Shown piece after piece: positions 1-64,000 of a stretch of 64,000 nt of DNA. The notes below the pieces were generated by a model. The model had not been told where the DNA came from. It did not search any database and saw only the letters and a list, made by a program, of their open reading frames with translations. The translations under genes and the position numbers were made by a program. The first letter of the stretch is position 1, and the number at the start of each line of letters is the position of its first letter. The DNA comes from Chryseobacterium koreense CCUG 49689 (GTDB taxonomy: Bacteria > Bacteroidota > Bacteroidia > Flavobacteriales > Weeksellaceae). The stretch spans positions 1 through 64,000 of the forward strand of contig NZ_LFNG01000011.1 in NCBI RefSeq assembly GCF_001045435.1, in the 5' to 3' direction.

Positions 1-621
1 AGCTCCGGTAGCTTTTCGGCGGCATTTTGGTCCTCTTATGGGGATGTCGTTTTTAGAATTTAGATACACAAAGCCGTTTTTTCAAAAGAACTGCTTTTTT
101 TGTGGCGCTTGGAAGCCTACAGAAGTGCATTTCTGCGGTTTTTCTTCGCTGATGAATACAGGTGACCTCACGTGTGGAGTTAATCTGCAGAGAAAAGTCG
201 GGTAACGAAAAGAAATTCCTGCGGCGGACGGCGCTTCCCGAAAATTGCGATACGGACCAGGTTTCCTTTCCTACAATACCGGGATTTTTGAGGAAAAGTC
301 CGGGGGACGAAAACGCTTCGTTCCACTTTTAAATCGGATTGCAAAATTTGTAATTTGCCACGTTTCCGGCGGGTGCTCAAAATTCTGTATTGGCGGATCC
401 GCAACAGCCTTTTTGGCAGAATGTGCGTTGGAAACCGCCGGACAAAATCGGTGGTTGTAAGGGGTGTTTGGTGGAGCGTATTCCAAAACAATTCACTACA
501 TTTGGTTTGAGGAATGAGGGTTTTGATTTGTAAATGGATGATTCTTAGTGATTAATTAAGGCGTCAGTCAGGTTGTGGAAGACGACCTAAGTAGGGCAGA
601 AGTACAACAAAAAGGTAGAAT
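1..621. other. Low-coding leader region, no gene recognised
   Basis: No convincing gene is visible. Short open frames on both strands (about 180-491) overlap each other and resemble no family I know. A palindromic stretch near 341-362 (GCAAA, AT-rich centre, TTTGC) looks like the REP-like sequences common between genes in Chryseobacterium relatives. A small hairpin (AGGT...ACCT) lies near 571-589 just upstream of the first gene. The region is probably decayed or repeat-derived intergenic DNA. Confidence 0.5.
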
Positions 622-1188
622 ATGAGAAAAGTTATTGCAGCGATCAATATGACCCTTGACGGAGTCTGCGACCATACCGCCGGAGTTGCCGATGAAGAAC
701 TGCATCAGCATTATACGGAACTCATCGCTAATGCGGGCATTATCTTATATGGCAGGATCACCTATGAACTGATGCAATTTTGGAAAACATTGATTGACCA
801 GCCCTCCCGTATAAAATCCATGGACGACTTTGCTGTTGCCATTAACAAGCTTCCAAAACTTGTTTTTTCTTCCACCCTTCAAGACACGAACTGGGACAGT
901 GCCCAACTTTCGGACGTTCCTCTTGAGGAAAAAGTGCTGGAGCTCCAACAGCAGCCGGGAAAGGATGTCGTGGTAGGAAGTCGAAGTCTGATCGTTCAAC
1001 TGCTAAACAGCGACCTCATTGACGAATTTCAAATTTGTATTCATCCTATGATTGAAGGGAAGGGGCTGAAACTATTTGACCCAATCAATGGCCGAATTAT
1101 GTTGAAACTCATCAAGATAAAAACCCTCCGTTCCGGTGCGACCATTTTTTATTATGAACCGACAAAAGCAAAACCGACGGACGACTGA
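622..1188 (+). CDS. Dihydrofolate reductase family protein (RibD C-terminal domain)
   Basis: The 188-residue product has the RibD C-terminal/DHFR-like fold signature: a start of the form MRKVIAAINMTLDG (residues 1-14), a GRITYELM segment near residues 44-51, a glycine-serine motif (VVGSRSL) near residue 117 and a C-terminal IHPMIEGKG segment. Single-domain members of this family (YyaP/YwjB type) are predicted NAD(P)H-dependent reductases of unknown substrate, and most are not true folate enzymes. The ATG at 622 begins the conserved first strand. A DUF1801 gene follows after 47 nt on the same strand, and the two may be cotranscribed. The family assignment is firm; the substrate is unknown. Confidence 0.85.
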   Translation: MRKVIAAINMTLDGVCDHTAGVADEELHQHYTELIANAGIILYGRITYELMQFWKTLIDQPSRIKSMDDFAVAINKLPKLVFSSTLQDTNWDSAQLSDVPLEEKVLELQQQPGKDVVVGSRSLIVQLLNSDLIDEFQICIHPMIEGKGLKLFDPINGRIMLKLIKIKTLRSGATIFYYEPTKAKPTDD

Positions 1189-1235
1189 CCGCCGACATTC
1201 CAAAAAGAATTGAAACACTGCTTACATTTTCAAAA

Positions 1236-1643
1236 ATGGCAAAACAAAAAATTGAATTAAACAGCGAAGTATCGGCCTTTTTGGACGCGCTAGAACACCC
1301 ACTCAGACCGGTAATAGAGGAGTTGCGGATAGGTATTCTGTCGGCGGACAACAATTTGACCGAATCGATAAAATGGAACGGCCCCAATTATAGCTTAGGT
1401 GGCGAGGACCGAATAACCATGCGGGTTCAACCACCGACCTCTGCATCCATTCAACTTATCTTTCACCGTGGCGCAAAGAAACAGGAGCGCCCCAAAAGCA
1501 AATTAATTGATGACCCCTCTAATCTTTTAATTTGGAAGGAAAACGATAGGGCAGTAGCGACTTTTAAAAGTGTGGCAGACCTTGAAGAGGAGCAACCACA
1601 CCTGACCGCTATTGTAAAGAAGTGGTTAAGTGCTGCAAAGTGA
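1236..1643 (+). CDS. DUF1801 domain-containing protein
   Basis: The 135-residue protein carries the DUF1801 (YdhG-like, frataxin-like fold) signature, seen here as an ESIKWNGPNYSL segment near residues 43-54 followed by a hydrophobic strand with RITMRV. It is a soluble protein with no signal peptide. The family is widespread and its biochemical role is not established. It lies 47 nt after the reductase-like gene, so cotranscription is plausible. Length is usual for the family. Confidence 0.8.
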   Translation: MAKQKIELNSEVSAFLDALEHPLRPVIEELRIGILSADNNLTESIKWNGPNYSLGGEDRITMRVQPPTSASIQLIFHRGAKKQERPKSKLIDDPSNLLIWKENDRAVATFKSVADLEEEQPHLTAIVKKWLSAAK

Positions 1644-1725
1644 AAAATAGCGAAGGGCCGATAGTTTCCGTTCCGCATAAAGACTTTTTTCTGCTTAGCT
1701 TTACGGATGGGAACGCATGTTAATC

Positions 1726-1759
1726 AACTTTGCCAAAGTTCTAAACTTTGGCAAAGTTT
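1726..1759. repeat. Intergenic palindrome, copy 1 (AACTTTGCCAAAGTT type)
   Basis: AACTTTGCCAAAGTT is followed after 3-4 nt by AACTTTGGCAAAGTT, giving a long inverted repeat. A near-identical copy is at 2171-2204. REP-like intergenic palindromes of this kind are usual in flavobacterial genomes. Confidence 0.8.
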
Positions 1760-1791
1760 GTAGAAGTTTCACCCGGTTTTTGAGGCGGTAC

Positions 1792-1878
1792 GGATTGCAA
1801 ATCTGCGCCATCATTCGTGCCATCATCTGCGCTATTATTCGCGGTATCATTCGGGCCATCATCCGCGGTATCATCCAA
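1792..1878. repeat. 12-bp tandem repeat block, copy A
   Basis: After a leader GGATTGCAAATCTGC (1792-1806) there are almost six consecutive 12-bp units of the type GCCATCATTCGT (1807-1878), with variation at the first three and last three bases. A shorter block with the same leader is at 2037-2080. Confidence 0.8.
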
Positions 1879-2036
1879 TGTTGTACTTCACTCGACTTCA
1901 TCAATCGATGATATGGAAATGAAAGGGAACCACCCCGTCATTCCGGCGAGCCGTAACGCCACCCCTCCGCGGAGGGGAATAGGTGTTTCTTCTTTTTTAG
2001 GGTGGGGAGGAAAGGACTGTTGGGTATTTTTCCGGT

Positions 2037-2080
2037 GGTTGCAAATCCGCGGCATCATTCCTGGCATCATTGGCGGTATC
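2037..2080. repeat. 12-bp tandem repeat block, copy B
   Basis: The leader GGTTGCAAATCCGC (2037-2050) is followed by about two and a half 12-bp units (GGCATCATTCCT, GGCATCATTGGC). This matches the leader-plus-units plan of the block at 1792-1878. Confidence 0.7.
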
Positions 2081-2170
2081 GAGGTTAGAAGTATTGTTTT
2101 CGTGCATCGGGATGTGCTGGATTTTAGTGGGTTGGTGAATGATTATGGATTTTAGGCTGAAGATTTAGTC

Positions 2171-2204
2171 AACTTTGCCAAAGTTTAGAACTTTGGCAAA
2201 GTTC
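2171..2204. repeat. Intergenic palindrome, copy 2 (AACTTTGCCAAAGTT type)
   Basis: Second copy of the palindrome at 1726-1759, with AACTTTGCCAAAGTT followed by its partner AACTTTGGCAAAGTT. The two copies bracket the 12-bp repeat blocks. Confidence 0.8.
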
Positions 2205-2471
2205 TTTGAACTTAAGCTGCCTCGCAAAACGAAAAGGTATAACCCAAATAAAGCTCCGAAATCGTGAAAGATAAGAGAGATGGAAACTCCGGAGAGGGAT
2301 AATAAAATGCGCTCCATTTGCGCAGCAGTAAATTTTTGGATCTTCCATAATTACATCCATAAGCCTTTTGTTAAATACAATTGTGCATGCATGGGATGTA
2401 CAGTCCAAAACTTTTAGTATTTTAGCATTCTTAGGGATTGTGGACCCTTAATCTAAAAAAACTTATTTTAA

Positions 2472-4040
2472 ATGTCAGAAGAACAGAAACGCCAGCTGCA
2501 GCAGCAGCTTTGGAATATTGCCAATACGCTGAGAGGCAAGATGGATGCCGATGAATTCAGGGACTATATTTTGGGATTTATTTTCTACAAATACCTCTCT
2601 GAGAAAATCCATTTTACCGCCAACAAAATATTACTGGATTCTGGTGAAGAGATTGATTATAGTGATGTGGATGAAAACAGTGAGCACGGAAAAGAAATTG
2701 TGCAGGCGATTTATGATGAAGTTGTAGAAGATTTGGGCTACTTTCTGAAACCGTCCGAACTTTTCAGTAATATTGCTAAAAAGGGCAGTGGTAAAGAAGA
2801 GGGTAAGTCGAATTTCATCCTTCCTGAACTTTCCAAAATCCTCACCAATATTGAGCAGTCCACTCTGGGTACCGACAGTGAAGATGATTTTGACAATCTG
2901 TTTGAAGATCTGGATCTTACTTCTTCCAAATTGGGGAAAACGGAGGTGGAAAAAAATACGCTTATTTCGAAGGTGCTGTATCACCTTGATGAGATTGATT
3001 TTAATCTTTCCGACAGCAATGCTGATGTTCTGGGAGATGCTTACGAATATCTGATTTCACAGTTTGCCAGTGGCGCCGGGAAAAAAGCAGGAGAGTTTTA
3101 TACGCCCCAGCAGGTATCTACCATTCTTTCGCGAATCGTTACCAGCAGAAAAACACAGCTAAAATCGGTTTATGACCCTACGTGTGGAAGTGGATCTTTA
3201 CTTCTTCGAGTGGCGAAAGAAGCCAAGGTGAGTGATTTTTATGGGCAGGAAATGAACCGTACCACCTACAATTTGGCACGGATGAACATGATTCTTCATG
3301 GCGTAAATTACAGTAATTTCGATATTAAGCAGGAAGACACGCTAGAAAAACCGCAACATCTTGATAAAACTTTCGATGCCATTGTTGCCAATCCGCCTTT
3401 CTCTGCGAAGTGGAGCAGCAATGAATTGCTTTTGTTGGACGAAAGATTTTCTCAATACGGAAAATTAGCTCCAGCGTCCAAAGCCGATTTTGCATTTATA
3501 CAACACATGATTTATCATTTGGATGAAAACGGAATAATGGCGGTTGTAATGCCTCACGGAGTTTTGTTCCGTGGCGCTGCTGAATTGGTGATTAGGAAAT
3601 ATCTGATCAAAGAGAAAAATTATCTGGATGCCGTCATCGGTCTTCCTGCCAATATTTTCTTTGGAACCAGTATTCCGACCTGTATTCTGGTGTTTAAGAA
3701 ATGCCGTGAAGAGAACGAGGATGTCCTGTTCGTTGATGCCAGCAAAGAATTTGAAAAACAGAAAAACCAAAATGTACTGCTTCCTAAACATATTGATAAG
3801 ATTGTAAAAACTTATCAGGAAAGAATCCCGGAAGAGAAATTCTCTCATCTGGCTACATTACAGGAAATTGCAGAAAACGATTATAACCTAAACATTCCGA
3901 GATATGTTGATACTTTTGAGGAAGAAGAGGAAATTGATATCCAGGCGGTGATGAAAGAAATTAAAGAATTGGAGGCCAAACGTGCTGAACTGGACGTGGA
4001 AATTAATGGGTATTTAAAAGAATTAGGGCTGGTTTTTTAG
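2472..4040 (+). CDS. hsdM: Type I restriction-modification system DNA methyltransferase subunit HsdM
   Basis: The 522-residue protein has the HsdM N-terminal helical domain (residues about 5-160) followed by an N6-adenine methyltransferase domain. Motif I is PTCGSGSLLL near residue 235 (SAM binding) and the catalytic NPPF tetrad is at about residues 307-310. The C-terminal charged coiled coil suits assembly with HsdS. The subunit methylates adenine in the bipartite target chosen by HsdS and is needed for both modification and restriction. It opens the locus hsdM-DUF3800-hsdS-hsdS'-int-hsdR and ends one base before the next start codon. The length is typical of the family. Confidence 0.96.
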   Translation: MSEEQKRQLQQQLWNIANTLRGKMDADEFRDYILGFIFYKYLSEKIHFTANKILLDSGEEIDYSDVDENSEHGKEIVQAIYDEVVEDLGYFLKPSELFSNIAKKGSGKEEGKSNFILPELSKILTNIEQSTLGTDSEDDFDNLFEDLDLTSSKLGKTEVEKNTLISKVLYHLDEIDFNLSDSNADVLGDAYEYLISQFASGAGKKAGEFYTPQQVSTILSRIVTSRKTQLKSVYDPTCGSGSLLLRVAKEAKVSDFYGQEMNRTTYNLARMNMILHGVNYSNFDIKQEDTLEKPQHLDKTFDAIVANPPFSAKWSSNELLLLDERFSQYGKLAPASKADFAFIQHMIYHLDENGIMAVVMPHGVLFRGAAELVIRKYLIKEKNYLDAVIGLPANIFFGTSIPTCILVFKKCREENEDVLFVDASKEFEKQKNQNVLLPKHIDKIVKTYQERIPEEKFSHLATLQEIAENDYNLNIPRYVDTFEEEEEIDIQAVMKEIKELEAKRAELDVEINGYLKELGLVF

Positions 4041-4041
4041 T

Positions 4042-4779
4042 ATGAAAAAGTATTATTTATATATTGATGAAAGTGGTGATCACGGATTGGTAAATCTAGA
4101 TAGGAATTTTCCGGTATTTTTATTGTGTGGAGTCCTTGTTTCAGATGAAAATTATAATATAATACGCAGCACAATTAATGTGGTTAAACGGAATTTTTGG
4201 GGGAGTAAAGAAGTAATTTTTCATTCCAGGAATATCAGAAAATGCAATAAAGAGTTTCAGGTTCTGTTTGATTTAGACTTAAAAAGTAAATTCTATGAGC
4301 ATGTTAACCGGATTATTCAGGATTCCAAATACAGGATTATCGCTTCCGCGATCAGTAAAGAAAAATATATAAAAAATTACGGCAGGCTTTCCAATGACGT
4401 CTATGAATTGGCATTGTCCTTTATTATAGAGCGGGCTGTGTTCTGCTTAGATGAAAAGAAAGATGAAAACAAGCAATTGGAAATAGTCATTGAAAAAAGA
4501 GGAAAGAAGGAGGATAAAAAACTGGAAGAACATTTTCAGCGTCTGATGTCAAGAGGCACAGCTTACATCGAGGCCGGGCGACTGGCAGATTTAAAAATCA
4601 CCATTCACTTTAAGGATAAAAAAGAGAACATCAATGGATTACAGCTGGCGGATTTAGTTGCTTATCCAATCGCGAGATATGTCATAGAGCCAGAGCGGGC
4701 CAATCCGGCTTTTGAAGTTTTAAAAGATAAAATATATAGTAAAGGCAACAAAAGATATGGACTCAAAATATTCCCTTAA
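4042..4779 (+). CDS. DUF3800 domain-containing protein
   Basis: The 245-residue protein starts with the DUF3800 hallmark YLYIDESGDHG (residues 5-15) and ends with NGLQLADLVAYPIARY (near residues 192-207). The acidic residues in these two segments match the metal-binding positions proposed for this RNase H-like fold. DUF3800 proteins are frequent in defence islands, but I know of no settled activity. The ATG at 4042 lies one base after the hsdM stop, so translation is probably coupled and the protein made together with HsdM. It sits between hsdM and hsdS, an unusual position that suggests a role linked to the RM system. Confidence 0.88.
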   Translation: MKKYYLYIDESGDHGLVNLDRNFPVFLLCGVLVSDENYNIIRSTINVVKRNFWGSKEVIFHSRNIRKCNKEFQVLFDLDLKSKFYEHVNRIIQDSKYRIIASAISKEKYIKNYGRLSNDVYELALSFIIERAVFCLDEKKDENKQLEIVIEKRGKKEDKKLEEHFQRLMSRGTAYIEAGRLADLKITIHFKDKKENINGLQLADLVAYPIARYVIEPERANPAFEVLKDKIYSKGNKRYGLKIFP

Positions 4780-4863
4780 AAAAACAAAAGCCAAACTTAC
4801 GCTTGGCTTCTGCTCGACCGGGGACACCCCAATCCTTTATTTTTATTAAAAATTTAATTTCCG
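4778..4863 (-). ncRNA. Candidate small RNA opposite to the hsdS transcript
   Basis: On the minus strand a Bacteroidota-type promoter (TTTG at 4898-4895, 20-nt spacer, CATCTTTG at 4874-4867) is followed by about 85 nt with no open frame. These contain a GGGG-TGT-CCCC hairpin (near 4820-4831) and end in a stem AAGCCAA/TTGGCTT (4788-4809) with a T-rich tail. A promoter, a short non-coding body and a strong terminator on one strand fit a small RNA gene. The same hairpins could instead be the end of the hsdM-DUF3800 transcript. No known RNA family was recognised. Confidence 0.4.
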
Positions 4864-4866
4864 GTA

Positions 4867-4898
4867 CAAAGATGCAAAATAATTTATTAATAACCAAA
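4867..4898 (-). promoter_or_regulatory. Bacteroidota-type promoter pointing away from hsdS
   Basis: TTTG (-33), 20 nt, CATCTTTG (-7, one mismatch to TAnnTTTG) on the minus strand. It would drive the candidate small RNA at 4778-4863. Confidence 0.5.
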
Positions 4899-4948
4899 GA
4901 TTTAATATCCTCAATCTTTGTAACACCAACAAAAGAGTAACCAAGACG

Positions 4949-6163
4949 ATGACAGAAAAATTGAAAAGTCGAAATTTTCCAAATTTGAGATTTCCGGGGT
5001 TTGAAAAGGAGTGGAATACACGATCGTTAGGCGAATGTTCCGAATTTCTTGACTACGGAATGAATGCTTCTGCAATTAAATTTGATGGGGAAAATAGATA
5101 TATAAGAATTACGGATATTGATGAAAGTTCATCAAAATATAAACCGGAGTTTCCGGTTTCTCCGGCAGGGAATCTTACAGATAAATATCTCGTTCGGGAA
5201 AATGATGTATTGTTTGCTAGAACAGGTGCAAGCACAGGTAAATCCTATCTCTATAATTTAGACGATGGCAAGTTATATTTCGCTGGATTTTTAATAAGAG
5301 CCCGCATCAAGAAAGTCTTTAATCCTTATTTCATATTTATTCAAACTCAAACAGAAAAGTATAAAAGATGGGTTAAATTAATGTCGATGAGATCCGGCCA
5401 GCCCGGTATTAATTCACAAGAATATGCAAGTTACTGCTTCGAAGCTCCTAATAGGACAGAACAGGATAAAATTTCGACGTTTTTATCTGACATTGATAGC
5501 AGAATTCACACCCAAAAGAAAATAATTGACGACTTAAAATTATTATGTAAAGGTGTAATGTATAAACTATTTACACAAAAACTAAGATTGAAAAATGAAC
5601 AAAAAGTAGATTTTTCAAAGTGGAAAATAAAATTTGGAAATGAAATTTTTGAAAGTGTGACAAACAAGAATCATAATTCTGATTTACCAATTCTTGCAAT
5701 AACTCAAGAATATGGTGCTGTGCCAAGAGATCTAATAGATTACAAGATTTCAGTAACAGACAAAAGTGTTGAAAGTTATAAAATAGTAGAGATAGGGGAT
5801 TTTATAATTAGCCTCAGAAGTTTCCAAGGAGGTATCGAATATTCTAATTATAAGGGTATATGTAGTCCGGCTTATATTATATTGAAAAATAAAATACCAA
5901 TCAACTCTCAGTTTTATAAATATTTCCTAAAATCAGAATCGTATATTAAGTTGTTAAATAAAAAACTTGAAGGAATAAGGGACGGCAAGATGATAAGTTA
6001 TTCATATTTCTCTGAAATTGAATTACCGTTTCCTTCACTGGAAGAACAGAATAAAATTGCCAACTTCCTTCTTTCTATATACGAAAAAATTGAAACAGAA
6101 AAGAAAATCTTAGATCAATATGAGTTCCAAAAGAAATATCTTTTGGCAAATCTTTTTGTTTAA
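4949..6163 (+). CDS. hsdS: Type I restriction-modification specificity subunit HsdS (expressed copy)
   Basis: The 404-residue protein has the two-fold HsdS plan. TRD1 spans about residues 12-180 and begins with LRFPGFEKEW. A central helical repeat with QKKIIDDL lies near residues 190-200. TRD2 spans about 215-365 and the distal helical repeat ends in QKKYLLANLFV. Each TRD reads one half of a bipartite recognition site, and the helices set the spacing and hold the HsdM subunits. The start is an ATG at 4949 preceded by a possible -7 element (AATCTTTG, 4913-4920). Its 5' end and centre are repeated in inverted orientation in the convergent second hsdS (6195-7355), so this copy is probably one state of an invertible pair. 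Confidence 0.94.
   Translation: MTEKLKSRNFPNLRFPGFEKEWNTRSLGECSEFLDYGMNASAIKFDGENRYIRITDIDESSSKYKPEFPVSPAGNLTDKYLVRENDVLFARTGASTGKSYLYNLDDGKLYFAGFLIRARIKKVFNPYFIFIQTQTEKYKRWVKLMSMRSGQPGINSQEYASYCFEAPNRTEQDKISTFLSDIDSRIHTQKKIIDDLKLLCKGVMYKLFTQKLRLKNEQKVDFSKWKIKFGNEIFESVTNKNHNSDLPILAITQEYGAVPRDLIDYKISVTDKSVESYKIVEIGDFIISLRSFQGGIEYSNYKGICSPAYIILKNKIPINSQFYKYFLKSESYIKLLNKKLEGIRDGKMISYSYFSEIELPFPSLEEQNKIANFLLSIYEKIETEKKILDQYEFQKKYLLANLFV
4976..5015 (+). repeat. hsdS inverted repeat 1, left arm (5' end)
   Basis: This 40-nt segment at the 5' end of hsdS is repeated in reverse at 7325-7364 with 38/40 matches, including an uninterrupted 22-nt core (4984-5005 against 7335-7356). Recombination here would exchange the whole body of the expressed hsdS for that of the silent one. 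Confidence 0.92.
5513..5529 (+). repeat. hsdS inverted repeat 2, left arm (central conserved region)
   Basis: The 17-nt sequence CAAAAGAAAATAATTGA in the central helical repeat of hsdS occurs in inverted orientation at 6835-6851 with no mismatch, and similarity continues on both sides. Exchange here would swap only TRD2 between the two genes. Confidence 0.85.
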
Positions 6164-6177
6164 AAGTCTTATCAAAG

Positions 6178-6196
6178 TCTCTCTCTCTCTCTCTCT
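6178..6196. repeat. (TC)n dinucleotide repeat between convergent hsdS genes
   Basis: Nineteen bases of uninterrupted TC repeat lie between the stop codon of the plus-strand hsdS (6163) and the stop codon of the minus-strand copy, touching the latter. Length changes should not alter either reading frame. Confidence 0.95.
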
Positions 6197-7355
6197 AGAC
6201 GAACAGATTGGCAAGTAGATACTTTTTCTGATTTTCGTAATTAATTACTAAGTCTTTTTCGACGTTAATTTTTTCATCGAGCGAGGAGAGGAATTTAACA
6301 ACTTTGTTTTGTTCTACTAAACTTGGAACTAATATTTTAATTTTTAATAAGTCTGCTTCGTGAATTCGTTTGCTTCCTGAACCAGTAGAAATATCTTCTA
6401 ATTTTTTATAAAAAGATTCCCTTGAAAATAAGTAAAACAAATATTTTCCGTTCAATCTGTCACTATTAATTTCCAAAGCAGGAACATCTGCAGAAGATAG
6501 AAAACCATCATAACAATCTGGTATTATTGCAAATGCACCATTAAACAGATTTTGTTTACCATAAATAAACTGTCCTTTTTCTCTTACAAAATAGTTAGTT
6601 GCTCCTATTGATAAGGTTTCCGATTTTTCATTTTTGTGGACACCCTTTAAATGTAACTTGACAGTTAGCAATTTGTCTTTGTCAATTATATCAGGTTTTA
6701 TCTTACGTGGAATGCTTAAAAATTCACTTAGCGTTTTTGGCTGTAAATGCGAAAAATTATAGTCTTCGGATGTGAATTGTAATTTACCTTCGAATATTTT
6801 CTTAATGACTATATTTTTTACAGTAATTAGGTCCTCAATTATTTTCTTTTGAGTTGTAATTCTTTCATCGAGAATAGAAAATAACATAGCGATTTTCTGC
6901 TGTTCGAGTAGAGACGGTACTTTTATCTCTAAGTTTTTAATGATTTCTGCTGACAAATTTCCCTGGCCCCCTTGCAAAAATGTTTTTGTGACATATTCTT
7001 TCTTTAGCAGGAGATAAGAGTAAATGAAATAATGATTCTCTTCTGACTTTATACATAAAATTGCTTGATTTATTGCTCCGTGTATTTTACAAATTGCAAC
7101 TTCGCCGCTGTTAGCACCATAAAGCGCATACAAAATATCTCCAGTATCAACTAGCTTAGCTGAGGAAGATTTCAAACCTAATTCTGTTATAAACTGCTCA
7201 GTTTTATCTGAATCTATTTCACCTGATCGTATAAAAGGGATGTTTCCGTCAAAGTATTCCTTTTTAGATGTTAAGGGCGTTCCGCCTGAGTAAAAATTAG
7301 CAACCTCATTCAGTTTTTTTAATATCCACTCCTCTTCAAACCCCGGAAATCTCAA
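6195..7355 (-). CDS. Second HsdS specificity cassette, inverted and lacking its own start (probably silent)
   Basis: The minus-strand frame encodes a full two-TRD HsdS body of about 386 residues: RFPGFEEEW at the N-terminus, QKKIIEDL in the centre, QKKYLLANLFV at the C-terminus. No ATG lies in front of it. Upstream codons read F-P-T-L-R in the same frame as the expressed gene, and an in-frame TAA is met eight codons before LRFPG. The only possible start is the TTG near 7355. No promoter is evident on this strand. The TRDs differ from those of the expressed copy, so inversion would give new DNA specificities. It is best read as a storage cassette, intact in coding content. Confidence 0.85.
   Translation of the reverse strand: MRFPGFEEEWILKKLNEVANFYSGGTPLTSKKEYFDGNIPFIRSGEIDSDKTEQFITELGLKSSSAKLVDTGDILYALYGANSGEVAICKIHGAINQAILCIKSEENHYFIYSYLLLKKEYVTKTFLQGGQGNLSAEIIKNLEIKVPSLLEQQKIAMLFSILDERITTQKKIIEDLITVKNIVIKKIFEGKLQFTSEDYNFSHLQPKTLSEFLSIPRKIKPDIIDKDKLLTVKLHLKGVHKNEKSETLSIGATNYFVREKGQFIYGKQNLFNGAFAIIPDCYDGFLSSADVPALEINSDRLNGKYLFYLFSRESFYKKLEDISTGSGSKRIHEADLLKIKILVPSLVEQNKVVKFLSSLDEKINVEKDLVINYENQKKYLLANLFV
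6835..6851 (-). repeat. hsdS inverted repeat 2, right arm
   Basis: Exact reverse complement of 5513-5529, in the central conserved region of the silent hsdS cassette. Confidence 0.85.
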
Positions 7356-7364
7356 AGTTGGAAA
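7325..7364 (-). repeat. hsdS inverted repeat 1, right arm
   Basis: Reverse complement of 4976-5015 with two mismatches, at the 5' end of the silent cassette and about 95 nt from the recombinase gene. Confidence 0.92.
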
Positions 7365-7427
7365 GGCAAAGATTTAAATTGATATATGCTAACTCCTGAA
7401 GACTGGTAATCCTCAATCTTAAATTCA

Positions 7428-7435
7428 TACTTTTA
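7428..7435 (+). promoter_or_regulatory. Candidate -7 element of the recombinase gene
   Basis: TACTTTTA, one base off TAnnTTTG, 23 nt before the recombinase ATG. No clear -33 element is seen. Confidence 0.3.
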
Positions 7436-7457
7436 GGAATAATCAAAAAATTAACTT

Positions 7458-8387
7458 ATGAATTCAAAAAAGACTTTTGCCCAAATCGCGACGCTTTGGA
7501 AAAACGACAAAAAAATGTACGTCAAACGATCTACCTTCTCTGCTTATATTCTATTGCTTGAGAACCACTTACTTCCGGCCTTTGGGGAATATGTGGAGGA
7601 AATTACGGAAACAGTGGTACAAGAGTTTGTATTCCAAAAACTCAATCAGGGATTAAGTCAGAAAAGCATTAAAGATGTGCTGATCGTAATGAGAATGGTG
7701 CTGAAGTTTGGAGCAAAACACAAGCTTTTAACTTATACTCCTTTTGATATTCAGTACCCAACCGTCCGGGAAAGTCAAAGCATTGAAGTTTTGAGTAAAA
7801 CCAATCAGAAAAAGATTATGAACTATGTCCAGGAGCATTTTACGTTCAGGAATCTCGGTGTTTATATCTGTCTGTCTTCGGGCATCCGCATCGGCGAAAT
7901 CTGTGCGCTGGCGTGGGAAGATATTGATACCGACAATGGCGTGATTCATGTCCGTAAAACCATTCAAAGGATCTATATGATTGAAGACGGAATCCGAAAA
8001 ACCGAACTGCTGCTGGATACGCCCAAAACGAAAAACTCCATCCGGGAAATACCTATGAGCCGGGATCTGCTCCGGATGCTGAAACCATTTAAAAAAATTG
8101 TTAATCCTACTTTTTTTGTCTTAACCAATGATGCAAAGCCCACTGAGCCCCGAACCTACAGAGCGTATTATAAGAACCTGATGGCCGCTCTCGAGATTCC
8201 CGAACTGAAATTTCACGGATTGAGGCACAGTTTTGCCACCCGGTGTATTGAGAGCAATTGCGATTACAAAACGGTGAGCGTTCTGTTGGGACACTCGAAT
8301 ATCAGTACTACCTTAAACCTGTACGTACATCCCAATATGGAACAGAAGAAGAAGGCGATTGAACAGATGTTTAAGGCGCTGAAATAA
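7458..8387 (+). CDS. Tyrosine-type site-specific recombinase (probable hsdS invertase)
   Basis: The 309-residue protein has an N-terminal SAM-like core-binding domain (about 5-95) and a C-terminal catalytic domain. The catalytic set is complete: R144 (in SGIRIGE), K190 or K192, H253 and R256 (in HGLRHSFATR), H279 (in LLGHSN) and the nucleophile Y289 (in LNLYVHP). It lies directly beside the silent hsdS cassette and inside the type I locus, the place where invertases of phase-variable type I systems are found. I infer that it recombines the hsdS inverted repeats. A relic phage or ICE integrase is the alternative, but no other phage or ICE gene is present. Confidence 0.93.
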   Translation: MNSKKTFAQIATLWKNDKKMYVKRSTFSAYILLLENHLLPAFGEYVEEITETVVQEFVFQKLNQGLSQKSIKDVLIVMRMVLKFGAKHKLLTYTPFDIQYPTVRESQSIEVLSKTNQKKIMNYVQEHFTFRNLGVYICLSSGIRIGEICALAWEDIDTDNGVIHVRKTIQRIYMIEDGIRKTELLLDTPKTKNSIREIPMSRDLLRMLKPFKKIVNPTFFVLTNDAKPTEPRTYRAYYKNLMAALEIPELKFHGLRHSFATRCIESNCDYKTVSVLLGHSNISTTLNLYVHPNMEQKKKAIEQMFKALK

Positions 8388-8428
8388 TTATTTATTTGAT
8401 AAAAATATTGTACCTTTAACGCAACAGT

Positions 8429-8480
8429 ACACACCACGCTACCCGCAGAACAGCGTCCCAGGGTGTGTCTTTTGCTTTTT
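8429..8480 (+). terminator. Intrinsic terminator 1 after the recombinase gene
   Basis: Bulged 12-bp stem (arms 8429-8440 and 8452-8468) followed by TTTTGCTTTTT. Confidence 0.7.
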
Positions 8481-8484
8481 ATCC

Positions 8485-8522
8485 GATAATTCTTTTACCG
8501 CTTTAAAAGAATTATCTTTTTT
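8485..8522 (+). terminator. Intrinsic terminator 2 before hsdR
   Basis: Perfect 12-bp stem (8485-8496 with 8505-8516), 8-nt loop, then TTTTTT. Confidence 0.85.
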
Positions 8523-8584
8523 ATATTTGAAAAGCATTTGCATCTAAGCAGAAAATCCTGAAACATTAAAAATAGAAAACACGA

Positions 8585-11446
8585 ATGTCGAGCCAACCCG
8601 AATATATTTTAGAACAGAAACTTGTAGAGCAGTTAGCAGAACTGGGTCACAAAAAAGTGAAAATCAGCAATGAGGCTGATCTGATCCGGAACTTAAAAGT
8701 ACAGCTCGAAGTTCACAATAAGAAAGTATTTTCGGAGAAAGAGTTTGAAAAGATACTTAACCACCTTTCGAAAGGAAGTGTTTTTGAAAAAGCAAAGTTA
8801 CTGCGCGACCGTTTTCAGTTTACCAGAGACGACGGCTCCTCAGAATGGATTGAATTCATTAATCAGGATCACTGGTGCCAGAACCAGTTTCAGGTGACGC
8901 AACAGATTGCTCAGCAGGGAGAATATAAAAACCGTTATGATGTCACCGTGTTAATTAACGGGCTGCCTCTGGTGCAGATCGAGCTGAAAAGAAGGGGGCT
9001 GGAAATGAAGGAAGCCTTCAACCAGATCAACCGCTATCATCACCAGTCCTTCACTTCCGGAAGTGGCTTGTTTAATTTTGTGCAACTTTTTGTCATCAGC
9101 AACGGGGTTAATACCAAATATTATTCAAATAACGCGAAGCAGACTTTCAAGCAGACTTTTTTCTGGTCCGATGAGGAAAATAATACGATTACCCAACTCG
9201 ACGAATTTGCACAGGCATTTCTAGAGCCGTGTCATATTGCCAAGATGATCACAAAATACATTGTGCTGAACCAAACCTACAAAATCCTAATGGTGCTGCG
9301 GCCTTACCAGTATTATGCCGTGGAAAAGATTGTAGAAAAGGTCAGGAATACTGACAATAACGGATTTATCTGGCATACCACGGGCTCAGGAAAAACACTC
9401 ACCGCTTTTAAAGCAAGCCAGATACTTAAGGAAATTCCTAAAGTGGAAAAGGTCGTGTTTGTGGTCGATAGGAAGGATCTCGACTATCAAACGCAGAAGG
9501 AGTTTGATGCTTTTGAGAAAGGGAGTGTGGATGCAACTGAAAATACGCATCACTTGGTAAAGCAACTGGCAGATAATACGAAACTCATCGTCACCACCCT
9601 CCAAAAGCTCAATACTGCCATTACCAAAGAAAAACATGGCCGGAAAATAGAGCGGCTGAAAGATAAAAAGGTAGTTTTTATTTTTGATGAATGCCACAGG
9701 AGTCAGTTTGGAGAAACGCATCAGAACATCAGGAAGTACTTTGGGAAAGCGCAGATGATCGGTTTTACAGGAACCCCGATTTCTGAAAAAAATGCCGTGG
9801 GAAAACTTGAAGGAGTACCGGCGACCACCAATATGCTTTTCGGAGACTGCCTGCATAAATATGTCATTACCGATGCCATCCGGGATGACAATGTTCTGAA
9901 GTTTTCAGTGGAATACGTAGGACGTTATAAGGAGAAGGAAGGAAGCAATACCTATATTGATACCGAAGTGGAGGGCATCAATACTCAGGAACTTCTTGAA
10001 AGCCCGCAGCGTATTGAAAAAATCGCCGATTATATTATTTCGGAATATGGCAGGAAAACCCATCAGAAAACATTCAATGCCATGTTTTGTGTGAGCAGTA
10101 TCGACGTGCTTCAGAAATACTATGATCATTTCAAGACGAAAAAAGAAGAGGGAAGACATGGGCTCAAAGTAGCCACGATTTTCAGTTACGGAACTAATGA
10201 AGAGGCAAAAGAAGCCGATGGAAGTTACGAAGAGGCGGATGAACTGGCGATGGTTGCGGAGCCTGCTGCGCAGTATGGATATTCCCACAGCAGGAATGTC
10301 CTGGAAAGGTATATTGGGGACTACAATGAGATGTTCGGAACCAACTTTACTACGAAAGACAGTCAGAGTTTCTACAACTACTATAATGACATCGCAAAGA
10401 AAGTAAGAAACAAAGATCTGGACCTCATCATCGTCGTCAATATGTTTCTGACGGGATTCGACAGTCCCCAAATTAACACGCTATTCGTTGATAAGAATCT
10501 TAAATACCATGGCCTTATACAGGCATTCTCCAGAACCAACAGGATATTGGGGGAGAAAAAATCTCAGGGAAATATTGTCTGTTTCAGAAATCTGAAATCT
10601 GCCACTGATGAGGCGGTGACTTTATTTTCAAACAAAGAAAGCATCAATGAAATTATCATACAGCCCATCGAAGACTATATTGAACTGTTCAATGCCGCTT
10701 TATTGAAACTGAAAGCAATTGCGCCGGAGATATCCAGCGTAGACCGTTTTCAAACAGAGCAGGAGCAATTTGAATTTGTACAGGCGTTCCGGGAAGTCAT
10801 GCGGATGCTGAATGTTTTAAAGTCTTTTGCTGATTTCAGTTTTGATGCCCTGGATATGGATGAATTTGAATTCGACGGCTATAAAAGTAAATATCTGGAT
10901 ATTTGGACTACTACGCATCCTAAAACTGGAGATGGGAAAGTCAGTATTTTGGATGATGTTGACTTTGAGCTGGAACTGATACACCGCGATGAAATTAATG
11001 TCAGTTATATCCTGACCCTCTTGGCCAGCTTAAAAGACTCTGACCTAAAAGGTTCGAAGCGGGAACAGAAGATGAAAGAGATTCGTGAGATCCTGTCCGG
11101 TGATGCACAGTTGCGCAGCAAGAAGGCATTGATTGAGAAGTTCATCGAAGAAAATATGCCTTTAATCACAGATGGTGATTCGGTAACCGACGAATTTCAA
11201 ACTTACTGGAATAAAGAGAAAACGGCAGCTTTTGAAAAGATCGCGGAAGAGGAATCCCTTAATAAAGCCCAATTTCAGGAAACGATCAATCAGTTTCTGT
11301 TTACCTCCAAGGTGCCAAAACTGAGTGAAGCATTACAGCTGCTTGAAGTTAAACCGAAACTCACAGAAAGAAATAATATCGGAAAGCGAATCATCCAAAA
11401 GGTTCAGGATTTTGTGGAGGTATTTATTGAAGGAGTGGAGGGGTAG
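8585..11446 (+). CDS. hsdR: Type I restriction endonuclease subunit HsdR
   Basis: The 953-residue protein is the ATP-dependent translocase/nuclease of the locus. The N-terminal PD-(D/E)xK nuclease shows D119, E133 and K135 (RYDV, then QIELKR), with the same spacing as in EcoR124I-type subunits. The SF2 motor has Walker A TTGSGKT near residues 265-271, DECH near 368-371, a GFTGTP motif III near 395, and a motif VI-like FSRTNR near 659. The C-terminal helical region binds the HsdM2-HsdS core. It restricts DNA lacking the host methylation pattern. Its own terminator-delimited unit downstream of the recombinase suggests separate control from hsdM-hsdS. Full length, no defect seen. Confidence 0.95.
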   Translation: MSSQPEYILEQKLVEQLAELGHKKVKISNEADLIRNLKVQLEVHNKKVFSEKEFEKILNHLSKGSVFEKAKLLRDRFQFTRDDGSSEWIEFINQDHWCQNQFQVTQQIAQQGEYKNRYDVTVLINGLPLVQIELKRRGLEMKEAFNQINRYHHQSFTSGSGLFNFVQLFVISNGVNTKYYSNNAKQTFKQTFFWSDEENNTITQLDEFAQAFLEPCHIAKMITKYIVLNQTYKILMVLRPYQYYAVEKIVEKVRNTDNNGFIWHTTGSGKTLTAFKASQILKEIPKVEKVVFVVDRKDLDYQTQKEFDAFEKGSVDATENTHHLVKQLADNTKLIVTTLQKLNTAITKEKHGRKIERLKDKKVVFIFDECHRSQFGETHQNIRKYFGKAQMIGFTGTPISEKNAVGKLEGVPATTNMLFGDCLHKYVITDAIRDDNVLKFSVEYVGRYKEKEGSNTYIDTEVEGINTQELLESPQRIEKIADYIISEYGRKTHQKTFNAMFCVSSIDVLQKYYDHFKTKKEEGRHGLKVATIFSYGTNEEAKEADGSYEEADELAMVAEPAAQYGYSHSRNVLERYIGDYNEMFGTNFTTKDSQSFYNYYNDIAKKVRNKDLDLIIVVNMFLTGFDSPQINTLFVDKNLKYHGLIQAFSRTNRILGEKKSQGNIVCFRNLKSATDEAVTLFSNKESINEIIIQPIEDYIELFNAALLKLKAIAPEISSVDRFQTEQEQFEFVQAFREVMRMLNVLKSFADFSFDALDMDEFEFDGYKSKYLDIWTTTHPKTGDGKVSILDDVDFELELIHRDEINVSYILTLLASLKDSDLKGSKREQKMKEIREILSGDAQLRSKKALIEKFIEENMPLITDGDSVTDEFQTYWNKEKTAAFEKIAEEESLNKAQFQETINQFLFTSKVPKLSEALQLLEVKPKLTERNNIGKRIIQKVQDFVEVFIEGVEG

Positions 11447-11488
11447 CAGATAGAATCAGCACGATACATAATTTAGTAATAATTTGAA

Positions 11489-13528
11489 ATGAGTATATAC
11501 AGGGACTTACAAATACAGGTTTTTAACTGGCTTAAAAGTAAACACGAGACTGATGATAATTTTACGTTTTCAGTTCGGCAGAAAGCAAACAAAGGAGCGG
11601 AACTGAACTACTTTATCGGGACCGAAAAATCGAGATATTTTTCCACCACTTTTTGGTATATACCTGTAGCATATCCAGGTTCGTCCGGTGATCTTATCAA
11701 TTTGGTTTTTACCGTGACTAAAAATAATAAAATTGAATTTCACTTTCAGTTCAACCAGACAAAATCTCCAATAGATAATCAAAACAGATATGCCCTGGAA
11801 TTTATTCAAAGTATAAAACCTTTGTTTAAAGAAAAATTTCCTAACGGTTATTATGCGCCCGATTCTAATAAAATGGAATTTTTTGCGGCTTATTCCAAAC
11901 CTGTTTATGATAATTTTGAAGAACTCCAGGATGATTTAAATAATTTTTTGAACGAGATTTTGCCCATTGTTAATCAGCAAATTCTTATTTATAAAAATAA
12001 ATATCCGGATTTTATTGCTAACAGATTTTCACAAGAAGATCAAACGAAAATGTTTGGAAAAATGGAAGAACGTTTTCAAAGATATAAAATTATTGAGGAG
12101 CTTGAAGACGAACTGGAAGAAGAGGATGATTTAATTATTGTTACGCCTTCGGAATTTAAAATGCCGCTCAATCAAATTCTATACGGCCCACCAGGAACCG
12201 GAAAGACTTATCATAGTATTAATAAAGCCATCAGCATCGCCAATCCAGAATTTGATCTTAATCAGGAAAGAGACCTGGTTAAAAAAGAGTACCAACGCTT
12301 GGTGGACGCAGGCCAAATTGTGTTTACTACTTTCCATCAAAGCATGAGTTATGAGGATTTTGTGGAAGGGATTAAACCGGAAATTGAAGAAGATTCTGAG
12401 GGAGTAAAGACTGTGATCTACGAGATTAAGAAAGGGATTTTCAAGGAGATTTCGGAAAATGCACAAACAATCAGGCTTCAGTCTGAAGAAGTAAGGAGTA
12501 AATATACTTTTGATGATGCCTGGGATGATCTTCTGAAGGAGGCAGATGAGCACATTAATGGCGAACAATTCATGATACTTGGTATTCAGACAGCAGGAAT
12601 GGGATTGAATATTGTCGCGATTACTGACAAAGGAAACTTAAAAGTTCAACCACAATCTTCTAATGAGGCAAGAGAGTATACGGTCTCTTTTTCCCGTGCT
12701 AAAAAACTTCAGGCAGCTTTTCCTGACCTCACCGTCATTAAAAATATTGATAAAGAATTCAGAGAAGTTATTGGGGGATCTAATTCTACTGCTTACTGGG
12801 CAGTGGTAAAATATATAAATGATAAAATAAAATCTAAAACAAAACCTATCACTCAGGAAATACCACTGCCTGCAGTACCTTATGTATTAATCATTGATGA
12901 AATCAACAGAGGGAATGTTTCCCAAATTTTCGGAGAACTGATCACCTTGATCGAAGAAGATAAACGTCTGGGAAATCCGGAGGAACTGCAGCTCACCCTA
13001 CCATATAGCAAAACCAAATTCGGGGTGCCGTCCAATGTCTATATCATTGGGACAATGAATACTGCAGACCGTAGTGTAGAAGCGTTGGATACTGCACTCA
13101 GACGGCGTTTTTTCTTTGAGGAAATGCTTCCTGATCTTGAAGTGCTTACCGATAAGAAAATTGAAGGAATAGCATTGAAGGAACTTTTAGGAACGATAAA
13201 TAAAAGGGTAGAAATCCTTCTTGACAGAGATCATACTATTGGACATTCGTATCTTATGAATATCAATTCTGAAGAGGACCTTAAAAGTACTTTCAGAAAT
13301 AATATTATTCCTTTGTTGCAAGAGTATTTCTATGGAGATTACGAAAAAATAGGATTGATTTTGGGAAAAGGTTTTTTTGAAGACTCTGAAAATTATACTA
13401 AAGATATTTTCGCTTCCTTCCCTACACAGAACTATCCTGAGAATGGGAGTGTTCTGCGTTTAAAGCCGATCGATGAAACTTTTAATATTATTGAAGCTTT
13501 AGAAAGTCTTCTTATTAAAGCAAAGTAA
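11489..13528 (+). CDS. mcrB: McrB-like AAA+ GTPase of a modification-dependent restriction system
   Basis: The 679-residue protein has a C-terminal McrB-type AAA+ domain: Walker A GPPGTGKT at about residues 232-239, Walker B LIIDEINRG near 467-475, and the McrB signature MNTADRS near 523-529 followed by the arginine-rich RRRFFF. McrB uses GTP and forms hexamers with McrC to translocate and cut DNA with modified cytosines. The first 220 residues, with an acidic coiled stretch (EELEDELEEEDD) before the AAA+ domain, are not the classical N-terminal domain of E. coli McrB; I do not recognise this module, which presumably sets target recognition. The stop codon abuts the mcrC start, so the pair is an operon. 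Confidence 0.92.
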   Translation: MSIYRDLQIQVFNWLKSKHETDDNFTFSVRQKANKGAELNYFIGTEKSRYFSTTFWYIPVAYPGSSGDLINLVFTVTKNNKIEFHFQFNQTKSPIDNQNRYALEFIQSIKPLFKEKFPNGYYAPDSNKMEFFAAYSKPVYDNFEELQDDLNNFLNEILPIVNQQILIYKNKYPDFIANRFSQEDQTKMFGKMEERFQRYKIIEELEDELEEEDDLIIVTPSEFKMPLNQILYGPPGTGKTYHSINKAISIANPEFDLNQERDLVKKEYQRLVDAGQIVFTTFHQSMSYEDFVEGIKPEIEEDSEGVKTVIYEIKKGIFKEISENAQTIRLQSEEVRSKYTFDDAWDDLLKEADEHINGEQFMILGIQTAGMGLNIVAITDKGNLKVQPQSSNEAREYTVSFSRAKKLQAAFPDLTVIKNIDKEFREVIGGSNSTAYWAVVKYINDKIKSKTKPITQEIPLPAVPYVLIIDEINRGNVSQIFGELITLIEEDKRLGNPEELQLTLPYSKTKFGVPSNVYIIGTMNTADRSVEALDTALRRRFFFEEMLPDLEVLTDKKIEGIALKELLGTINKRVEILLDRDHTIGHSYLMNINSEEDLKSTFRNNIIPLLQEYFYGDYEKIGLILGKGFFEDSENYTKDIFASFPTQNYPENGSVLRLKPIDETFNIIEALESLLIKAK

Positions 13529-14752
13529 ATGCCTAGGATTCAGGTTTTCGAACACAGCTTTTTGGCCATAGGGGAAAAAGGATTTGGTCAACGTCATTTT
13601 ATAGCGTTGTCGAAGCTCAATGCCTTACACAATTATCAATATTTCGATCTTAAACACAATGGGGTGGTGTTTAAACAGTTTGTGGGCGTCGTGCAAATTG
13701 ACGGTCTCACGATTGAAATTTTGCCTAAAGTGGACCAATATGAGGTAGAAAATGAAGAGACAAAGAACAAGTGGCAGTCTGTTTTAATAGAAATGTTACG
13801 AGTTACTCGTAAATTGAAGATACAGAAAGTTGGTGAGGCCCAGCTTTCCAAACAGTCTATTCATTTATTAGATCTCTATTTTGAATGGTTTCTCAATGAA
13901 ATGCAGGTTTTGATTCATCAAGGTCTAATAAAGCAATACTACAAACAGACGGGAAACGTAAAAGCTTTGAAAGGTAAACTGGAATTTGCAGGTCATATTC
14001 AGAAAAATCTTGTTCATAAAGAACGTTTTTATACGACGCATCAAGTGTATGAAAAAGACCATCTCGTGCATCAGATTTTGGGCCAGGCTTTAGAGATTGT
14101 AGCTGCATTATCGAAAGGAACCTATCTGTACAGTAAATGTAAAACCGTGCAGTTGGATTTTCCAGCTGTAGCCTCCATCAAAGCCAATGAAAATACATTT
14201 ACAAAAATTCCGAAATCCCGAAAAACTGCCCCTTACGAAACTGCTGTCTCAATAGCAAGATTAATCATCCTAAACTATGCTCCCAATGTTTCAAGCGGTT
14301 CTGAAAAGTTGCTGGCATTATTATTTGATATGAATAAGCTTTGGGAAGAATATGTTTTAATTCGTCTGAAACAGTCAGTAGTTGGAAAGGAAGGCTATGC
14401 TGTGTATGGTCAAAATGCAACACCTTTTTGGAAAGACATTACGGTAAGACCGGATATTCTTCTAGTTAAAAATAGTGAACGTTTTGTTATTGATACCAAA
14501 TGGAAAAACATTGACTATGGCGAACCTTCTACTGATGATTTGCGACAGATGTATGTTTACAATGAATATTGGGATTGTAGAAAATCACTCTTACTTTATC
14601 CTTCTAATCAATCCGATTTTAAAGGGTTTGTGGGATTTGTAAAAATTTCAGACAATGACCAGCACCAGTGTGGATTAGGCAAAATTTCTGTTTTAAATGC
14701 GGATGGCTCTCTTGATTCAGATATTGGCAGAAAAATATTAGATTTGTTTTAG
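13529..14752 (+). CDS. mcrC: McrC-like endonuclease subunit
   Basis: The 407-residue protein begins immediately after the mcrB stop codon, with no intergenic base. Its C-terminal third carries a PD-(D/E)xK nuclease core: RPDILL near residues 309-314 and VIDTKWK near 323-329. The N-terminal two thirds are the McrC region that contacts the McrB hexamer. Together McrB and McrC make a restriction machine for modified DNA. The adjacent adenine-methylating type I system should not be a target of a cytosine-modification-dependent enzyme, so the two can coexist. Confidence 0.9.
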   Translation: MPRIQVFEHSFLAIGEKGFGQRHFIALSKLNALHNYQYFDLKHNGVVFKQFVGVVQIDGLTIEILPKVDQYEVENEETKNKWQSVLIEMLRVTRKLKIQKVGEAQLSKQSIHLLDLYFEWFLNEMQVLIHQGLIKQYYKQTGNVKALKGKLEFAGHIQKNLVHKERFYTTHQVYEKDHLVHQILGQALEIVAALSKGTYLYSKCKTVQLDFPAVASIKANENTFTKIPKSRKTAPYETAVSIARLIILNYAPNVSSGSEKLLALLFDMNKLWEEYVLIRLKQSVVGKEGYAVYGQNATPFWKDITVRPDILLVKNSERFVIDTKWKNIDYGEPSTDDLRQMYVYNEYWDCRKSLLLYPSNQSDFKGFVGFVKISDNDQHQCGLGKISVLNADGSLDSDIGRKILDLF

Positions 14753-14813
14753 TAAATCTCTATACTATTTAATAGACACAGCGTAGAAATCAATAAAGGA
14801 GAGTATGAAATAA

Positions 14814-15758
14814 ATGGCAGAATTTTTAAACAAGAAAAAGCTTTTGGAATGGGTGCCAAAGCTCATTGAAACAACAGAGAAGGAACTCATCATCATAAGT
14901 CCTTATATTCAGATACCAGAGAAAATATTCGCCCTCTTAACCGATGCTCAAAAACGGGGTGTCGAAACTACCTTGATTTACAAAGAAGGAGAACTTTCAG
15001 ACAAGGAGCGAAAGCGCTTTTATGAGATAGAAAATCTTAATTTGCTTTTTCATCCTAATCTTCACAGCAAATGCATGTATAACGAAAAATATTTTCTGCT
15101 TACATCTATGAATCTTTATGAGTACTCCCAAAAACATAACAGAGAAATGGGAGTTCTTTTTCGCCGGACAGAAGAAGAGTCTAAGGGATGGAATGATTAC
15201 AAGCATGGAAAAGATGATGAAAGTATATTTCAGGATGCCATCGTGGAAATTCAGAGTATTATCACCAGCTCCGAATTCGAAAAAGAGAGTTTCAAAACCA
15301 AAACCATCCGTTTCGAGATGGACATCATTAAATCCAAAAAAGATTTGGCGATGGAAAAGTGTGAACTTTACAATAAGTTTTCGAAGAATAAAAAATTCAC
15401 GGTTTTTCAGGAAGGGGAGGAATGGCTTTGCCGTTGTGATAACTTTACCGACGGTGTAGATCTGATTGTGGAAAATAACAGAGTCTCGCTTAATTTAAAT
15501 TTTGAGGAGTCCCGGATCCAGGATATTTATTCCAATTTAAAGACAAACCGTTATCACCGAAATGACGATTATAGAATCGTGGAATGCTTTCGGCTGTTCT
15601 GGACTTATCACAAGTCTTCGCCAACGCTTTATCCAAATGTTAATCATGCAACATGGGCTCACCCCACACACAGCAATGAGTTTCTCGAAGGATACTTTAA
15701 AGGATTGACGGAATTTTTTAAGATTCTGAAACCGGAGATTTTACGAACAAAGTTGTAG
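14814..15758 (+). CDS. Phospholipase D-like domain protein, defence associated
   Basis: The 314-residue protein has one PLD-type half-domain: ELIIISPYIQ near residues 24-33, and an HKD-like motif HSKCMYNEKYFLLTSMN near residues 84-100, where His and Lys are kept and Asp is replaced within the motif. The remaining 180 residues are unassigned and end near a W-H-P-rich segment. Such proteins are predicted nucleases or DNA-binding helpers next to restriction genes. It starts 61 nt after mcrC, with a rare SD-like AAGGAG about 13 nt before the ATG. Its function with McrBC is an inference from position. Confidence 0.8.
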   Translation: MAEFLNKKKLLEWVPKLIETTEKELIIISPYIQIPEKIFALLTDAQKRGVETTLIYKEGELSDKERKRFYEIENLNLLFHPNLHSKCMYNEKYFLLTSMNLYEYSQKHNREMGVLFRRTEEESKGWNDYKHGKDDESIFQDAIVEIQSIITSSEFEKESFKTKTIRFEMDIIKSKKDLAMEKCELYNKFSKNKKFTVFQEGEEWLCRCDNFTDGVDLIVENNRVSLNLNFEESRIQDIYSNLKTNRYHRNDDYRIVECFRLFWTYHKSSPTLYPNVNHATWAHPTHSNEFLEGYFKGLTEFFKILKPEILRTKL

Positions 15759-16118
15759 AACTAGCTAACCACGCGATGAAATCGCGCGGGAGCGGGGAAA
15801 ACCGATATTTATAAGATGTCAAAAAAGCAGACCACTTGCCTTTTCTGCCGAATTTGCCGAAAATGACCGAATTTGCCGATCTCTATTTTAATGCATTCTC
15901 ATGCTTTATGGTGGGGGATGACTGGGGACTGACTGGGAGTTGAGTGGGAGCGTCCGTCCCTTATCGATGTGTCGACTGTAAATTCAGATATTGCTACCCG
16001 CTATATATAGGTGGCATCGAGCGCCTCAGCCACCAGAGATTGGGAGTTGCAGTTTCCGGGAGTTGAAGAGGATTGGGGAGTAGGAAGGGCCAAAGCACAC
16101 ATTCTGGCCGTAACAGGA

Positions 16119-16295
16119 CTAATTGGCGATGAGTTCTCGGATGGATTCGTAGGGGATCCCCATGTAGGTGCGAAATTCCTGTACGGTGAGGAACTGGTGT
16201 TCGGGTTTGTTGAGGGAGGTCTTGATTTTCAGGATGGTAAGTGGTCTACTTTTTTGACAGTTTGTAAATATAGTTTTTTCAATTGAAATTTGCAT
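16119..16295 (-). pseudogene. Truncated small helix-turn-helix (excisionase-like) frame
   Basis: The frame ends with FLTVQEFRTYMGIPYESIREL and then stops, in the place where excisionase/MerR-like HTH proteins continue into the second helix and wing. Upstream residues do not resemble a clean start. It overlaps the transposase remnant in another frame. I consider it a broken piece of a mobile element gene; it could be chance. Confidence 0.3.
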
Positions 16296-16513
16296 CTGCC
16301 AACCGAAACGGAATCGGGCTCTGCTGGGGAGCAACCCGAGAGGGATAGGTTGGCCGACGAAATATAGTTTTCAAAGGCACTGCTTTTAGCGGTGTTTTTT
16401 TCTTCAAAAGAAATATGTAAAACATCATCAATATTACTAATGGCGGTAATATCGAAATGTTCTATCAAAAATTCAGGTAATAAAAGTCGGAGGATTTCGT
16501 AGCTACTTAACAT
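16229..16513 (-). pseudogene. Remnant of ISAon1-type transposase N-terminal protein
   Basis: The first 40 residues (a YEILRLLLPEFLIEHFDI segment, then LHISFEEKN) resemble the start of the ISAon1-family transposase N-terminal protein frequent in Bacteroidota. The following residues lose the similarity and run into unrelated sequence, and no transposase catalytic gene follows. It is therefore a fragment. The family call is from memory of the pattern and should be checked by search. Confidence 0.5.
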
Positions 16514-16603
16514 CCAGCAAAATTAATGCTTTCCATAGCTTCCCCCAAGTTTTAAAACTGATCCAATAATCATCGGAATCAGTCAACTTCAAACTAAAGC
16601 GAA

Positions 16604-17398
16604 CTAATTGATCCTCACGCTTCCGCCGCTGCTCTCGCTTTTACTCAAAACATTCACCGCACCTTTTCTAGAGATCACGATGTCACCGGATGAACTTGCC
16701 GACGCTTTCAGACTATTGGAAACCGACAAGCTCACATCACCGCTGCTCGAAGCCTGCACATCCGCATTTTCTGCGATGAGGTTTGTCGCCTGGATTGTTC
16801 CCGATGATGATGCACGAAGATTCGCGTTTTTTGCCTTTCCGGAAATTACCACGTCGCCGGAAGAACTCACGCCGGATTTCAGATTTACCGCCCAGATTTT
16901 TCCGGAGAAGGTTCCCGAACTCGAAACATCGATGGACATTTCGTTGGCTTCCAAATCACCTTTCACGGTTCCGGAACTGGAAACTTGAATATCGGTTCTG
17001 TCCTGGGTGAACTGATCTCTCACGATGATGTCTGCGGAAGAACTCGCCTTCAAAGCCGAAAAATCTTTGGCATAGATTCTGGCGGTCACATTTCTGGAGG
17101 AAATATTGATTCCCGGCTTAAAGTGGATGTAGAGATTTCCACCATTATTTTCAACAAGAATGTCGTCCATCAAATCGGAAGGTGCAGCAATGACGACTTT
17201 TTCCTGATTGGCCTTAAAGACTTCCGCCTTGATGGATTGGGCGACTTTGATTTCATCAAAATCCATCTTGTATTCTTTTTCGGTAATCGGTCCTTTGCCT
17301 TCTTTCGGAATAATGTTTAAAGGGAAACCGCCATCAGATTTGATGTTGCAGGAAAGGAATGAAGCTGCGCAAATAGCGAGTAGAGGTAGGGTTTTCAT
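16604..17398 (-). CDS. Head GIN domain-containing (DUF2807) lipoprotein
   Basis: The 264-residue protein starts MKTLPLLAICAASFLSC, a lipoprotein signal peptide with the lipid-bearing Cys at about residue 17. I chose the ATG at 17398 because an upstream ATG (17407) would add MSP before a good signal. The body is a right-handed beta-helix of repeated S-S-G-(D/T) turns (many ASSSG motifs between residues about 110 and 250), typical of the DUF2807 auto-transporter adhesin head GIN fold. These proteins are surface or periplasmic and have no enzyme activity known to me. It is divergent from the M3 peptidase gene. Confidence 0.85.
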   Translation of the reverse strand: MKTLPLLAICAASFLSCNIKSDGGFPLNIIPKEGKGPITEKEYKMDFDEIKVAQSIKAEVFKANQEKVVIAAPSDLMDDILVENNGGNLYIHFKPGINISSRNVTARIYAKDFSALKASSSADIIVRDQFTQDRTDIQVSSSGTVKGDLEANEMSIDVSSSGTFSGKIWAVNLKSGVSSSGDVVISGKAKNANLRASSSGTIQATNLIAENADVQASSSGDVSLSVSNSLKASASSSGDIVISRKGAVNVLSKSESSGGSVRIN

Positions 17399-17457
17399 GG
17401 GGCTCATTTTTTATTTTGGTTAAAATTAATACCTTTACATTCAATAACAATTCAAAA

Positions 17458-19605
17458 ATGAAAAATATTACATCCGTTTTATTAATTTCTTCGCTGGCTT
17501 TCAATTCCAGCTGTACTACCATGACAAAAACAGAAACTTCAAACACAGAAATCCCCTTTCCGGATGCGTCTTTGGCGAATAATCCTTTCATGAAGAAAAG
17601 TACGCTTCAATACCAAGCGCCGGAATTCGATAAAATTAAGGACGAACATTTCAAACCCGCCTTCGACTTCGGTTTAAAGCAGCAAATCGCCGAGCTGGAC
17701 CAGATTGCGAACAGCAAGTCGATGGCGACTTTCGAAAATACGATTGTTGCCATTGAAAACAGCGGCGAAGTCCTGAAAAGGGCACAAATCGTGTTTTTTA
17801 ATCTGACCAGTTCCAATACCAATCCCACTTTGCAGAAACTGGAAGAAGAATATGCCCCGATTTTTGCCGCGCAATCGGATAAGATTTATCTGAACGACAA
17901 AATCTATCAGCGCATCAAAGCCATAGACATCTCTAAACTGCAAGGTGAAGACAAACGCCTCGCAGAATATTATCTGCAAAATTTTGAAATTGCAGGAGCC
18001 AACCTTTCTGCTGCGGATAAAGAGAAGGTGAAGAAACTGAATGAGGAATTGGCGACCTTGGCCACTCAATATTCAGCCAAACTTTTGGAAGCCAGAAAAA
18101 ACGGCGCTTTAATCTTGGATAATGTGAGCGAACTGGACGGACTTTCTGCCGACGAAATCGCTGCAGCCGCCGCTGATGCTGAAAAAGCCGGACACCCTGG
18201 AAAATATCTTCTCGCACTGCAAAACACCACCCAGCAACCTTTGCTTCAAAACCTGAAAAACCGTGCCACGAGGGAAAAACTTTTTAAGGCATCTTGGTAC
18301 CGTGCAGAAAAAGGAAATGCAGATGACACCAGAAGCATCCTGGAAAAGCAGGCAAAATTGAGAATGGAAAAAGCCCACATTCAGGGGAAAAAATCTTTCG
18401 CCGAGTGGAAACTTCAAGACCAAATGGCGAAAAACCCCGAAAATGCAATGAACCTTTTGGCACAATTGGCAAAACCGGGAGTGGAAGCTGCAACCAAAGA
18501 AAGAGATGAAATTCAGGCGTTAATCGACCAACAAAAAGGCGGTTTCACCGTGGAACCTTGGGATTGGAATTTTTATGCGGAGCAAGTAAGAAAAGCGAAA
18601 TATGATCTGGACGAAAACCAGATCAAACCGTATTTTGAAGTGAAAACGGTTTTGGAGAAAGGCGTTTTCTTCGCAGCGGAAAAATTCTACGGAATCACTT
18701 TTAAAGAAAGAAAAGACTTGCCGGTTTACCATCCGGATGTGGTTTCCTATGAGGTTTTTGACCGTGACGGAAAATCTTTGGCGATTTACTATTTGGATTT
18801 CTACACCCGAAGCAACAAGAGCGGCGGAGCGTGGATGAACAATTTTGTGGAGCAGTCTCATCTTTTGGGCCAAAAGCCGGTGATCGTGAATGTGTTTAAT
18901 TACCAAAAGCCGGCGGAAGGAAAACCGTCACTGATCTCTTATGATGATGTTTCCACGATGTTCCACGAATTCGGGCATACTTTGCACGGACTTTTTGCCA
19001 ACCAAAAATACGTTTCCATTTCCGGAACCAACACGCCGAGAGATTTCGTGGAGTTCCCTTCCCAAATCAATGAATTTTTTGCTTTGGAACCCTCTGTTTT
19101 GAAAAATTATGCACTCCATTACCAAACCAAGCAACCTATGCCACAATCTTTGGTGGACAAGATCAAAAAAGCGGCGACTTTCAACCAAGGCTATTCCACC
19201 ACGGAACTGGTTTCTGCGGCGACTTTGGACATGAACTGGCATTCTGTGACAGACGAATCGCAATTCAAACCGACTTTAGAGTTTGAAAAAAGTGTGCTTA
19301 ATAAATATGGTTTCACTTTAAGTGCGGTTCCGCCAAGATATCATTCTCCGTATTTCGCACACATTTGGGGCGGTGGTTATTCTGCAGGTTATTATGCTTA
19401 TATGTGGAGTGATATGTTGAATTCTGATGCTTGGGATTGGATCTCTACCCATGGAGGAATGACCAGGGAGAATGGTGACCGTTTCAGAAAATATATTCTG
19501 TCCGTGGGGAATTCGGTGGATTTGAACCAGGCTTTCAAAGATTTCACCGGCAGAACACCGGACATTAAGCCGTTGCTGAAGGATAAAGGATTTATCAGCA
19601 GATAG
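17458..19605 (+). CDS. M3 family metallopeptidase (peptidyl-dipeptidase Dcp-like lipoprotein)
   Basis: The 715-residue protein carries the M3 zinc motif HEFGH (H503, E504, H507) within TMFHEFGHTLHG, and the downstream substrate-binding HxPxYFxHI-type segment (RYHSPYFAHIWGGGYSAG). Length fits Dcp-type dipeptidyl carboxypeptidases, which trim dipeptides from C-termini. I start at the ATG at 17458, which begins a lipoprotein-like signal (MKNITSVLLISSLAF, then SSC); an in-frame upstream start would add 14 polar residues in front of the signal. It is probably anchored in the periplasm or outer membrane and takes part in peptide use. Confidence 0.93.
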   Translation: MKNITSVLLISSLAFNSSCTTMTKTETSNTEIPFPDASLANNPFMKKSTLQYQAPEFDKIKDEHFKPAFDFGLKQQIAELDQIANSKSMATFENTIVAIENSGEVLKRAQIVFFNLTSSNTNPTLQKLEEEYAPIFAAQSDKIYLNDKIYQRIKAIDISKLQGEDKRLAEYYLQNFEIAGANLSAADKEKVKKLNEELATLATQYSAKLLEARKNGALILDNVSELDGLSADEIAAAAADAEKAGHPGKYLLALQNTTQQPLLQNLKNRATREKLFKASWYRAEKGNADDTRSILEKQAKLRMEKAHIQGKKSFAEWKLQDQMAKNPENAMNLLAQLAKPGVEAATKERDEIQALIDQQKGGFTVEPWDWNFYAEQVRKAKYDLDENQIKPYFEVKTVLEKGVFFAAEKFYGITFKERKDLPVYHPDVVSYEVFDRDGKSLAIYYLDFYTRSNKSGGAWMNNFVEQSHLLGQKPVIVNVFNYQKPAEGKPSLISYDDVSTMFHEFGHTLHGLFANQKYVSISGTNTPRDFVEFPSQINEFFALEPSVLKNYALHYQTKQPMPQSLVDKIKKAATFNQGYSTTELVSAATLDMNWHSVTDESQFKPTLEFEKSVLNKYGFTLSAVPPRYHSPYFAHIWGGGYSAGYYAYMWSDMLNSDAWDWISTHGGMTRENGDRFRKYILSVGNSVDLNQAFKDFTGRTPDIKPLLKDKGFISR

Positions 19606-19626
19606 TACTTTTAGAAATTGATCTTT

Positions 19627-19658
19627 AAAAACCGTCTTCATTTTCGAGGGCGGTTTTT
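19627..19658 (+). terminator. Intrinsic terminator of the M3 peptidase gene
   Basis: AAAAACCG (19627-19634) pairs with CGGTTTTT (19651-19658) around a 16-nt loop, 22 nt after the stop codon. Confidence 0.75.
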
Positions 19659-19679
19659 GATTTGGGTTTTTCGGGAGAG

Positions 19680-19804
19680 AAAATGTCTGAAGTTTTAGCC
19701 CGGATTGAACGGCCTGTTTGAGCTCTCCCGGCGACGCAAGGAGTCGGGAAGCGAGTAGTGAAAGCCGGTTGCAAGCTTCGGAGATGCGACCATGGTGATG
19801 CTCC
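19680..19804. repeat. Structured intergenic repeat element (Flavobacteriia type)
   Basis: The segment has the plan GCCCGGATTGAACGG, an inner CCCG...CGGG hairpin, then GCGAGTAGTGAAAGCCGG and a T-poor tail. Elements with this plan (a GATTGAA half and a GAAAGC half around a variable hairpin) are scattered between genes in many Flavobacteriia genomes. I identify it by memory of that pattern; only one copy is in this window. Confidence 0.5.
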
Positions 19805-19841
19805 ATAAAAAAAGTACTATTTTTGTGAAAATTTTAAAATA

Positions 19842-21047
19842 ATGCCGAAAATTTCTAAACGTGCCCAAAATATGCCGGCTTCACCGGTGCGAAAATTAGT
19901 TCCATACGCCATTCAGGCGAAACAGAAAGGGATTAAAGTATATCACCTGAATATTGGCCAACCCGACATAGAAACGCCGCAAACGGCTTTGGATGCTGTG
20001 AAAAACAACCATCTGAAGATTTACGAATATGCGCTTTCCGAGGGAAATCTGGAGTACCGCGAAGCGTTGCAGGATTATTACCACCGTTTGGGGTTCACGG
20101 ATTTGACGACCAAAGATTTCATCGTGACAAACGGAGGTTCGGAAGCTTTGAATTTTGCGATCTCCACTTTGTGTGACGACGGTGACGAGGTGATTATTCC
20201 GGAGCCGTATTATGCGAACTACAACGGTTTTGCGCATACTTTCAATGTGAATGTGGTGGCGGTTCCGTCCTCGATCGATACGGGATTTGCACTTCCGCCG
20301 ATGGAGGAGTTCGAGAAAAAGATTACCGAGAAAACCAGGGCGATCATCATTTGCAATCCGGGAAATCCAACGGGCTACCTCTATACCAGAGAAGAGTTGG
20401 AGAAACTGGCGCAGATCGCTTTGAAGCATGATATCGTGATTATCTCAGACGAGGTTTACCGGGAATATGTTTATGATGGAAAGCATCAGATTTCGATGCT
20501 TGAGTTTAACGAGCTGAAAGATCACTGCATCATCATCGATTCTGAATCTAAGCGTTATTCGATGTGTGGCGCGAGAATCGGCTTTATGATTACCCGTTCG
20601 AAAAAAATCCACGACGCGGCGATGCTTTTTGCACAAGCCAGACTGAGCCCAGTTTTGTTAGGACAAATCGCGGCTGCAGCAGCGCATCAAAACGATACCG
20701 AATACATCCTGAAAGTTCGTGAAGAATATACCAAGCGAAGAAACCTGTTGGTGGACTTGCTCAACGGAATTCCGGGGGTGATCTGTCCAAAACCGAAAGG
20801 GGCTTTTTATTGCGGAGTGGAACTTCCGATTGATGATTCCGACAAGTTCGCGCAGTGGCTCTTGGAAAGTTATTCCCATAATGGCGAAACCATCATGGTG
20901 GCGCCGATGAGTGGGTTCTACAGCAATCCTGAACTGGGAAAAAAGCAGGTACGGATTGCATACGTTTTGAAGGAAGACGATTTGCGCCGCAGTGCGGAGT
21001 TGCTGCAGGATGCGCTGAAAAAATATAAGGAGGAGTTTAATCTGTAA
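19842..21047 (+). CDS. Pyridoxal phosphate-dependent class I/II aminotransferase
   Basis: The 401-residue protein is a fold-type I aminotransferase: CNPGNPTG at residues 171-178, D203 and Y206 in ISDEVY for the cofactor ring, the Schiff-base lysine K237 in SESKRYS, and the R-bearing ARIGF segment right after it. It resembles the aspartate/aromatic aminotransferases of the AatA/AspC-Ib group. The substrate cannot be fixed from sequence alone. It stands alone between the M3 peptidase and murB, with a stem-loop terminator after it. Confidence 0.92.
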   Translation: MPKISKRAQNMPASPVRKLVPYAIQAKQKGIKVYHLNIGQPDIETPQTALDAVKNNHLKIYEYALSEGNLEYREALQDYYHRLGFTDLTTKDFIVTNGGSEALNFAISTLCDDGDEVIIPEPYYANYNGFAHTFNVNVVAVPSSIDTGFALPPMEEFEKKITEKTRAIIICNPGNPTGYLYTREELEKLAQIALKHDIVIISDEVYREYVYDGKHQISMLEFNELKDHCIIIDSESKRYSMCGARIGFMITRSKKIHDAAMLFAQARLSPVLLGQIAAAAAHQNDTEYILKVREEYTKRRNLLVDLLNGIPGVICPKPKGAFYCGVELPIDDSDKFAQWLLESYSHNGETIMVAPMSGFYSNPELGKKQVRIAYVLKEDDLRRSAELLQDALKKYKEEFNL

Positions 21048-21057
21048 TATTTGAATT

Positions 21058-21098
21058 GCCACGGATGCCGGGATTAACGCTGTAGCCGTGGCGGTTTT
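21058..21098 (+). terminator. Candidate terminator after the aminotransferase gene
   Basis: GCCACGG (21058-21064) pairs with CCGTGGC (21086-21092), followed by GGTTTTC. Confidence 0.5.
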
Positions 21099-21167
21099 CA
21101 TTCTTTAATAAGACGTCTTAAAGTGCTTAAAGAAGCAAGCCTGTCCTCTATTTTTTCCAGATTTTAA

Positions 21168-22187
21168 ATGACGATACTAGAAAATTTTTCCTTAAAAAAC
21201 CACAATACGTTTGGTGTTGATGTTTCTGCAAAATACTTCGCGGAAGTGTCTTCTTTCGAAGAATTGAGAGAAACGCTCAACTACTCAAAAAGTCAAGCAC
21301 TCCCAACATTGTTCCTCGGTGGAGGAAGCAATATTCTTTTCACCAAAGATTATGAGGGATTGGTAATTCAGTTAAATTTAAAGGGGATTTCCGAAGAGGT
21401 TTTGAACGAAGAAGAGGTGTTGGTTACGGCCAAAGCGGGCGAAAACTGGCACGAGTTTGTGCAATATTGTTTGGCGAAAAATTACGGCGGATTAGAGAAT
21501 TTATCGCTGATTCCGGGAAATGTGGGGACTTCGCCGATGCAGAATATCGGTGCGTATGGCACTGAAATTAAGGACACTTTTGACTCCTGTCAGGTTTTGA
21601 ATCTGGAAACTTTGGAGATGGAGGAATTCGATCGTGAAAAATGCAGGTTTGGTTATCGGGATTCTATATTCAAACAAGAAGGCAGAGGGAAATATGTAAT
21701 TGTAGAAGTTACTTTTAAATTGACCATTAAAGATCATGTGATCAAGACTGAATATGGAGCCATCCAAAATGAATTGAAAAAAATGGGGGTTCAAAATCCC
21801 ACGATTCAGGATGTTTCGAAAGCGGTGATCCATATTCGCCAAAGTAAACTGCCCGATCCTAAAGTAATTGGGAATGCAGGGAGTTTTTTTAAAAATCCCA
21901 GTATTCCTTTGAGCCAGTTTTTGGAAGTGCAGAAACAACACCCGGAAATCCCGCATTATCCAAATGGAGATTTGGTAAAGGTTCCGGCAGGTTGGCTCAT
22001 CGAACAATGTGGTTGGAAGGGGAGACAGATTGGGAATGTGGCTTCGCATGAACTTCAGGCACTGGTCATTGTCAATAAAACCGGAAGTGCGACCGGGAAA
22101 GAGATTTTTGATTTTTCGGCGATGATTATTGATTCGGTGAAAGAAAAATTCGGAATTGAATTGGAAAGAGAGGTGAATATTATTTAG
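21168..22187 (+). CDS. murB: UDP-N-acetylmuramate dehydrogenase MurB
   Basis: The 339-residue flavoenzyme reduces UDP-GlcNAc-enolpyruvate to UDP-MurNAc in cytoplasmic peptidoglycan precursor synthesis. FAD-binding features are NTFGVDV at residues 13-19, the GGGSNILF loop near 50-57 and IPGNVGTSPMQNIGAYG near 112-128. The catalytic-domain signatures NAGSFFKNP and PAGWLIEQCGWKG follow. Length and order match type I (E. coli-like) MurB. The ATG at 21168 starts the protein just before the FAD domain. Confidence 0.96.
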   Translation: MTILENFSLKNHNTFGVDVSAKYFAEVSSFEELRETLNYSKSQALPTLFLGGGSNILFTKDYEGLVIQLNLKGISEEVLNEEEVLVTAKAGENWHEFVQYCLAKNYGGLENLSLIPGNVGTSPMQNIGAYGTEIKDTFDSCQVLNLETLEMEEFDREKCRFGYRDSIFKQEGRGKYVIVEVTFKLTIKDHVIKTEYGAIQNELKKMGVQNPTIQDVSKAVIHIRQSKLPDPKVIGNAGSFFKNPSIPLSQFLEVQKQHPEIPHYPNGDLVKVPAGWLIEQCGWKGRQIGNVASHELQALVIVNKTGSATGKEIFDFSAMIIDSVKEKFGIELEREVNII

Positions 22188-22319
22188 GGGAAGCGAGACT
22201 CCTAGTCTTTTACGCTGGAAAATCTAAATTGATTGGTGACAACTGGGTTTTTGCCCTTGATTTTCTTGCGCTTTCGGACGTCAGTTTTGCGACTTTTAGA
22301 AAACTTTTTTTCAAAAATG

Positions 22320-22351
22320 TTTGTCTATGCAAAATTTTCTAACTACTTTTG
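22320..22351 (+). promoter_or_regulatory. Promoter of the rpmB-rpmG-DUF4295 operon
   Basis: TTTG (22320-22323), 20-nt spacer, TACTTTTG (22344-22351), a full match to the Bacteroidota consensus. Transcription would begin near 22357, about 34 nt before the rpmB ATG, which excludes the upstream in-frame ATG at 22349. Confidence 0.85.
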
Positions 22352-22390
22352 CACTCTCAAATATTTAGTAGTAATAAAGAACATCGGGAT

Positions 22391-22627
22391 ATGTCAAGAA
22401 TTTGCCAAATAACAGGAAAGCGTGCAATGGTAGGAAACAATGTTTCTCACGCTAATAACAAGACGAAGCGTCGTTTTGAGATTAACCTATTGGAGAAGAA
22501 ATTTTACCTTCCAGAGCAGGAAAAATCTGTAACTTTGAAAGTTTCTGCACACGGATTGAGGATCATCAATAGAATTGGGATTGAGGAAGCGTTGGAAAGA
22601 GCAACAAGAAACGGATTTATTAAATAA
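22391..22627 (+). CDS. rpmB: 50S ribosomal protein L28
   Basis: The 78-residue protein starts [20 protein letters not shown], the hallmark of bacterial bL28. The ATG at 22391 is chosen because the promoter lies just upstream and every L28 begins at this Met. It is first in rpmB-rpmG-DUF4295, the Bacteroidota arrangement, with a 6-nt gap to rpmG. It is part of the large ribosomal subunit near the E site. Confidence 0.97.
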
Positions 22628-22633
22628 GAAGTC

Positions 22634-22816
22634 ATGGCAAAAAAAGGAAATAGAGTTCAGGTGATCCTGGAGTGCACAGAGCACAAGGAATCCGGTATGG
22701 CAGGAATGTCCAGATACATCACTACAAAAAATAAGAAGAACACCACAGAGAGATTGGAGTTGAAAAAATTCAATCCGGTTTTGAAGAAATACACTGTTCA
22801 CAAAGAAATCAAGTAA
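22634..22816 (+). CDS. rpmG: 50S ribosomal protein L33
   Basis: The 60-residue protein ([20 protein letters not shown]...) is bL33. It lacks the paired CxxC zinc-ribbon cysteines (only one Cys, in ILECTEHK), so it is a zinc-independent type. It lies between rpmB and the DUF4295 gene with short gaps. Confidence 0.97.
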
Positions 22817-22835
22817 TTTTTTAAAGTTATAAAAA

Positions 22836-22988
22836 ATGGCAAAGAAAGTAGTAGCGTCCCTAAAGGACGGGTCTTCTAAAAAAATGACCAAAGTGATCAA
22901 AATGGTGAAGTCGCAAAAATCTGGGGCTTACGTTTTTGAAGAAAGAGTAATGAATGCAGACGAAGTGGATTCTTATTTGAAAAAATAA
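22836..22988 (+). CDS. DUF4295 family small basic protein (Bacteroidia ribosomal protein)
   Basis: A 50-residue protein, MAKKVVASLKDGSSKKMTK... ending ADEVDSYLKK, rich in lysine. It matches DUF4295, which in Bacteroidota always follows rpmG. I recall this family being reported as a Bacteroidia-specific large-subunit ribosomal protein called bL38; that naming is from memory. It is 19 nt after rpmG and is followed by a strong terminator, so the three genes form one transcript. Confidence 0.88.
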   Translation: MAKKVVASLKDGSSKKMTKVIKMVKSQKSGAYVFEERVMNADEVDSYLKK

Positions 22989-23011
22989 TTTCAATTCGCT
23001 AACAGATATAA

Positions 23012-23040
23012 AACTATCCTTTTTTCGGATAGTTTTTTTT
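23012..23040 (+). terminator. Terminator of the rpmB-rpmG-DUF4295 operon
   Basis: AACTATCC (23012-23019) pairs with GGATAGTT (23027-23034), followed by TTTTTT. Confidence 0.92.
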
Positions 23041-23094
23041 GTGGCATCTCTCATGCCCGTAAGTTTTTAGTTTTTTACCCATTTACCTTTTTAT

Positions 23095-23102
23095 TACCTT
23101 TG
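23095..23102 (+). promoter_or_regulatory. -7 promoter element of ftsY
   Basis: TACCTTTG, exact TAnnTTTG, 70 nt before the ftsY ATG. No clear -33 TTTG. Confidence 0.5.
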
Positions 23103-23172
23103 GTGAGAATTTCGAGTGGTGGAAACCTAACTGACCTAAAACTTTCTGAAAATTTTTAACAACATCTAATTT

Positions 23173-24129
23173 ATGTCCTGGTTCAAAAAAATATTTAACA
23201 AAGAAGAAAAAGAAACGCTTGACCAAGGTTTGGAAAAATCCAGCCAGGGTTTTTTCGAGAAAATTTCTAAAGCAGTAGTCGGTAAGTCCAAAGTGGATGA
23301 AGAGGTGCTGGATGATTTGGAAGAAATCTTAATTGCCTCTGATGTAGGAGCTTCCACGACGATTAAGATCATCGAAAGAATTGAGAACCGTGTTGCAAGG
23401 GACAAATTTGTGGGAACAGACGAGCTGGACAAAATCCTGCGGGAAGAAATTTCCGGCCTTCTTTTGGAAAATCCTCATGCAGGAACCGGAAATATAGACG
23501 AAAGCAAAAAACCATACGTCATTATGGTTGTCGGGGTAAATGGTGTTGGAAAAACCACCACGATCGGGAAACTGGCACACCAGTTTAAATCGGAGGGAAA
23601 ATCAGTGGTCTTAGGTGCTGCGGATACGTTTCGAGCTGCTGCGGTGGATCAACTCGTGATCTGGAGCGAAAGGGTAGGCGTGCCGATCGTGAAACAGAAT
23701 ATGGGGAGCGATCCCGCTTCTGTGGCTTTTGACACGGTGCAAAGTGCGGTGGCAAATCATGCGGATGTGGTGATCATCGATACTGCAGGAAGATTGCACA
23801 ATAAGGTGAACCTGATGAACGAGCTTACCAAAATAAAACGGGTGATGCAGAAAGTGATTGCAGACGCACCCCATGAAGTTCTTTTGGTTCTGGATGGAAG
23901 CACCGGACAAAACGCTTTCGAACAGGCGAAGCAGTTTACAGCGGCCACCGAAGTGAACGCTTTGGCGGTGACGAAATTAGACGGGACCGCAAAAGGTGGC
24001 GTGGTCATTGGGATTTCAGACCAGTTCCAGATTCCGGTTAAATATATCGGTGTTGGCGAAAAAATGACCGATCTGCAACTTTTCAATGGAGCCGAATTTG
24101 TGGATTCATTTTTCAGGAAAAGAAATTAA
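23173..24129 (+). CDS. ftsY: Signal recognition particle receptor FtsY
   Basis: The 318-residue SRP-family GTPase has the NG domain: helical N domain to about residue 100, G1 GVNGVGKTTTIGKLA near 119-133, DTFRAAAVDQL near 152-162, G3 DTAGRLHNKVNLM near 200-212, and G4 TKLDGTAKGG near 267-276. It has no long acidic A domain, as in many Bacteroidota. It receives SRP-bound ribosomes at the inner membrane for co-translational insertion. It follows the ribosomal protein operon. Confidence 0.97.
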   Translation: MSWFKKIFNKEEKETLDQGLEKSSQGFFEKISKAVVGKSKVDEEVLDDLEEILIASDVGASTTIKIIERIENRVARDKFVGTDELDKILREEISGLLLENPHAGTGNIDESKKPYVIMVVGVNGVGKTTTIGKLAHQFKSEGKSVVLGAADTFRAAAVDQLVIWSERVGVPIVKQNMGSDPASVAFDTVQSAVANHADVVIIDTAGRLHNKVNLMNELTKIKRVMQKVIADAPHEVLLVLDGSTGQNAFEQAKQFTAATEVNALAVTKLDGTAKGGVVIGISDQFQIPVKYIGVGEKMTDLQLFNGAEFVDSFFRKRN

Positions 24130-24133
24130 TTGC

Positions 24134-24163
24134 TTGAACATTAAATATTTAATTGTACTTTTA
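24134..24163 (+). promoter_or_regulatory. Promoter of the GlsB/YeaQ-type gene
   Basis: TTG (24134-24136), 19-nt spacer, TACTTTTA (24156-24163; last base differs from consensus). It implies a 5' leader of about 130 nt. Confidence 0.5.
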
Positions 24164-24297
24164 CAATAATGAAAGTTTGCGATCCGCGGGAAAAATAGTG
24201 GCTGGGTAAGCAAAGAAGTCCCGTTTTGGTCTTATGTTTGATGAAAATATTAGAGAGAAAACCAATTCACTAAATATTAACATTAAAATTTAAAACT

Positions 24298-24564
24298 ATG
24301 TGGGACATTATTGTATGGGTTGTTTTCGGAGTTATTGCCGGAGCAATCGCTAAATGGATTATGCCGGGTACACAAGGCGGCGGATTTCTAATCACCGCAA
24401 TCCTGGGAATTATCGGTGCGATGATTGGCGGTTTTATTGGAAATGCCCTTTTTGGTAAGGGAGTGTCTAACCAAATCTTCAGTTTTTATTCTATGGGTAT
24501 GGCCGTTGTGGGAGCATTGATTGTTCTTTGGATCTACGGAAAGGCAACCGCCAAACGTGACTAA
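24298..24564 (+). CDS. GlsB/YeaQ/YmgE family stress response membrane protein
   Basis: The 88-residue protein has three hydrophobic segments (about 3-20, 29-52, 61-81) and glycine motifs typical of the transglycosylase-associated protein family: VFGVIAGAIAKWIMPG near residues 8-23 and ITAILGIIGAMIGGFIG near 31-47. It is a small inner-membrane protein linked to stress in other bacteria; no enzymatic activity is established. It has its own promoter and terminator. Confidence 0.93.
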   Translation: MWDIIVWVVFGVIAGAIAKWIMPGTQGGGFLITAILGIIGAMIGGFIGNALFGKGVSNQIFSFYSMGMAVVGALIVLWIYGKATAKRD

Positions 24565-24583
24565 TTAAAAATTTTAACAAATA

Positions 24584-24619
24584 AATAATCCCGGCTGGTT
24601 TGCAGTCGGGATTATTTTT
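24584..24619 (+). terminator. Terminator between the GlsB-like gene and sppA
   Basis: AATAATCCCG (24584-24593) pairs with CGGGATTATT (24607-24616) followed by more T. The AT-rich stem may work in both directions between the convergent genes. Confidence 0.88.
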
Positions 24620-24641
24620 GCTTTTAAAGTAGTTGATCTGG

Positions 24642-26399
24642 TCAGAATTTCACTTGGTAAGGCATTTCCATCATCACTCCATTTTGCATTTTCGGATCGG
24701 TAAGTTGCTCGAAAATTTTGTAATTCTCGGCGCCTATCTTATTTTTGATCAGTTTTGTGGAGAGGTCTTCGCCTTCCATATTTTTGAATAATTGTTCGAA
24801 AGCACTTATTTTTTTAGGATAGGTGGAAACATTAAAATCTTTTAGGTTTGCTTTTTGCGCTGCAAAACTGATGGCATCATTTAAGCTTCCAAGCTCGTCA
24901 ACCAAACCGAGCTGTTTCGCACGAGCTCCGCTCCAAACTCTTCCACCGCCGATTTCGTCAATTTGTTCGAAGGATTTTTTGCGGTTTTTGGTCACGAAGT
25001 ACACGAATCTTTTGTAGGTTTCTTCTACGCTTTTGGTCATGATATTCACGGTTCCGGGAGACAATCCGTTCAGCAGTGAAACCATGGTGGAATTGGCGTT
25101 GGTGGAAACTTCATCTGCACGGATTCCATTTCTTGCCGCAAGTTCTTTTACATGGGCAAAAACACCGAAAACACCAATCGAACCGGTTATCGTATTGGGC
25201 TGCGAGTAGATTTTGTCGGCACCCATTGCGACATAATAACCACCTGATGCCGCATAGTCCCCGAAAGAAATAATCAGGGGCTTTTTCTTTTTCAGCTGCT
25301 CGAGTTCGAAGAGTATTTCATCGGAAGCGTTTGCGCTCCCTCCCGGAGAATTTATCCGGAAAACCACTGCTTTCACTTTATCATTTTCTGCAAGTTTTTT
25401 GATGTCTCTCACAAATTTTTCCGAATATACGTCTTCGTATCCATCGCCATTATAAATTGTACCGGACGCATACAAGACCGCGACTTGATTGTCTTTTTTG
25501 GTCTGGTCTTCTTGGTAGGAATCGATGTATTTAGAGAATGATATTTTCTGGAGTTTGTCGTGATCTGCCAATTTTAATTTGGATTTGATCATTTGGTCGT
25601 ACTCCGTTTTCTGGATCAGTTTGTCGACCAGTTTATTTTTCAGGCTCAGTTCGGGGATTATGCCATAAAGGCTGTCCACAACGACTTTAAATTGTGCAGA
25701 ATCAATTTTTCTAGACCGGTATATTTTCGCGGAAGTCTTTCCCCAGATGTCATTCAGCAAAGTAGAAAGTTGCTCCCTGTTCTCCGGGGAGATGTCGTTT
25801 CTCAGAAAAGGTTCCACCGCGGCCTTAAATTTTCCGTGGCGAATGACCTGGATGCCGATGCCATATTTGTCTGCAAAATTCTTGAAAAAAGGAACTTCTG
25901 CGGACATTCCGCGCAGCTCTATACCTCCGGAAGGATTCAGGAAATATTGATCGGCCACAGAACCCAGATAATAGGCTCCCTGTGAAACGACATTTCCATA
26001 GGCATATACAAATTTCCCACTTTTCTTAAAGTCTTCCAAAGCACTGCGCACATCGTCAAGCTGGGTCATCCCTGCTTTGATTCCATCGGTTTCTATACTT
26101 ATTCCCTTGATTTTGTCGTCGGTTTTCGCTTTCTTTATCGCATCCAGCATATCGTAAATCAGCACTTTGTCTTCCTGTTTTTGATTAAGGGAAAACATCC
26201 CATCCTTGTCTTCGGTAGGACTGTCGATAATGTTTGTCTTAAAGTCCAAAGTAAGGACAGAATTTTTCCTGACGGAGGATTTGCTGCTTCCGCTAATTGC
26301 CCCGGAGACCATCATAAAAGCAATAAAAACGAAAAAAAGAGCAATTACAACCATAATTGCCACTATATTTGCCAATACGTATTTGAGAAAATTCTTCAT
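24642..26399 (-). CDS. sppA: Signal peptide peptidase SppA, 67K type
   Basis: The 585-residue protein has one N-terminal membrane helix (about residues 8-32) and two S49 peptidase repeats, as in E. coli-type SppA. The catalytic serine lies in DYAASGGYYVAMGADKIY in the second repeat, after RINSPGGSANAS. The general-base lysine is expected in the first repeat, in the segment after LRGMSAEVPFF. It degrades cleaved signal peptides in the inner membrane. It is divergent from folK with only 24 nt between start codons, so their promoters must overlap the coding regions. Confidence 0.93.
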   Translation of the reverse strand: MKNFLKYVLANIVAIMVVIALFFVFIAFMMVSGAISGSSKSSVRKNSVLTLDFKTNIIDSPTEDKDGMFSLNQKQEDKVLIYDMLDAIKKAKTDDKIKGISIETDGIKAGMTQLDDVRSALEDFKKSGKFVYAYGNVVSQGAYYLGSVADQYFLNPSGGIELRGMSAEVPFFKNFADKYGIGIQVIRHGKFKAAVEPFLRNDISPENREQLSTLLNDIWGKTSAKIYRSRKIDSAQFKVVVDSLYGIIPELSLKNKLVDKLIQKTEYDQMIKSKLKLADHDKLQKISFSKYIDSYQEDQTKKDNQVAVLYASGTIYNGDGYEDVYSEKFVRDIKKLAENDKVKAVVFRINSPGGSANASDEILFELEQLKKKKPLIISFGDYAASGGYYVAMGADKIYSQPNTITGSIGVFGVFAHVKELAARNGIRADEVSTNANSTMVSLLNGLSPGTVNIMTKSVEETYKRFVYFVTKNRKKSFEQIDEIGGGRVWSGARAKQLGLVDELGSLNDAISFAAQKANLKDFNVSTYPKKISAFEQLFKNMEGEDLSTKLIKNKIGAENYKIFEQLTDPKMQNGVMMEMPYQVKF

Positions 26400-26423
26400 A
26401 ATTTTAATTGGTTTTTAAAGAAT

Positions 26424-26846
26424 ATGTCGCAACAATTGGTAACTTTGTTACTGGGAAGCAACCTGGGTGATCGAAAAAAAAATTTGCGGACTGCAATGCT
26501 GTTCATTGAGAAGGAAATCGGGCCAATTGAGCAAAGAACCGAATACCTTAATACTGAACCAGTTGAATTTGTTAGTAACAATATTTTTTGTAATATTGCA
26601 TTACGTATAAAAACACATTTGTCGCCCGTCGAGCTCTTGAATCTTCTAAAAAATATTGAACATTTGATGGGAAGGGAAGAGGACACGTTAATTTCTAAAG
26701 AATACTCAGACCGGGTGATTGATATAGATATTGTTCTTTTTGGTAACCTCCATTTTTATTCAGAGAGATTGCAGATTCCGCATGTGAGGCATTTTTATGA
26801 ACGTGAGTTTTCGAGAAAGTTGTTAGATGAATTGACAAAACACTAA
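26424..26846 (+). CDS. folK: 2-amino-4-hydroxy-6-hydroxymethyldihydropteridine pyrophosphokinase
   Basis: The 140-residue protein has HPPK features: LLLGSNLGDRKKNL near residues 8-21 and the magnesium/pterin site SDRVIDIDIVLFG near 101-113. It transfers pyrophosphate from ATP to 6-hydroxymethyl-dihydropterin in folate synthesis. I start at the ATG at 26424; the frame is open further upstream, but that part is antisense to sppA. The C-terminus is short compared with E. coli FolK. A -7-like TATATTTG (26364-26371) inside sppA may be its promoter. Confidence 0.93.
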   Translation: MSQQLVTLLLGSNLGDRKKNLRTAMLFIEKEIGPIEQRTEYLNTEPVEFVSNNIFCNIALRIKTHLSPVELLNLLKNIEHLMGREEDTLISKEYSDRVIDIDIVLFGNLHFYSERLQIPHVRHFYEREFSRKLLDELTKH

Positions 26847-26856
26847 AAACAATAAT

Positions 26857-28344
26857 ATGAAATTAAATTTATTAATAGCTCTAGTTCTGCCCATTACTTT
26901 CCTTGCGCAAAGTAATAGGAACGCTGCTAATAACTCGGATTATCCGAATGCCTATACCTCCGGTTCTGCAAAGGTTCAGCCCTTCAATAATTCATCCAAA
27001 TTGTTTCGGGACTGGGCGGTTTCACTTGGTGTCGGAGGAGCTTTCTTACAATCCGCCGATGTAAATTCTTTTTACGATGGCAAAGTCAATTACGGATGGA
27101 ATGGCTACATCAGTTTGGACAAGCAAATCACCCATGCTTTTGGGATGAGTTTGCAGTACCAAATGGGAAAAACCAATCAAAAGGCACTTCTTCCTGGTGA
27201 AGCAGGAGTGAAAGCCGGTGTGGCTACTGCGTGGACCAAATATCACCAGGTTTCTTTACTTGGCGATATTAATTTTTCAAATCTTCTTAGAAGAGTAGAT
27301 AATCATTCTCCTTACAGATGGGCATTCCATGGATATGCGGGTATTGGCTTTCAGGGTTTTAATACCTTATTGCTGGATAATGACATGTCCAGATGGAATG
27401 ATAACCCCAAAAGAATTCCCATTGAAATTGACCAGAAGTTTGGACTCGACAGTTTTTTCTATCAGATGGGAACAGGTCTGAAATACAACGCATCTAAATT
27501 AATCGACGTTGAAGCTCGCGCCATGTATATCATTACAGGTGATGATTCCTTTGATGGAGGCGGTCATGGCTCCAATGCAATACCAAGATATAATCAACTG
27601 ACTTCAGGTCATTCTGATAATTTTTTCACGGTAAATTTAGGGCTTACCTTTAAATTAGGGAAACAGGAAACCCATTTAACATGGTGGGATCCATTGCAAA
27701 GTGCAAACAGCAGGGTCAAATTGCTTGAAGATACCGAAGCAGAATTTGTGGTTTGTGAAAAAGGTGATCAGGATAATGACGGGGTTTGTGATGATTGGGA
27801 CAGACAGCTAGACACGCCTAATGGAGCGAGAGTTGATGGTGCAGGAGTTGCATTAGACATGGATCTGGATGGCGTAATTGACCTCTATGATAAATGTGTG
27901 ACTGTTCCTGGTCCTGTTGAGAATAATGGCTGCCCGGTTACATCGACAAATGCAGCTGCCACTTCTGGTCAGTCCGCCATTGACGAAATCAACAAATATT
28001 TGGAAGGAATCCAGTTTGAGTTGAATAGTGACAAAATTAGAAGCAAGTCATTCTCTAATTTGGATCAAGCTGCAGAAGTTATTAAAAGATTAAACAGCAG
28101 TGATAGATTCATGGTAATTGGAGCTACCGATGCAAGAGGTTCTGCCGAGATCAATCAGAGACTCTCTCAGCGAAGAGCCGATGCGGTGGTTAAATATCTC
28201 GAATCAAAAGGAGTAAGCCCATCAGTCTTATCTGCTGAAGGTCGCGGTAAGGCGGATCTCAAGTATCCGGAATGTGATCCGGCTACAAAATGTCCGGAGT
28301 GGAAAAATGAAGCGAATAGGAGAGTTTATATCATCCAAAAATAA
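26857..28344 (+). CDS. OmpA family protein with thrombospondin type 3 repeats (paralogue 1)
   Basis: The 495-residue outer-membrane protein has a signal peptide (residues 1-18), a beta-barrel-like N-terminal region to about 290, calcium-binding TSP3 repeats with DxDxDGVxD pattern (about 303-365), and an OmpA C-terminal peptidoglycan-binding domain (about 380-495, with VIGATDARGS and NRRVYI). It probably ties the outer membrane to peptidoglycan. It is 10 nt after folK and is followed after 39 nt by a clear paralogue, so the two arose by tandem duplication. Confidence 0.93.
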   Translation: MKLNLLIALVLPITFLAQSNRNAANNSDYPNAYTSGSAKVQPFNNSSKLFRDWAVSLGVGGAFLQSADVNSFYDGKVNYGWNGYISLDKQITHAFGMSLQYQMGKTNQKALLPGEAGVKAGVATAWTKYHQVSLLGDINFSNLLRRVDNHSPYRWAFHGYAGIGFQGFNTLLLDNDMSRWNDNPKRIPIEIDQKFGLDSFFYQMGTGLKYNASKLIDVEARAMYIITGDDSFDGGGHGSNAIPRYNQLTSGHSDNFFTVNLGLTFKLGKQETHLTWWDPLQSANSRVKLLEDTEAEFVVCEKGDQDNDGVCDDWDRQLDTPNGARVDGAGVALDMDLDGVIDLYDKCVTVPGPVENNGCPVTSTNAAATSGQSAIDEINKYLEGIQFELNSDKIRSKSFSNLDQAAEVIKRLNSSDRFMVIGATDARGSAEINQRLSQRRADAVVKYLESKGVSPSVLSAEGRGKADLKYPECDPATKCPEWKNEANRRVYIIQK

Positions 28345-28383
28345 AAACCCCATCATTAATTAACAAAAAAAAACATAAATAAT

Positions 28384-29844
28384 ATGAAACTAGATTTAAA
28401 AATTATAGCATTGGCATTGGTCATTCCTGTTGCCACTTTTGCACAAGATTCTGTTTCAGTTCCTTCTGCCATGTATCCGAATGCCTATACTTCGGGTTCA
28501 GCAAATGTGTCCCCATTTACCCAAGAATCAAAGAGATTCAACGATTGGGCAATTTCTGCAGGGGCAGGAGTTCCATTGATGCAATCCTCTGACCTTACTT
28601 CGATTAAAGGATTTGGAGCAGGTAAAAACTTATTTGGGTGGTCTGCTTATCTAAGTGTAGATAAAGCCATTACCCATGCTTTTGGTTTGAAACTTCAATA
28701 CGATAAAGGGGAAAGCAGACAAGGTTTTGTGAATACGAAAGACCATGTTGCTACCACAGAGGGTGCAGGTGCAAGAACGCAATACGATGCGATCTCCCTT
28801 TTGGGAGATATCAATTTCTCTAATCTACTGAGAAGAGTTGATAACCATTCCCCTTTCAGATGGGCGTTACATGGTTATGCCGGTGTGGGTTCACTAGCCT
28901 ACAGAGCTTACAGGCAAGATCCAGGCCCTGTTTATAACCAGGCCCTGATCACAGAGGTCAAACCATTTAAACTTGGAAGTCTATTTGCACAAGCCGGTGC
29001 AGGGGTGAAATACCGTGCAACCAAATCATTAGATATTGAGACCAGAATGATGTATCTTGTCTCTGGCGATGATAACTTTGACGGAGCCGGTGGAGCTTCT
29101 TATAATGGTAAGGTTAATGACAATCCCTCAGATAATTTAATTAATATTACCTTGGGAGCAACATTAAACTTAGGTAAGCACGAGTCGCATCTGTTTTGGC
29201 ATGACCCATTGCAAGAGATCTATTATAAATTAGATGTGCTAGCCGATAAAAATGTGGATGTGGAAGTGTGCAAAAAGGGAGATGCCGATAATGATGGCGT
29301 TTGCGATGATTGGGACAGACAACTCGATACACCTGCAGGAGCAAGAGTTGATGGAGCCGGTGTTGCTCTGGATACCGACTTGGACGGGGTGATAGACCTT
29401 TATGACAAATGTGTAACTGTTCCGGGTCCGGTTGAAAATAACGGATGTCCTTACTCCAATGCCAATTCCGGAACTACTTCAACCATTACCGACAATACCT
29501 CAGTGCTGGAAGGAATTGAATTCGATTTGAATTCAGACAAAATTCTTCCATCCAATACACCGATCCTGAATAATGCTGTAAATTATATCAATTCCAGTAC
29601 GGGTGCTTACCGCGTAATTGGCGCTACAGACACGAGGGCTTCAGAAGCCTACAACCAAAAGCTTTCAGAAAGAAGAGCAAACAGTGTGAAAAACTATTTG
29701 ATCCAAAATGGAGTAAACTCCAATAAGTTGGAGGCTATTGGTCATGGTAAAAAAGATCTGAAATATCCGGAATGTAACCCCGCAACCAAATGCCCTGAAT
29801 GGAAAAACAGAGCAAACCGTAGAGTTTATTTCGAGGCCAAATAA
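28384..29844 (+). CDS. OmpA family protein with thrombospondin type 3 repeats (paralogue 2)
   Basis: The 486-residue protein has the same plan as its upstream neighbour: signal peptide (residues 1-20), barrel region, TSP3 repeats (about 300-360) and an OmpA domain (about 375-486). The post-signal segment YPNAYTSGSA and the whole TSP3 block are shared almost unchanged, while the barrel regions differ. It is likely an outer-membrane porin-like anchor. A terminator follows directly, so the pair ends one transcription unit. Confidence 0.93.
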   Translation: MKLDLKIIALALVIPVATFAQDSVSVPSAMYPNAYTSGSANVSPFTQESKRFNDWAISAGAGVPLMQSSDLTSIKGFGAGKNLFGWSAYLSVDKAITHAFGLKLQYDKGESRQGFVNTKDHVATTEGAGARTQYDAISLLGDINFSNLLRRVDNHSPFRWALHGYAGVGSLAYRAYRQDPGPVYNQALITEVKPFKLGSLFAQAGAGVKYRATKSLDIETRMMYLVSGDDNFDGAGGASYNGKVNDNPSDNLINITLGATLNLGKHESHLFWHDPLQEIYYKLDVLADKNVDVEVCKKGDADNDGVCDDWDRQLDTPAGARVDGAGVALDTDLDGVIDLYDKCVTVPGPVENNGCPYSNANSGTTSTITDNTSVLEGIEFDLNSDKILPSNTPILNNAVNYINSSTGAYRVIGATDTRASEAYNQKLSERRANSVKNYLIQNGVNSNKLEAIGHGKKDLKYPECNPATKCPEWKNRANRRVYFEAK

Positions 29845-29865
29845 TTTTTCAGGCAAAATAAATCC

Positions 29866-29894
29866 AAAAGTCACGCTTGCCGTGGCTTTTTTTT
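29866..29894 (+). terminator. Terminator after the OmpA pair
   Basis: AAAGTCAC pairs with GTGGCTTT (one G-T pair) around a 6-8 nt loop, followed by a run of T. It ends just before the recQ start. Confidence 0.85.
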
Positions 29895-29927
29895 GTGTCT
29901 GGAAATTTCTTTTCCTATTTTTACCTG

Positions 29928-31829
29928 ATGATTTCCACCGAAGAATTTGCCCATTTGAAATATGATACCCTGAAACATTTTTGGGGCTATGATTCTTTTA
30001 GGGATCTGCAGGAACAAATCATAGATTCCGTGATTTTGCGGAAAGATGCACTCGCACTACTTCCCACAGGTGGTGGAAAATCTCTTTGCTACCAATTGCC
30101 GGCGCTAATTCAGGAAGGAACCTGCCTCGTTATTTCACCGCTTTTGGCTCTGATGAAAGATCAGGTGGCACAACTCAAAATGCGGGGAATAGAAGCAGAA
30201 TATCTCTCTTCCGAATTGGATGAATTTGATGCGGAAATCATTTTCAACCGTTGCAAAGACGGTATAACCAAATTACTTTACGTGTCGCCCGAAAGGCTTA
30301 ACAACCGCTTTTTTCTGGAAAATATCGAAGAGATCCAACTCTCATTCATCGCGGTAGATGAGGCGCACTGTATTTCGGAGTGGGGACAGGATTTCCGCCC
30401 GAGTTACCAAAAAATCAAAATTTTCAGAGAGCGATTCAAAGATATCCAGTGTCTTGCATTGACCGCGACGGCTACACCGAAAGTCCTGCAGGAAATTAAA
30501 GAAAAACTCAATCTCAAAAATCCCGGTGTCTTCCGGAAAAGTTTTGAAAGATCAAATATCCATATCATCTCCGAGAACATCTCCGATAAATATGAAAGGG
30601 TTTTGCAACTGATGAAATACAACCGCACATCGGGAATTATCTATGTCCGGACCAGGAAAGATGCGGAGGAGCTCACCAAATTCCTCCACCGGAACCAAAT
30701 TCAAAACGTGGATTATTTCCATGCCGGCTTAGAACGTCAAGAAAAAAACGCTAGACAAAACAACTGGTTGCAGAGAAACGACCACGTACTGATTTCTACC
30801 AATGCATTCGGAATGGGGATTGACAAAGAAAATGTTCGTTTGATTGTTCATTTCTCGCCACCGCAATCAGTAGAAAACTATTACCAGGAAATCGGAAGAG
30901 CCGGTCGTGACGGAGAGGAATCTTATGCCTTCCTTTTTTGGAATGACCAGGAACTGATGAATTTTGATGAGCAGCTCAAAAATCAAATTCCTTCAAAATA
31001 CGAGTTTCAAAAAATCATCTCCTTTATATATTCCAATTTTCAAATTGCAGATCATGAGCTTCCTGAAAAGCCTTTTCAGCTGAACCTTCAGCATATCCGG
31101 AATTTCACCAAATCCTCTTTGGGTAAAATCCGGAATGTGCTCAATTTTATGCATCAACAAGAACTGATTTTTTATAATAACAACAAATCACTTTCTTCCC
31201 TTGAGTTAAAAGTCAGGGCGGAAGACTTAGATCTGCTTTCCAAAAATGATGGCTATTTTGCAGAGTTGCTCTTTCGAAATTTGCCGGGACTGACCTCGCA
31301 TAAGGTCATGTTCAGCGAATTGAGTTTGAGCAGGAAAATAGGAACCGATCCTTTTTTACTAAAGGAAAAAATAAAGGAATTCCAAAATAAGGATTATCTG
31401 GAATATTTGGATGGAGCATTATCCAGCATAAAGTTCCTGCAAAACCGGGATGAGCGATCGATCAATGGGAAATATTGGAATCTTTTTCACCAAATCCAAA
31501 AAAATAAGCTCAGAAAATGGGAGGAATTGAAGTTCTTCACTACCAATCCGGACCACTGCAAAATGAGGATGATCCTTTCCTATTTCGGGGAGAAAAATCC
31601 TAAGAATTGCGGGAAATGCTCGTATTGTGAAAAACAGAAAGAAAGTATTTTTGGGAGAAATGTTTCCGTTGAAATCTTAAAAGCACTAGAGCAAAAGCCT
31701 TCCAATGTGGATGAGCTTACCATTAAACTAAATTATTTCGAAAGAGAAAGTATTCTGGAGAATCTGATTTACCTTCTGGATGCCGGAAAGGTGAAAATGT
31801 TGGATTTTAGAACCTATACTTTGGCGTAA
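29928..31829 (+). CDS. recQ: RecQ family ATP-dependent DNA helicase
   Basis: The 633-residue SF2 helicase has Walker A LPTGGGKSLCYQLPAL near residues 44-59, DEAH near 144-147 followed by CISEWGQDFRPSY, a motif VI QEIGRAGRDGE near 322-332, and a zinc-binding region near the C-terminus (CGKCSYCEK near residues 564-572). An HRDC domain is not evident. It unwinds DNA in recombination and repair. I start at the ATG at 29928; an in-frame ATG at 29877 lies within the terminator. Bacteroidota often carry several RecQ paralogues, so the exact role is open. Confidence 0.92.
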   Translation: MISTEEFAHLKYDTLKHFWGYDSFRDLQEQIIDSVILRKDALALLPTGGGKSLCYQLPALIQEGTCLVISPLLALMKDQVAQLKMRGIEAEYLSSELDEFDAEIIFNRCKDGITKLLYVSPERLNNRFFLENIEEIQLSFIAVDEAHCISEWGQDFRPSYQKIKIFRERFKDIQCLALTATATPKVLQEIKEKLNLKNPGVFRKSFERSNIHIISENISDKYERVLQLMKYNRTSGIIYVRTRKDAEELTKFLHRNQIQNVDYFHAGLERQEKNARQNNWLQRNDHVLISTNAFGMGIDKENVRLIVHFSPPQSVENYYQEIGRAGRDGEESYAFLFWNDQELMNFDEQLKNQIPSKYEFQKIISFIYSNFQIADHELPEKPFQLNLQHIRNFTKSSLGKIRNVLNFMHQQELIFYNNNKSLSSLELKVRAEDLDLLSKNDGYFAELLFRNLPGLTSHKVMFSELSLSRKIGTDPFLLKEKIKEFQNKDYLEYLDGALSSIKFLQNRDERSINGKYWNLFHQIQKNKLRKWEELKFFTTNPDHCKMRMILSYFGEKNPKNCGKCSYCEKQKESIFGRNVSVEILKALEQKPSNVDELTIKLNYFERESILENLIYLLDAGKVKMLDFRTYTLA

Positions 31830-31856
31830 ATAATCAGCATTAAGTAATTTATTTAA

Positions 31857-32804
31857 ATGAAATCTTTAAAAGTCATTTTTTTCGGGACTCCCGAGTTTGC
31901 AAAAACATCGCTTCAGGCGATTTATGAATCGCATCATCAAGTAGTTGCTGTGGTCACCGTAGCCGATAAAGCGAGTGGTCGCGGACAAAAAATTCACGAA
32001 TCCCCTGTCAAAGTTTTTGCCGTGGAAAACCAAATTCCCGTTTTGCAACCAGAGAAATTGAGAAATCCCGAGTTTCTGGAGCAGATTCGGAATTTGGAGG
32101 CAGATGTTTTTGTGGTAGTCGCTTTTAGAATGATGCCTAAAGTGCTTTTTGAAATGCCGAAATTGGGAACGTTCAATCTTCACGCATCCTTGTTGCCGGA
32201 TTACCGGGGAGCTGCACCCATCAATTATGCGGTGATTAATGGGGAGGCCAAAACGGGCGCAACCACTTTCTTCATCAATGAAAAAATCGATGAGGGAAAT
32301 ATTCTACTTCAAGAAGAAATTGAAATTTTCGCTCATGAAAACTCCGGCGATGTTCATGACCGCCTGATGGAAATGGGGGCAAAACTCGTGGTGAAAACCT
32401 TGGATGGAATTGCTGAAAACTCCATTCGGGAGAAACCTCAGCCAATAATGGAACATCCAAAAAACGCTTTCAAAATATTCAAAGAAGATACTAAAATCAA
32501 CTGGCATCAAAATTCCGAAAACATCCACAATTTTATCCGCGGAATGGCACCTTATCCATGTTCTTTCACAATTTTGAAAATTGGAAATGATGAAAAATCG
32601 CTGAAGATTTTTAGCGGAAATTTTGAAAAATCAAATCATGGCAAAACTCCGGGAACTTTAGAAATCAATAAAAATCAGTTCAAGATTTTTACCACCGATG
32701 GATTTTATTTTCCGTTGGAAGTTCAGCTGGAAGGAAAGAAAAGGATGAATATAAAAGATTTCCTAAACGGTTTCCGCGATTTTGATCATATTTCTATCGC
32801 TTAA
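31857..32804 (+). CDS. fmt: Methionyl-tRNA formyltransferase
   Basis: The 315-residue enzyme formylates initiator Met-tRNA with 10-formyl-THF. Catalytic and binding motifs: FFGTPEFA near residues 8-15, and NLHASLLPDYRGAAPINYA near 107-125 with the catalytic Asn-His pair. The C-terminal OB-like domain contains RGMAPYPCSF. It starts 27 nt after recQ and is convergent with the T9SS protein gene, with a 10-nt gap and no terminator visible. Confidence 0.96.
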   Translation: MKSLKVIFFGTPEFAKTSLQAIYESHHQVVAVVTVADKASGRGQKIHESPVKVFAVENQIPVLQPEKLRNPEFLEQIRNLEADVFVVVAFRMMPKVLFEMPKLGTFNLHASLLPDYRGAAPINYAVINGEAKTGATTFFINEKIDEGNILLQEEIEIFAHENSGDVHDRLMEMGAKLVVKTLDGIAENSIREKPQPIMEHPKNAFKIFKEDTKINWHQNSENIHNFIRGMAPYPCSFTILKIGNDEKSLKIFSGNFEKSNHGKTPGTLEINKNQFKIFTTDGFYFPLEVQLEGKKRMNIKDFLNGFRDFDHISIA

Positions 32805-32814
32805 AATCATCTGG

Positions 32815-35151
32815 TCAATCGCGGTTTTTCACCAGAATCCAGCCTTGGTAAGTGACAGGTGAATTGGTATCTGGTTCGATCCAGCTTAAAATATACCAAT
32901 AAGTTCCGGTGGAAACGGCTCTTCCGTTCATTTTACCATCCCAGATGAATTGGTTTGCTTCCGAGGAAAAGACCTGGCTTCCAAATCGGTTGAAAATTTG
33001 AATTTTCACGTCTTTTTTTAAACTTAAATCTGAATAATCCAGCACATCATTGATTCCATCTGCATTTGGTGTGATCACGTTGATGAGGTTGATGACCAGA
33101 AACTCCTTCGCCACACTGTCGCAGTTTTGCGAATCTTTCACGTAAACAAAATGTTTCCCCCGCGGAACATTGTAGAAAACGTTGGAGGTTTGAAAGTTGA
33201 TATTGTCTAAAGAATAGGAATACGGCGGAACTCCTCCAACCACGTAAACCGTGGCGGTGCTTCCCGAAACATCAACATGGGTAATTTGGGGAAGTTCGGC
33301 TGCGGTAACTTTTACATTTTGCCGATTAACGCAACCATTGAAATATAGATCTACCCAATAATCGCCAACTCCCACATTACTGATACTTGAGGCATTGGTT
33401 CCGCTGACTCCGGTGCTCCAACTGTAGAAATCAAAACCTGTTCCTGCATCAAGTGTTGTGGTGGAGTTCGGGCAAATCGGTTTATCTAGCAGCGTTAATG
33501 ATGTTTTTGGTTTTTTGATGTTGACAGTTATTTCTGCCACATTTGGACAATCCGTTCCTTCAAATCTAATTCCAAAAGTTTTGGTAGCGCTTAAAGTTTG
33601 GTTTGCAGGAATGGAAGTTCCTGCTGCGCCTGCTTTTGCTTCCGCCAATGAATTGTAGAAAGTGATGCTTAATGTGGAATCCGTTGTAAACTCGGTTTTG
33701 TAATTATTTAAATCAATGGAAACGCCCTGAAAATTGTCGTCGCAAATTGGAGGAGTGGAATAACTTGGTTTCAGCAATGGGATCTTATTTCCCAATTTTA
33801 AGGTGAAATCCCCAATTACCGTCGGACATCCATAAGTGGTTTCCACAAAGAGATAGACCTTGGTTGTTGCCGTCAAAAGCCATCCATCCGCAAGTGGAGT
33901 TCCGGTTCCCGACGCATTGAGATAATATTTTGGGATAAATGCGCTGTTAAAATTCGAAATCAGTTGAGGGGATAGCTGAGAAAAATTAACCGGCACGCTT
34001 CCCGTCAATTGATTGTCACAAAGCGTAAAAACCTTATTGGGAACGATGACCGGTTTCTGAGAGATTTCCACTTTAATGGAACCTTTCAGTGCACAACCTC
34101 CCAAATCGATTTCAACCTGATAAGTTCCGGCGCTTGCAGCAACTCCCAAAACGTTCAGTTTGGCGCTGGTTGCTCCGGGAATCAGAACACCATTCTTGAA
34201 CCATTGGTAAGAAGTGGCACCCGCGGTGGTCGCATCCAGCGTTTTTGTGGTTCCTTCACAAATCGGATTATTCGTGGAGACCAGCAGATCCGGTCCCAAA
34301 TCCTTTTTTCCTACGAAGCTTCCCGCTTTCAGAAATACTGCGGAATCGTGACTGGTGTTGATGTTATCGGCTATAACTAATTTGATGTGGTATGTTTTCC
34401 CCGGGATTACATCTGCTTTTGCGGTGAGCACTTTGGTTTGTCCGTCGAAAATGGTTGGAGACATATTTGGCGGCACCATTGGCGGCAAATTGTACTGGCC
34501 AAAATATTCCGCATTGCTTGGCGAACAGTAGGTATTATCGCGAACAGTTCGTGATGAAACGGGATCCAGATTTCCGGTGGCTTGATTTAAGACGGTTGCA
34601 ATATTTTTGTAGGTAGAAGTTCCGGCTTCCTTAATCAAAAATGCAAATGCATCCGAATAGTTACAGCCGCTTTTCTGGTATTCCTCTGAAAGAAACATGT
34701 ATTCAAAGCTGATACCTGTAGAATTTAAGGATACAAAATCAAACTCTAGTGAAGTGGCGTTCCAGGAGGGTTTGGCAAAAGGAACTGCGACCTCCAAATC
34801 CTGATCGCCTAACCAGGAACTATTTCCATCCGAGAGCACTCCACTATTTGGCCCGGCGGAATTATAGGCGCCACCTGTACTCAAAATCACCCCTTCATCA
34901 ATATCAAATGGCAAAGTCCCTTTTTTGAAATAGCCATAACTGAACGGATTGGTCCCGTAATCTTGCCAACCGCTCACCGTGACATTAGAAACCGAAATGC
35001 AGCCCGCGTTTTGCGGTCCAATCAGTACATTTCGAACCAAATCATCGGCAGTTTTTGAACTGACTGTAATATATTGCTGAGCTTTTCCAGAAAAAATGGA
35101 AAGGAAAACGACGAGGATCGAAGTGAGCCGAAAATTTAATTTTGCGTACAT
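32815..35151 (-). CDS. Choice-of-anchor L protein with T9SS type B sorting domain
   Basis: The 778-residue secreted protein has a signal peptide (residues 1-24), a choice-of-anchor L domain (about 30-270; contains ILSTGGAYNSAG and MFLSEEY), Ig/PKD-like segments (about 290-640), and a C-terminal T9SS type B (gliding-motility CTD) domain (about 690-778; VITPNADGINDVL, IFNRFGSQVF, GTYWYIL). It is exported through the type IX system and displayed or released at the surface. It lies downstream of tsf on the same strand but with a terminator between them. Confidence 0.92.
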   Translation of the reverse strand: MYAKLNFRLTSILVVFLSIFSGKAQQYITVSSKTADDLVRNVLIGPQNAGCISVSNVTVSGWQDYGTNPFSYGYFKKGTLPFDIDEGVILSTGGAYNSAGPNSGVLSDGNSSWLGDQDLEVAVPFAKPSWNATSLEFDFVSLNSTGISFEYMFLSEEYQKSGCNYSDAFAFLIKEAGTSTYKNIATVLNQATGNLDPVSSRTVRDNTYCSPSNAEYFGQYNLPPMVPPNMSPTIFDGQTKVLTAKADVIPGKTYHIKLVIADNINTSHDSAVFLKAGSFVGKKDLGPDLLVSTNNPICEGTTKTLDATTAGATSYQWFKNGVLIPGATSAKLNVLGVAASAGTYQVEIDLGGCALKGSIKVEISQKPVIVPNKVFTLCDNQLTGSVPVNFSQLSPQLISNFNSAFIPKYYLNASGTGTPLADGWLLTATTKVYLFVETTYGCPTVIGDFTLKLGNKIPLLKPSYSTPPICDDNFQGVSIDLNNYKTEFTTDSTLSITFYNSLAEAKAGAAGTSIPANQTLSATKTFGIRFEGTDCPNVAEITVNIKKPKTSLTLLDKPICPNSTTTLDAGTGFDFYSWSTGVSGTNASSISNVGVGDYWVDLYFNGCVNRQNVKVTAAELPQITHVDVSGSTATVYVVGGVPPYSYSLDNINFQTSNVFYNVPRGKHFVYVKDSQNCDSVAKEFLVINLINVITPNADGINDVLDYSDLSLKKDVKIQIFNRFGSQVFSSEANQFIWDGKMNGRAVSTGTYWYILSWIEPDTNSPVTYQGWILVKNRD

Positions 35152-35192
35152 GCTTTTTTTGCGGACTGCAAATTTACTTCAAAAAGTAGAGA

Positions 35193-35226
35193 CAAAAAAA
35201 ATCTCTCCTACTAATTAGAAGAGATT
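35193..35226 (-). terminator. Terminator of tsf
   Basis: On the minus strand AATCTCT...AGAGATT (35226-35200) forms a stem followed by a T-run (35200-35193). Confidence 0.75.
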
Positions 35227-35247
35227 TTAATCATATTTTAAAGTGGC

Positions 35248-36072
35248 TTAAGCCAGACTTGTTCTCACAAATCCTACTACTTTCAAGTCACTGTTTATTG
35301 ATTTCACATAGTCCGCTACAGAAATGTTGTGGTCTTTGATGAATTGTTGGTGAACCAAAGTGTTGTCCTTATAGAATCTCTGCATTTTTCCTTTCAAGAT
35401 GTTCTCGATGATATTTGCAGGTTTTCCTTCTTTGGTCAACAATTCTCTTTCGATATCCAGTTCTCTGTCGATGGTTTCTTGTGAAACCTGTGTTTCGTCC
35501 AGTGCAATTGGGTTCATTGCGGCAATCTGCATTGCTACAGCGTGTGCGGCATCGGCAGCTCCTTCCACATTTGCAGATAAAGAAGCGATTGCGGCGATCT
35601 TGTTTCCAGCGTGGATGTAGGCTCCCAAGAAAGGTCCTTCGATTCTTTCGAAAGTTCCGATCTCAATTTTCTCACCGATTACTCCGGTTTGCTCGATCAA
35701 TTTGTCTGCAACAGTCATTCCGTGGAAATCAGAAGCAAGGAATTCGTCTTTTGATGCATACATCATGGCTTGCTCTGCAAGTTCGTGTGCCAATTCCACA
35801 AAAGCATCGTTTTTCGCCACGAAATCAGTTTCACAATTCAGAGCGATGATTCCACCAAGGGTTCTGTCTTCGTTCACTTTCGCGATTACTGCACCTTCGT
35901 GAGATTCTCTGTCCGCTCTGTTTGCAGCAACTTTTTGACCTTTTTTTCTAAGGATTTCAATTGCTTTGTCGAAGTCTCCTTCAGCTTCAACCAATGCTTT
36001 TTTGCAGTCCATCATTCCTGCTCCGGTAATGTTTCTTAATTTAGCTACATCTGCAGCAACCACTGTATACAT
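35248..36072 (-). CDS. tsf: Translation elongation factor Ts
   Basis: The 274-residue protein has the EF-Ts N-terminal signature LRNITGAGMMDCKKAL (near residues 12-27) and the core LNCETDFVAKN segment near 78-88. It exchanges GDP on EF-Tu. Length suits Bacteroidota. Its own promoter precedes it and rpsB, the usual upstream partner, is absent: a secreted-protein gene on the other strand is there instead. Confidence 0.97.
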   Translation of the reverse strand: MYTVVAADVAKLRNITGAGMMDCKKALVEAEGDFDKAIEILRKKGQKVAANRADRESHEGAVIAKVNEDRTLGGIIALNCETDFVAKNDAFVELAHELAEQAMMYASKDEFLASDFHGMTVADKLIEQTGVIGEKIEIGTFERIEGPFLGAYIHAGNKIAAIASLSANVEGAADAAHAVAMQIAAMNPIALDETQVSQETIDRELDIERELLTKEGKPANIIENILKGKMQRFYKDNTLVHQQFIKDHNISVADYVKSINSDLKVVGFVRTSLA

Positions 36073-36126
36073 ATTGTTCTTTTTTTATTAAAAAAATTGT
36101 TTATTTTAGTCTCGAAATTCGAGTTG

Positions 36127-36134
36127 CAAAGATA
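36127..36134 (-). promoter_or_regulatory. -7 promoter element of tsf
   Basis: TATCTTTG on the minus strand, an exact TAnnTTTG, about 55 nt before the tsf start codon. Confidence 0.7.
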
Positions 36135-36209
36135 ATAAAATTCATGCAAACTAAAAAGAAGAAATCTGCGTTATTATTAAAATTTAAAATCCTAAAAATC
36201 ATTCCTTTA

Positions 36210-36791
36210 ATGAAGAAAATCGTTTATCTATTGCTGTTTTTTATGTATTCTTTAGGGTATTCCCAATCGAAATATACCGAAGCGCAGGTTGAAAAAACCA
36301 CCGATCCGCAAGTAATTGCCAATTTCATTAAATACAATCCGGATCATCCGAAAACTCCCGCATTTAAGCAGAAACTTTTCGCAATCATAAATAATGACAA
36401 AACTCCAGCGCAGGCTTCCAAAGTGGCAAAGCCTACTGTGGCACCGCTTAATACGAAAAAATTGGAAAATGTAGTGAACCGTGATGTGGCGAAAACCGGC
36501 GAGGTAAACGCAAAACACAAAAAAACAGCGGAATTGCTAAACCACCTTTTCAATTCCGATCCAAACGGGAAAACCGCTTATGTTTCCATTACCAACAAAT
36601 CCAGCTGCAACCTGATCGTGAAAATCAGCGGAAAACAATTCTATAACCTGGATGTTCCCGCCAATAATCAGAACTATATCCTTATTGATAAAGGAAATTA
36701 TACCATTACCACGATGGTTTGTGATGCAAAATATAGTTCGGTGAAGAATATTAATAAAGATATCGTCATCACGCTGAATGCTCCGAAATAG
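36210..36791 (+). CDS. Secreted hypothetical protein (possibly DUF6759)
   Basis: The 193-residue protein has a signal peptide (MKKIVYLLLFFMYSLGYSQ, residues 1-19) and a C-terminal beta-rich domain ending in a YSSVKNINKDIVITLN segment. This ending resembles DUF6759 of Chryseobacterium, by memory only. The middle (about 70-120) is basic and low in complexity. The ATG at 36210 is chosen since it begins the signal peptide; an in-frame upstream ATG at 36144 would put 22 basic residues before it. It may be periplasmic or outer-membrane bound. Function unknown. Confidence 0.75.
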   Translation: MKKIVYLLLFFMYSLGYSQSKYTEAQVEKTTDPQVIANFIKYNPDHPKTPAFKQKLFAIINNDKTPAQASKVAKPTVAPLNTKKLENVVNRDVAKTGEVNAKHKKTAELLNHLFNSDPNGKTAYVSITNKSSCNLIVKISGKQFYNLDVPANNQNYILIDKGNYTITTMVCDAKYSSVKNINKDIVITLNAPK

Positions 36792-36834
36792 GAGGAACAA
36801 TGCGTGATCCGTAAGGAGTAATACCCGGATCCAG

Positions 36835-37536
36835 CTAATCTGCTCTTTTGAACACATGGAAATCTTTGGTAAGTTCCAGGTATTCTTCACTATAAACTCT
36901 CGGAAATTTTTCAATGATAAAGTCTGTTTCAATCACTTCGGTTGGAACAAGAGCAAATTCCAGGATCACCCTTTTCGGTGGCGCATCCTTTATTCCTGAA
37001 ATGTTTATTTTACGCTGAAGAAAGAGTTTGTTTTCATGACAAACCTTCTGAAAAAACAGCGACTCTTGAAAAGGGATAATGACGCTCAGAATTCCCTCCC
37101 TAGAAAGTAATTTTTTCGATTTTTCAATTAAATCCGTGAAATCAAGCGTTTTCTTTTGTCTCGCCAAAACATCTTTGGTAGAATCGTTTTCTTCAAAATA
37201 AGGCGGATTGGAAACAATCAGGTCAAATTGCTGTCCGGTTTCCCATTCCTTGAAATCATCTTGTAGAACTTTGAGTCGCTCAGAAAAAGGACTGTTTCTG
37301 AAATTCCCTTCCGCAAGTTTTGTGGCATTTTCATCGATATCGATCGCCAGAATTTGGGCAGTTGGATTTCTTTGGGCAATCATCAAAGAAATCAGTCCGG
37401 TTCCTGTCCCTACTTCCAAAACGGAATTTGCATTTTCCACAGAACAAAGTGCGCCCAGCAAAACGCCGTCTGTTCCCACCCGGAAAACGTATTTGTTTTG
37501 GTTTACGGTAAATTTTTGGAAACGAAATGGTTTCAT
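36835..37536 (-). CDS. trmN6: tRNA1(Val) (adenine(37)-N6)-methyltransferase-like enzyme
   Basis: The 233-residue protein begins [13 protein letters not shown] and has the YfiC/TrmN6 plan: SAM motif EVGTGTGLISLMIAQR near residues 41-56 and the amino-methyltransferase motif SNPPYFEEN near 109-117. It is predicted to methylate A37 of tRNA1(Val) or a similar N6-adenine target. Its ATG overlaps the stop of the upstream sensor kinase in an ATGA, so the two are translationally coupled. It ends the minus-strand unit ribE-kinase-trmN6. Confidence 0.9.
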   Translation of the reverse strand: MKPFRFQKFTVNQNKYVFRVGTDGVLLGALCSVENANSVLEVGTGTGLISLMIAQRNPTAQILAIDIDENATKLAEGNFRNSPFSERLKVLQDDFKEWETGQQFDLIVSNPPYFEENDSTKDVLARQKKTLDFTDLIEKSKKLLSREGILSVIIPFQESLFFQKVCHENKLFLQRKINISGIKDAPPKRVILEFALVPTEVIETDFIIEKFPRVYSEEYLELTKDFHVFKRAD

Positions 37537-38990
37537 TGAACGCTATTTGGCAGGGAAATCGTGAATGTGGATCCTTTTCCCACTTCGGAATTTACGGTGA
37601 TCACGCCTTTGTAATCTTCTACCATTTTCCTCACCATCGTCAAACCCAGTCCGGTTCCACTGGATTTGGAGGTGAAATTAGGCTCAAAAATTCGGTCGTA
37701 CATGTCTTCCGGAATTCCTTTTCCTTTGTCCTGCACGGTGATGAAAATCCTTTTCTGCCTTTGTTCCACATCCACATTGATGATGTTTTCCCGATGGTCA
37801 TCTTTTGCCTGACTTGCGTTTGCGACAAGGTTTGTGATGATTCTGGAAAGGTATATTTTGTCCATTTCCACCAAGATTGATTCTTTGTTCGTGTGAAAAT
37901 AGACTTTTTCATCGCTAAAAATATTCAGATTTTTCTTGATTTCTTGGTTGATGTCGAAGACCTCGTTGTGTTTCTGAGGCAGCTGCGCGAACTGTGAAAA
38001 TGCGTTTGCCACGGTGGCCACCAAGTCAATTTGGTCCACGATGGTTTTGCTAAGGCTTTTTACTTTTTCCTGGATGTGGGGATCGGTGGGATCGAATTTT
38101 CTTTCGAAGTTTTGAATGGTGAGCTTCATCGGAGTGAGCGGATTTTTCACTTCGTGTGCGACCTGCTTCGCCATTTCGCGCCAAGCTTCTTCTTTTTCCT
38201 TGAAACTCAGTCGCTCTTTTTGTTCCTTGATTTGCAGAATCAGTTTGTTATAAGCTTTTACCAGCTGGTTCAGCTCGTCATTTTGATAATATCTGATCGG
38301 TTGCGGATCATCTTCCAGAAGATTTACCCGGTTCAGCATTTCAGAAAATTTGGTGATGGCGTTGGTCAAATTGTTAGAAATAATCCAGCTGAGCCAAATT
38401 GCAAAAGCCACGATGAAGAGATTCACTAAAATGATATAGTTCAAATATTTGTTGAACATTACGGAGTAAGCTCCTTCATTATGATAATAGGGGAAATAGA
38501 CAATCGCGATAGGTTCCAGCATATTGTTTTTTAGGATCATGTAGGATGATGTTACATTGGCCTCGGTTTTGGTGTCATAATGCTGAATATCTAGGCGTTT
38601 GTCATTTTTCAAGACCATATTCACGATGCCCAGGTTGATCTTTTTTTGCTGGATCAGGTTGATATCTTTGTTTGATAGCAGAAATTTGCCGTTCAGGTCA
38701 TAAATAATGATGTCCTGATTATTGATATCCGCAATTTCGAAAATGTCATTAGACAGGATCTTCGGCAAATCATTGGTCTCAACAGAAGTGTGGGAAACTG
38801 CGTAATCCAGTGCCGACATCAGCGATTCTGCTTTCTTCTGCAAATCTGTCCTGCTTTGTACCGTCGCGTTATTTTTAATGATAAAGTAGGAAAGAAATGA
38901 AGATCCCGCGATGCTCATCACGCAAATCAACAGAAATCCCCAGAAAACCTTGTTCCTTAAACTGTATCCTTTGTATTTAGTGAACGGCAT
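37533..38990 (-). CDS. Sensor histidine kinase (NtrY-like)
   Basis: The 485-residue membrane kinase has two transmembrane helices (about 13-35 and 190-212) flanking a periplasmic sensor region, a HAMP-like linker, an H-box with the phospho-accepting His in [16 protein letters not shown] (near residue 280), an N-box around [12 protein letters not shown] and a G-box [12 protein letters not shown]. This HEVKNPL variant is typical of NtrY-type kinases. No response regulator is next to it. It overlaps ribE by 14 nt upstream and trmN6 by 4 nt downstream. Confidence 0.92.
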
Positions 38991-39573
38991 TTATTTTCAT
39001 AAGTTTAGATACGTATTTTCCAATAATGTCGAATTCCAGATTCACCGTGTCACCGATTTTAAGGGTTTTCATATTGGTAAATTCCCAGGTGTAAGGAATG
39101 ATTGCCACGGAAAAACTTCCCGAGCCGCTTTCGGCAACAGTCAGCGAAATTCCATTTACCGTAATCGAACCTTGCGGAACAGTCACCAATTCATCTGTTT
39201 CGTCATATTTGATGGTGATGAAAAAACTACCGTCCAAATTTTTAATGCTTTCTACAGTTCCCGTTTTATCCACGTGTCCCTGCACCATGTGACCATCTAG
39301 TCTTCCATCAAATTTCAAACATCGTTCCAAATTCACTTCGGTTCCCAATTCCCATTTGCCAAGATTGGTTTTTTCTAGAGTTTCGTTGATGGCGGTGACT
39401 TTGTATTGGTCGCCGGAAATCTCCACCACAGTCAGGCAGCATCCATTGTGTGCCAGACTTTGGTCAATTTTCAGTTCGTGGGTAAAACCACAAGACAAAA
39501 TGAAATCAATATTGGATTCATTTCGAACAATTTTTTCTACAATCCCTGTAGATTCTATAATTCCTGTAAACAT
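38977..39573 (-). CDS. ribE: Riboflavin synthase, alpha chain
   Basis: The 198-residue enzyme begins MFTGIIESTGIVEKI, the standard start, so I use the ATG at 39573 rather than one three codons upstream. Two lumazine-binding repeats are visible, with SLAHNGCCLTV near residues 40-50 and MVQGHVDKTG and TVNGISLTV in the second. It dismutates 6,7-dimethyl-8-ribityllumazine to riboflavin. It heads a unit with a histidine kinase and trmN6. Confidence 0.96.
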   Translation of the reverse strand: MFTGIIESTGIVEKIVRNESNIDFILSCGFTHELKIDQSLAHNGCCLTVVEISGDQYKVTAINETLEKTNLGKWELGTEVNLERCLKFDGRLDGHMVQGHVDKTGTVESIKNLDGSFFITIKYDETDELVTVPQGSITVNGISLTVAESGSGSFSVAIIPYTWEFTNMKTLKIGDTVNLEFDIIGKYVSKLMKINAVH

Positions 39574-39667
39574 ATTTTTCAAAAGTCAAATAAAAAGTTA
39601 GAAAGACCAAATTTTAAAAGAGGGGGTGAAGAACAAAATAAAGAACGTTTCACAGATTGGTTTGATG

Positions 39668-39745
39668 AATCACCACATCACCACATCATCAAATCGCCAC
39701 ATCAACCAATCATCACATCATCAAATCGCCACATCATCAAATTCC
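39668..39745. repeat. Short direct repeats between ribE and pdxA
   Basis: A 23-bp sequence at 39682-39704 is repeated exactly at 39714-39736, within a wider CACATCA/TCATCAAATC pattern. It has no coding role that I can see. Confidence 0.85.
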
Positions 39746-39780
39746 TTCATTTCCTGATCCCCTAATCCCTTAAATTTTTC

Positions 39781-39788
39781 TACATTTG
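39781..39788 (+). promoter_or_regulatory. -7 promoter element of pdxA
   Basis: TACATTTG, exact TAnnTTTG, 31 nt before the ATG. Confidence 0.6.
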
Positions 39789-39819
39789 TAAAATTCAATT
39801 AATTATCAAATATACGATA

Positions 39820-40911
39820 ATGAGCGCAAAGCAACATAAAATAAAAGTCGGAATTTCAGTGGGTGATTTCAATGGTATTGGCCCTGAAATCATTATGAAG
39901 ACTTTAAAGGAAAAATCCATTACAGATTTTTTCACCCCCGTGATTTTTGGTTCAGGGAAATTGTTTACCTACCAAAAAAACATTTTCAAATTTCAGCAGA
40001 CTTTTAATTATATCACAGAACCGTCTTTGGCGCAAGCCGATAAAATCAATATGGTGAATCTGTGGAAAGAAAATGTGAATGTAGATTTGGGAAAACCAAC
40101 GGAGGAATCTACCAAAATGGCGATCGACTCCCTGGAAGCTGCAACAGACGCTTTGATGAAAGGTGAAGTGGATGTGTTGGTCACTGCGCCCATTAATAAA
40201 GAGGAAATGATGAAGCAGGGTTTCAAACATGCTGGTCACACTGGATTTCTGGAAGAAAAATTCGGAAAAAAAGGGTTGATGTTTTTGGTGACTGATGATT
40301 TGAAAGTGGCTGTTTCTACGCACCATATCCCGGTTTCTCAAATTGCAGATGCTATTTCTAAAGAAAAAATCAAGAAGCAGATCAAATTACTGAATCAAAC
40401 ATTGATAGAAGATTTTTGCATTCAAAGGCCAAAAATAGCGGTACTAGGATTGAATCCTCATGCAGGTGACGGCGGTGCAATAGGAAAAGAAGAAATTGAA
40501 ATCATTGAACCCGCCATTCGTGAATTGTTTGAAAACGGAATTTTGGCTTTCGGACCATTTCCTGCCGACAGTTTTTTCCAACCAGAAAAATACAGAAAAT
40601 ACGACGCGGTTTTGGCGATGTACCATGATCAGGGTTTGGCACCGTTCAAAACTTTGGCGTATGAAGAAGGGGTGAATTACACGGCGGGACTTCCTTTCAT
40701 CAGGACTTCTCCGGATCACGGTGTTGCTTATGATATCGCCGGACAGGGAATTGCAGACGAACACAGTTTCTCCGAAGCGATTTTTGCGGCAATTAAAATC
40801 TATAAAAACCGCTCAGAATATAGGGATTTAATGGAAAACCGCATGAAACCTAGAAAATCGGTTGCCGGAAACGGAGTGGATGAGGATTTGCCGGAGGAAG
40901 AGAATAGTTGA
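39820..40911 (+). CDS. pdxA: 4-hydroxythreonine-4-phosphate dehydrogenase PdxA
   Basis: The 363-residue enzyme acts in pyridoxal phosphate synthesis. Signatures are GDFNGIGPEI near residues 15-24, the metal ligand histidine in HAGHTGFLEE near 138-147, NPHAGDGGAIG near 211-221, PFPADSFF and the HDQGLAPFK segment near 268-276. Length is typical. It has its own promoter and stands between ribE (minus) and the yceD-like gene. Confidence 0.95.
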   Translation: MSAKQHKIKVGISVGDFNGIGPEIIMKTLKEKSITDFFTPVIFGSGKLFTYQKNIFKFQQTFNYITEPSLAQADKINMVNLWKENVNVDLGKPTEESTKMAIDSLEAATDALMKGEVDVLVTAPINKEEMMKQGFKHAGHTGFLEEKFGKKGLMFLVTDDLKVAVSTHHIPVSQIADAISKEKIKKQIKLLNQTLIEDFCIQRPKIAVLGLNPHAGDGGAIGKEEIEIIEPAIRELFENGILAFGPFPADSFFQPEKYRKYDAVLAMYHDQGLAPFKTLAYEEGVNYTAGLPFIRTSPDHGVAYDIAGQGIADEHSFSEAIFAAIKIYKNRSEYRDLMENRMKPRKSVAGNGVDEDLPEEENS

Positions 40912-40955
40912 CGCCATTCATCGGGCAAAGATTCATAATATTGTTTAATAATATA

Positions 40956-40986
40956 TTTGGAGTTTCAAAAAAAATGCATATTTTTG
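40956..40986 (+). promoter_or_regulatory. Promoter of the yceD-rpmF unit
   Basis: TTTG (40956-40959), 19-nt spacer, TATTTTTG (40979-40986), a full consensus match. Transcription would start close to the ATG at 40999 and excludes an in-frame upstream start at 40957. Confidence 0.85.
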
Positions 40987-40998
40987 CACACTCATTTT

Positions 40999-41520
40999 AT
41001 GGACAAGTTTAGAAACTACGAGGTAGTGTTTTCGGGACTGAAAAACGGGAAACACGAGTTCAGATTTGAGATAGACAAAGCGTTCTTTCAACTTTTCGAT
41101 ACTGAACAGGAATTTACAGAACCCAAAATTATTGCGGATGTTTTGATGGATAAACATACCACATTTTTGGAATTTTGGATTAAAACATATGGTACAGTGA
41201 ACTTGGTTTGTGATATTTCAAATGAAAATTTCGAGTATCCTATTGAAAACGAAATCAAGGTGCTGGTAAATTTCGGGGAAGAATTTGATGACAGCGAAGA
41301 AGATGTGATCACCATTCCAACTTCAGACCATGCGTTCAACGTGGCGCAGCTGATTTACGAAGATGTGATGTTGAGCATTCCCATGAAGAAAATTTCGCCC
41401 AATCTTTCAGATCAAGACCTTGAAATCCTGGAAAGGTTCAGTGCAGCTGAGGAAAAAGAAGAAGAACCCGAAGGCGATCCGAGATGGGATGCTTTGAAGA
41501 AATTAAAAGACAAAAATTAA
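40999..41520 (+). CDS. YceD/DUF177 family protein
   Basis: The 173-residue acidic protein precedes rpmF, the standard place of the YceD (DUF177) family. In other bacteria this family is linked to 23S rRNA maturation. Seen here: a basic N-terminus, an acidic middle, and a C-terminus with DPRWDALKKLKD, a common ending in the family. The start at 40999 follows from the promoter position. It should be cotranscribed with rpmF. Confidence 0.88.
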   Translation: MDKFRNYEVVFSGLKNGKHEFRFEIDKAFFQLFDTEQEFTEPKIIADVLMDKHTTFLEFWIKTYGTVNLVCDISNENFEYPIENEIKVLVNFGEEFDDSEEDVITIPTSDHAFNVAQLIYEDVMLSIPMKKISPNLSDQDLEILERFSAAEEKEEEPEGDPRWDALKKLKDKN

Positions 41521-41564
41521 CATAATTTAAAATGATGAGATTGAGCAATCAAATACTCATCGCT

Positions 41565-41580
41565 CCTGTCCGCAGACAGG
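41565..41580. repeat. CCTGTC-N4-GACAGG palindrome, copy 1
   Basis: A 16-nt palindrome in the yceD-rpmF gap, found again with one base changed in the loop at 42675-42690. Confidence 0.7.
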
Positions 41581-41607
41581 CAGGTATAAAATTAAAAATA
41601 GAAGAAA

Positions 41608-41811
41608 ATGGCACATCCAAAGAGAAGACAATCGTCAACAAGAAGAGATAAGAGAAGAACCCACTACAAAGCAGAGGTTCCTCAATTGGCAAAAGATGCT
41701 ACTTCAGGTGAAATGCACCTTTATCACAGAGCACACTGGAGCGAAGGAAAACTTTACTACAGAGGAAAAGTAGTGATGGAAAAAGCAGTAGAATCTACAG
41801 AAGAGAACTAA
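41608..41811 (+). CDS. rpmF: 50S ribosomal protein L32
   Basis: The 67-residue protein starts [20 protein letters not shown], the bL32 signature. Zinc-ribbon cysteines are absent (a zinc-independent form). It follows the DUF177 gene and is closed by a terminator. Confidence 0.97.
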
Positions 41812-41844
41812 TCGCTAAACCGCGAAAAATCTCAATTTTCATAC

Positions 41845-41882
41845 AAAAACCACTCGATTTTTTCAATTTCGGGTGGTTTTTT
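41845..41882 (+). terminator. Terminator of rpmF
   Basis: AAAACCAC pairs with GTGGTTTT (extended by CGA/TCG) and is followed by T-rich sequence. Confidence 0.85.
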
Positions 41883-41911
41883 GTTGTTTTTGTTGATTTT
41901 TAGTATATTTG
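41880..41911 (+). promoter_or_regulatory. Promoter of accB
   Basis: TTTG (41880-41883), 20-nt spacer, TATATTTG (41904-41911), 26 nt before the accB ATG. Its -33 element overlaps the rpmF terminator tail. Confidence 0.75.
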
Positions 41912-41936
41912 GCCTATAAAATAAACACCCAAAATA

Positions 41937-42416
41937 ATGGACATTAAAGACATCCAAAATCTCATCAAATTTGTGTCTAAGGCAGAGGTTTCTGAAGTAA
42001 AATACAAAACAAAAGATTTTGAAATCACCATCAAAACTCCACTCGCAGCTAGTGAAGTAAATTACATGCAACAACCACAGATGTTTCATGCTGCTCCGCA
42101 AATGGCGCCAGTTGCTGCCCCGGTTGCCGCAACTGCTGCACCTGCTGCGGCGGAATCATCTTCAGATGACAGTAAATTCGTAACCATCAAATCGCCAATG
42201 ATCGGAACTTTCTATCGTAAACCTGCTCCGGACAAAGACGTTTTCGTGAGCGTGGGCGACGAAGTTTCAGTAGGAAAAGTGGTCTGCGTGATCGAAGCCA
42301 TGAAACTTTTCAACCAAATTGAGTCAGAAATTTCCGGAAAAATCGTGAAAATCCTGGTTGATGACGCGACTCCGGTGGAATATGACCAACCATTATTCCT
42401 TGTGGATCCATCTTAA
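41937..42416 (+). CDS. accB: Biotin carboxyl carrier protein of acetyl-CoA carboxylase
   Basis: The 159-residue protein has a short N-terminal domain, an Ala/Pro-rich flexible linker (about 50-75) and a C-terminal biotinyl domain with the biotinylated lysine in IEAMKLFNQIE (K near residue 122). It carries carboxyl groups between AccC and the AccA/AccD transferase in fatty-acid synthesis. accC follows after 293 nt; accA is at 51772. Confidence 0.96.
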   Translation: MDIKDIQNLIKFVSKAEVSEVKYKTKDFEITIKTPLAASEVNYMQQPQMFHAAPQMAPVAAPVAATAAPAAAESSSDDSKFVTIKSPMIGTFYRKPAPDKDVFVSVGDEVSVGKVVCVIEAMKLFNQIESEISGKIVKILVDDATPVEYDQPLFLVDPS

Positions 42417-42674
42417 TTAAGATTGATTAATGATGATTGATGAGGGATCAGATTTCACTCATCATTTCAAATCAATTTGCATTTGACTATGATTTTCTTC
42501 ATTGCTAAGTGAAACGCCTTTGCGTAAGAATTAGTCCAAAGTAAAGCAGCATATTTTTTAAAGAAATTTTGCGTCTTTGCATTTATAAATTAAGTCAAGT
42601 ATCTTGCACATTAAGTTTATTAAATATAAGTGTTGAATGTTGTCATCAGCTTCAAACGTTAAACGTCAAATCTA

Positions 42675-42690
42675 CCTGTCGGCAGACAGG
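42675..42690. repeat. CCTGTC-N4-GACAGG palindrome, copy 2
   Basis: Second copy of the palindrome at 41565-41580, 20 nt before the accC ATG. Confidence 0.7.
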
Positions 42691-42709
42691 CTTCAAACAA
42701 AAAATTAAG

Positions 42710-44062
42710 ATGTTCAAAAAAATATTAATAGCCAACCGTGGCGAAATTGCAATGCGGATTTTGCGCACCTGCAAGGAGATGGGAATCAAAACGGTAGCGG
42801 TTTATTCCACAGCCGACAAAGACAGCCTTCATGTGCGTTTTGCGGATGAGGCGGTATGCATCGGACCCGCTCCCAGCAAAGATTCCTATTTGAAAATCCC
42901 AAATATCATCGCGGCAGCGGAAATTACCAATGCAGACGCGATTCATCCTGGATATGGATTTTTGTCGGAAAACTCCAATTTCTCTAGAATCTGCCAGAAA
43001 AATAATATTAAGTTTATCGGCGCGACCCCTGAACAAATTGACAGAATGGGGGACAAAGCCAATGCGAAAGCCACCATGAAAGAAGCCGGAGTTCCATGTG
43101 TTCCCGGTTCCGAAGGTTTGATTGATTCCTACGAAGACGCGGTGCGAATTGCTGCCGAAATAGGTTATCCGGTGATGATCAAAGCTACCGCAGGTGGTGG
43201 TGGAAAAGGAATGCGACGTGTTTGGAACGAAGCTGAACTGAAGGAGCATTGGGAATCCGCAATTCAGGAAGCGGTTGCCGCATTTGGTAATGGTGGAATG
43301 TATATGGAGAAACTCATCTTGGAACCGCGGCATATTGAAATCCAAGTTGCCGGTGACCAATATGGAAAAGCTTGCCACCTCTCAGAAAGGGATTGCTCCG
43401 TACAAAGAAGAAATCAAAAGCTCACTGAAGAAACCCCTTCACCTTTTATGACCGACGAACTTCGGGAGAGAATGGGTAATGCCGCAGTGAGAGCCGCTGA
43501 ATATATCGGTTACGAAGGTGTTGGAACCATCGAGTTTTTAGTGGATAAAAACCGAGATTTTTATTTCATGGAAATGAACACCAGAATTCAGGTAGAGCAT
43601 CCGATTACCGAGCAAGTGATTGATTATGACCTCATCAGAGAGCAGATTCTTCTTGCGGCAGGAACCCCGATTTCGGGTGCCAATCATTATCCAAAACTTA
43701 ATTCGATTGAATGTAGGATTAATGCAGAAGATCCTTTCAACGATTTTCGTCCGAGTCCGGGGAAAATCACAGAACTCAATATTCCCGGAGGTCACGGAAT
43801 TAGAGTGGATACCCATGTTTACTCGGGTTACACGATTCCATCCAATTACGACTCGATGATCGCTAAACTGATTACCACTGCGCAAACCAGAGAAGAGGCC
43901 ATCGCAAAAATGAGACGCGCCTTGGAAGAGTTCTATGTGGAGGGTGTGAAAACCACCATTCCTTTCCACAGACAATTGATGGACAATGAGGACTACCTTG
44001 CAGGTAACTACACGACAAAATTTATGGACGATTTTGTGATGGATAAGAAATATGAGATTTAA
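42710..44062 (+). CDS. accC: Acetyl-CoA carboxylase biotin carboxylase subunit
   Basis: The 450-residue ATP-grasp enzyme starts [18 protein letters not shown], the family's standard N-terminus, so I use the ATG at 42710 although the frame is open upstream. Signatures include the ATP-binding glycine loop [12 protein letters not shown] near residues 157-168, [15 protein letters not shown] near 198-212, [16 protein letters not shown] near 283-298 and ECRINAEDP. It carboxylates the biotin of AccB. An intrinsic terminator follows. Confidence 0.97.
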
Positions 44063-44082
44063 TTTCTTTGAAAATATAATTG

Positions 44083-44108
44083 AAACTGCCTATTTTGGGC
44101 AGTTTTTT
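44083..44108 (+). terminator. Terminator of accC
   Basis: AACTGCC (44084-44090) pairs with GGCAGTT (44098-44104), then TTTT. Confidence 0.88.
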
Positions 44109-44135
44109 GTTTTAATGGAATTCAATAATTATCTT

Positions 44136-44143
44136 TAAATTTG
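44136..44143 (+). promoter_or_regulatory. -7 promoter element of rocD
   Basis: TAAATTTG, exact TAnnTTTG, 16 nt before the ATG. No clear -33. Confidence 0.5.
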
Positions 44144-44159
44144 TACAAAAGTAAAAAAT

Positions 44160-45413
44160 ATGTCCACAGCAGAAAAAACAAAAAACTCCCAATACTTCAT
44201 TGAACTTGAAAACGACTACGGCGCTCACAATTACCATCCTCTTCCGGTGGTTTTGGATAAAGGCGAAGGTGTTTACGTTTGGGATGTGGAAGGTAAAAAA
44301 TATTATGATTTTCTATCGGCTTATTCTGCGGTAAACCAAGGGCATTCTCATCCGAAAATTGTAGATGCTTTGGTTAATCAGGCGCAAAAATTGGCGCTCA
44401 CTTCCCGTGCATTTTACAATTCAAAATTGGGAGAATACGAAAAGAAAGTTACCCAACTTTTCGGTTTCGACAAAGTCTTGCCAATGAATTCGGGTGCTGA
44501 AGCAGTAGAAACCGCCGTGAAACTTGCGAGAAAATGGAGTTACGAAGTTAAAGGAATCAAAGGTGGAAGTGCAAAAATCATCGTTTGTGAAAACAACTTT
44601 CACGGAAGGACCACCACGATTGTTTCTTTCTCCAATGATCCCGATGCGCACAACAATTACGGACCATTCACTCCGGGATTCATCAAGATTCCTTACAATG
44701 ATTTGGCGGCTTTGGAACAGGTTCTAAAAGAAGACGCTTCAGATATCGCTGCATTTTTAGTGGAACCAATTCAGGGGGAAGCCGGAGTTTACGTTCCGGA
44801 TGAAGGATTCCTGAAAGGAGCTTCTGATTTGTGTAAAAAATACAATGTCCTTTTCATTGCTGATGAGGTTCAGACCGGAATTGCAAGAACTGGAAAACTC
44901 ATCGCCTGTCATCACGAAGAGGTACAACCCGACATTCTGATTCTTGGCAAAGCCCTTTCCGGCGGAATGTATCCCGTTTCTGCGGTTTTTGCCAATAATC
45001 CCATCATGAATGTGATTCATCCCGGTCAGCATGGTTCTACTTTTGGTGGAAATCCGTTGGCTTGTGCAGTGGCAATGGCTGCTTTGGATGTGGTGGAAGA
45101 TGAAAACCTCTCTGAAAGAGCAGAGAAATTGGGTCAGCTTTTCAGAAATGAGATCAAAAAGCTCATCGAAAAAACAGATTTGATCGCAAATGTTCGCGGA
45201 AAAGGTTTGCTGAATGCCATCATCATCAATGATTCCCAACATTCGCCAACTGCCTGGAATCTTTGTTTAGATTTAATGAAAAATGGATTGCTTGCCAAAC
45301 CAACCCATGGAAACATCATCAGACTCGCGCCGCCTTTGGTGATTACCGAAGAGCAGCTGATGGAATGTGTGGCAATTATCGAGAAAACGGTTTTGGAGTT
45401 TAAGAAAGGATAA
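44160..45413 (+). CDS. rocD: Ornithine aminotransferase
   Basis: The 417-residue class III PLP enzyme has [18 protein letters not shown] near residues 104-121, the aspartate in [15 protein letters not shown] near 231-245 and the Schiff-base lysine in [15 protein letters not shown] near residue 264. The N-terminal [13 protein letters not shown] and the [14 protein letters not shown] segments fit ornithine-oxo-acid transaminases, which link ornithine to glutamate semialdehyde. A glycosyltransferase gene follows after 3 nt. Confidence 0.94.
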
Positions 45414-45416
45414 ATT

Positions 45417-46181
45417 TTGGGACTGAAAGAAAAAGTAAGCGGCGCGATCATTACCTTTAATGAAGAAAAAAATATTCAGGAAGTTCTTGGATGTTTTGAC
45501 TTTTGTGATGAAATTATCGTGGTAGATTCTTTCAGTACCGATAAAACCGTGGAGTTGGCATTACAGAATCCTAAGGTAAAAGTGATTCAAAACAAGTTTG
45601 AAGACTTTACCAAACAAAGAAATCTTGCCATCGATGCTGCTAATAATGACTGGATTCTTTTTTTGGATGGCGATGAACGGATTACGCCGGAACTTCGGGA
45701 TGAAATTATCTCTGAACTAGGTCAATCGGACAAAAAAGATGCCTACTATTTTTACCGAAAATTCTTTTTTGCGGGAAAGCCGATCCATTACTCAGGTACG
45801 CAAACCGATAAAAATTTCAGATTATTTAGAAAAAGCAAATGCAGGTATGTAGGTGATAAAAAGGTTCATGAAACTTTGGAGGTTCACGGAAATGTTGGCG
45901 TCTTAAAACACAAACTCCTTCATTATTCGGTTTCAAGTTACGATTCCTACCGGAAAAAAATGCTCCATTATGGAGAGCTGAAAGGGAAGGAACTTTATGA
46001 CAAGGGAAAGAAATTCAGTCGTTTAACACAAATTTTGAAGACCGCTTTCAAGTTTTTGAAGACCTATATTTTGCGATTGGGGATTTTGGATGGGAAAGAA
46101 GGTTTTCAGCTCGCCTTTTTACAGACTTTAAGTGTGTTCGAAACCTATAATTCTTTGAAAAAAGCAGAAAAAAAACAGTAA
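45417..46181 (+). CDS. Glycosyltransferase family 2 protein (LPS core type)
   Basis: The 254-residue protein is a GT-A enzyme: SGAIITFNEEKNI near residues 8-20, IIVVDSFSTDKTVE near 35-48 and the DxD-like FLDGDERITPEL near 83-94. It resembles the WaaE/KdtX-type transferases that add sugars to LPS inner core. No ATG is available: the frame is closed by the rocD stop codon TAA two codons upstream, and TTG at 45417 is the most likely start, three nt after that stop. Translation is probably coupled to rocD. It opens a glycosyltransferase cluster. Confidence 0.88.
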   Translation: MGLKEKVSGAIITFNEEKNIQEVLGCFDFCDEIIVVDSFSTDKTVELALQNPKVKVIQNKFEDFTKQRNLAIDAANNDWILFLDGDERITPELRDEIISELGQSDKKDAYYFYRKFFFAGKPIHYSGTQTDKNFRLFRKSKCRYVGDKKVHETLEVHGNVGVLKHKLLHYSVSSYDSYRKKMLHYGELKGKELYDKGKKFSRLTQILKTAFKFLKTYILRLGILDGKEGFQLAFLQTLSVFETYNSLKKAEKKQ

Positions 46182-46278
46182 TTTTGTGACACCAATTGAA
46201 AAAACCTTGTTTTTTTGGATAAGGGAAAAAAATGGTGAAATGTTTGTATGTGAAAGATCTGAATAATTATTTTAGTAC

Positions 46279-47238
46279 ATGAAGATTTGCGTCATTAGTT
46301 TTGATTTTTGGAATTACGATGAACATATTGTCACCGAATTGAGGCGGAAAGGTATTGATGCAAACCATATCAACATCGGCGCGTATCAGCACAAGAATTT
46401 CCCGGCCAGAGTTCAGAATACCATTTCCAAGATTGTCCTGAAGCGTAACCTGAAGAATGAATATCGGCAGGAAATGATTCTGGACCAGTTGAAAAAATTG
46501 GGAAAACAGGATCAGATTCTGGTGATCAATCCCGAACTCATCGAGAGGAAATACCACGAGGTCATCAAGGAATACACCAGGAAATACATCGCTTATCTTT
46601 ATGACAGTTTGGCGCGTTGTCCCGCGGAACATCTTTTTGACTTATTTGATGAAATATTCAGCTTTGACAAAAATGATGCGGAGCGCTATCATTTTCAGCA
46701 GATTACCAATTACAACTACCTTCCTGAAGCAGAACTGAATAAGAATCCAATGTTCGATATGGTTTACGTGGCTTCTTATGATAAACGGATTCAAATACTT
46801 TTTAAACTCACTAAGAAGCTTGACACCTTGGGTCTCAGTTATTATGCTAAAATAGTGGGGAAGAAAGCATGGAAGGAGCATCTAAATGTGGACAGCCGGC
46901 GAACGGTTTTCTTCACTCGCCGAAGACTTGCTCACAAGGATGTACCAGAGTTTTACGGGAATGGGAAAGTTTTGCTGGATCTGATCCGCGATAATCAGTC
47001 AGGATTGAGCTTCAGAATCTTTGAAGCTATGGCATTGAAAAAGAAAATCATCACTGATAACCAGACGGTTAAAGAATACGATTTCTATAATCCAAACAAC
47101 ATTTTGGTGCTCAATGACGACATGTCAAATGTGGAGAAATCTTTCTTTGAGACGGCTTATCAGGAACTTGATCCGGAAGTGTATAGGAAATATACGGTGG
47201 AAGCGTGGGTTGAAAATGTTTTTGGGCTCAAATCATGA
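46279..47238 (+). CDS. Putative glycosyltransferase, paralogue 1
   Basis: The 319-residue protein is similar along its length to its downstream neighbour. The C-terminal third has a GT-B-like segment, LLDLIRDNQSGLSFRIFEAM near residues 233-252, followed by KKKIITDNQTVKEYDFYNP, the pattern of the CgeB/GT4 donor-site region. N-terminal residues 1-110 form a Rossmann-like half with no known motif. It probably adds a sugar to surface polysaccharide. The donor is unknown. Its stop overlaps the next ATG (ATGA). Confidence 0.7.
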   Translation: MKICVISFDFWNYDEHIVTELRRKGIDANHINIGAYQHKNFPARVQNTISKIVLKRNLKNEYRQEMILDQLKKLGKQDQILVINPELIERKYHEVIKEYTRKYIAYLYDSLARCPAEHLFDLFDEIFSFDKNDAERYHFQQITNYNYLPEAELNKNPMFDMVYVASYDKRIQILFKLTKKLDTLGLSYYAKIVGKKAWKEHLNVDSRRTVFFTRRRLAHKDVPEFYGNGKVLLDLIRDNQSGLSFRIFEAMALKKKIITDNQTVKEYDFYNPNNILVLNDDMSNVEKSFFETAYQELDPEVYRKYTVEAWVENVFGLKS

Positions 47239-48200
47239 AGAATACAATCCTTTTTATTGCACCTGATTATTATGGCTTCAACGAAGTGGTCTTTGAGGGT
47301 TTGCTAAAATATAGTGGTCAAAAAGTTTTTCATCTAAATTCGACTTTAAGTTACCAGTATAGTAATTTCAAAGAGCGTCTTCAGAATTTTTTTATGAAGA
47401 CCTTTCAAAAAAGAAATTTGAAGATTGAAAAAAAAGGTTTACACGTTAAGCAGATAATAGAAAGTACTAATTTTGATCTGTTGATTGTTAATCGTCCAGA
47501 CGTGCTAGCCAACGAAAATCTGAATTTAGCGATAAAAAAGTCAAGACATTCCATTTTACTATTGTGGGACAGTTTGGAGAAAATTCCTCAGATACAAGAT
47601 TACATCGGCAAATTTGATGTTTGTTATAGTTTTGATTCACTTGATTGTGAGAGATATGGTTTTAAATTTATCCCGAATTTTTATTTTGTTAAATCTTACA
47701 AAAATTTAATCAAGTTTGATGTCTGTTATCTAGCTACATATGACCAGCGCATTTCAGGTGCCATTGATTTTTTTAGAAGATTTAAAGAACAAAATATAGT
47801 TGCAAAAGGTAGAATATTTACCTATAAATCGAACCCCGTTAAAGAGACGCTTCCAGAAACCATAAAAGTAATAAATAAAATAATCCCTTTTTCTCAATCC
47901 TATAAATATTACTTGGATAGTAAAGCGATTTTGGATATTGCTCATCCGAATCAGCGTGGTCTTTCTTTTAGACCATATGAAGCAATTGGTTTAAAAAAGA
48001 AGCTGATTACAACAAATAGAGAGATATTAAATAGTGATTTTTACGACCCGCAAAATATTCTTCTCGTTGAATCTATTTCTGATTTTACTATTCCGCAGGA
48101 TTTTTTTCTTAGTCCATATCGAGATTTACCAAATGAGATCCAAGAAAAATATTATATCAAGAATTGGGTGAAAAATCTTATTTCGACTTATGAATCATAG
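47235..48200 (+). CDS. Putative glycosyltransferase, paralogue 2
   Basis: The 321-residue protein mirrors the preceding gene: an N-terminal IAPDYYGFNEVVFEGL, a LLLWDSLEKIPQ segment in place of AYLYDSLARCP, and a C-terminal LDIAHPNQRGLSFRPYEAIG near residues 235-254 then KKKLITTNRE. Overall identity looks low but the landmarks are in the same order, so the pair is an old tandem duplication. It overlaps the previous gene by 4 nt and the next one by 11 nt, so the three are coupled. Confidence 0.7.
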   Translation: MKNTILFIAPDYYGFNEVVFEGLLKYSGQKVFHLNSTLSYQYSNFKERLQNFFMKTFQKRNLKIEKKGLHVKQIIESTNFDLLIVNRPDVLANENLNLAIKKSRHSILLLWDSLEKIPQIQDYIGKFDVCYSFDSLDCERYGFKFIPNFYFVKSYKNLIKFDVCYLATYDQRISGAIDFFRRFKEQNIVAKGRIFTYKSNPVKETLPETIKVINKIIPFSQSYKYYLDSKAILDIAHPNQRGLSFRPYEAIGLKKKLITTNREILNSDFYDPQNILLVESISDFTIPQDFFLSPYRDLPNEIQEKYYIKNWVKNLISTYES

Positions 48201-49212
48201 AATATACTTTATTTGTCCTACAAATAAATCAGTCACAGGCGGTGTAAAACAAATTTACAAACAGGTAGAAATATTAAGGAGAAATGGCTTTGATGCGGTT
48301 CTTCTTCTGAAGAAGAAGGGAAAAGAAAGCTGGTTTGAAAGTAATGTGGTGATAGAAAGTAATCCATATATTTTCAAGAAAATTAAATACTCTTATCAAA
48401 ATAAGAAAATCAGTTTCTGGCATAAAATCTTGTTACGCATTTTGAGGCTGAGAAGCAAACCTTTACAGAAAGATTCAATACTGGTTTTTCCTGAAATTTA
48501 TGGTCCGCGAATCTGCCATATTGAACCCCTCCACAAAAAGGTGATTTTCAATCAAAACTGTTATTATACTTTTGAGCATTATCAAATGAATGAAGATTTG
48601 TCAAGAATCCCATATAAAGGTATTATGGCCACTATATGTGTTTCGGCTGACTCTGAAAAATATTTGAAAACTGCATTTCCGGAAACACCAGTTTTTAGAA
48701 TTCATCTAGGAATTGATGAAAAGATTTTTGAATTTTCAAGTGCAAAAAAGAAGCAAATAGCATTTATGCCTAGAAAGTTGTCGCAAGATGCAGTCCAAAT
48801 AATCAATATTTTAAGAAACAGAAAGAATATTGAAGGCTGGGATTTTGTGGCGATTGATAATAAGACAGAAAGAGAAGTTGCCAATATTTTGAAAGAAAGT
48901 GCTATATTCTTAAGTTTTAACCATCAGGAAGGATTCGGCTTACCACCTGCAGAGGCGATGAGTTGTGGTTGCTATGTAATCGGATATAGAGGGCAAGCGG
49001 GAACTGAATATTTCAAAGATGAGTTTTCAACAGCAATCAGTGAAGGAAATATTATCGATTTTGTAAAAAGTGTCGAGGAAATTGCCGGCGAATTCCAAAC
49101 TTTTCAGGATAAAGGAATTATTGCATCCCAATTTATAAAATCGCATTATAATCTACAAATTGAAGAAACTGATATTCTAAGAACATGGAAATCAGTTTTA
49201 AATTTATCATAG
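48190..49212 (+). CDS. Glycosyltransferase family 4 (GT-B) protein
   Basis: The 340-residue protein has a GT4 donor-binding region, NHQEGFGLPPAEAMSCGCYV near residues 240-259, with the E-x7-E pattern (both Glu), and a glycine-rich N-terminal acceptor loop (SVTGGVKQIYKQ near 13-24). It likely acts on lipopolysaccharide or surface glycan with its neighbours. The ATG lies inside the end of the preceding gene. It is the last gene of the cluster that starts at 45417. Confidence 0.85.
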   Translation: MNHRIYFICPTNKSVTGGVKQIYKQVEILRRNGFDAVLLLKKKGKESWFESNVVIESNPYIFKKIKYSYQNKKISFWHKILLRILRLRSKPLQKDSILVFPEIYGPRICHIEPLHKKVIFNQNCYYTFEHYQMNEDLSRIPYKGIMATICVSADSEKYLKTAFPETPVFRIHLGIDEKIFEFSSAKKKQIAFMPRKLSQDAVQIINILRNRKNIEGWDFVAIDNKTEREVANILKESAIFLSFNHQEGFGLPPAEAMSCGCYVIGYRGQAGTEYFKDEFSTAISEGNIIDFVKSVEEIAGEFQTFQDKGIIASQFIKSHYNLQIEETDILRTWKSVLNLS

Positions 49213-49644
49213 AAAACCGCCAAAAAGTAACTTTCCTACTTTCTCAAATTTTATATTACAAGTCAACAACCAGTTCGCAGTTTTATTCCGGAGATTATAA
49301 TGAATTAGGTAGAAGCAAGTATGGTTCTATATGTGGCGGATAGCTTTACTTAAAAGATTGATGAAAAAAAAATCATCTTTTGCGCCGTTAAGTATGGTGC
49401 TCATTCAATGGGTTAAATATAGATCGCCTTTAGAGTATGGGTACTCATTCATTCAAGAGTGTTTCTGATTTTCTTACAGTGATATTTTTCCAGTTGTAGC
49501 AGATCGTTCTTGAATATTTTCAATTTGTTGGGCGGTTAGAATTTCACAAGGAGTTCTAAAAGTCTATTTTTTCCAGCTTTTTGGCTGCTAACAATTTTCC
49601 AATATCCTTTAAAACAAGAAGTCGTTTGCTCAGATTTTAGAAAT
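49213..49644. other. AT-rich gap after the glycosyltransferase cluster
   Basis: About 430 bp with no coding signal on either strand that I can support; frames are broken by stops. An imperfect stem near 49355-49383 (AAAAGAT...ATCTTTT with A-rich loop) may end the cluster transcript. Some minus-strand stretches look like remains of a coding sequence, but no family is recognisable. Confidence 0.4.
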
Positions 49645-49995
49645 CTAGAATTTTGCCCTCGAATAATCGTCCTCCAAACGCACAATATCGTCTTCGCCAA
49701 AATAGGTTCCTGTCTGAACTTCGATGAACACTACCGGTTTCTCGGTCAGATTCATCATCCTGTGTTTTGCTCCCTGCGGAATAAAGATGCTTTCGCCGTA
49801 AGCTAAAGAAATTTCCTCGCCATCCAAAACAATGGTTGCATTTCCTTCAATGATGGTCCATTGCTCCTGCCTTTTATGGTGGTATTGATAAGAAAGTCGC
49901 TGTCCGGGATTTACCTCAATCCTCTTCAATTTGTAGTGCGGCTCATCCGCCAAAACAAAATACTTTCCCCATGGTCTTTCGCCAATTTCTAACAT
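49645..49995 (-). CDS. Mannose-6-phosphate isomerase-type cupin protein
   Basis: The 116-residue protein is a single cupin: ERPWGKYFVL near residues 5-14, VNPGQRLSYQYHHKRQEQW near 25-43 (metal-binding His and Gln/Glu) and IPQGAKHRMMN near 73-83. It matches the C-terminal domain of ManC-type mannose-1-phosphate guanylyltransferase/phosphomannose isomerase. As a lone domain, it is probably a phosphomannose isomerase or an epimerase-like helper for GDP-mannose, which fits the glycosyltransferases next door. A -7 element at 50021-50014 excludes the start at 50016; 50001 (two residues longer) is also possible. Confidence 0.85.
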   Translation of the reverse strand: MLEIGERPWGKYFVLADEPHYKLKRIEVNPGQRLSYQYHHKRQEQWTIIEGNATIVLDGEEISLAYGESIFIPQGAKHRMMNLTEKPVVFIEVQTGTYFGEDDIVRLEDDYSRAKF

Positions 49996-50013
49996 AAACA
50001 TGATTATTTGGTA

Positions 50014-50021
50014 CAAAACTA
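50014..50021 (-). promoter_or_regulatory. -7 promoter element of the cupin gene
   Basis: TAGTTTTG on the minus strand, exact TAnnTTTG, about 20 nt before the chosen start. Confidence 0.5.
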
Positions 50022-50182
50022 ACGAAAATTTGATAATATGCTGTTTAGAAAATACAGTTATTTCTTGTCCGCAGCCTATAAACAGCGCAAATTAAATTGG
50101 GGGCGGGACAATACTAAGGAAAACAACTGCCACAATCTGCACCAATTGCACCAATTTGCACCAAAAAAGCAAAGTTTTTCCC

Positions 50183-50190
50183 TAAATTTG
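50183..50190 (+). promoter_or_regulatory. -7 promoter element of gltX
   Basis: TAAATTTG, 22 nt before the ATG, preceded by three spaced copies of TGCACCAA (near 50132-50165). Confidence 0.5.
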
Positions 50191-50212
50191 CACCTTAATA
50201 TTTACAGAAAAA

Positions 50213-51724
50213 ATGAGCAAAGTAAGAGTGCGATTTGCACCGAGTCCAACAGGACCATTGCATTTGGGTGGAGTGAGAACTGCGCTGTACGACTACCTTT
50301 TCGCCAAAAATCAGGGCGGAGATTTCGTGTTGAGGATTGAGGATACCGACACGGCGAGATATGTGGAAGGTGCTGAAGATTATATCATGGAATCTCTGGA
50401 ATGGTGTGGAATCGTACCGGATGAAAGTCCAAAACACGGCGGAAAATATGGGCCATACAGACAATCTGAAAGAAGAGCAATTTATGATCAATATTTGGCG
50501 GAAATCCTAAAGACCGATTATGCCTATATCGCATTTGACACTCCGGAAGAACTAGATGAAATCAGGAAGGAGTTTGAACAAAACGGTGATGTTTTCGCAT
50601 ATAATTATATCACGAGAAACCGACTGAAAAATTCTCTGACTTTATCTAAAGAGGAAGTGCAAAAGTTGATGGACGAAAAAGTCCCTTACGTAGTTCGCTT
50701 CAAAATGCCTGTTGACCGAATTTTGAATTTGGACGACATCATCCGCGGGAAATTTTCTGTAAATACAAACACTTTAGACGATAAGGTTTTGGTGAAAAAT
50801 GACGGAATGCCAACTTACCATTTCGCCAATATCATTGATGACCACGAAATGGAAATCTCACATGTGATTCGCGGCGAGGAATGGCTTCCTTCACTTGGTC
50901 TGCACTATCTGCTGTATGAAGCCATGGGTTGGGAAAGACCGCAGTTTGCCCATTTGTCATTAATTCTGAAGCCGGAAGGAAAAGGAAAACTTTCGAAAAG
51001 AGATGGCGACAAATTTGGATTCCCAGTTTTTCCGTTAAATTTTAAAGATCCCGAAACCGGCAATATTTCAAAAGGTTATCGCGAAGAGGGATATCTGCCA
51101 GATGCGTTCATCAATATGGTCGCGCTTCTTGGATGGAGTCCTGCAGATGACAAAGAAATTCTGACTTTGGATGAAATGGCGAAAGAATTTGATTTGCACA
51201 AAGTCCACAAGGCGGGAGCTAGATTCAGCAAGGAAAAAGCGGAATGGTTCAACCACGAATACCTGAAAACAAAATCCGATGCTGAAGTTTTAGCACTATT
51301 GAAGAATGTGGACGGAATCAAACTCGGAAATTCAAGCGATGAAAAATTGTTGAGAATTATTTCATTGATGAAAGAAAGAGCAACCTTCGTGAAAGATATT
51401 TATAAGGATGGGAAATTCTTCTTCGAACAACCGACTTCCTACGATGAAAAAGCGGTTAAGAAAGCTTGGAGCCCAGAAATTGCAGAAATATTGAAGGAAT
51501 TGGCTACCCAACTTTATTCTTGGGATCTGGGACACGATGCCTTGAAGCAGCACATCCACGATTTCGCGGAATCCAAATCCCTCGGTATGGGAAAAGTGAT
51601 GATGCCACTGAGATTAAGCTTAGTAGGAGAGCTGAAAGGTCCCGATGTCCCCGATATTTTAGCAATCCTCGGGAAAGAGGAAAGCATCACGCGGATAAAT
51701 AATGCAGTGGCTAATATCAATTGA
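50213..51724 (+). CDS. gltX: Glutamyl-tRNA synthetase
   Basis: The 503-residue class I synthetase has the HIGH-type signature APSPTGPLHLGGVRTAL (near residues 8-24, HLGG) and the KMSKS-type GKLSKRDG (near 260-267). Charging of tRNA-Glu occurs in the cytoplasm. The C-terminal anticodon-binding region is helical. It is followed 47 nt later by accA. Confidence 0.97.
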   Translation: MSKVRVRFAPSPTGPLHLGGVRTALYDYLFAKNQGGDFVLRIEDTDTARYVEGAEDYIMESLEWCGIVPDESPKHGGKYGPYRQSERRAIYDQYLAEILKTDYAYIAFDTPEELDEIRKEFEQNGDVFAYNYITRNRLKNSLTLSKEEVQKLMDEKVPYVVRFKMPVDRILNLDDIIRGKFSVNTNTLDDKVLVKNDGMPTYHFANIIDDHEMEISHVIRGEEWLPSLGLHYLLYEAMGWERPQFAHLSLILKPEGKGKLSKRDGDKFGFPVFPLNFKDPETGNISKGYREEGYLPDAFINMVALLGWSPADDKEILTLDEMAKEFDLHKVHKAGARFSKEKAEWFNHEYLKTKSDAEVLALLKNVDGIKLGNSSDEKLLRIISLMKERATFVKDIYKDGKFFFEQPTSYDEKAVKKAWSPEIAEILKELATQLYSWDLGHDALKQHIHDFAESKSLGMGKVMMPLRLSLVGELKGPDVPDILAILGKEESITRINNAVANIN

Positions 51725-51749
51725 TTTTCTATTATTTTTACTAAATTTG
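51721..51749 (+). promoter_or_regulatory. Promoter of accA
   Basis: TTG (51721-51723), 18-nt spacer, TAAATTTG (51742-51749). The -33 overlaps the last codons of gltX. Confidence 0.55.
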
Positions 51750-51771
51750 AAAGATTATTTTAAACCGAAAA

Positions 51772-52728
51772 ATGGAATATTTAAGTTTTGAACTTCCGAT
51801 AAAAGAGTTGATGGATCAGTACCAAACCTGTTCGCTGGTAGGTGAAGAAAGTGGGGTAGATGTGAAGCTCGCCTGTTCTCAAATCGAGGACAAAATCATC
51901 GAGAAAAAAAAGGAAATCTACGGAAACCTTTCCCCTTGGCAAAGAGTGCAGCTCTCCCGTCATCCAGACCGTCCGTACGCCTTGGATTTCATCAAAGGAA
52001 TTACAGATAAAGACAGTTTCCTGGAACTGCATGGTGACCGAAATTTCGCTGATGATCCTGCAATGGTGGGTGGTTTGGCAAAAATAGACGGAAAATCTGT
52101 GATGATTATCGGGACTCAAAAAGGGAGGACAACCAAGGAAAGACAACTCCGAAGATTCGGGATGAGCAATCCTGAAGGTTATCGAAAGGCACTTCGTTTG
52201 ATGAAACTTGCTGAAAAATTCGGCATTCCTGTAATCTCGCTGATTGATACTCCCGGAGCTTATCCCGGTCTTGAAGCTGAAGAAAGAGGACAGGGTGAAG
52301 CCATCGCAAGGAATATTTTTGAGATGACCATGCTGAAGACTCCTATTTTCGTGTATGTCATTGGCGAAGGTGCGAGTGGAGGCGCATTGGGAATCGGCGT
52401 GGGAAACAAAGTGTATATGCTGGAAAACACTTGGTACACGGTAATCGCACCGGAAAGTTGTTCATCAATCCTCTGGAGGAACTGGGACCATAAAGAAGAC
52501 GCTGCAAACGCTTTGAAATTAACGCCTCAAGACGCCTTGAAGGAAAAATTCATAGACGGAATCATCGAGGAACCACTTGGTGGTGCACATTACGAACCAC
52601 AAGTGGCTTATGAACACCTGAAAACTTCTATCCTTCAAAATATCAAGGCCTTCTCCAAATTCACAGGAAAAGAACTGGAAACACAAAGACAGGATAAGTT
52701 TATCGCGATGGGACAGTTCAAAGGATAA
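51772..52728 (+). CDS. accA: Acetyl-CoA carboxylase carboxyltransferase subunit alpha
   Basis: The 318-residue protein has the AccA N-terminal helices ([10 protein letters not shown]...), then the carboxyltransferase core with [16 protein letters not shown] near residues 84-99, [19 protein letters not shown] near 156-174 and [13 protein letters not shown] near 200-212. It transfers the carboxyl from biotin to acetyl-CoA with AccD, which is not in the window. A large hairpin follows the gene. Confidence 0.97.
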
Positions 52729-52774
52729 AATTAACTCGGGGAATTAAACAATAATTTTCGGATCATCATTAAAT

Positions 52775-52858
52775 AAGATCCAACAAAATCATTTTCCAAA
52801 TTTTGTAAACAGAGGTTGACAAAAATAAAGAAGTGATGATTTTGTTGGATCTTTTTCT
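52775..52858 (+). terminator. Long inverted repeat after accA, probable terminator
   Basis: AAGATCCAACAAAATCAT (52775-52792) is perfectly complementary to 52836-52853 across a 43-nt loop, and the right arm runs into CTTTTTCTTTTTC. The arms are longer and the loop larger than in ordinary terminators. Confidence 0.65.
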
Positions 52859-52867
52859 TTTTCAAAT

Positions 52868-52894
52868 AGCGGGTTTTCATGCCCAGCTTTTTTT
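52868..52894 (+). terminator. Second terminator-like stem after accA
   Basis: AGCGGG pairs with CCC-(A)-GCT (one bulged base), then TTTTTTT. Confidence 0.55.
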
Positions 52895-53071
52895 ATATTC
52901 TATTTTTAATGGTTTGCTATTTTTGAAGTAAATAATTCATTACGACGAAAGTGAAATATGGCTGTATGGTTACTGCCAAAATTGTATTAATGAAGAAGAA
53001 TCAAAAAACACGAATGACTAAAAGCCTTAATTTAGGTGAAGACCAGTCGATTCATCCAGTAAGCCGAGTGA

Positions 53072-53782
53072 TCACTCAAAGAGTTCAGCCGTATCCAAAA
53101 CGGAAACTTTTCCATCCTCACAGCGAATGGCTTCACCCGGAAAGTTCTGAATCATGTGGTAATCATGTGTTGCCATCACCACCGCCGAATTGTTTTCGTA
53201 AGCAACCTGTTTCAGCAAGGTCATGATCTCGTTAGAAGTTTCAGGGTCGAGATTTCCGGTAGGTTCGTCTGCCAAAATTAGTTCCGGGTGATTGAGAAGC
53301 GCGCGTGCGATGGCGACCCTTTGTTGTTCACCGCCCGAAAGTTCGTGTGGCATCTTATGTTTTTTGGATTTCATTCCAACGCTTCCTAAAACCTCATTGA
53401 TGCGGTCTTCCATTTTTTCCTTGTCGGTCCAACCAGTTGCGGCAAGCACGAATTTCAGGTTTTTTTCAACGGTGCGGTCAGTCAAAAGTTGAAAGTCCTG
53501 AAAAACGATTCCCAATTTTCGTCTTAGGTTTGGAATATCCGATGGTCTTAATTTTTCCAAATCAAATCCGGCCACATTTCCTTGACCTGCGCTGAGGGGA
53601 ATGTGCCCGTAAAGTGTTTTCAGCAGGGAGCTTTTTCCGGAACCGGTTTTTCCAATCAGGTAGCAGAATCTTCCTCGTTTGATGTTGAGATTAACTTCGT
53701 TTAGAACCGTGAAATTTTTCTGGGCGATTTTGGCGTTTTTAAGTTTAATGACGTTTGAACCGTCCTGTGAGGAATGTGGCAT
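53072..53782 (-). CDS. FtsE-like ABC transporter ATP-binding protein
   Basis: The 236-residue ATPase has Walker A GKTGSGKSS near residues 45-53, a Q-loop VFQDFQLL near 92-99, the signature LSGGEQQRVAIARAL near 147-161 and Walker B LILADEPTGNLDP near 168-180, with THDYHM. It resembles FtsE, the partner of FtsX in cell-division hydrolase control. The usual neighbour ftsX is not adjacent. I place the start at 53782 because the -7 promoter element (53854-53847) would put the transcription start at or past an in-frame ATG at 53845, so that one is unlikely to be translated. Confidence 0.85.
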   Translation of the reverse strand: MPHSSQDGSNVIKLKNAKIAQKNFTVLNEVNLNIKRGRFCYLIGKTGSGKSSLLKTLYGHIPLSAGQGNVAGFDLEKLRPSDIPNLRRKLGIVFQDFQLLTDRTVEKNLKFVLAATGWTDKEKMEDRINEVLGSVGMKSKKHKMPHELSGGEQQRVAIARALLNHPELILADEPTGNLDPETSNEIMTLLKQVAYENNSAVVMATHDYHMIQNFPGEAIRCEDGKVSVLDTAELFE

Positions 53783-53846
53783 AACTTTATGAATGATTCC
53801 CGAATTCTTGGGATTAAAGGTTGATAAGTAATAAGTAAACTTCATT

Positions 53847-53854
53847 CAAAAGTA
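53847..53854 (-). promoter_or_regulatory. -7 promoter element of the FtsE-like gene
   Basis: TACTTTTG on the minus strand, exact TAnnTTTG. It decides the start codon of the downstream gene. Confidence 0.6.
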
Positions 53855-53896
53855 GCAAAAACTTTTATTTTTAGCTAAACTTTAGCAAATTTTAAC

Positions 53897-53931
53897 AACA
53901 AAAAATGCTTGAAAATGTACTTTCCAAGCAT
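53897..53931 (-). terminator. Terminator of rpmH
   Basis: On the minus strand ATGCTTG...CAAGCAT (53931-53905) forms a stem, followed by TTTTTTGTTG. The plus strand side also has a short T-run. Confidence 0.85.
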
Positions 53932-53955
53932 GTTTTTGTATGATAATTCAGGAGA

Positions 53956-54114
53956 TTATCTCTTAGCGCGTGCTGCACTTACAGTTAAACTCTTTCTGCC
54001 TTTTGCTCTTCTTGCAGCCAAAACTCTCCTTCCGTTCGGCGTGGACATTCTTTCACGGAAACCGTGCTTGTTTCTTCTCTTTCTTTCTGATGGTTGGAAT
54101 GTTCTCTTGCTCAT
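53956..54114 (-). CDS. rpmH: 50S ribosomal protein L34
   Basis: The 52-residue protein reads [20 protein letters not shown]... ending in [11 protein letters not shown]: a bL34, very basic, with the diagnostic FQPS-KRKR-HGFR-RM start. It lies opposite spurious open frames on the plus strand. A consensus promoter (54158-54188) and a terminator (53897-53931) frame it, so it is a single-gene unit. rnpA and dnaA, which often accompany rpmH, are not here. Confidence 0.96.
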
Positions 54115-54157
54115 TGCTAATATTTTTAGTAAAAACTATTTCTTATTTTTCAGACTG

Positions 54158-54188
54158 CAAAGATAGTAAAGTTTTTATTTTCTGCAAA
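54158..54188 (-). promoter_or_regulatory. Promoter of rpmH
   Basis: On the minus strand TTTG (54188-54185), exactly 19 nt, TATCTTTG (54165-54158): a textbook Bacteroidota housekeeping promoter. Confidence 0.9.
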
Positions 54189-54255
54189 TTAAATTTTGGA
54201 ATTTTATAGGAATGTGATTAACTAAAAATCTAACTGTCATATGGAATTACCAATT

Positions 54256-54333
54256 AAAAAAATCTCCCCTGAACTTGACTGCGGCCAAAAGTTGAAGCGC
54301 TTTTTAGCGGCAGTTCAGTTCTGAAGGGAGATT
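54256..54333 (-). terminator. Long branched hairpin after the T9SS type A gene
   Basis: An imperfect stem of about 24 bp joins 54261-54283 with 54309-54333 (AATCTCCC...GGGAGATT at the base), with a small CGCT-AAAA-AGCG hairpin in its loop, followed on the minus strand by a T-run (54262-54256). Its position after the stop codon of the minus-strand gene suggests transcription termination. Confidence 0.65.
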
Positions 54334-54354
54334 AAAAAATATTTATGCTATGGA

Positions 54355-55665
54355 TTATTTTTTGACAAATCTTTCCAGTACAATGTTTCCATCGGTATCA
54401 GTGATTTGAAGAGAATAAACCCCTTTCGCCAAATGATGGGTATTGATCATATTGTTGTCCCAATTTACCTGAACCAGTTTACCTGATTGATCATATACTT
54501 TAACGGATTTCACTTGGATGCCTTTCACATTAAGTACCGAGTCCACAGGATTTGGATAAATTACTGTTTTTTTAGTGGCCGCACTGTTTATTTCTTCATT
54601 GGCCAAAACACCTGAGCAGCTCACTCCGGAAATTGTTAAAGTCATCGGCGCGGTGAAAATCTCCGCTGTAAAATTAGTGCTTACTACCAAAACTACTACT
54701 CCACCTGCAGGTACAGTGACACCAAGTCCCTGAGGAATTCCGGAAGTTGCACTCGTTCCGCTATCTGCCATATAATTTGTGGCAAGATTGGCTGGATTGA
54801 ATGTTCCATTATAAGCGGTAATATGCAAACCACCCGTATTTCCAGCATCTGCAGGATCTACGGCTCCTGTGATGGTGATGCATTGCGATATGCCGGTATT
54901 GTTGGTAATTTTTGGGGTGTTATAATTGACCGTTTGAGCAATAATTCCCGGAAAAGCTTTACTGGTACCGCAAACAGAAGGTGTTCCATCACGGAATAGC
55001 CTGTTTGCCATGGTAGGCTGGGTTGGCTTCACCGGAACATTTGCGACACAATTGAGCGCTAAACAGTTAAGTCCGGATACTTGAATCGTATATTCACCCG
55101 TCATCACAGCTCCGCTGGCATTCGTGTTTGCAACGATGATCAAGTTTTGGCCAGCAGGAACATCTATACTAAAAGCTTGAGTCTCTGCGTTATTAGAGCT
55201 GGTTCCGGAATCGCCCCGGAAATTAGTGGCCAGATTTGCTGGGTCAAAAGTTCCTAAATATGCACTGAAATGTACGTAAGTTGCTTCAGGAACATTTGGT
55301 GTAATGGTCACACATTGAGAAGCTCCCGTGTTGTTGGGAATTGTGAATGTTTCGTAATAAACAGGTCCGGTCAGGTTTCCGGGAAATGCTTTATTGGTGC
55401 CACAAGCCGAAGGAACCCCATCCCTGAATAAACGGTTCGCCATTTGGCTGTCTGCAGCGGTCAAACTGCCGGTATAGGTGCAGATCGCCTTGCCTGAAAA
55501 TGATTGCAAGACAGGTGCTGCAATTGGTTTTCCGGGGACATCGTTTCTCAGTTCGGGACTTGAGTTCCCTTGATTGTTTGTTTGGAGAACATCAGAGGTT
55601 TTGTGTTGGCCAAAAATGAAGGTGCCGAAAATCATCAGCATCAACAGTAAATAGAATTTTTTCAT
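54355..55665 (-). CDS. Secreted protein with T9SS type A sorting domain and duplicated domain
   Basis: The 436-residue protein has a signal peptide (residues 1-20, MKKFYLLLMLMIFGTFIFGQ), two homologous beta-rich domains (about 72-205 and 215-345; both hold MANRLFRDG, CGT-KAFPG, and ANLATN with DSGTS) and a C-terminal T9SS type A domain (about 365-436; YPNPV, SVKVYDQSGKLV, LAKGVYSLQI). It goes through the type IX system to the cell surface or outside. The repeats have no recognised enzymatic motif; they may be adhesive. Single gene ended by a long hairpin. Confidence 0.9.
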   Translation of the reverse strand: MKKFYLLLMLMIFGTFIFGQHKTSDVLQTNNQGNSSPELRNDVPGKPIAAPVLQSFSGKAICTYTGSLTAADSQMANRLFRDGVPSACGTNKAFPGNLTGPVYYETFTIPNNTGASQCVTITPNVPEATYVHFSAYLGTFDPANLATNFRGDSGTSSNNAETQAFSIDVPAGQNLIIVANTNASGAVMTGEYTIQVSGLNCLALNCVANVPVKPTQPTMANRLFRDGTPSVCGTSKAFPGIIAQTVNYNTPKITNNTGISQCITITGAVDPADAGNTGGLHITAYNGTFNPANLATNYMADSGTSATSGIPQGLGVTVPAGGVVVLVVSTNFTAEIFTAPMTLTISGVSCSGVLANEEINSAATKKTVIYPNPVDSVLNVKGIQVKSVKVYDQSGKLVQVNWDNNMINTHHLAKGVYSLQITDTDGNIVLERFVKK

Positions 55666-56044
55666 GGTATTAAAATTTAGGTTAAAGTTTCTGTTAGGCT
55701 TTTAAACTGCATTTTGGAGACAAGTTGCAGATTATTGATTAGTTTTTTTTTATATGATCTCCATTTTGGAAAATTTTGCGTGCCTAGAAAGAGATGGTTA
55801 TTCAAATATATTTCATGGGAATTAGTTTTTTATGGTTATTAAGGCAAAATTATGATTATAATCGAAATAAAATACCGTTAAATCACCCTTTTTTATTAAA
55901 ATAAACCATTGAAATTAATCTGAATTTAGAATTATTCTAATGATGGAGGTTTGCTGTAATCTCAATTTTATTAATGAATATTATCCCGGGAGAGACCCTA
56001 TTGGTATAAAACAAATACTATATTTGCCTTTCAAAATATTTTGC
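55666..56044. other. AT-rich divergent gap between the T9SS gene and the DHH phosphoesterase gene
   Basis: About 380 bp without coding signal. It holds the -7 element for the phosphoesterase gene (56019-56026). The T9SS gene's promoter should lie in 55680-55760 but no exact TAnnTTTG was seen there. The frame open from 55940 is upstream of that promoter. Confidence 0.4.
56019..56026 (+). promoter_or_regulatory. -7 promoter element of the DHH phosphoesterase gene
   Basis: TATATTTG, 18 nt before the ATG at 56045. It rules out the upstream in-frame start at 55940. Confidence 0.6.
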
Positions 56045-57052
56045 ATGTTCACATCTTTAGAAATTTCAGAAATAAAAAAACTTTTAAATCCAGATCACAA
56101 GATTGTCATCATTACCCATTATAATCCTGATGGCGATGCGATAGGTTCGAGTTTGGGTCTGAAACATTTTTTAAAGCAAAAAGGGCTTGAAGCAGATGTG
56201 ATTGTTCCCAATGATTTTCCGAAATTCCTGAAATGGATGCCTGAAGCCAAAAAAATCACCATCGCAGAATACAAAAGAAAACAGGCGGGAGAATTAATTT
56301 ATTATGCTGACGTCATTTTTGTCCTAGATTTTAATGCGTCTCACCGCAGTGGAAATTTGGTAGGACCCTGGATTGAGAAAGCAAAGGCCAAGAAAATACT
56401 GATCGACCATCACCAACAACCAGAAAATTTTGACTTTGTGTATTCTGATACCGCAATTCCCGCTACTTCGCAGATGGTGTATCATTTTGCCGAGGCATTG
56501 GGCGAGGAAAACCTCATCAATCAGGATATTGCAGAATGTCTTTACACGGGAATTATGACCGATACCGGAGGTTTCCGCTTTCGTTCCACGTCTGCCACCA
56601 CCCACAGAATTATCGCCAATTTAATTGAAAAGGGTGCAGATCCGGCCATGATTACCTCCAACACTTGGGACACGAATACCGTTTCGAGGCTTCATTTATT
56701 GTCTCTGATTCTGAGCCGAATTGAGGTGGTGAAAGACGGAAAAGTAGCTGTTTTGTGGCTAAAAAGAGATGAATTGAAGGAGTTTGGTTTTCAAAAAGGT
56801 GATACGGAAGGTTTCGTGAATTATGGATTAAGTATCATGGGAACGCAGGTTTCCGCATTTTTCATGGAGGATTTGTATGAGGATTTTATCAAAATTTCTT
56901 TCCGCTCAAAAGAAGATGTGGACGTGAACCAGTTTTCCAGAAAGTATTTCAATGGCGGTGGTCACATCAATGCGGCGGGTGGAAAGTACTTCAAAACCAT
57001 TGAGGACACCATCTTGGACTTTAAAGAAAAAATTGAGGCGGAGGACTTTTAG
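56045..57052 (+). CDS. DHH/DHHA1 family phosphoesterase (NrnA-like)
   Basis: The 335-residue protein has DHH motifs: IITHYNPDGDAIGSSLGL near residues 22-39, FVLDFNASHR near 93-102, IDHHQQPENF near 122-131 and a TGIMTDTGGFRF segment near 167-178, then the DHHA1 GGGHINAAGG near 308-317. This is the bifunctional oligoribonuclease/pAp phosphatase (NrnA) pattern; it degrades nano-RNA and 3'-phosphoadenosine 5'-phosphate. The chosen start at 56045 follows the promoter. Confidence 0.9.
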   Translation: MFTSLEISEIKKLLNPDHKIVIITHYNPDGDAIGSSLGLKHFLKQKGLEADVIVPNDFPKFLKWMPEAKKITIAEYKRKQAGELIYYADVIFVLDFNASHRSGNLVGPWIEKAKAKKILIDHHQQPENFDFVYSDTAIPATSQMVYHFAEALGEENLINQDIAECLYTGIMTDTGGFRFRSTSATTHRIIANLIEKGADPAMITSNTWDTNTVSRLHLLSLILSRIEVVKDGKVAVLWLKRDELKEFGFQKGDTEGFVNYGLSIMGTQVSAFFMEDLYEDFIKISFRSKEDVDVNQFSRKYFNGGGHINAAGGKYFKTIEDTILDFKEKIEAEDF

Positions 57053-57059
57053 GCATCAA

Positions 57060-57842
57060 TCAAAAAAGCAAATTTTTCGGCAGATTATGCAATAGCTCCG
57101 TGTTGATGATTTCCGCACAGATTGTAGGTTTCTCCAGCTGTCCATTGTGGCCGCAATCTATAATGTAAGATTTAACATTGGTTTTATCCGGAAGGTTTTT
57201 GATGGTCATTTCTGTTTTCACGGCATGGTCATGTTTTCCCGCGATCACCAGAATTTTACCTTCAAAATTCCTCAGAACATGGGACTTGTCTGTTCGTTCG
57301 ATCATTCCTTTCACCGCGGCCAAAACTCCTTCTGGTTTTGTGGATAGCGCAATTTCTTTGGCAAATTCTATTTTCCCTTCCAAAATATCTTTTTCATTTT
57401 CGTTAAAGAGATTAGGAATTCCCGCATTGACATAGTGTGCAAAAGCATCTTTGATCACCCGGAAACTTTTTCTACGCTGCTCCTTTTTTTCGTCGTCATC
57501 CGCAAAATAGGTGGAGAAAAATAAGGTCAGCGATTTCAAGTCTTCAGGAAATTTATCTGCGAAAGCAAGCGCGGTATAACCTCCCATGGAATGTCCCAAT
57601 AAATGGAATTTTTCTAGTTTTAACTTTTGGGTCACTTTTTTTATTTCGTCGGCATTCAGCTCCATGGTGTGAACTTCGCCATAAATTTTCGACAAGCCGT
57701 GTCCCGGCAAATCAATCTTGATGATGGTGAAATCTTTGGAAAGACGCTGCTCCATCTCTTCCCACACCAAAATATTCTCCATGAAACCGTGGAGTAAAAC
57801 GAGCTTTTCTTGTCCGTTTCCGGAAATTTCGTAATTCAGCAT
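57060..57842 (-). CDS. Alpha/beta hydrolase
   Basis: The 260-residue protein is an alpha/beta-fold hydrolase: LLHGFMENILVWEEM near residues 16-30, the nucleophile elbow GHSMGG near 82-87, a catalytic acid near AGKHDHAV and the catalytic His in CGHNGQLEKP. The exact substrate (an ester or small amide) is unknown. I start at the ATG at 57842, where the first strand (MLNYEISGNG) begins; a longer frame to 57902 overlaps the upstream lipoprotein gene and is unlikely. Confidence 0.88.
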   Translation of the reverse strand: MLNYEISGNGQEKLVLLHGFMENILVWEEMEQRLSKDFTIIKIDLPGHGLSKIYGEVHTMELNADEIKKVTQKLKLEKFHLLGHSMGGYTALAFADKFPEDLKSLTLFFSTYFADDDEKKEQRRKSFRVIKDAFAHYVNAGIPNLFNENEKDILEGKIEFAKEIALSTKPEGVLAAVKGMIERTDKSHVLRNFEGKILVIAGKHDHAVKTEMTIKNLPDKTNVKSYIIDCGHNGQLEKPTICAEIINTELLHNLPKNLLF

Positions 57843-57861
57843 GTTTTTTAACGTTATGGGA

Positions 57862-58365
57862 TTAATAATAAATGTCGATATACTCCACAAAACCCTCCCC
57901 ATTCACTTTGTTTTGCAACCTCCAGAATTTTCCTTTTCCTTCGTCCATGAAAGTTGTTCTCCTTGTCCTGACAAATTTTTTGCCATTGATGACTTGTGAA
58001 ATCCTGCCTTCAAAATTCAAATGTTTGTCTGAAACCCGCCGGATGACACCGGATAAAGAGACCTTATTTTTTCCGGAAACCGCTTTTCCCATTACATCAT
58101 ATTGGTCACGATCCACTTTTATGAAATCTACATTTCCCTTAAAAGTGACGAAATCATCAGTGAATGTCAAAGTTTTTCTTCCGGAAAGATCTCCCCAAAT
58201 ATTCCTTTGATTTAATATCCTAATGCTGTCGTTGAATTTTGTCCGCACAACATTGATGGATTCGATGATTTTAGCGCTGTCGGCATTTTTTGAGGAAATT
58301 CCGGTGGCGTTCTCTGAACAAGAAACCGCAAGCAGTACAAAAAAGAGAAGGAAGCATCTGTTCAT
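57862..58365 (-). CDS. Hypothetical lipoprotein
   Basis: The 167-residue protein has a lipoprotein signal (MNRCFLLFFVLLAVSC, lipid Cys near residue 16) and a beta-rich body with no motif I can name. The start at 58365 is chosen over one six codons upstream since the hydrophobic signal begins there. It probably sits in the periplasm, membrane-anchored. It is 19 nt upstream of the alpha/beta hydrolase gene on the same strand. Function unknown. Confidence 0.65.
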   Translation of the reverse strand: MNRCFLLFFVLLAVSCSENATGISSKNADSAKIIESINVVRTKFNDSIRILNQRNIWGDLSGRKTLTFTDDFVTFKGNVDFIKVDRDQYDVMGKAVSGKNKVSLSGVIRRVSDKHLNFEGRISQVINGKKFVRTRRTTFMDEGKGKFWRLQNKVNGEGFVEYIDIYY

Positions 58366-58433
58366 AGGGGGATGTTTTTTCAAATTTAAAAATAATATTG
58401 AAAAAAAACCACTTCGCGATAAAAATCCTTTTC

Positions 58434-58883
58434 TTAAAGTTTTGTCTTGGAATCCATCACGATGGTGACGGGGCCGTCATTGAGCAGAGAAACCTTCATG
58501 TCTGCGCCGAAAATCCCGCTTTCGGTTTTCAGTCCGGATTTGGAAATTGCTGACTTAAAATATTCGAAAAGCGGAACTGCCTTTTCGGGTTTTGCAGCTT
58601 TGATGAAAGATGGGCGATTCCCTTTTTTGTAGTCTGCAATCAATGTGAACTGACTGATACAAAGTATTTCTCCGGAAATATCCAGGATGGAGCGGTTGAG
58701 TTTTCCGTCGTCATCACCAAAAACCCTCAGGTTCAAAATCTTTTGGACCAGCCAGTCTGCGTCTGCTTTTTCGTCGTCCTCATCAATTCCGATCAGTAGT
58801 AAGAATCCATTGCGGATTTCGCCCACTGTTTCGCCGTCTACTTTCACGTGGGCTTCGGAAACTCTTTGAATTACAGTTTTCAC
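58434..58883 (-). CDS. dtd: D-aminoacyl-tRNA deacylase
   Basis: The 149-residue enzyme starts MKTVIQRVSEAHVKVDG, and has both DTD signatures: SQFTLIAD near residues 77-84 and LNDGPVTIVMDSK near 134-146. It removes D-amino acids from tRNA, and glycine from tRNA-Ala. It is on the minus strand next to two hypothetical lipoproteins. Confidence 0.96.
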   Translation of the reverse strand: MKTVIQRVSEAHVKVDGETVGEIRNGFLLLIGIDEDDEKADADWLVQKILNLRVFGDDDGKLNRSILDISGEILCISQFTLIADYKKGNRPSFIKAAKPEKAVPLFEYFKSAISKSGLKTESGIFGADMKVSLLNDGPVTIVMDSKTKL

Positions 58884-58894
58884 CTAGCAAAATT

Positions 58895-59344
58895 TTAATT
58901 GAAAATAGATAAGACCCCGGAATTGGAATCAAAATTATAACGATAAGTTTTTGGGGGTATTTGAGCAATTTTGGTTGGTTCGCCGGTAATCAGAATCCAT
59001 TCTGCGCCGTCTTTGGGACAAACCACTTTTATGCTGCCTTCCACGTTTAGTGTGGTGTTCTGTTCCGGGCAAATATGGGGCGCATTTCTGTCATAGATTT
59101 TGAAGCCATTTGTGGTTCTCGCTACGATTAATCCTCGCGTTCCACATTCCTGCTCGTTCACATAAATCCAGCCACCCACATTTTGAAGTGCATAATAAGC
59201 GGGATAATTCAGGTTTAAAACGACATTGATTGGGGAGTTCGGGAAACAGTTCACCGTCTCATTTCGCTCGCTGCAGGAATTGACGAATAATGTGCTGAAA
59301 ATGAATATTATTGATAAAAAAAGACGCACGATTCTTCTTTTCAT
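58895..59344 (-). CDS. Hypothetical lipoprotein, degenerate Rieske-like
   Basis: The 149-residue protein has a lipoprotein signal (MKRRIVRLFLSIIFIFSTLF, then NSC). The body has an APHICPEQN segment and, about 20 residues on, VVCPKDGAEW, arranged like a Rieske [2Fe-2S] domain but lacking one or more ligands (the second C-x2-H is C-P-K-D). It may keep the fold and have lost the cluster. Start at 59344 chosen at the signal peptide; 59401 would add 19 residues. It lies 12 nt upstream of dtd on the same strand. Confidence 0.6.
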   Translation of the reverse strand: MKRRIVRLFLSIIFIFSTLFVNSCSERNETVNCFPNSPINVVLNLNYPAYYALQNVGGWIYVNEQECGTRGLIVARTTNGFKIYDRNAPHICPEQNTTLNVEGSIKVVCPKDGAEWILITGEPTKIAQIPPKTYRYNFDSNSGVLSIFN

Positions 59345-59358
59345 TTTAAAATAATTTA

Positions 59359-59366
59359 TATCTTTG
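59359..59366 (+). promoter_or_regulatory. -7 promoter element of greA
   Basis: TATCTTTG, exact, on the plus strand, giving a leader of about 70 nt before the greA ATG. Confidence 0.65.
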
Positions 59367-59393
59367 TAAAACGAAACCACATAGAAAACATTG

Positions 59394-59419
59394 TCCGGCA
59401 AATGTCGGATTATTTTTTT
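59394..59419 (+). terminator. Terminator-like hairpin in the greA leader
   Basis: TCCGGC (59394-59399), AAAT loop, GTCGGA (59404-59409; one G-T pair), then TTATTTTTTT. It is in the 5' leader between promoter and ATG, so it might attenuate greA. Confidence 0.5.
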
Positions 59420-59444
59420 ATACTAACGATAAAGTAGAAAAATT

Positions 59445-59915
59445 ATGGCAAGTTATGTAACCCAGGAAGGTTTGAATAAAATGAAAGTTGAATTGGAGCA
59501 ACTGGAAACCATTGAAAGACCAAGAATTACTCAGCAAATCGCGGAAGCAAGAGATAAAGGAGACCTGTCTGAAAATGCGGAATATGACGCGGCGAAGGAA
59601 GCCCAGGGAATGTTGGAGATGAAGATATCCAAACTAAAAGACATGATCGTGAATTCAAAAGTGATCAATGAAAGCTTGCTCGATACTTCAAAAGTTTCCA
59701 TACTGACCACGGTAAGACTGAAAAATAACGGGACCAATAAGGAACAGGTTTTCACTTTGGTTCCTGATAATGAAAGTGATCTGAAATCAGGAAAAATATC
59801 AGTGAATACACCCATAGCAAAAGGGTTGCTTGGGAAATCGGTAGGCGAAACGGCAGACGTGCTATTGCCCAATGGAAACCAACTTTCTTTTGAAGTTTTG
59901 GAGATCTCCCTTTAA
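59445..59915 (+). CDS. greA: Transcription elongation factor GreA
   Basis: The 156-residue protein has the coiled-coil N-terminal domain with the acidic tip DKGDLSENAEYDAAKEAQG near residues 37-55 and a C-terminal FKBP-like domain ending in the LGKSVGETADVLLPNG region. It stimulates cleavage of backtracked RNA in RNA polymerase. The leader contains a hairpin with a T-run. Confidence 0.96.
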   Translation: MASYVTQEGLNKMKVELEQLETIERPRITQQIAEARDKGDLSENAEYDAAKEAQGMLEMKISKLKDMIVNSKVINESLLDTSKVSILTTVRLKNNGTNKEQVFTLVPDNESDLKSGKISVNTPIAKGLLGKSVGETADVLLPNGNQLSFEVLEISL

Positions 59916-60001
59916 TGAAGGTTTTACCGGAGTCCCTCTACTGTGGAACTGTTTTTGCTGATTAAAGTGGCGAATTACCTAAAGCTAATAAAATAAAAAT
60001 C

Positions 60002-60391
60002 ATGAGTTCCATTTTCACGAAAATCATCAGCGGCGAAATTCCCTCCTATAAAGTTGCGGAAGACGAGAATTTCCTTGCCTTTTTAGACGTTAAGCCGATT
60101 GCTAAAGGACACACTCTGGTCATTCCCAAAAAAGAAGTTGACCTCATATTCGATTTGGAAAATGAGTATTTCAAGGATCTTTGGGGATTTGCCCAAAATG
60201 TGGCCAAAAAACTGGCGAAAGCATATCCCGAGCAAAGGATCGCTTCGGCCGTGGTGGGGCTAGAAGTTCCACATGCCCATATCCACCTGATCCCGATAAA
60301 TAAGATGGAGGATATGAATTTCAAAAATGTCCGCTTGAAATTGACGGACAGCGAATATCAAGAAATTCGAGATTCCATCAGGAACGCTTAA
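60002..60391 (+). CDS. HIT family protein
   Basis: The 129-residue protein starts MSSIFTKIISGEIPSYKV, the HIT/Hint start, and has the catalytic histidine triad in PHAHIHLIPI near residues 91-100. HIT enzymes hydrolyse nucleoside phosphoramidates or adenylylated products. It lies between greA and clpX on the same strand. Confidence 0.95.
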   Translation: MSSIFTKIISGEIPSYKVAEDENFLAFLDVKPIAKGHTLVIPKKEVDLIFDLENEYFKDLWGFAQNVAKKLAKAYPEQRIASAVVGLEVPHAHIHLIPINKMEDMNFKNVRLKLTDSEYQEIRDSIRNA

Positions 60392-60481
60392 TTTAAAAAC
60401 AACTTTTACCAGTTTTCTGAATGAGCTGGTAGCTTTCAATGGGTGATCATCTATCCCCGTTGTTCTATAATTATATAATTT

Positions 60482-61663
60482 ATGAATTCAAACCAATGTT
60501 CTTTCTGCGGAAGGAAAAGAAATGAAGTGAAAATGCTGGTTTCTGGAAATAACGGGTTCATCTGCGAGAATTGTATCGAACAGGCGCACGTTATCGTGAA
60601 AGACAGCATGACGAAGAATGGTTTTTCCCCAGCCGATAAAATCGAAGACCTTAAAAAACCAAAAGAAATCAAGGAATTCCTTGATCAGTACGTGATTGGC
60701 CAAGACCAGGCGAAAAAACAACTTTCCATCGCAGTTTATAATCATTACAAGAGACTGCTCCACGCTAAAAGTGAAAATAAGGAAGTGGAAATAGAAAAGT
60801 CCAACATCATCATGATCGGGGAGACAGGAACCGGGAAAACCCTCCTTGCCAAAACCATCGCAAAGGAATTAAATGTGCCGTTCTGTATAGTGGATGCCAC
60901 CATTTTAACTGAGGCAGGATATGTGGGCGAAGATGTGGAAAGCATCCTTTCCAGACTTTTGATGGTCGCAGATTATGATGTGGAAAAAGCCGAGAAAGGA
61001 ATCGTCTTTATCGATGAAATAGACAAGATTGCCAGAAAATCAGATAATCCAAGCATCACTCGGGATGTGTCCGGAGAAGGTGTGCAACAAGGTCTATTGA
61101 AGTTGTTGGAAGGAAGCATAGTGAATGTTCCGCCGCAAGGAGGCAGAAAACACCCGGATCAGAAATATATCCAAGTGGATACGAAGAATATACTTTTCAT
61201 TGCCGGTGGAGCATTTGACGGAATCAAAGAAATCATTGAAAGAAGACTGAATAAACAGGCCATCGGTTTCAGTTCGGAGCGGCTCAACAAGGTTGAAGAA
61301 GAAGATTTTATTTTGAGCCAGATCAATGCAATTGATTTACGGAAATTCGGTCTGATTCCTGAGCTTTTGGGTAGATTCCCGATTGTGACTTATTTGGACC
61401 GGCTCACCAAAGAAACCATGATCCGGATTATGAAGGAACCGAAAAATTCCATCATCAACCAATTTGTGGAATTATTCAAAATGGACGGGGTGAAGTTGAA
61501 ATTTACCGATGAATCAATTGAGAGAATTGTGGAGGAAACCATAGAAAAAGGACTTGGAGCGAGAGGGCTTCGTGGAACAACCGAGAAAGTGCTGGAGGAT
61601 TATATGTTTGACATCGCTGCCAGGAAGGAAATTGTTCTGTCTGGCGACAATGTTAAATTGTGA
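60482..61663 (+). CDS. clpX: ATP-dependent Clp protease ATP-binding subunit ClpX
   Basis: The 393-residue AAA+ unfoldase has the N-terminal zinc domain (C6-x2-C9 ... C33-x2-C36 in CSFCGRKRN and CENCIEQ), Walker A GETGTGKTLLAK near residues 117-128, Walker B IVFIDEIDKIARK near 180-192 and the pore/RKH-type loops, with GFSSER near 267. It feeds substrates to ClpP, which is not in the window. Length is normal for the family. Confidence 0.97.
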   Translation: MNSNQCSFCGRKRNEVKMLVSGNNGFICENCIEQAHVIVKDSMTKNGFSPADKIEDLKKPKEIKEFLDQYVIGQDQAKKQLSIAVYNHYKRLLHAKSENKEVEIEKSNIIMIGETGTGKTLLAKTIAKELNVPFCIVDATILTEAGYVGEDVESILSRLLMVADYDVEKAEKGIVFIDEIDKIARKSDNPSITRDVSGEGVQQGLLKLLEGSIVNVPPQGGRKHPDQKYIQVDTKNILFIAGGAFDGIKEIIERRLNKQAIGFSSERLNKVEEEDFILSQINAIDLRKFGLIPELLGRFPIVTYLDRLTKETMIRIMKEPKNSIINQFVELFKMDGVKLKFTDESIERIVEETIEKGLGARGLRGTTEKVLEDYMFDIAARKEIVLSGDNVKL

Positions 61664-61703
61664 GTTTTCAGCTAATTATGTAATATTTTCAAAAAATAAT
61701 GAA

Positions 61704-61711
61704 TATATTTG
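61704..61711 (+). promoter_or_regulatory. -7 promoter element of the T9SS type A gene at 61752
   Basis: TATATTTG, 40 nt before the ATG. Confidence 0.55.
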
Positions 61712-61751
61712 CATATGAATCTGACTTCAAAAAACACAAAAACAAAACATA

Positions 61752-63734
61752 ATGAAAAGAAATTTATTAATCGGTACTATGCTGTGTGCGTATATTTCGC
61801 TTCATGCACAGATGACCACAACACCGAAAGTACTTAGCCACATTGATGATGGTGCGGTGGTCTACGTAGGTAAAAATACATTGGTTTATAATGGAGGGGG
61901 ATTGGAGGTGAAAGACACCGGTATCTTAGAAAATCATGGAAATATAATGATTGTAGCGTCAGATGCTGCAAATGATGTATTTCGGACTTTGGACGGAACC
62001 AATGATAAAATTGAAGGGGCCACTTCCGGAGGAACAATCTTGAATGTATTAAACGAACCTGCCACTTACTCCACCTGGAATGTCAATAACTCCACGGCAA
62101 CGCCCACTTATACTTACGGGCAGTTGTATGTTCGGGGAATCAGCCAGGCAAATATGAAAGGGATCATTGATCAGCAATTTCGCGCTCCTAACCATGGTGC
62201 CTATCAGCAATTCTCATTGCCGTTTTATGGAAAGACTGCATCAACTTTGAGCAATGAACTTGGAAAAGTGTTCAATACCCAAAGATGGTCGCAGAACGAA
62301 ATCCTGGTTTGGAATAATGACCAAATTGTATTTGACAACCTTCCGAATATTTCAACCGTATTAGGCAGTGCCACCTATGTTCCGTATTCGTACTATATTT
62401 TGGGCGGCAAGAATTTAGATGTGGCATCCCAAACCAGAACGGTGAAAGGAGTTCCAGTATCAGATGTCTCCTTTTTCTCTCGTACACTTTCTGGCGCAGG
62501 AGCCGGCATCAATTATGGAACGAACGGAAGTGCAATCAACCAATATAACGAGCGATATAATACCTATCTCGGAGATTCTTTCGCCTATTCAAGAGGCAAA
62601 GTTTGGGATGGTGTCGATTACGGAAAAAACATGTATTTTTTTGCTAATCCGTATCTTACCAATGTCGACCTTTTCAATCTGAATGTTCAAACAGATCCCG
62701 ATTATGTTCCAAATATCAATGGTATTCGCCTTGAACCAACTAATGTTCAATATCATCCAAATGTGGGTGGAAGCATGGTTGGATTTAAGTTTGTAACCAA
62801 CGTAAATGGGGTTTGGACAGGGGATACCGATTATCTAATGATTCGTCCTATGGGCACTTTCATGATCAAGCTTTTAGATAATTCTGTTGCTCCAACGATC
62901 AATCTGGCGAATCTCAGAAGATTTAATTATTATTCAAGAAATACTGGGACAACCTATGCAGTAAATGCAAATCGAGGAACAGCTAATGGAACGGTGAAGG
63001 AATTAGCTATAATCGGTCTGAACGCTAATGGAGGAGAGGTTGCCAGAACTTACTATGTTGTTTATCCCAATGGCGTTTCCGGGCATTCAAATGAAACAAA
63101 AGCACAGGTAACTGCCGGTTCCAGCAGCTTGCTGGGAACTTATGAAGAAGATCCAATAAATGGAGGTTACGATAATAACTATACTTCGTCATATTGGCTA
63201 TATATTAATGAAGCCAACGACGACAATTTCAAAGGAAAAAATATTAAACTGGTGAAATATTCCGGAGATATTGTTTCCTACAAAATGCAAGTGAAGGAAA
63301 ATGGTAACCTGATTCCTGATGGTGAACATTTATTGTCGAGTAACGATGGTTTTTATTTTAAAGGTTTTGATGGTGTTACCCAGCCAATCAATCAAAATAT
63401 GATTTTGACCGCAGGAGGTGCTGCCACACAAGATTATGATGTTTATTACGGACTTCCTTCGGGTGTACTGGCAAATGGACAGGCAAATGTCCCTTCGAGA
63501 ACGGTTATTGCATATAATCCAAGTATTGAAAATCATATAGTGATTTTTGATCCAAATTGGAAGAAGGCAGACATCCAAGTATTTGATATGAGCGGTAAAC
63601 TTATAATCTCTGAGCGGGGAATTTCAACTTCCGGGAATTACACGATCAATCTGATGAAAAGTCTAAATAATGTATTTCTGGTGAAAATAATTTCTGACAA
63701 AGGAGAAATTGTACAAGGTAAGATTATCAAATAA
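61752..63734 (+). CDS. T9SS type A sorting domain-containing secreted protein
   Basis: The 660-residue protein has a signal peptide (residues 1-19, ending in SLHAQ) and a large beta-rich body with Asn/Gly-rich, adhesin-like sequence but no named domain. The C-terminal 75 residues form a T9SS type A domain: IQVFDMSGKLIISERGI near residues 608-624, then a V-K-I-I-S-D-K-G end with GKIIK. It should be exported and anchored or released by the type IX system. A small membrane protein gene follows after 11 nt and may be its partner. Confidence 0.87.
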   Translation: MKRNLLIGTMLCAYISLHAQMTTTPKVLSHIDDGAVVYVGKNTLVYNGGGLEVKDTGILENHGNIMIVASDAANDVFRTLDGTNDKIEGATSGGTILNVLNEPATYSTWNVNNSTATPTYTYGQLYVRGISQANMKGIIDQQFRAPNHGAYQQFSLPFYGKTASTLSNELGKVFNTQRWSQNEILVWNNDQIVFDNLPNISTVLGSATYVPYSYYILGGKNLDVASQTRTVKGVPVSDVSFFSRTLSGAGAGINYGTNGSAINQYNERYNTYLGDSFAYSRGKVWDGVDYGKNMYFFANPYLTNVDLFNLNVQTDPDYVPNINGIRLEPTNVQYHPNVGGSMVGFKFVTNVNGVWTGDTDYLMIRPMGTFMIKLLDNSVAPTINLANLRRFNYYSRNTGTTYAVNANRGTANGTVKELAIIGLNANGGEVARTYYVVYPNGVSGHSNETKAQVTAGSSSLLGTYEEDPINGGYDNNYTSSYWLYINEANDDNFKGKNIKLVKYSGDIVSYKMQVKENGNLIPDGEHLLSSNDGFYFKGFDGVTQPINQNMILTAGGAATQDYDVYYGLPSGVLANGQANVPSRTVIAYNPSIENHIVIFDPNWKKADIQVFDMSGKLIISERGISTSGNYTINLMKSLNNVFLVKIISDKGEIVQGKIIK

Positions 63735-63745
63735 AAACACCAATT

Positions 63746-63961
63746 ATGAAACTATCCAATAAATTTATATTATTAGCTTTCTCATTAATGCATTTTTCAA
63801 TGTATGCAGCAGATCCGCCACTTCCACCACCTGATGGAGGCGATACCGGAACACCGGGTGCTCCCTCTTCTCCGATTGATCTCTACTTATATGTTTTAAT
63901 CATAGCGGCAATCGTCTTAACTTTCTACTTTATGAGGAAGTCCAACAGACAGATCGCATGA
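63746..63961 (+). CDS. Small signal-peptide/membrane protein with Pro-rich linker
   Basis: The 71-residue protein has a signal peptide (residues 1-21), a PPLPPPDGG and G/P/S-rich linker (22-43) and one transmembrane helix (LYLYVLIIAAIVLTFYF, about 46-62), then a basic tail (RKSNRQ). This layout with an uncleaved C-terminal helix is common downstream of T9SS cargo genes in Chryseobacterium-like genomes, by memory. Function unknown. Confidence 0.7.
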   Translation: MKLSNKFILLAFSLMHFSMYAADPPLPPPDGGDTGTPGAPSSPIDLYLYVLIIAAIVLTFYFMRKSNRQIA

Positions 63962-64000
63962 AATAATTTGTAATCACGATATGCTCACTGAAATCTCAGT

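Follow-up and report, generated by a model that had tools for sequence, protein, structure and literature searches.

The family of hsdS switches is known mainly from gut Bacteroides and from streptococci. According to the accessible parts of the papers cited here and below, a locus of this kind in Bacteroides fragilis has been called an hsdS shufflon (PMC3090145), some of the inverting type I loci that have two hsdS genes also carry a recombinase gene (PMC7394358), and the pneumococcal recombinase PsrA inverts in vitro (PMC7096588, PMC4948785). The survey in PMC7394358 counted only repeats matching at 100%, unlike the imperfect arms described below, and the accessible part of its text contains no word starting with Flavobacter or Chryseobacterium.

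The window analysed here, a stretch of 64,000 nucleotides from Chryseobacterium koreense CCUG 49689, contains a complete type I RM operon of hsdM, hsdS and hsdR, with a second, start-less hsdS and a recombinase gene inside it (Table 1), and this locus is an additional example of the known kind, the hsdS shufflon or four-way switch. The intact plus-strand hsdS and the convergent start-less minus-strand hsdS agree with a preliminary description, also in position; the earliest start codon listed for hsdS-B is a TTG within the LRFP motif, and the open frame on this silent side comprises 392 aa. Both pairs of inverted repeats claimed in that description were also recovered. At the hsdS 5' ends, the recomputed 40-nt arms are 95% complementary (38/40 nt), include a 22-nt exact core (4984-5005/7335-7356) and have two mismatches, one of them immediately after the 7-bp core, and at the hsdS centres the 17-nt exact match sits within 79-nt arms that are 72% complementary. 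Tyrosine recombinases are characterised by the catalytic motifs R, K, HxxR, H and Y, and the recombinase beside the hsdS pair, complete as previously claimed, has an open frame, aligns with the Int protein 6emy (E 2.6e-18) and retains its catalytic motifs (girige, tpktk, hglrh, llghs and lyvh). For comparison, the best 80 of 196 relatives were used as related loci (81 loci counting the window); none of these 80, 40 of which extend as far as a recognisable hsdM, has a relative of the DUF3800 protein.

Table 1. Features of the hsdS switch locus, in positions of the window
Feature	Position	Strand	Evidence or remark
hsdM, type I methyltransferase, 522 aa	2472..4040	+	TIGR00497 470.9 bits (cut-off 242.75); N6_Mtase E 1.2e-112
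DUF3800 protein, 245 aa, accessory, no assigned role, between hsdM and hsdS	4042..4779	+	PF12686 E 3e-22
hsdS-A, expressed copy starting with ATG, 404 aa, with two Methylase_S stretches	4949..6163	+	PF01420 E 1.5e-19
outer inverted repeat, arm 1	4976..5015	+	inferred strand-exchange core TTTCCAA at 4976-4982
inner inverted repeat, arm 1, between TRD1 and TRD2	5513..5529	+	core AAAATAATT at 5519-5527
hsdS-B, silent body lacking an ATG, its 3' end facing that of hsdS-A	6195..7355	-	PF01420 E 5.7e-35
inner inverted repeat, arm 2	6835..6851	-	core AAAATAATT (minus strand) at 6837-6845
outer inverted repeat, arm 2	7325..7364	-	inferred core TTTCCAA (minus strand) at 7358-7364
tyrosine recombinase, 309 aa, presumed invertase	7458..8387	+	PF00589 (Phage_integrase) E 1.1e-29; 6emy alignment
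hsdR, type I restriction subunit, 953 aa	8585..11446	+	TIGR00348 504.5 bits (cut-off 284.55)

We propose, with a probability of nearly nine in ten, that inversion at the outer site by the adjacent recombinase and a separate swap of TRD2 at the inner site together give four HsdS proteins. The tyrosine recombinase would exchange strands between the outer sites, which are inverted relative to each other and located at the 5' end of each hsdS gene, and the flip would bring the other set of target-recognition domains (TRDs) behind the sole start codon. Strand exchange would take place within a 7-bp core of approximately [G/T]TTCCNA (TTTCCAA in the window), which would have to be identical in both arms, and another pair of sites, situated between the recognition domains (core approximately AAAATAATT), would allow TRD2 to be swapped separately.

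Both hsdS copies are long enough in 39 of the 81 loci, all of which entered the test of the 7-bp core; four of them, in which one arm has no clear LRFP motif, were left out of the codon and inner-site tests (35 remain), and the loci L096 and L098, which come from a single genome and have identical TRDs, are counted twice. The core is identical in both arms in 38 of the 39 loci, in 10 versions, as compared to 217 of 1482 between-locus pairs (15%), and the best of 5000 permutations gave 17 within-locus matches. In the sole exception, L070, the open frame used starts downstream of the repeat, and a separate repeat search gives a 25-nt repeat containing GTTCCTA. Synonymous codons agree between the arms at the outer site in 375/428 cases within a locus versus 7306/12232 between loci, and at the centre in 225/383 versus 5669/12572 (0/2000 permutations in each case, 35 loci). 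The outer site is also constrained at the level of codons: Asn is encoded by AAT in 27/27 cases, Leu by TTG in 28/35 (background.19) and Gly by GGG in 13/16 (.14). Two C-terminal control stretches of the same genes show no within-locus excess (137/265 versus 4388/8614, 786/2000 permutations; 150/290 versus 4388/8758, 546/2000 permutations), and since the agreement found at both sites is absent there, the match between the arms exceeds what chance or paralogy would give.

Alternatively, the paralogous hsdS copies might be exchanged by homologous recombination of the RecA type or by gene conversion, with the recombinase a bystander. Some pneumococcal hsdS inversions do persist without PsrA (PMC4948785, PMC6620402), long repeats are found in some relatives (e.g., L041, with a match spanning 181 nt or more), and the window has its 22-nt match next to the core. 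However, unbroken identity around the outer core extends over only 7-11 nt in 8 of the 39 loci, including the window, where the 22-nt match follows after one mismatch, and this leaves little for homologous recombination; in two genomes with fork evidence (see below) the arms share 7 and 10 bp, and the match is limited to the sites and missing at the C-terminal control. A bystander role is thus very unlikely, and the neighbouring recombinase is presumably the enzyme that performs the inversion.

Of the relatives, 56 extend 600 nt or more upstream of the recombinase gene; a minus-strand hsdS adjoins this gene in 55, and a plus-strand hsdS is present as well in 46 of these 55. Twelve of the 80 relatives possess an additional pair of half hsdS genes, which could yield more forms.

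The assembled contigs of relatives show inversion happening, and its place, which is new here. In 22/80 loci the contig breaks off 80-300 nt upstream of the recombinase gene, where the outer repeat lies, as against 1/80 in the mirrored interval downstream (p 1.2e-6). In three of the 22 (L043, L093, L099) no clear outer core is seen before the end, and seven further measured contig ends lie at scattered distances of 30-168 nt. The assembly of Cloacibacterium normanense contains three of the four possible junctions, hsdM-TRD1a, hsdM-TRD1b and recombinase-TRD1a, with only TTTCCTAATT (10 bp) as common sequence; a mixture of two strains could likewise produce these junctions. In C. soldanellicola, the hsdM and recombinase contigs each stop 95 nt from the start of the site, and the arms share 7 bp. 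Both contig ends of E. hungarica and the hsdM end of C. piscicola likewise lie at 95 nt; in E. hungarica the 95 nt in common might be a true repeat, as the second arm is absent from the assembly. Taken with a layout equal to that of the published four-way hsdS switch (PMC7394358), the junctions of both orientations in a relative of the same layout bear out the initial reading of the locus as phase-variable.

It might be argued that the matches between arms and the contig ends are spurious, produced by common ancestry, by repeats that exceed the assembler word in length or by strain mixtures, given that the hsdS copies are paralogues and that isolates may be mixed. However, the C-terminal controls are without such a match, the alternative junction itself is present in C. 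normanense, and the breaks recur at the same place across many species. In Kaistella yonginensis (same genus), moreover, where the recombinase contig is titled K_105, the break lies at a 43-nt repeat, identical copies of which end both flanking contigs. An origin as artefacts is therefore extremely improbable.

At the inner site, three observations favour a putative exchange: variants that match between the arms, constraint on codons and some of the contig ends. The variants AAAGTGATT and AAAATCATT are matched within loci, as is AAAACGATT in the second locus of the source genome, and Thr is encoded by ACC in 26/31 cases (background.16), Asn by AAC in 16/16 (.21) and Ile by ATA in 32/34 (.36). 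No more than four mismatches separate 67 of 70 arms from the consensus inner core, as compared to 0/21 unlinked hsdS frames (from 18/20 regions; LRFP motif in 1/21), an impure test as these apparently belong to another clade, on account of which the codon test relies on background codon usage. Contig ends 600-800 nt from the recombinase gene, near the inner site, number 5/80 versus 0/80 (p 0.059), which is weak alone.

The locus recombinase might, however, exchange the outer site only and leave the inner one to homologous recombination or another recombinase, a reading that we regard as possible but tentative. The inner and outer core sequences differ, searches for alternative inner junctions in two genomes matched only the query's own place, and PsrA is required for IR1 only (PMC4948785). 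On the other side stand the variants matched within loci, the constraint on the inner site at the DNA level, and the action of PsrA on all three repeats in vitro (PMC7096588), and the locus recombinase may well serve the inner site too. The idea that the inner core is the same site as the outer one was dropped, as the two have in common only a weak AATT-GAG look, judged by eye.

In the source strain, the two sites predict four arrangements, in each of which the HsdS frame is open (404, 398, 406 and 396 aa). The earlier proposal of up to four HsdS forms thus holds for the open frames, while for the inner exchange no alternative junction was captured in the two genomes searched. Only one arrangement is present in the assembly of the source strain, where no contig ends at the site, and this single arrangement, like the two mismatches of the 40-nt outer repeat, could mean that the layout is real but the copy locked in this strain while relatives switch. 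However, the 7-mer core and the inner core are each the same in both arms, the recombinase is open with its catalytic motifs, all four HsdS frames are open, and an assembler may keep the majority form alone. A locked copy is thus unlikely; inversion probably occurs in the source strain as well, and each arrangement would be expected to methylate a different sequence, hence four methylomes.

A second locus of the source genome (contig C7) was at first taken to be frozen, as no long common repeat was found at a floor of 11 nt, but this was rejected when its arms turned out to share 10-bp cores at both sites, TCCCCAAATT and GAAAACGATT. The two loci of this genome thus differ in their cores at both sites. 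The 7-bp core might conceivably act as the address of a locus, any version of approximately [G/T]TTCCNA being accepted provided that the arms match, so that paralogous switches in one cell would be insulated. This is doubtful as a general rule, given that Epilithonimonas bovis has GTTCCCC in both loci, differing at the next base only.

With respect to the recombinase outside such loci, no hsdS is annotated within 6 kb in the three examined of 12 plasmid records with a relative, one of which has 62.8% identity; this counts against the proposed role of the enzyme. Further relatives occur on viral contigs (2 loci) and in phage (366 records, 308 of them Streptococcus).

The comparison makes hsdS switches testable across environmental Bacteroidota, and it offers a concrete, mutable 7-bp exchange core together with alternative junctions that are already in a public assembly. 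As the whole invertible segment was apparently lost at a contig break in two genomes, surveys requiring an assembled hsdS pair could miss such loci.

Among known systems, pneumococcal SpnIII/cod with PsrA, likened here by description, also combines a locus-encoded tyrosine recombinase with hsdS inversions, but has three hsdS genes and three repeats (PMC4948785, PMC7096588). The B. fragilis shufflon BB (BF1839-1842) and its 638R relative, compared by layout and repeats, likewise belong to the Bacteroidota and shuffle TRDs by inverted repeats, and there, as in the window and 55/56 relatives, a tyrosine integrase directly adjoins the last hsdS; eight forms are described for it, as against four predicted here (PMC3090145). 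A central repeat with ACCCAAAACAAAAT is common to this shufflon and the window, and one printed 38-nt repeat of B. fragilis includes ACCCAAAACAAAATCAT, the inner core found here (PMC3090145). This repeat lies within 6-8 mismatches of the arms of several relatives, 11 from the silent and 14 from the active arm of the window, shuffled arms reaching 15 at best. The four-way switch of Streptococcus suis, finally, has the arrangement found here, with repeats ahead of the 5'-TRD as well as between the TRDs, and with two TRD pairs and four alleles (PMC7394358).

As judged from its sequence, the window carries a type I RM operon, in which an active hsdS copy with an ATG (hsdS-A) and a silent, start-less copy (hsdS-B) converge next to a tyrosine recombinase gene. 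The inverted repeats that the preliminary description had placed at the 5' ends of both copies (outer site) and at their centres, between the target-recognition domains TRD1 and TRD2 (inner site), were found again at the same positions on re-checking the window sequence. The recombinase has kept its catalytic motifs, as revealed by alignment with its best PDB matches 6emy and 6en0, which the match itself names only "Int protein" and which we take to be Tn1549 Int. A TC-dinucleotide tract at about 6181-6198 lies between the converging stops of the two hsdS copies.

Coordinates and sequence support of the features in the window and at two related loci
Feature	Position	Strand or place	Basis
hsdM	2472-4040		ORF list, profile match
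DUF3800 gene	4042-4779	between hsdM and hsdS	ORF list, profile match
hsdS-A	4949-6163		ORF list, profile match
hsdS-B (start-less)	7355-6195	opposite strand to hsdS-A	ORF list, profile match
Tyrosine recombinase	7458-8387		ORF list, profile match
hsdR	8585-11446		ORF list, profile match
McrB/McrC-like pair	11489-14752	directly 3' of hsdR	profile matches
L118 (G000:C7:1-16000), second type I RM operon	4907-13887	layout as in window	
Fic-like gene, L118	10114-11007	between the two hsdS tails, within the segment that would invert	
Recombinase, L160 (Bacteroides finegoldii plasmid)	6001-6927	adjoins small hypothetical genes	62.8% identical

Within the family, the recombinase is present at E <=1e-20 in 41 of 296 genomes, the window's own counted, and a scan of GTDB species genomes yielded 196 relatives, of which the best 80 loci were analysed; all counts out of 80 refer to these best 80 of 196. 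By record titles and organism names, we take all 80 to be Bacteroidota except one MAG labelled Ignatzschineria. Upstream sequence of 600 nt or more is available for 56 loci; in 55 of them (all but L103) a minus-strand hsdS lies against the recombinase, and 46 of the 55 have a plus-strand hsdS as well. In 12/80 loci (L067-L071, L096, L098, L101, L104, L108, L114, L115) an extra half-length pair is found between the full copies, in the order plus full, minus half, plus half, minus full, with L067 and L115 cut at the contig start; such expanded arrays could provide a higher number of forms, and the inner core is mostly absent from the open frames of the half genes. On the B. finegoldii plasmid no hsdS is annotated within 6 kb of the recombinase, and the recombinase family may invert loci other than hsdS as well. 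No relative of the DUF3800 gene was found in the 80 loci, 40 of which reach a recognisable hsdM, and a partial one occurs in one further region (L149). McrB relatives are present in 6/80 and McrC relatives in 3/80 loci with flanks of at most 7 kb, and the McrB/McrC-like pair beside the operon looks like a small defence island.

Contig C7 of the strain's own genome (3.15 Mb, 64 contigs) encodes another copy of the recombinase, with 81% identity to that of the window, and TCCCCAAATT and GAAAACGATT are each present in both arms of this second locus. The additional gene there, which we presume to be Fic-like from a motif and not from a profile search, has a relative in 1/80 loci (L090), many being cut before that place.

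Of the 81 loci including the window, 39 have both hsdS copies long enough for arm comparisons, and 35 of these have a clear LRFP, the protein motif at the outer site, in both arms. In these 35, the two arms are.88-.92 identical up to 10 nt from LRFP, and identity drops to.26-.46 past about 10 nt on the upstream and 50 nt on the downstream side. The mean longest exact arm match (33 nt outer, 32 nt inner) was equalled in 0/5000 partner permutations at either site. Synonymous codons agree more often within than between loci at the outer site (375/428 vs 7306/12232; 0/2000 permutations) and at the centre (225/383 vs 5669/12572; 0/2000), likewise for centre codons +16 to +23 (223/239 vs 6051/6817; 2/2000) and +24 to +40 (116/190 vs 3316/6059; 44/2000), whereas no effect was found for the C-terminal motif (137/265 vs 4388/8614; 786/2000) or the last 13 codons (150/290 vs 4388/8758; 546/2000). 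By this pattern, exchange keeps the outer and inner sites alike, but not the C-termini.

Codon choice marks both sites as DNA sites. At the outer site Asn is AAT in 27/27, Leu TTG in 28/35 and Gly GGG in 13/16 cases (same-gene usage.79,.19 and.14, respectively), and at the inner site Thr is ACC in 26/31, Asn AAC in 16/16, Lys AAA in 35/35, and Ile ATA in 32/34 at one position and ATT in 30/32 at another (.16,.21,.75,.36 and.52), while several conserved neighbouring codons are mixed, e.g., Ile +15 (ATT 17, ATC 10, ATA 8) and Leu +8.

Tyrosine recombinases are known to need identity in a short exchange region, whatever its letters. With the outer core, the proposed 7-bp strand-exchange stretch (TTTCCAA in the window), re-anchored without the LRFP motif in all 39 paired loci, an identical 7-mer [G/T]T[TCA]CCN[AC] was found in both arms of 38/39 loci, in 10 versions: [G/T]TTCCNA in 35/38, the remainder being GTACCGA, GTCCCTA and GTTCCCC. 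Between loci it is shared by 217/1482 pairs, and the maximum over 5000 permutations was 17/39. Unbroken identity is shortest in eight loci, whose arms have in common there only the 7-mer plus 0-4 bases; in the window the core is followed by one mismatch and then a 22-nt match. The inner 7-mer (AAAATAA in most loci) is alike in both arms of 32/35 loci vs 901/1190 between loci (0/5000 permutations), and the rare variants AAAGTGATT, AAAATCATT and AAAATAATAG are matched arm to arm. Two codons further the effect is lost (9/35; 468/5000), and the next 7-mers again match above expectation (8/35, 0/5000; 5/35, 5/5000).

For the window, inversion at the outer core would yield an HsdS of 398 aa, at the inner core 406 and at both 396, the present form having 404, and all four computed forms start at ATG 4949. 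TRDs related to those of the window occur elsewhere in either slot, in active or silent copies; among 769 homologous TRD pairs between loci the slot is kept in 522 and changed in 247, and 397 link an active with a silent copy.

Assemblies of relatives show traces of the inversion. In 22/80 loci the contig stops between 80 and 300 nt upstream of the recombinase, vs 1/80 in the mirrored downstream stretch (Fisher p 1.2e-6). When the stretch at 600-800 nt, which lies close to the inner site, is included, the count becomes 27 vs 1 (p 1.8e-8); this stretch by itself has 5 vs 0 (p 0.059). Several contigs stop within an outer or inner core, and in 3/22 (L043, L093, L099) no clear outer core was seen before the end. 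Kaistella yonginensis belongs to the window's genus, and its contigs on the hsdM side and on the recombinase side terminate in one common 43-nt repeat (recombinase contig title soapdenovo_K_105). Both ends in Chryseobacterium soldanellicola, where the arms share only TTTCCTA, fall at precisely 95 nt, counted from the start of the site, as do both Epilithonimonas hungarica ends and the hsdM end of C. piscicola. Of 19 distinct ends measured, these five lie at 95 nt, that of Cloacibacterium normanense at 97 and two at 43, two stop before the site, and the remaining ones lie at 10, 9, 88, 168, 141, 59, 123, 134 and 30 nt. We read the constant overhang as the trace of a word-based assembler at a fork, the assemblers mostly not being stated.

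In Cloacibacterium normanense, a single contig carries two junctions: hsdM with TRD1a and, starting at base 1, a 97-nt piece of the hsdM side that runs into TRD1b. The recombinase contig opens with 97 nt of TRD1a, and TTTCCTAATT is common to all three junctions. One non-inverting genome would show only two of these; a mixture of two strains is another possible source of the set. The assembly of the window's strain holds one arrangement, and a search for the alternative inner junction in the assemblies of two genomes found none. G111 and G248, genomes carrying both recombinase and hsdM, have 0 Methylase_S matches; apparently their assemblies lost the entire invertible segment at the contig break. 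That the recombinase carries out the inversion we infer from its position, the behaviour of the sites and precedent.

This type of hsdS switch is already known; no printed account of the mapped outer core was found in the literature searched, and in a paper-text search four site strings matched only three papers, which, by title, concern E. coli McrBC, a chloroplast genome and a nematode protein. The locus belongs to an already known kind because an hsdS shufflon with eight forms and an adjacent tyrosine integrase is described for B. fragilis NCTC 9343 (PMC3090145), a four-way hsdS model has been drawn (PMC7394358), read mapping across bacteria revealed hsdS inversions (PMC5903667), and hsdS inversion by pneumococcal PsrA is reported in vitro (PMC7096588). 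On sequence comparison, the repeat printed for B. fragilis (PMC3090145) includes the inner core found at window-type loci.
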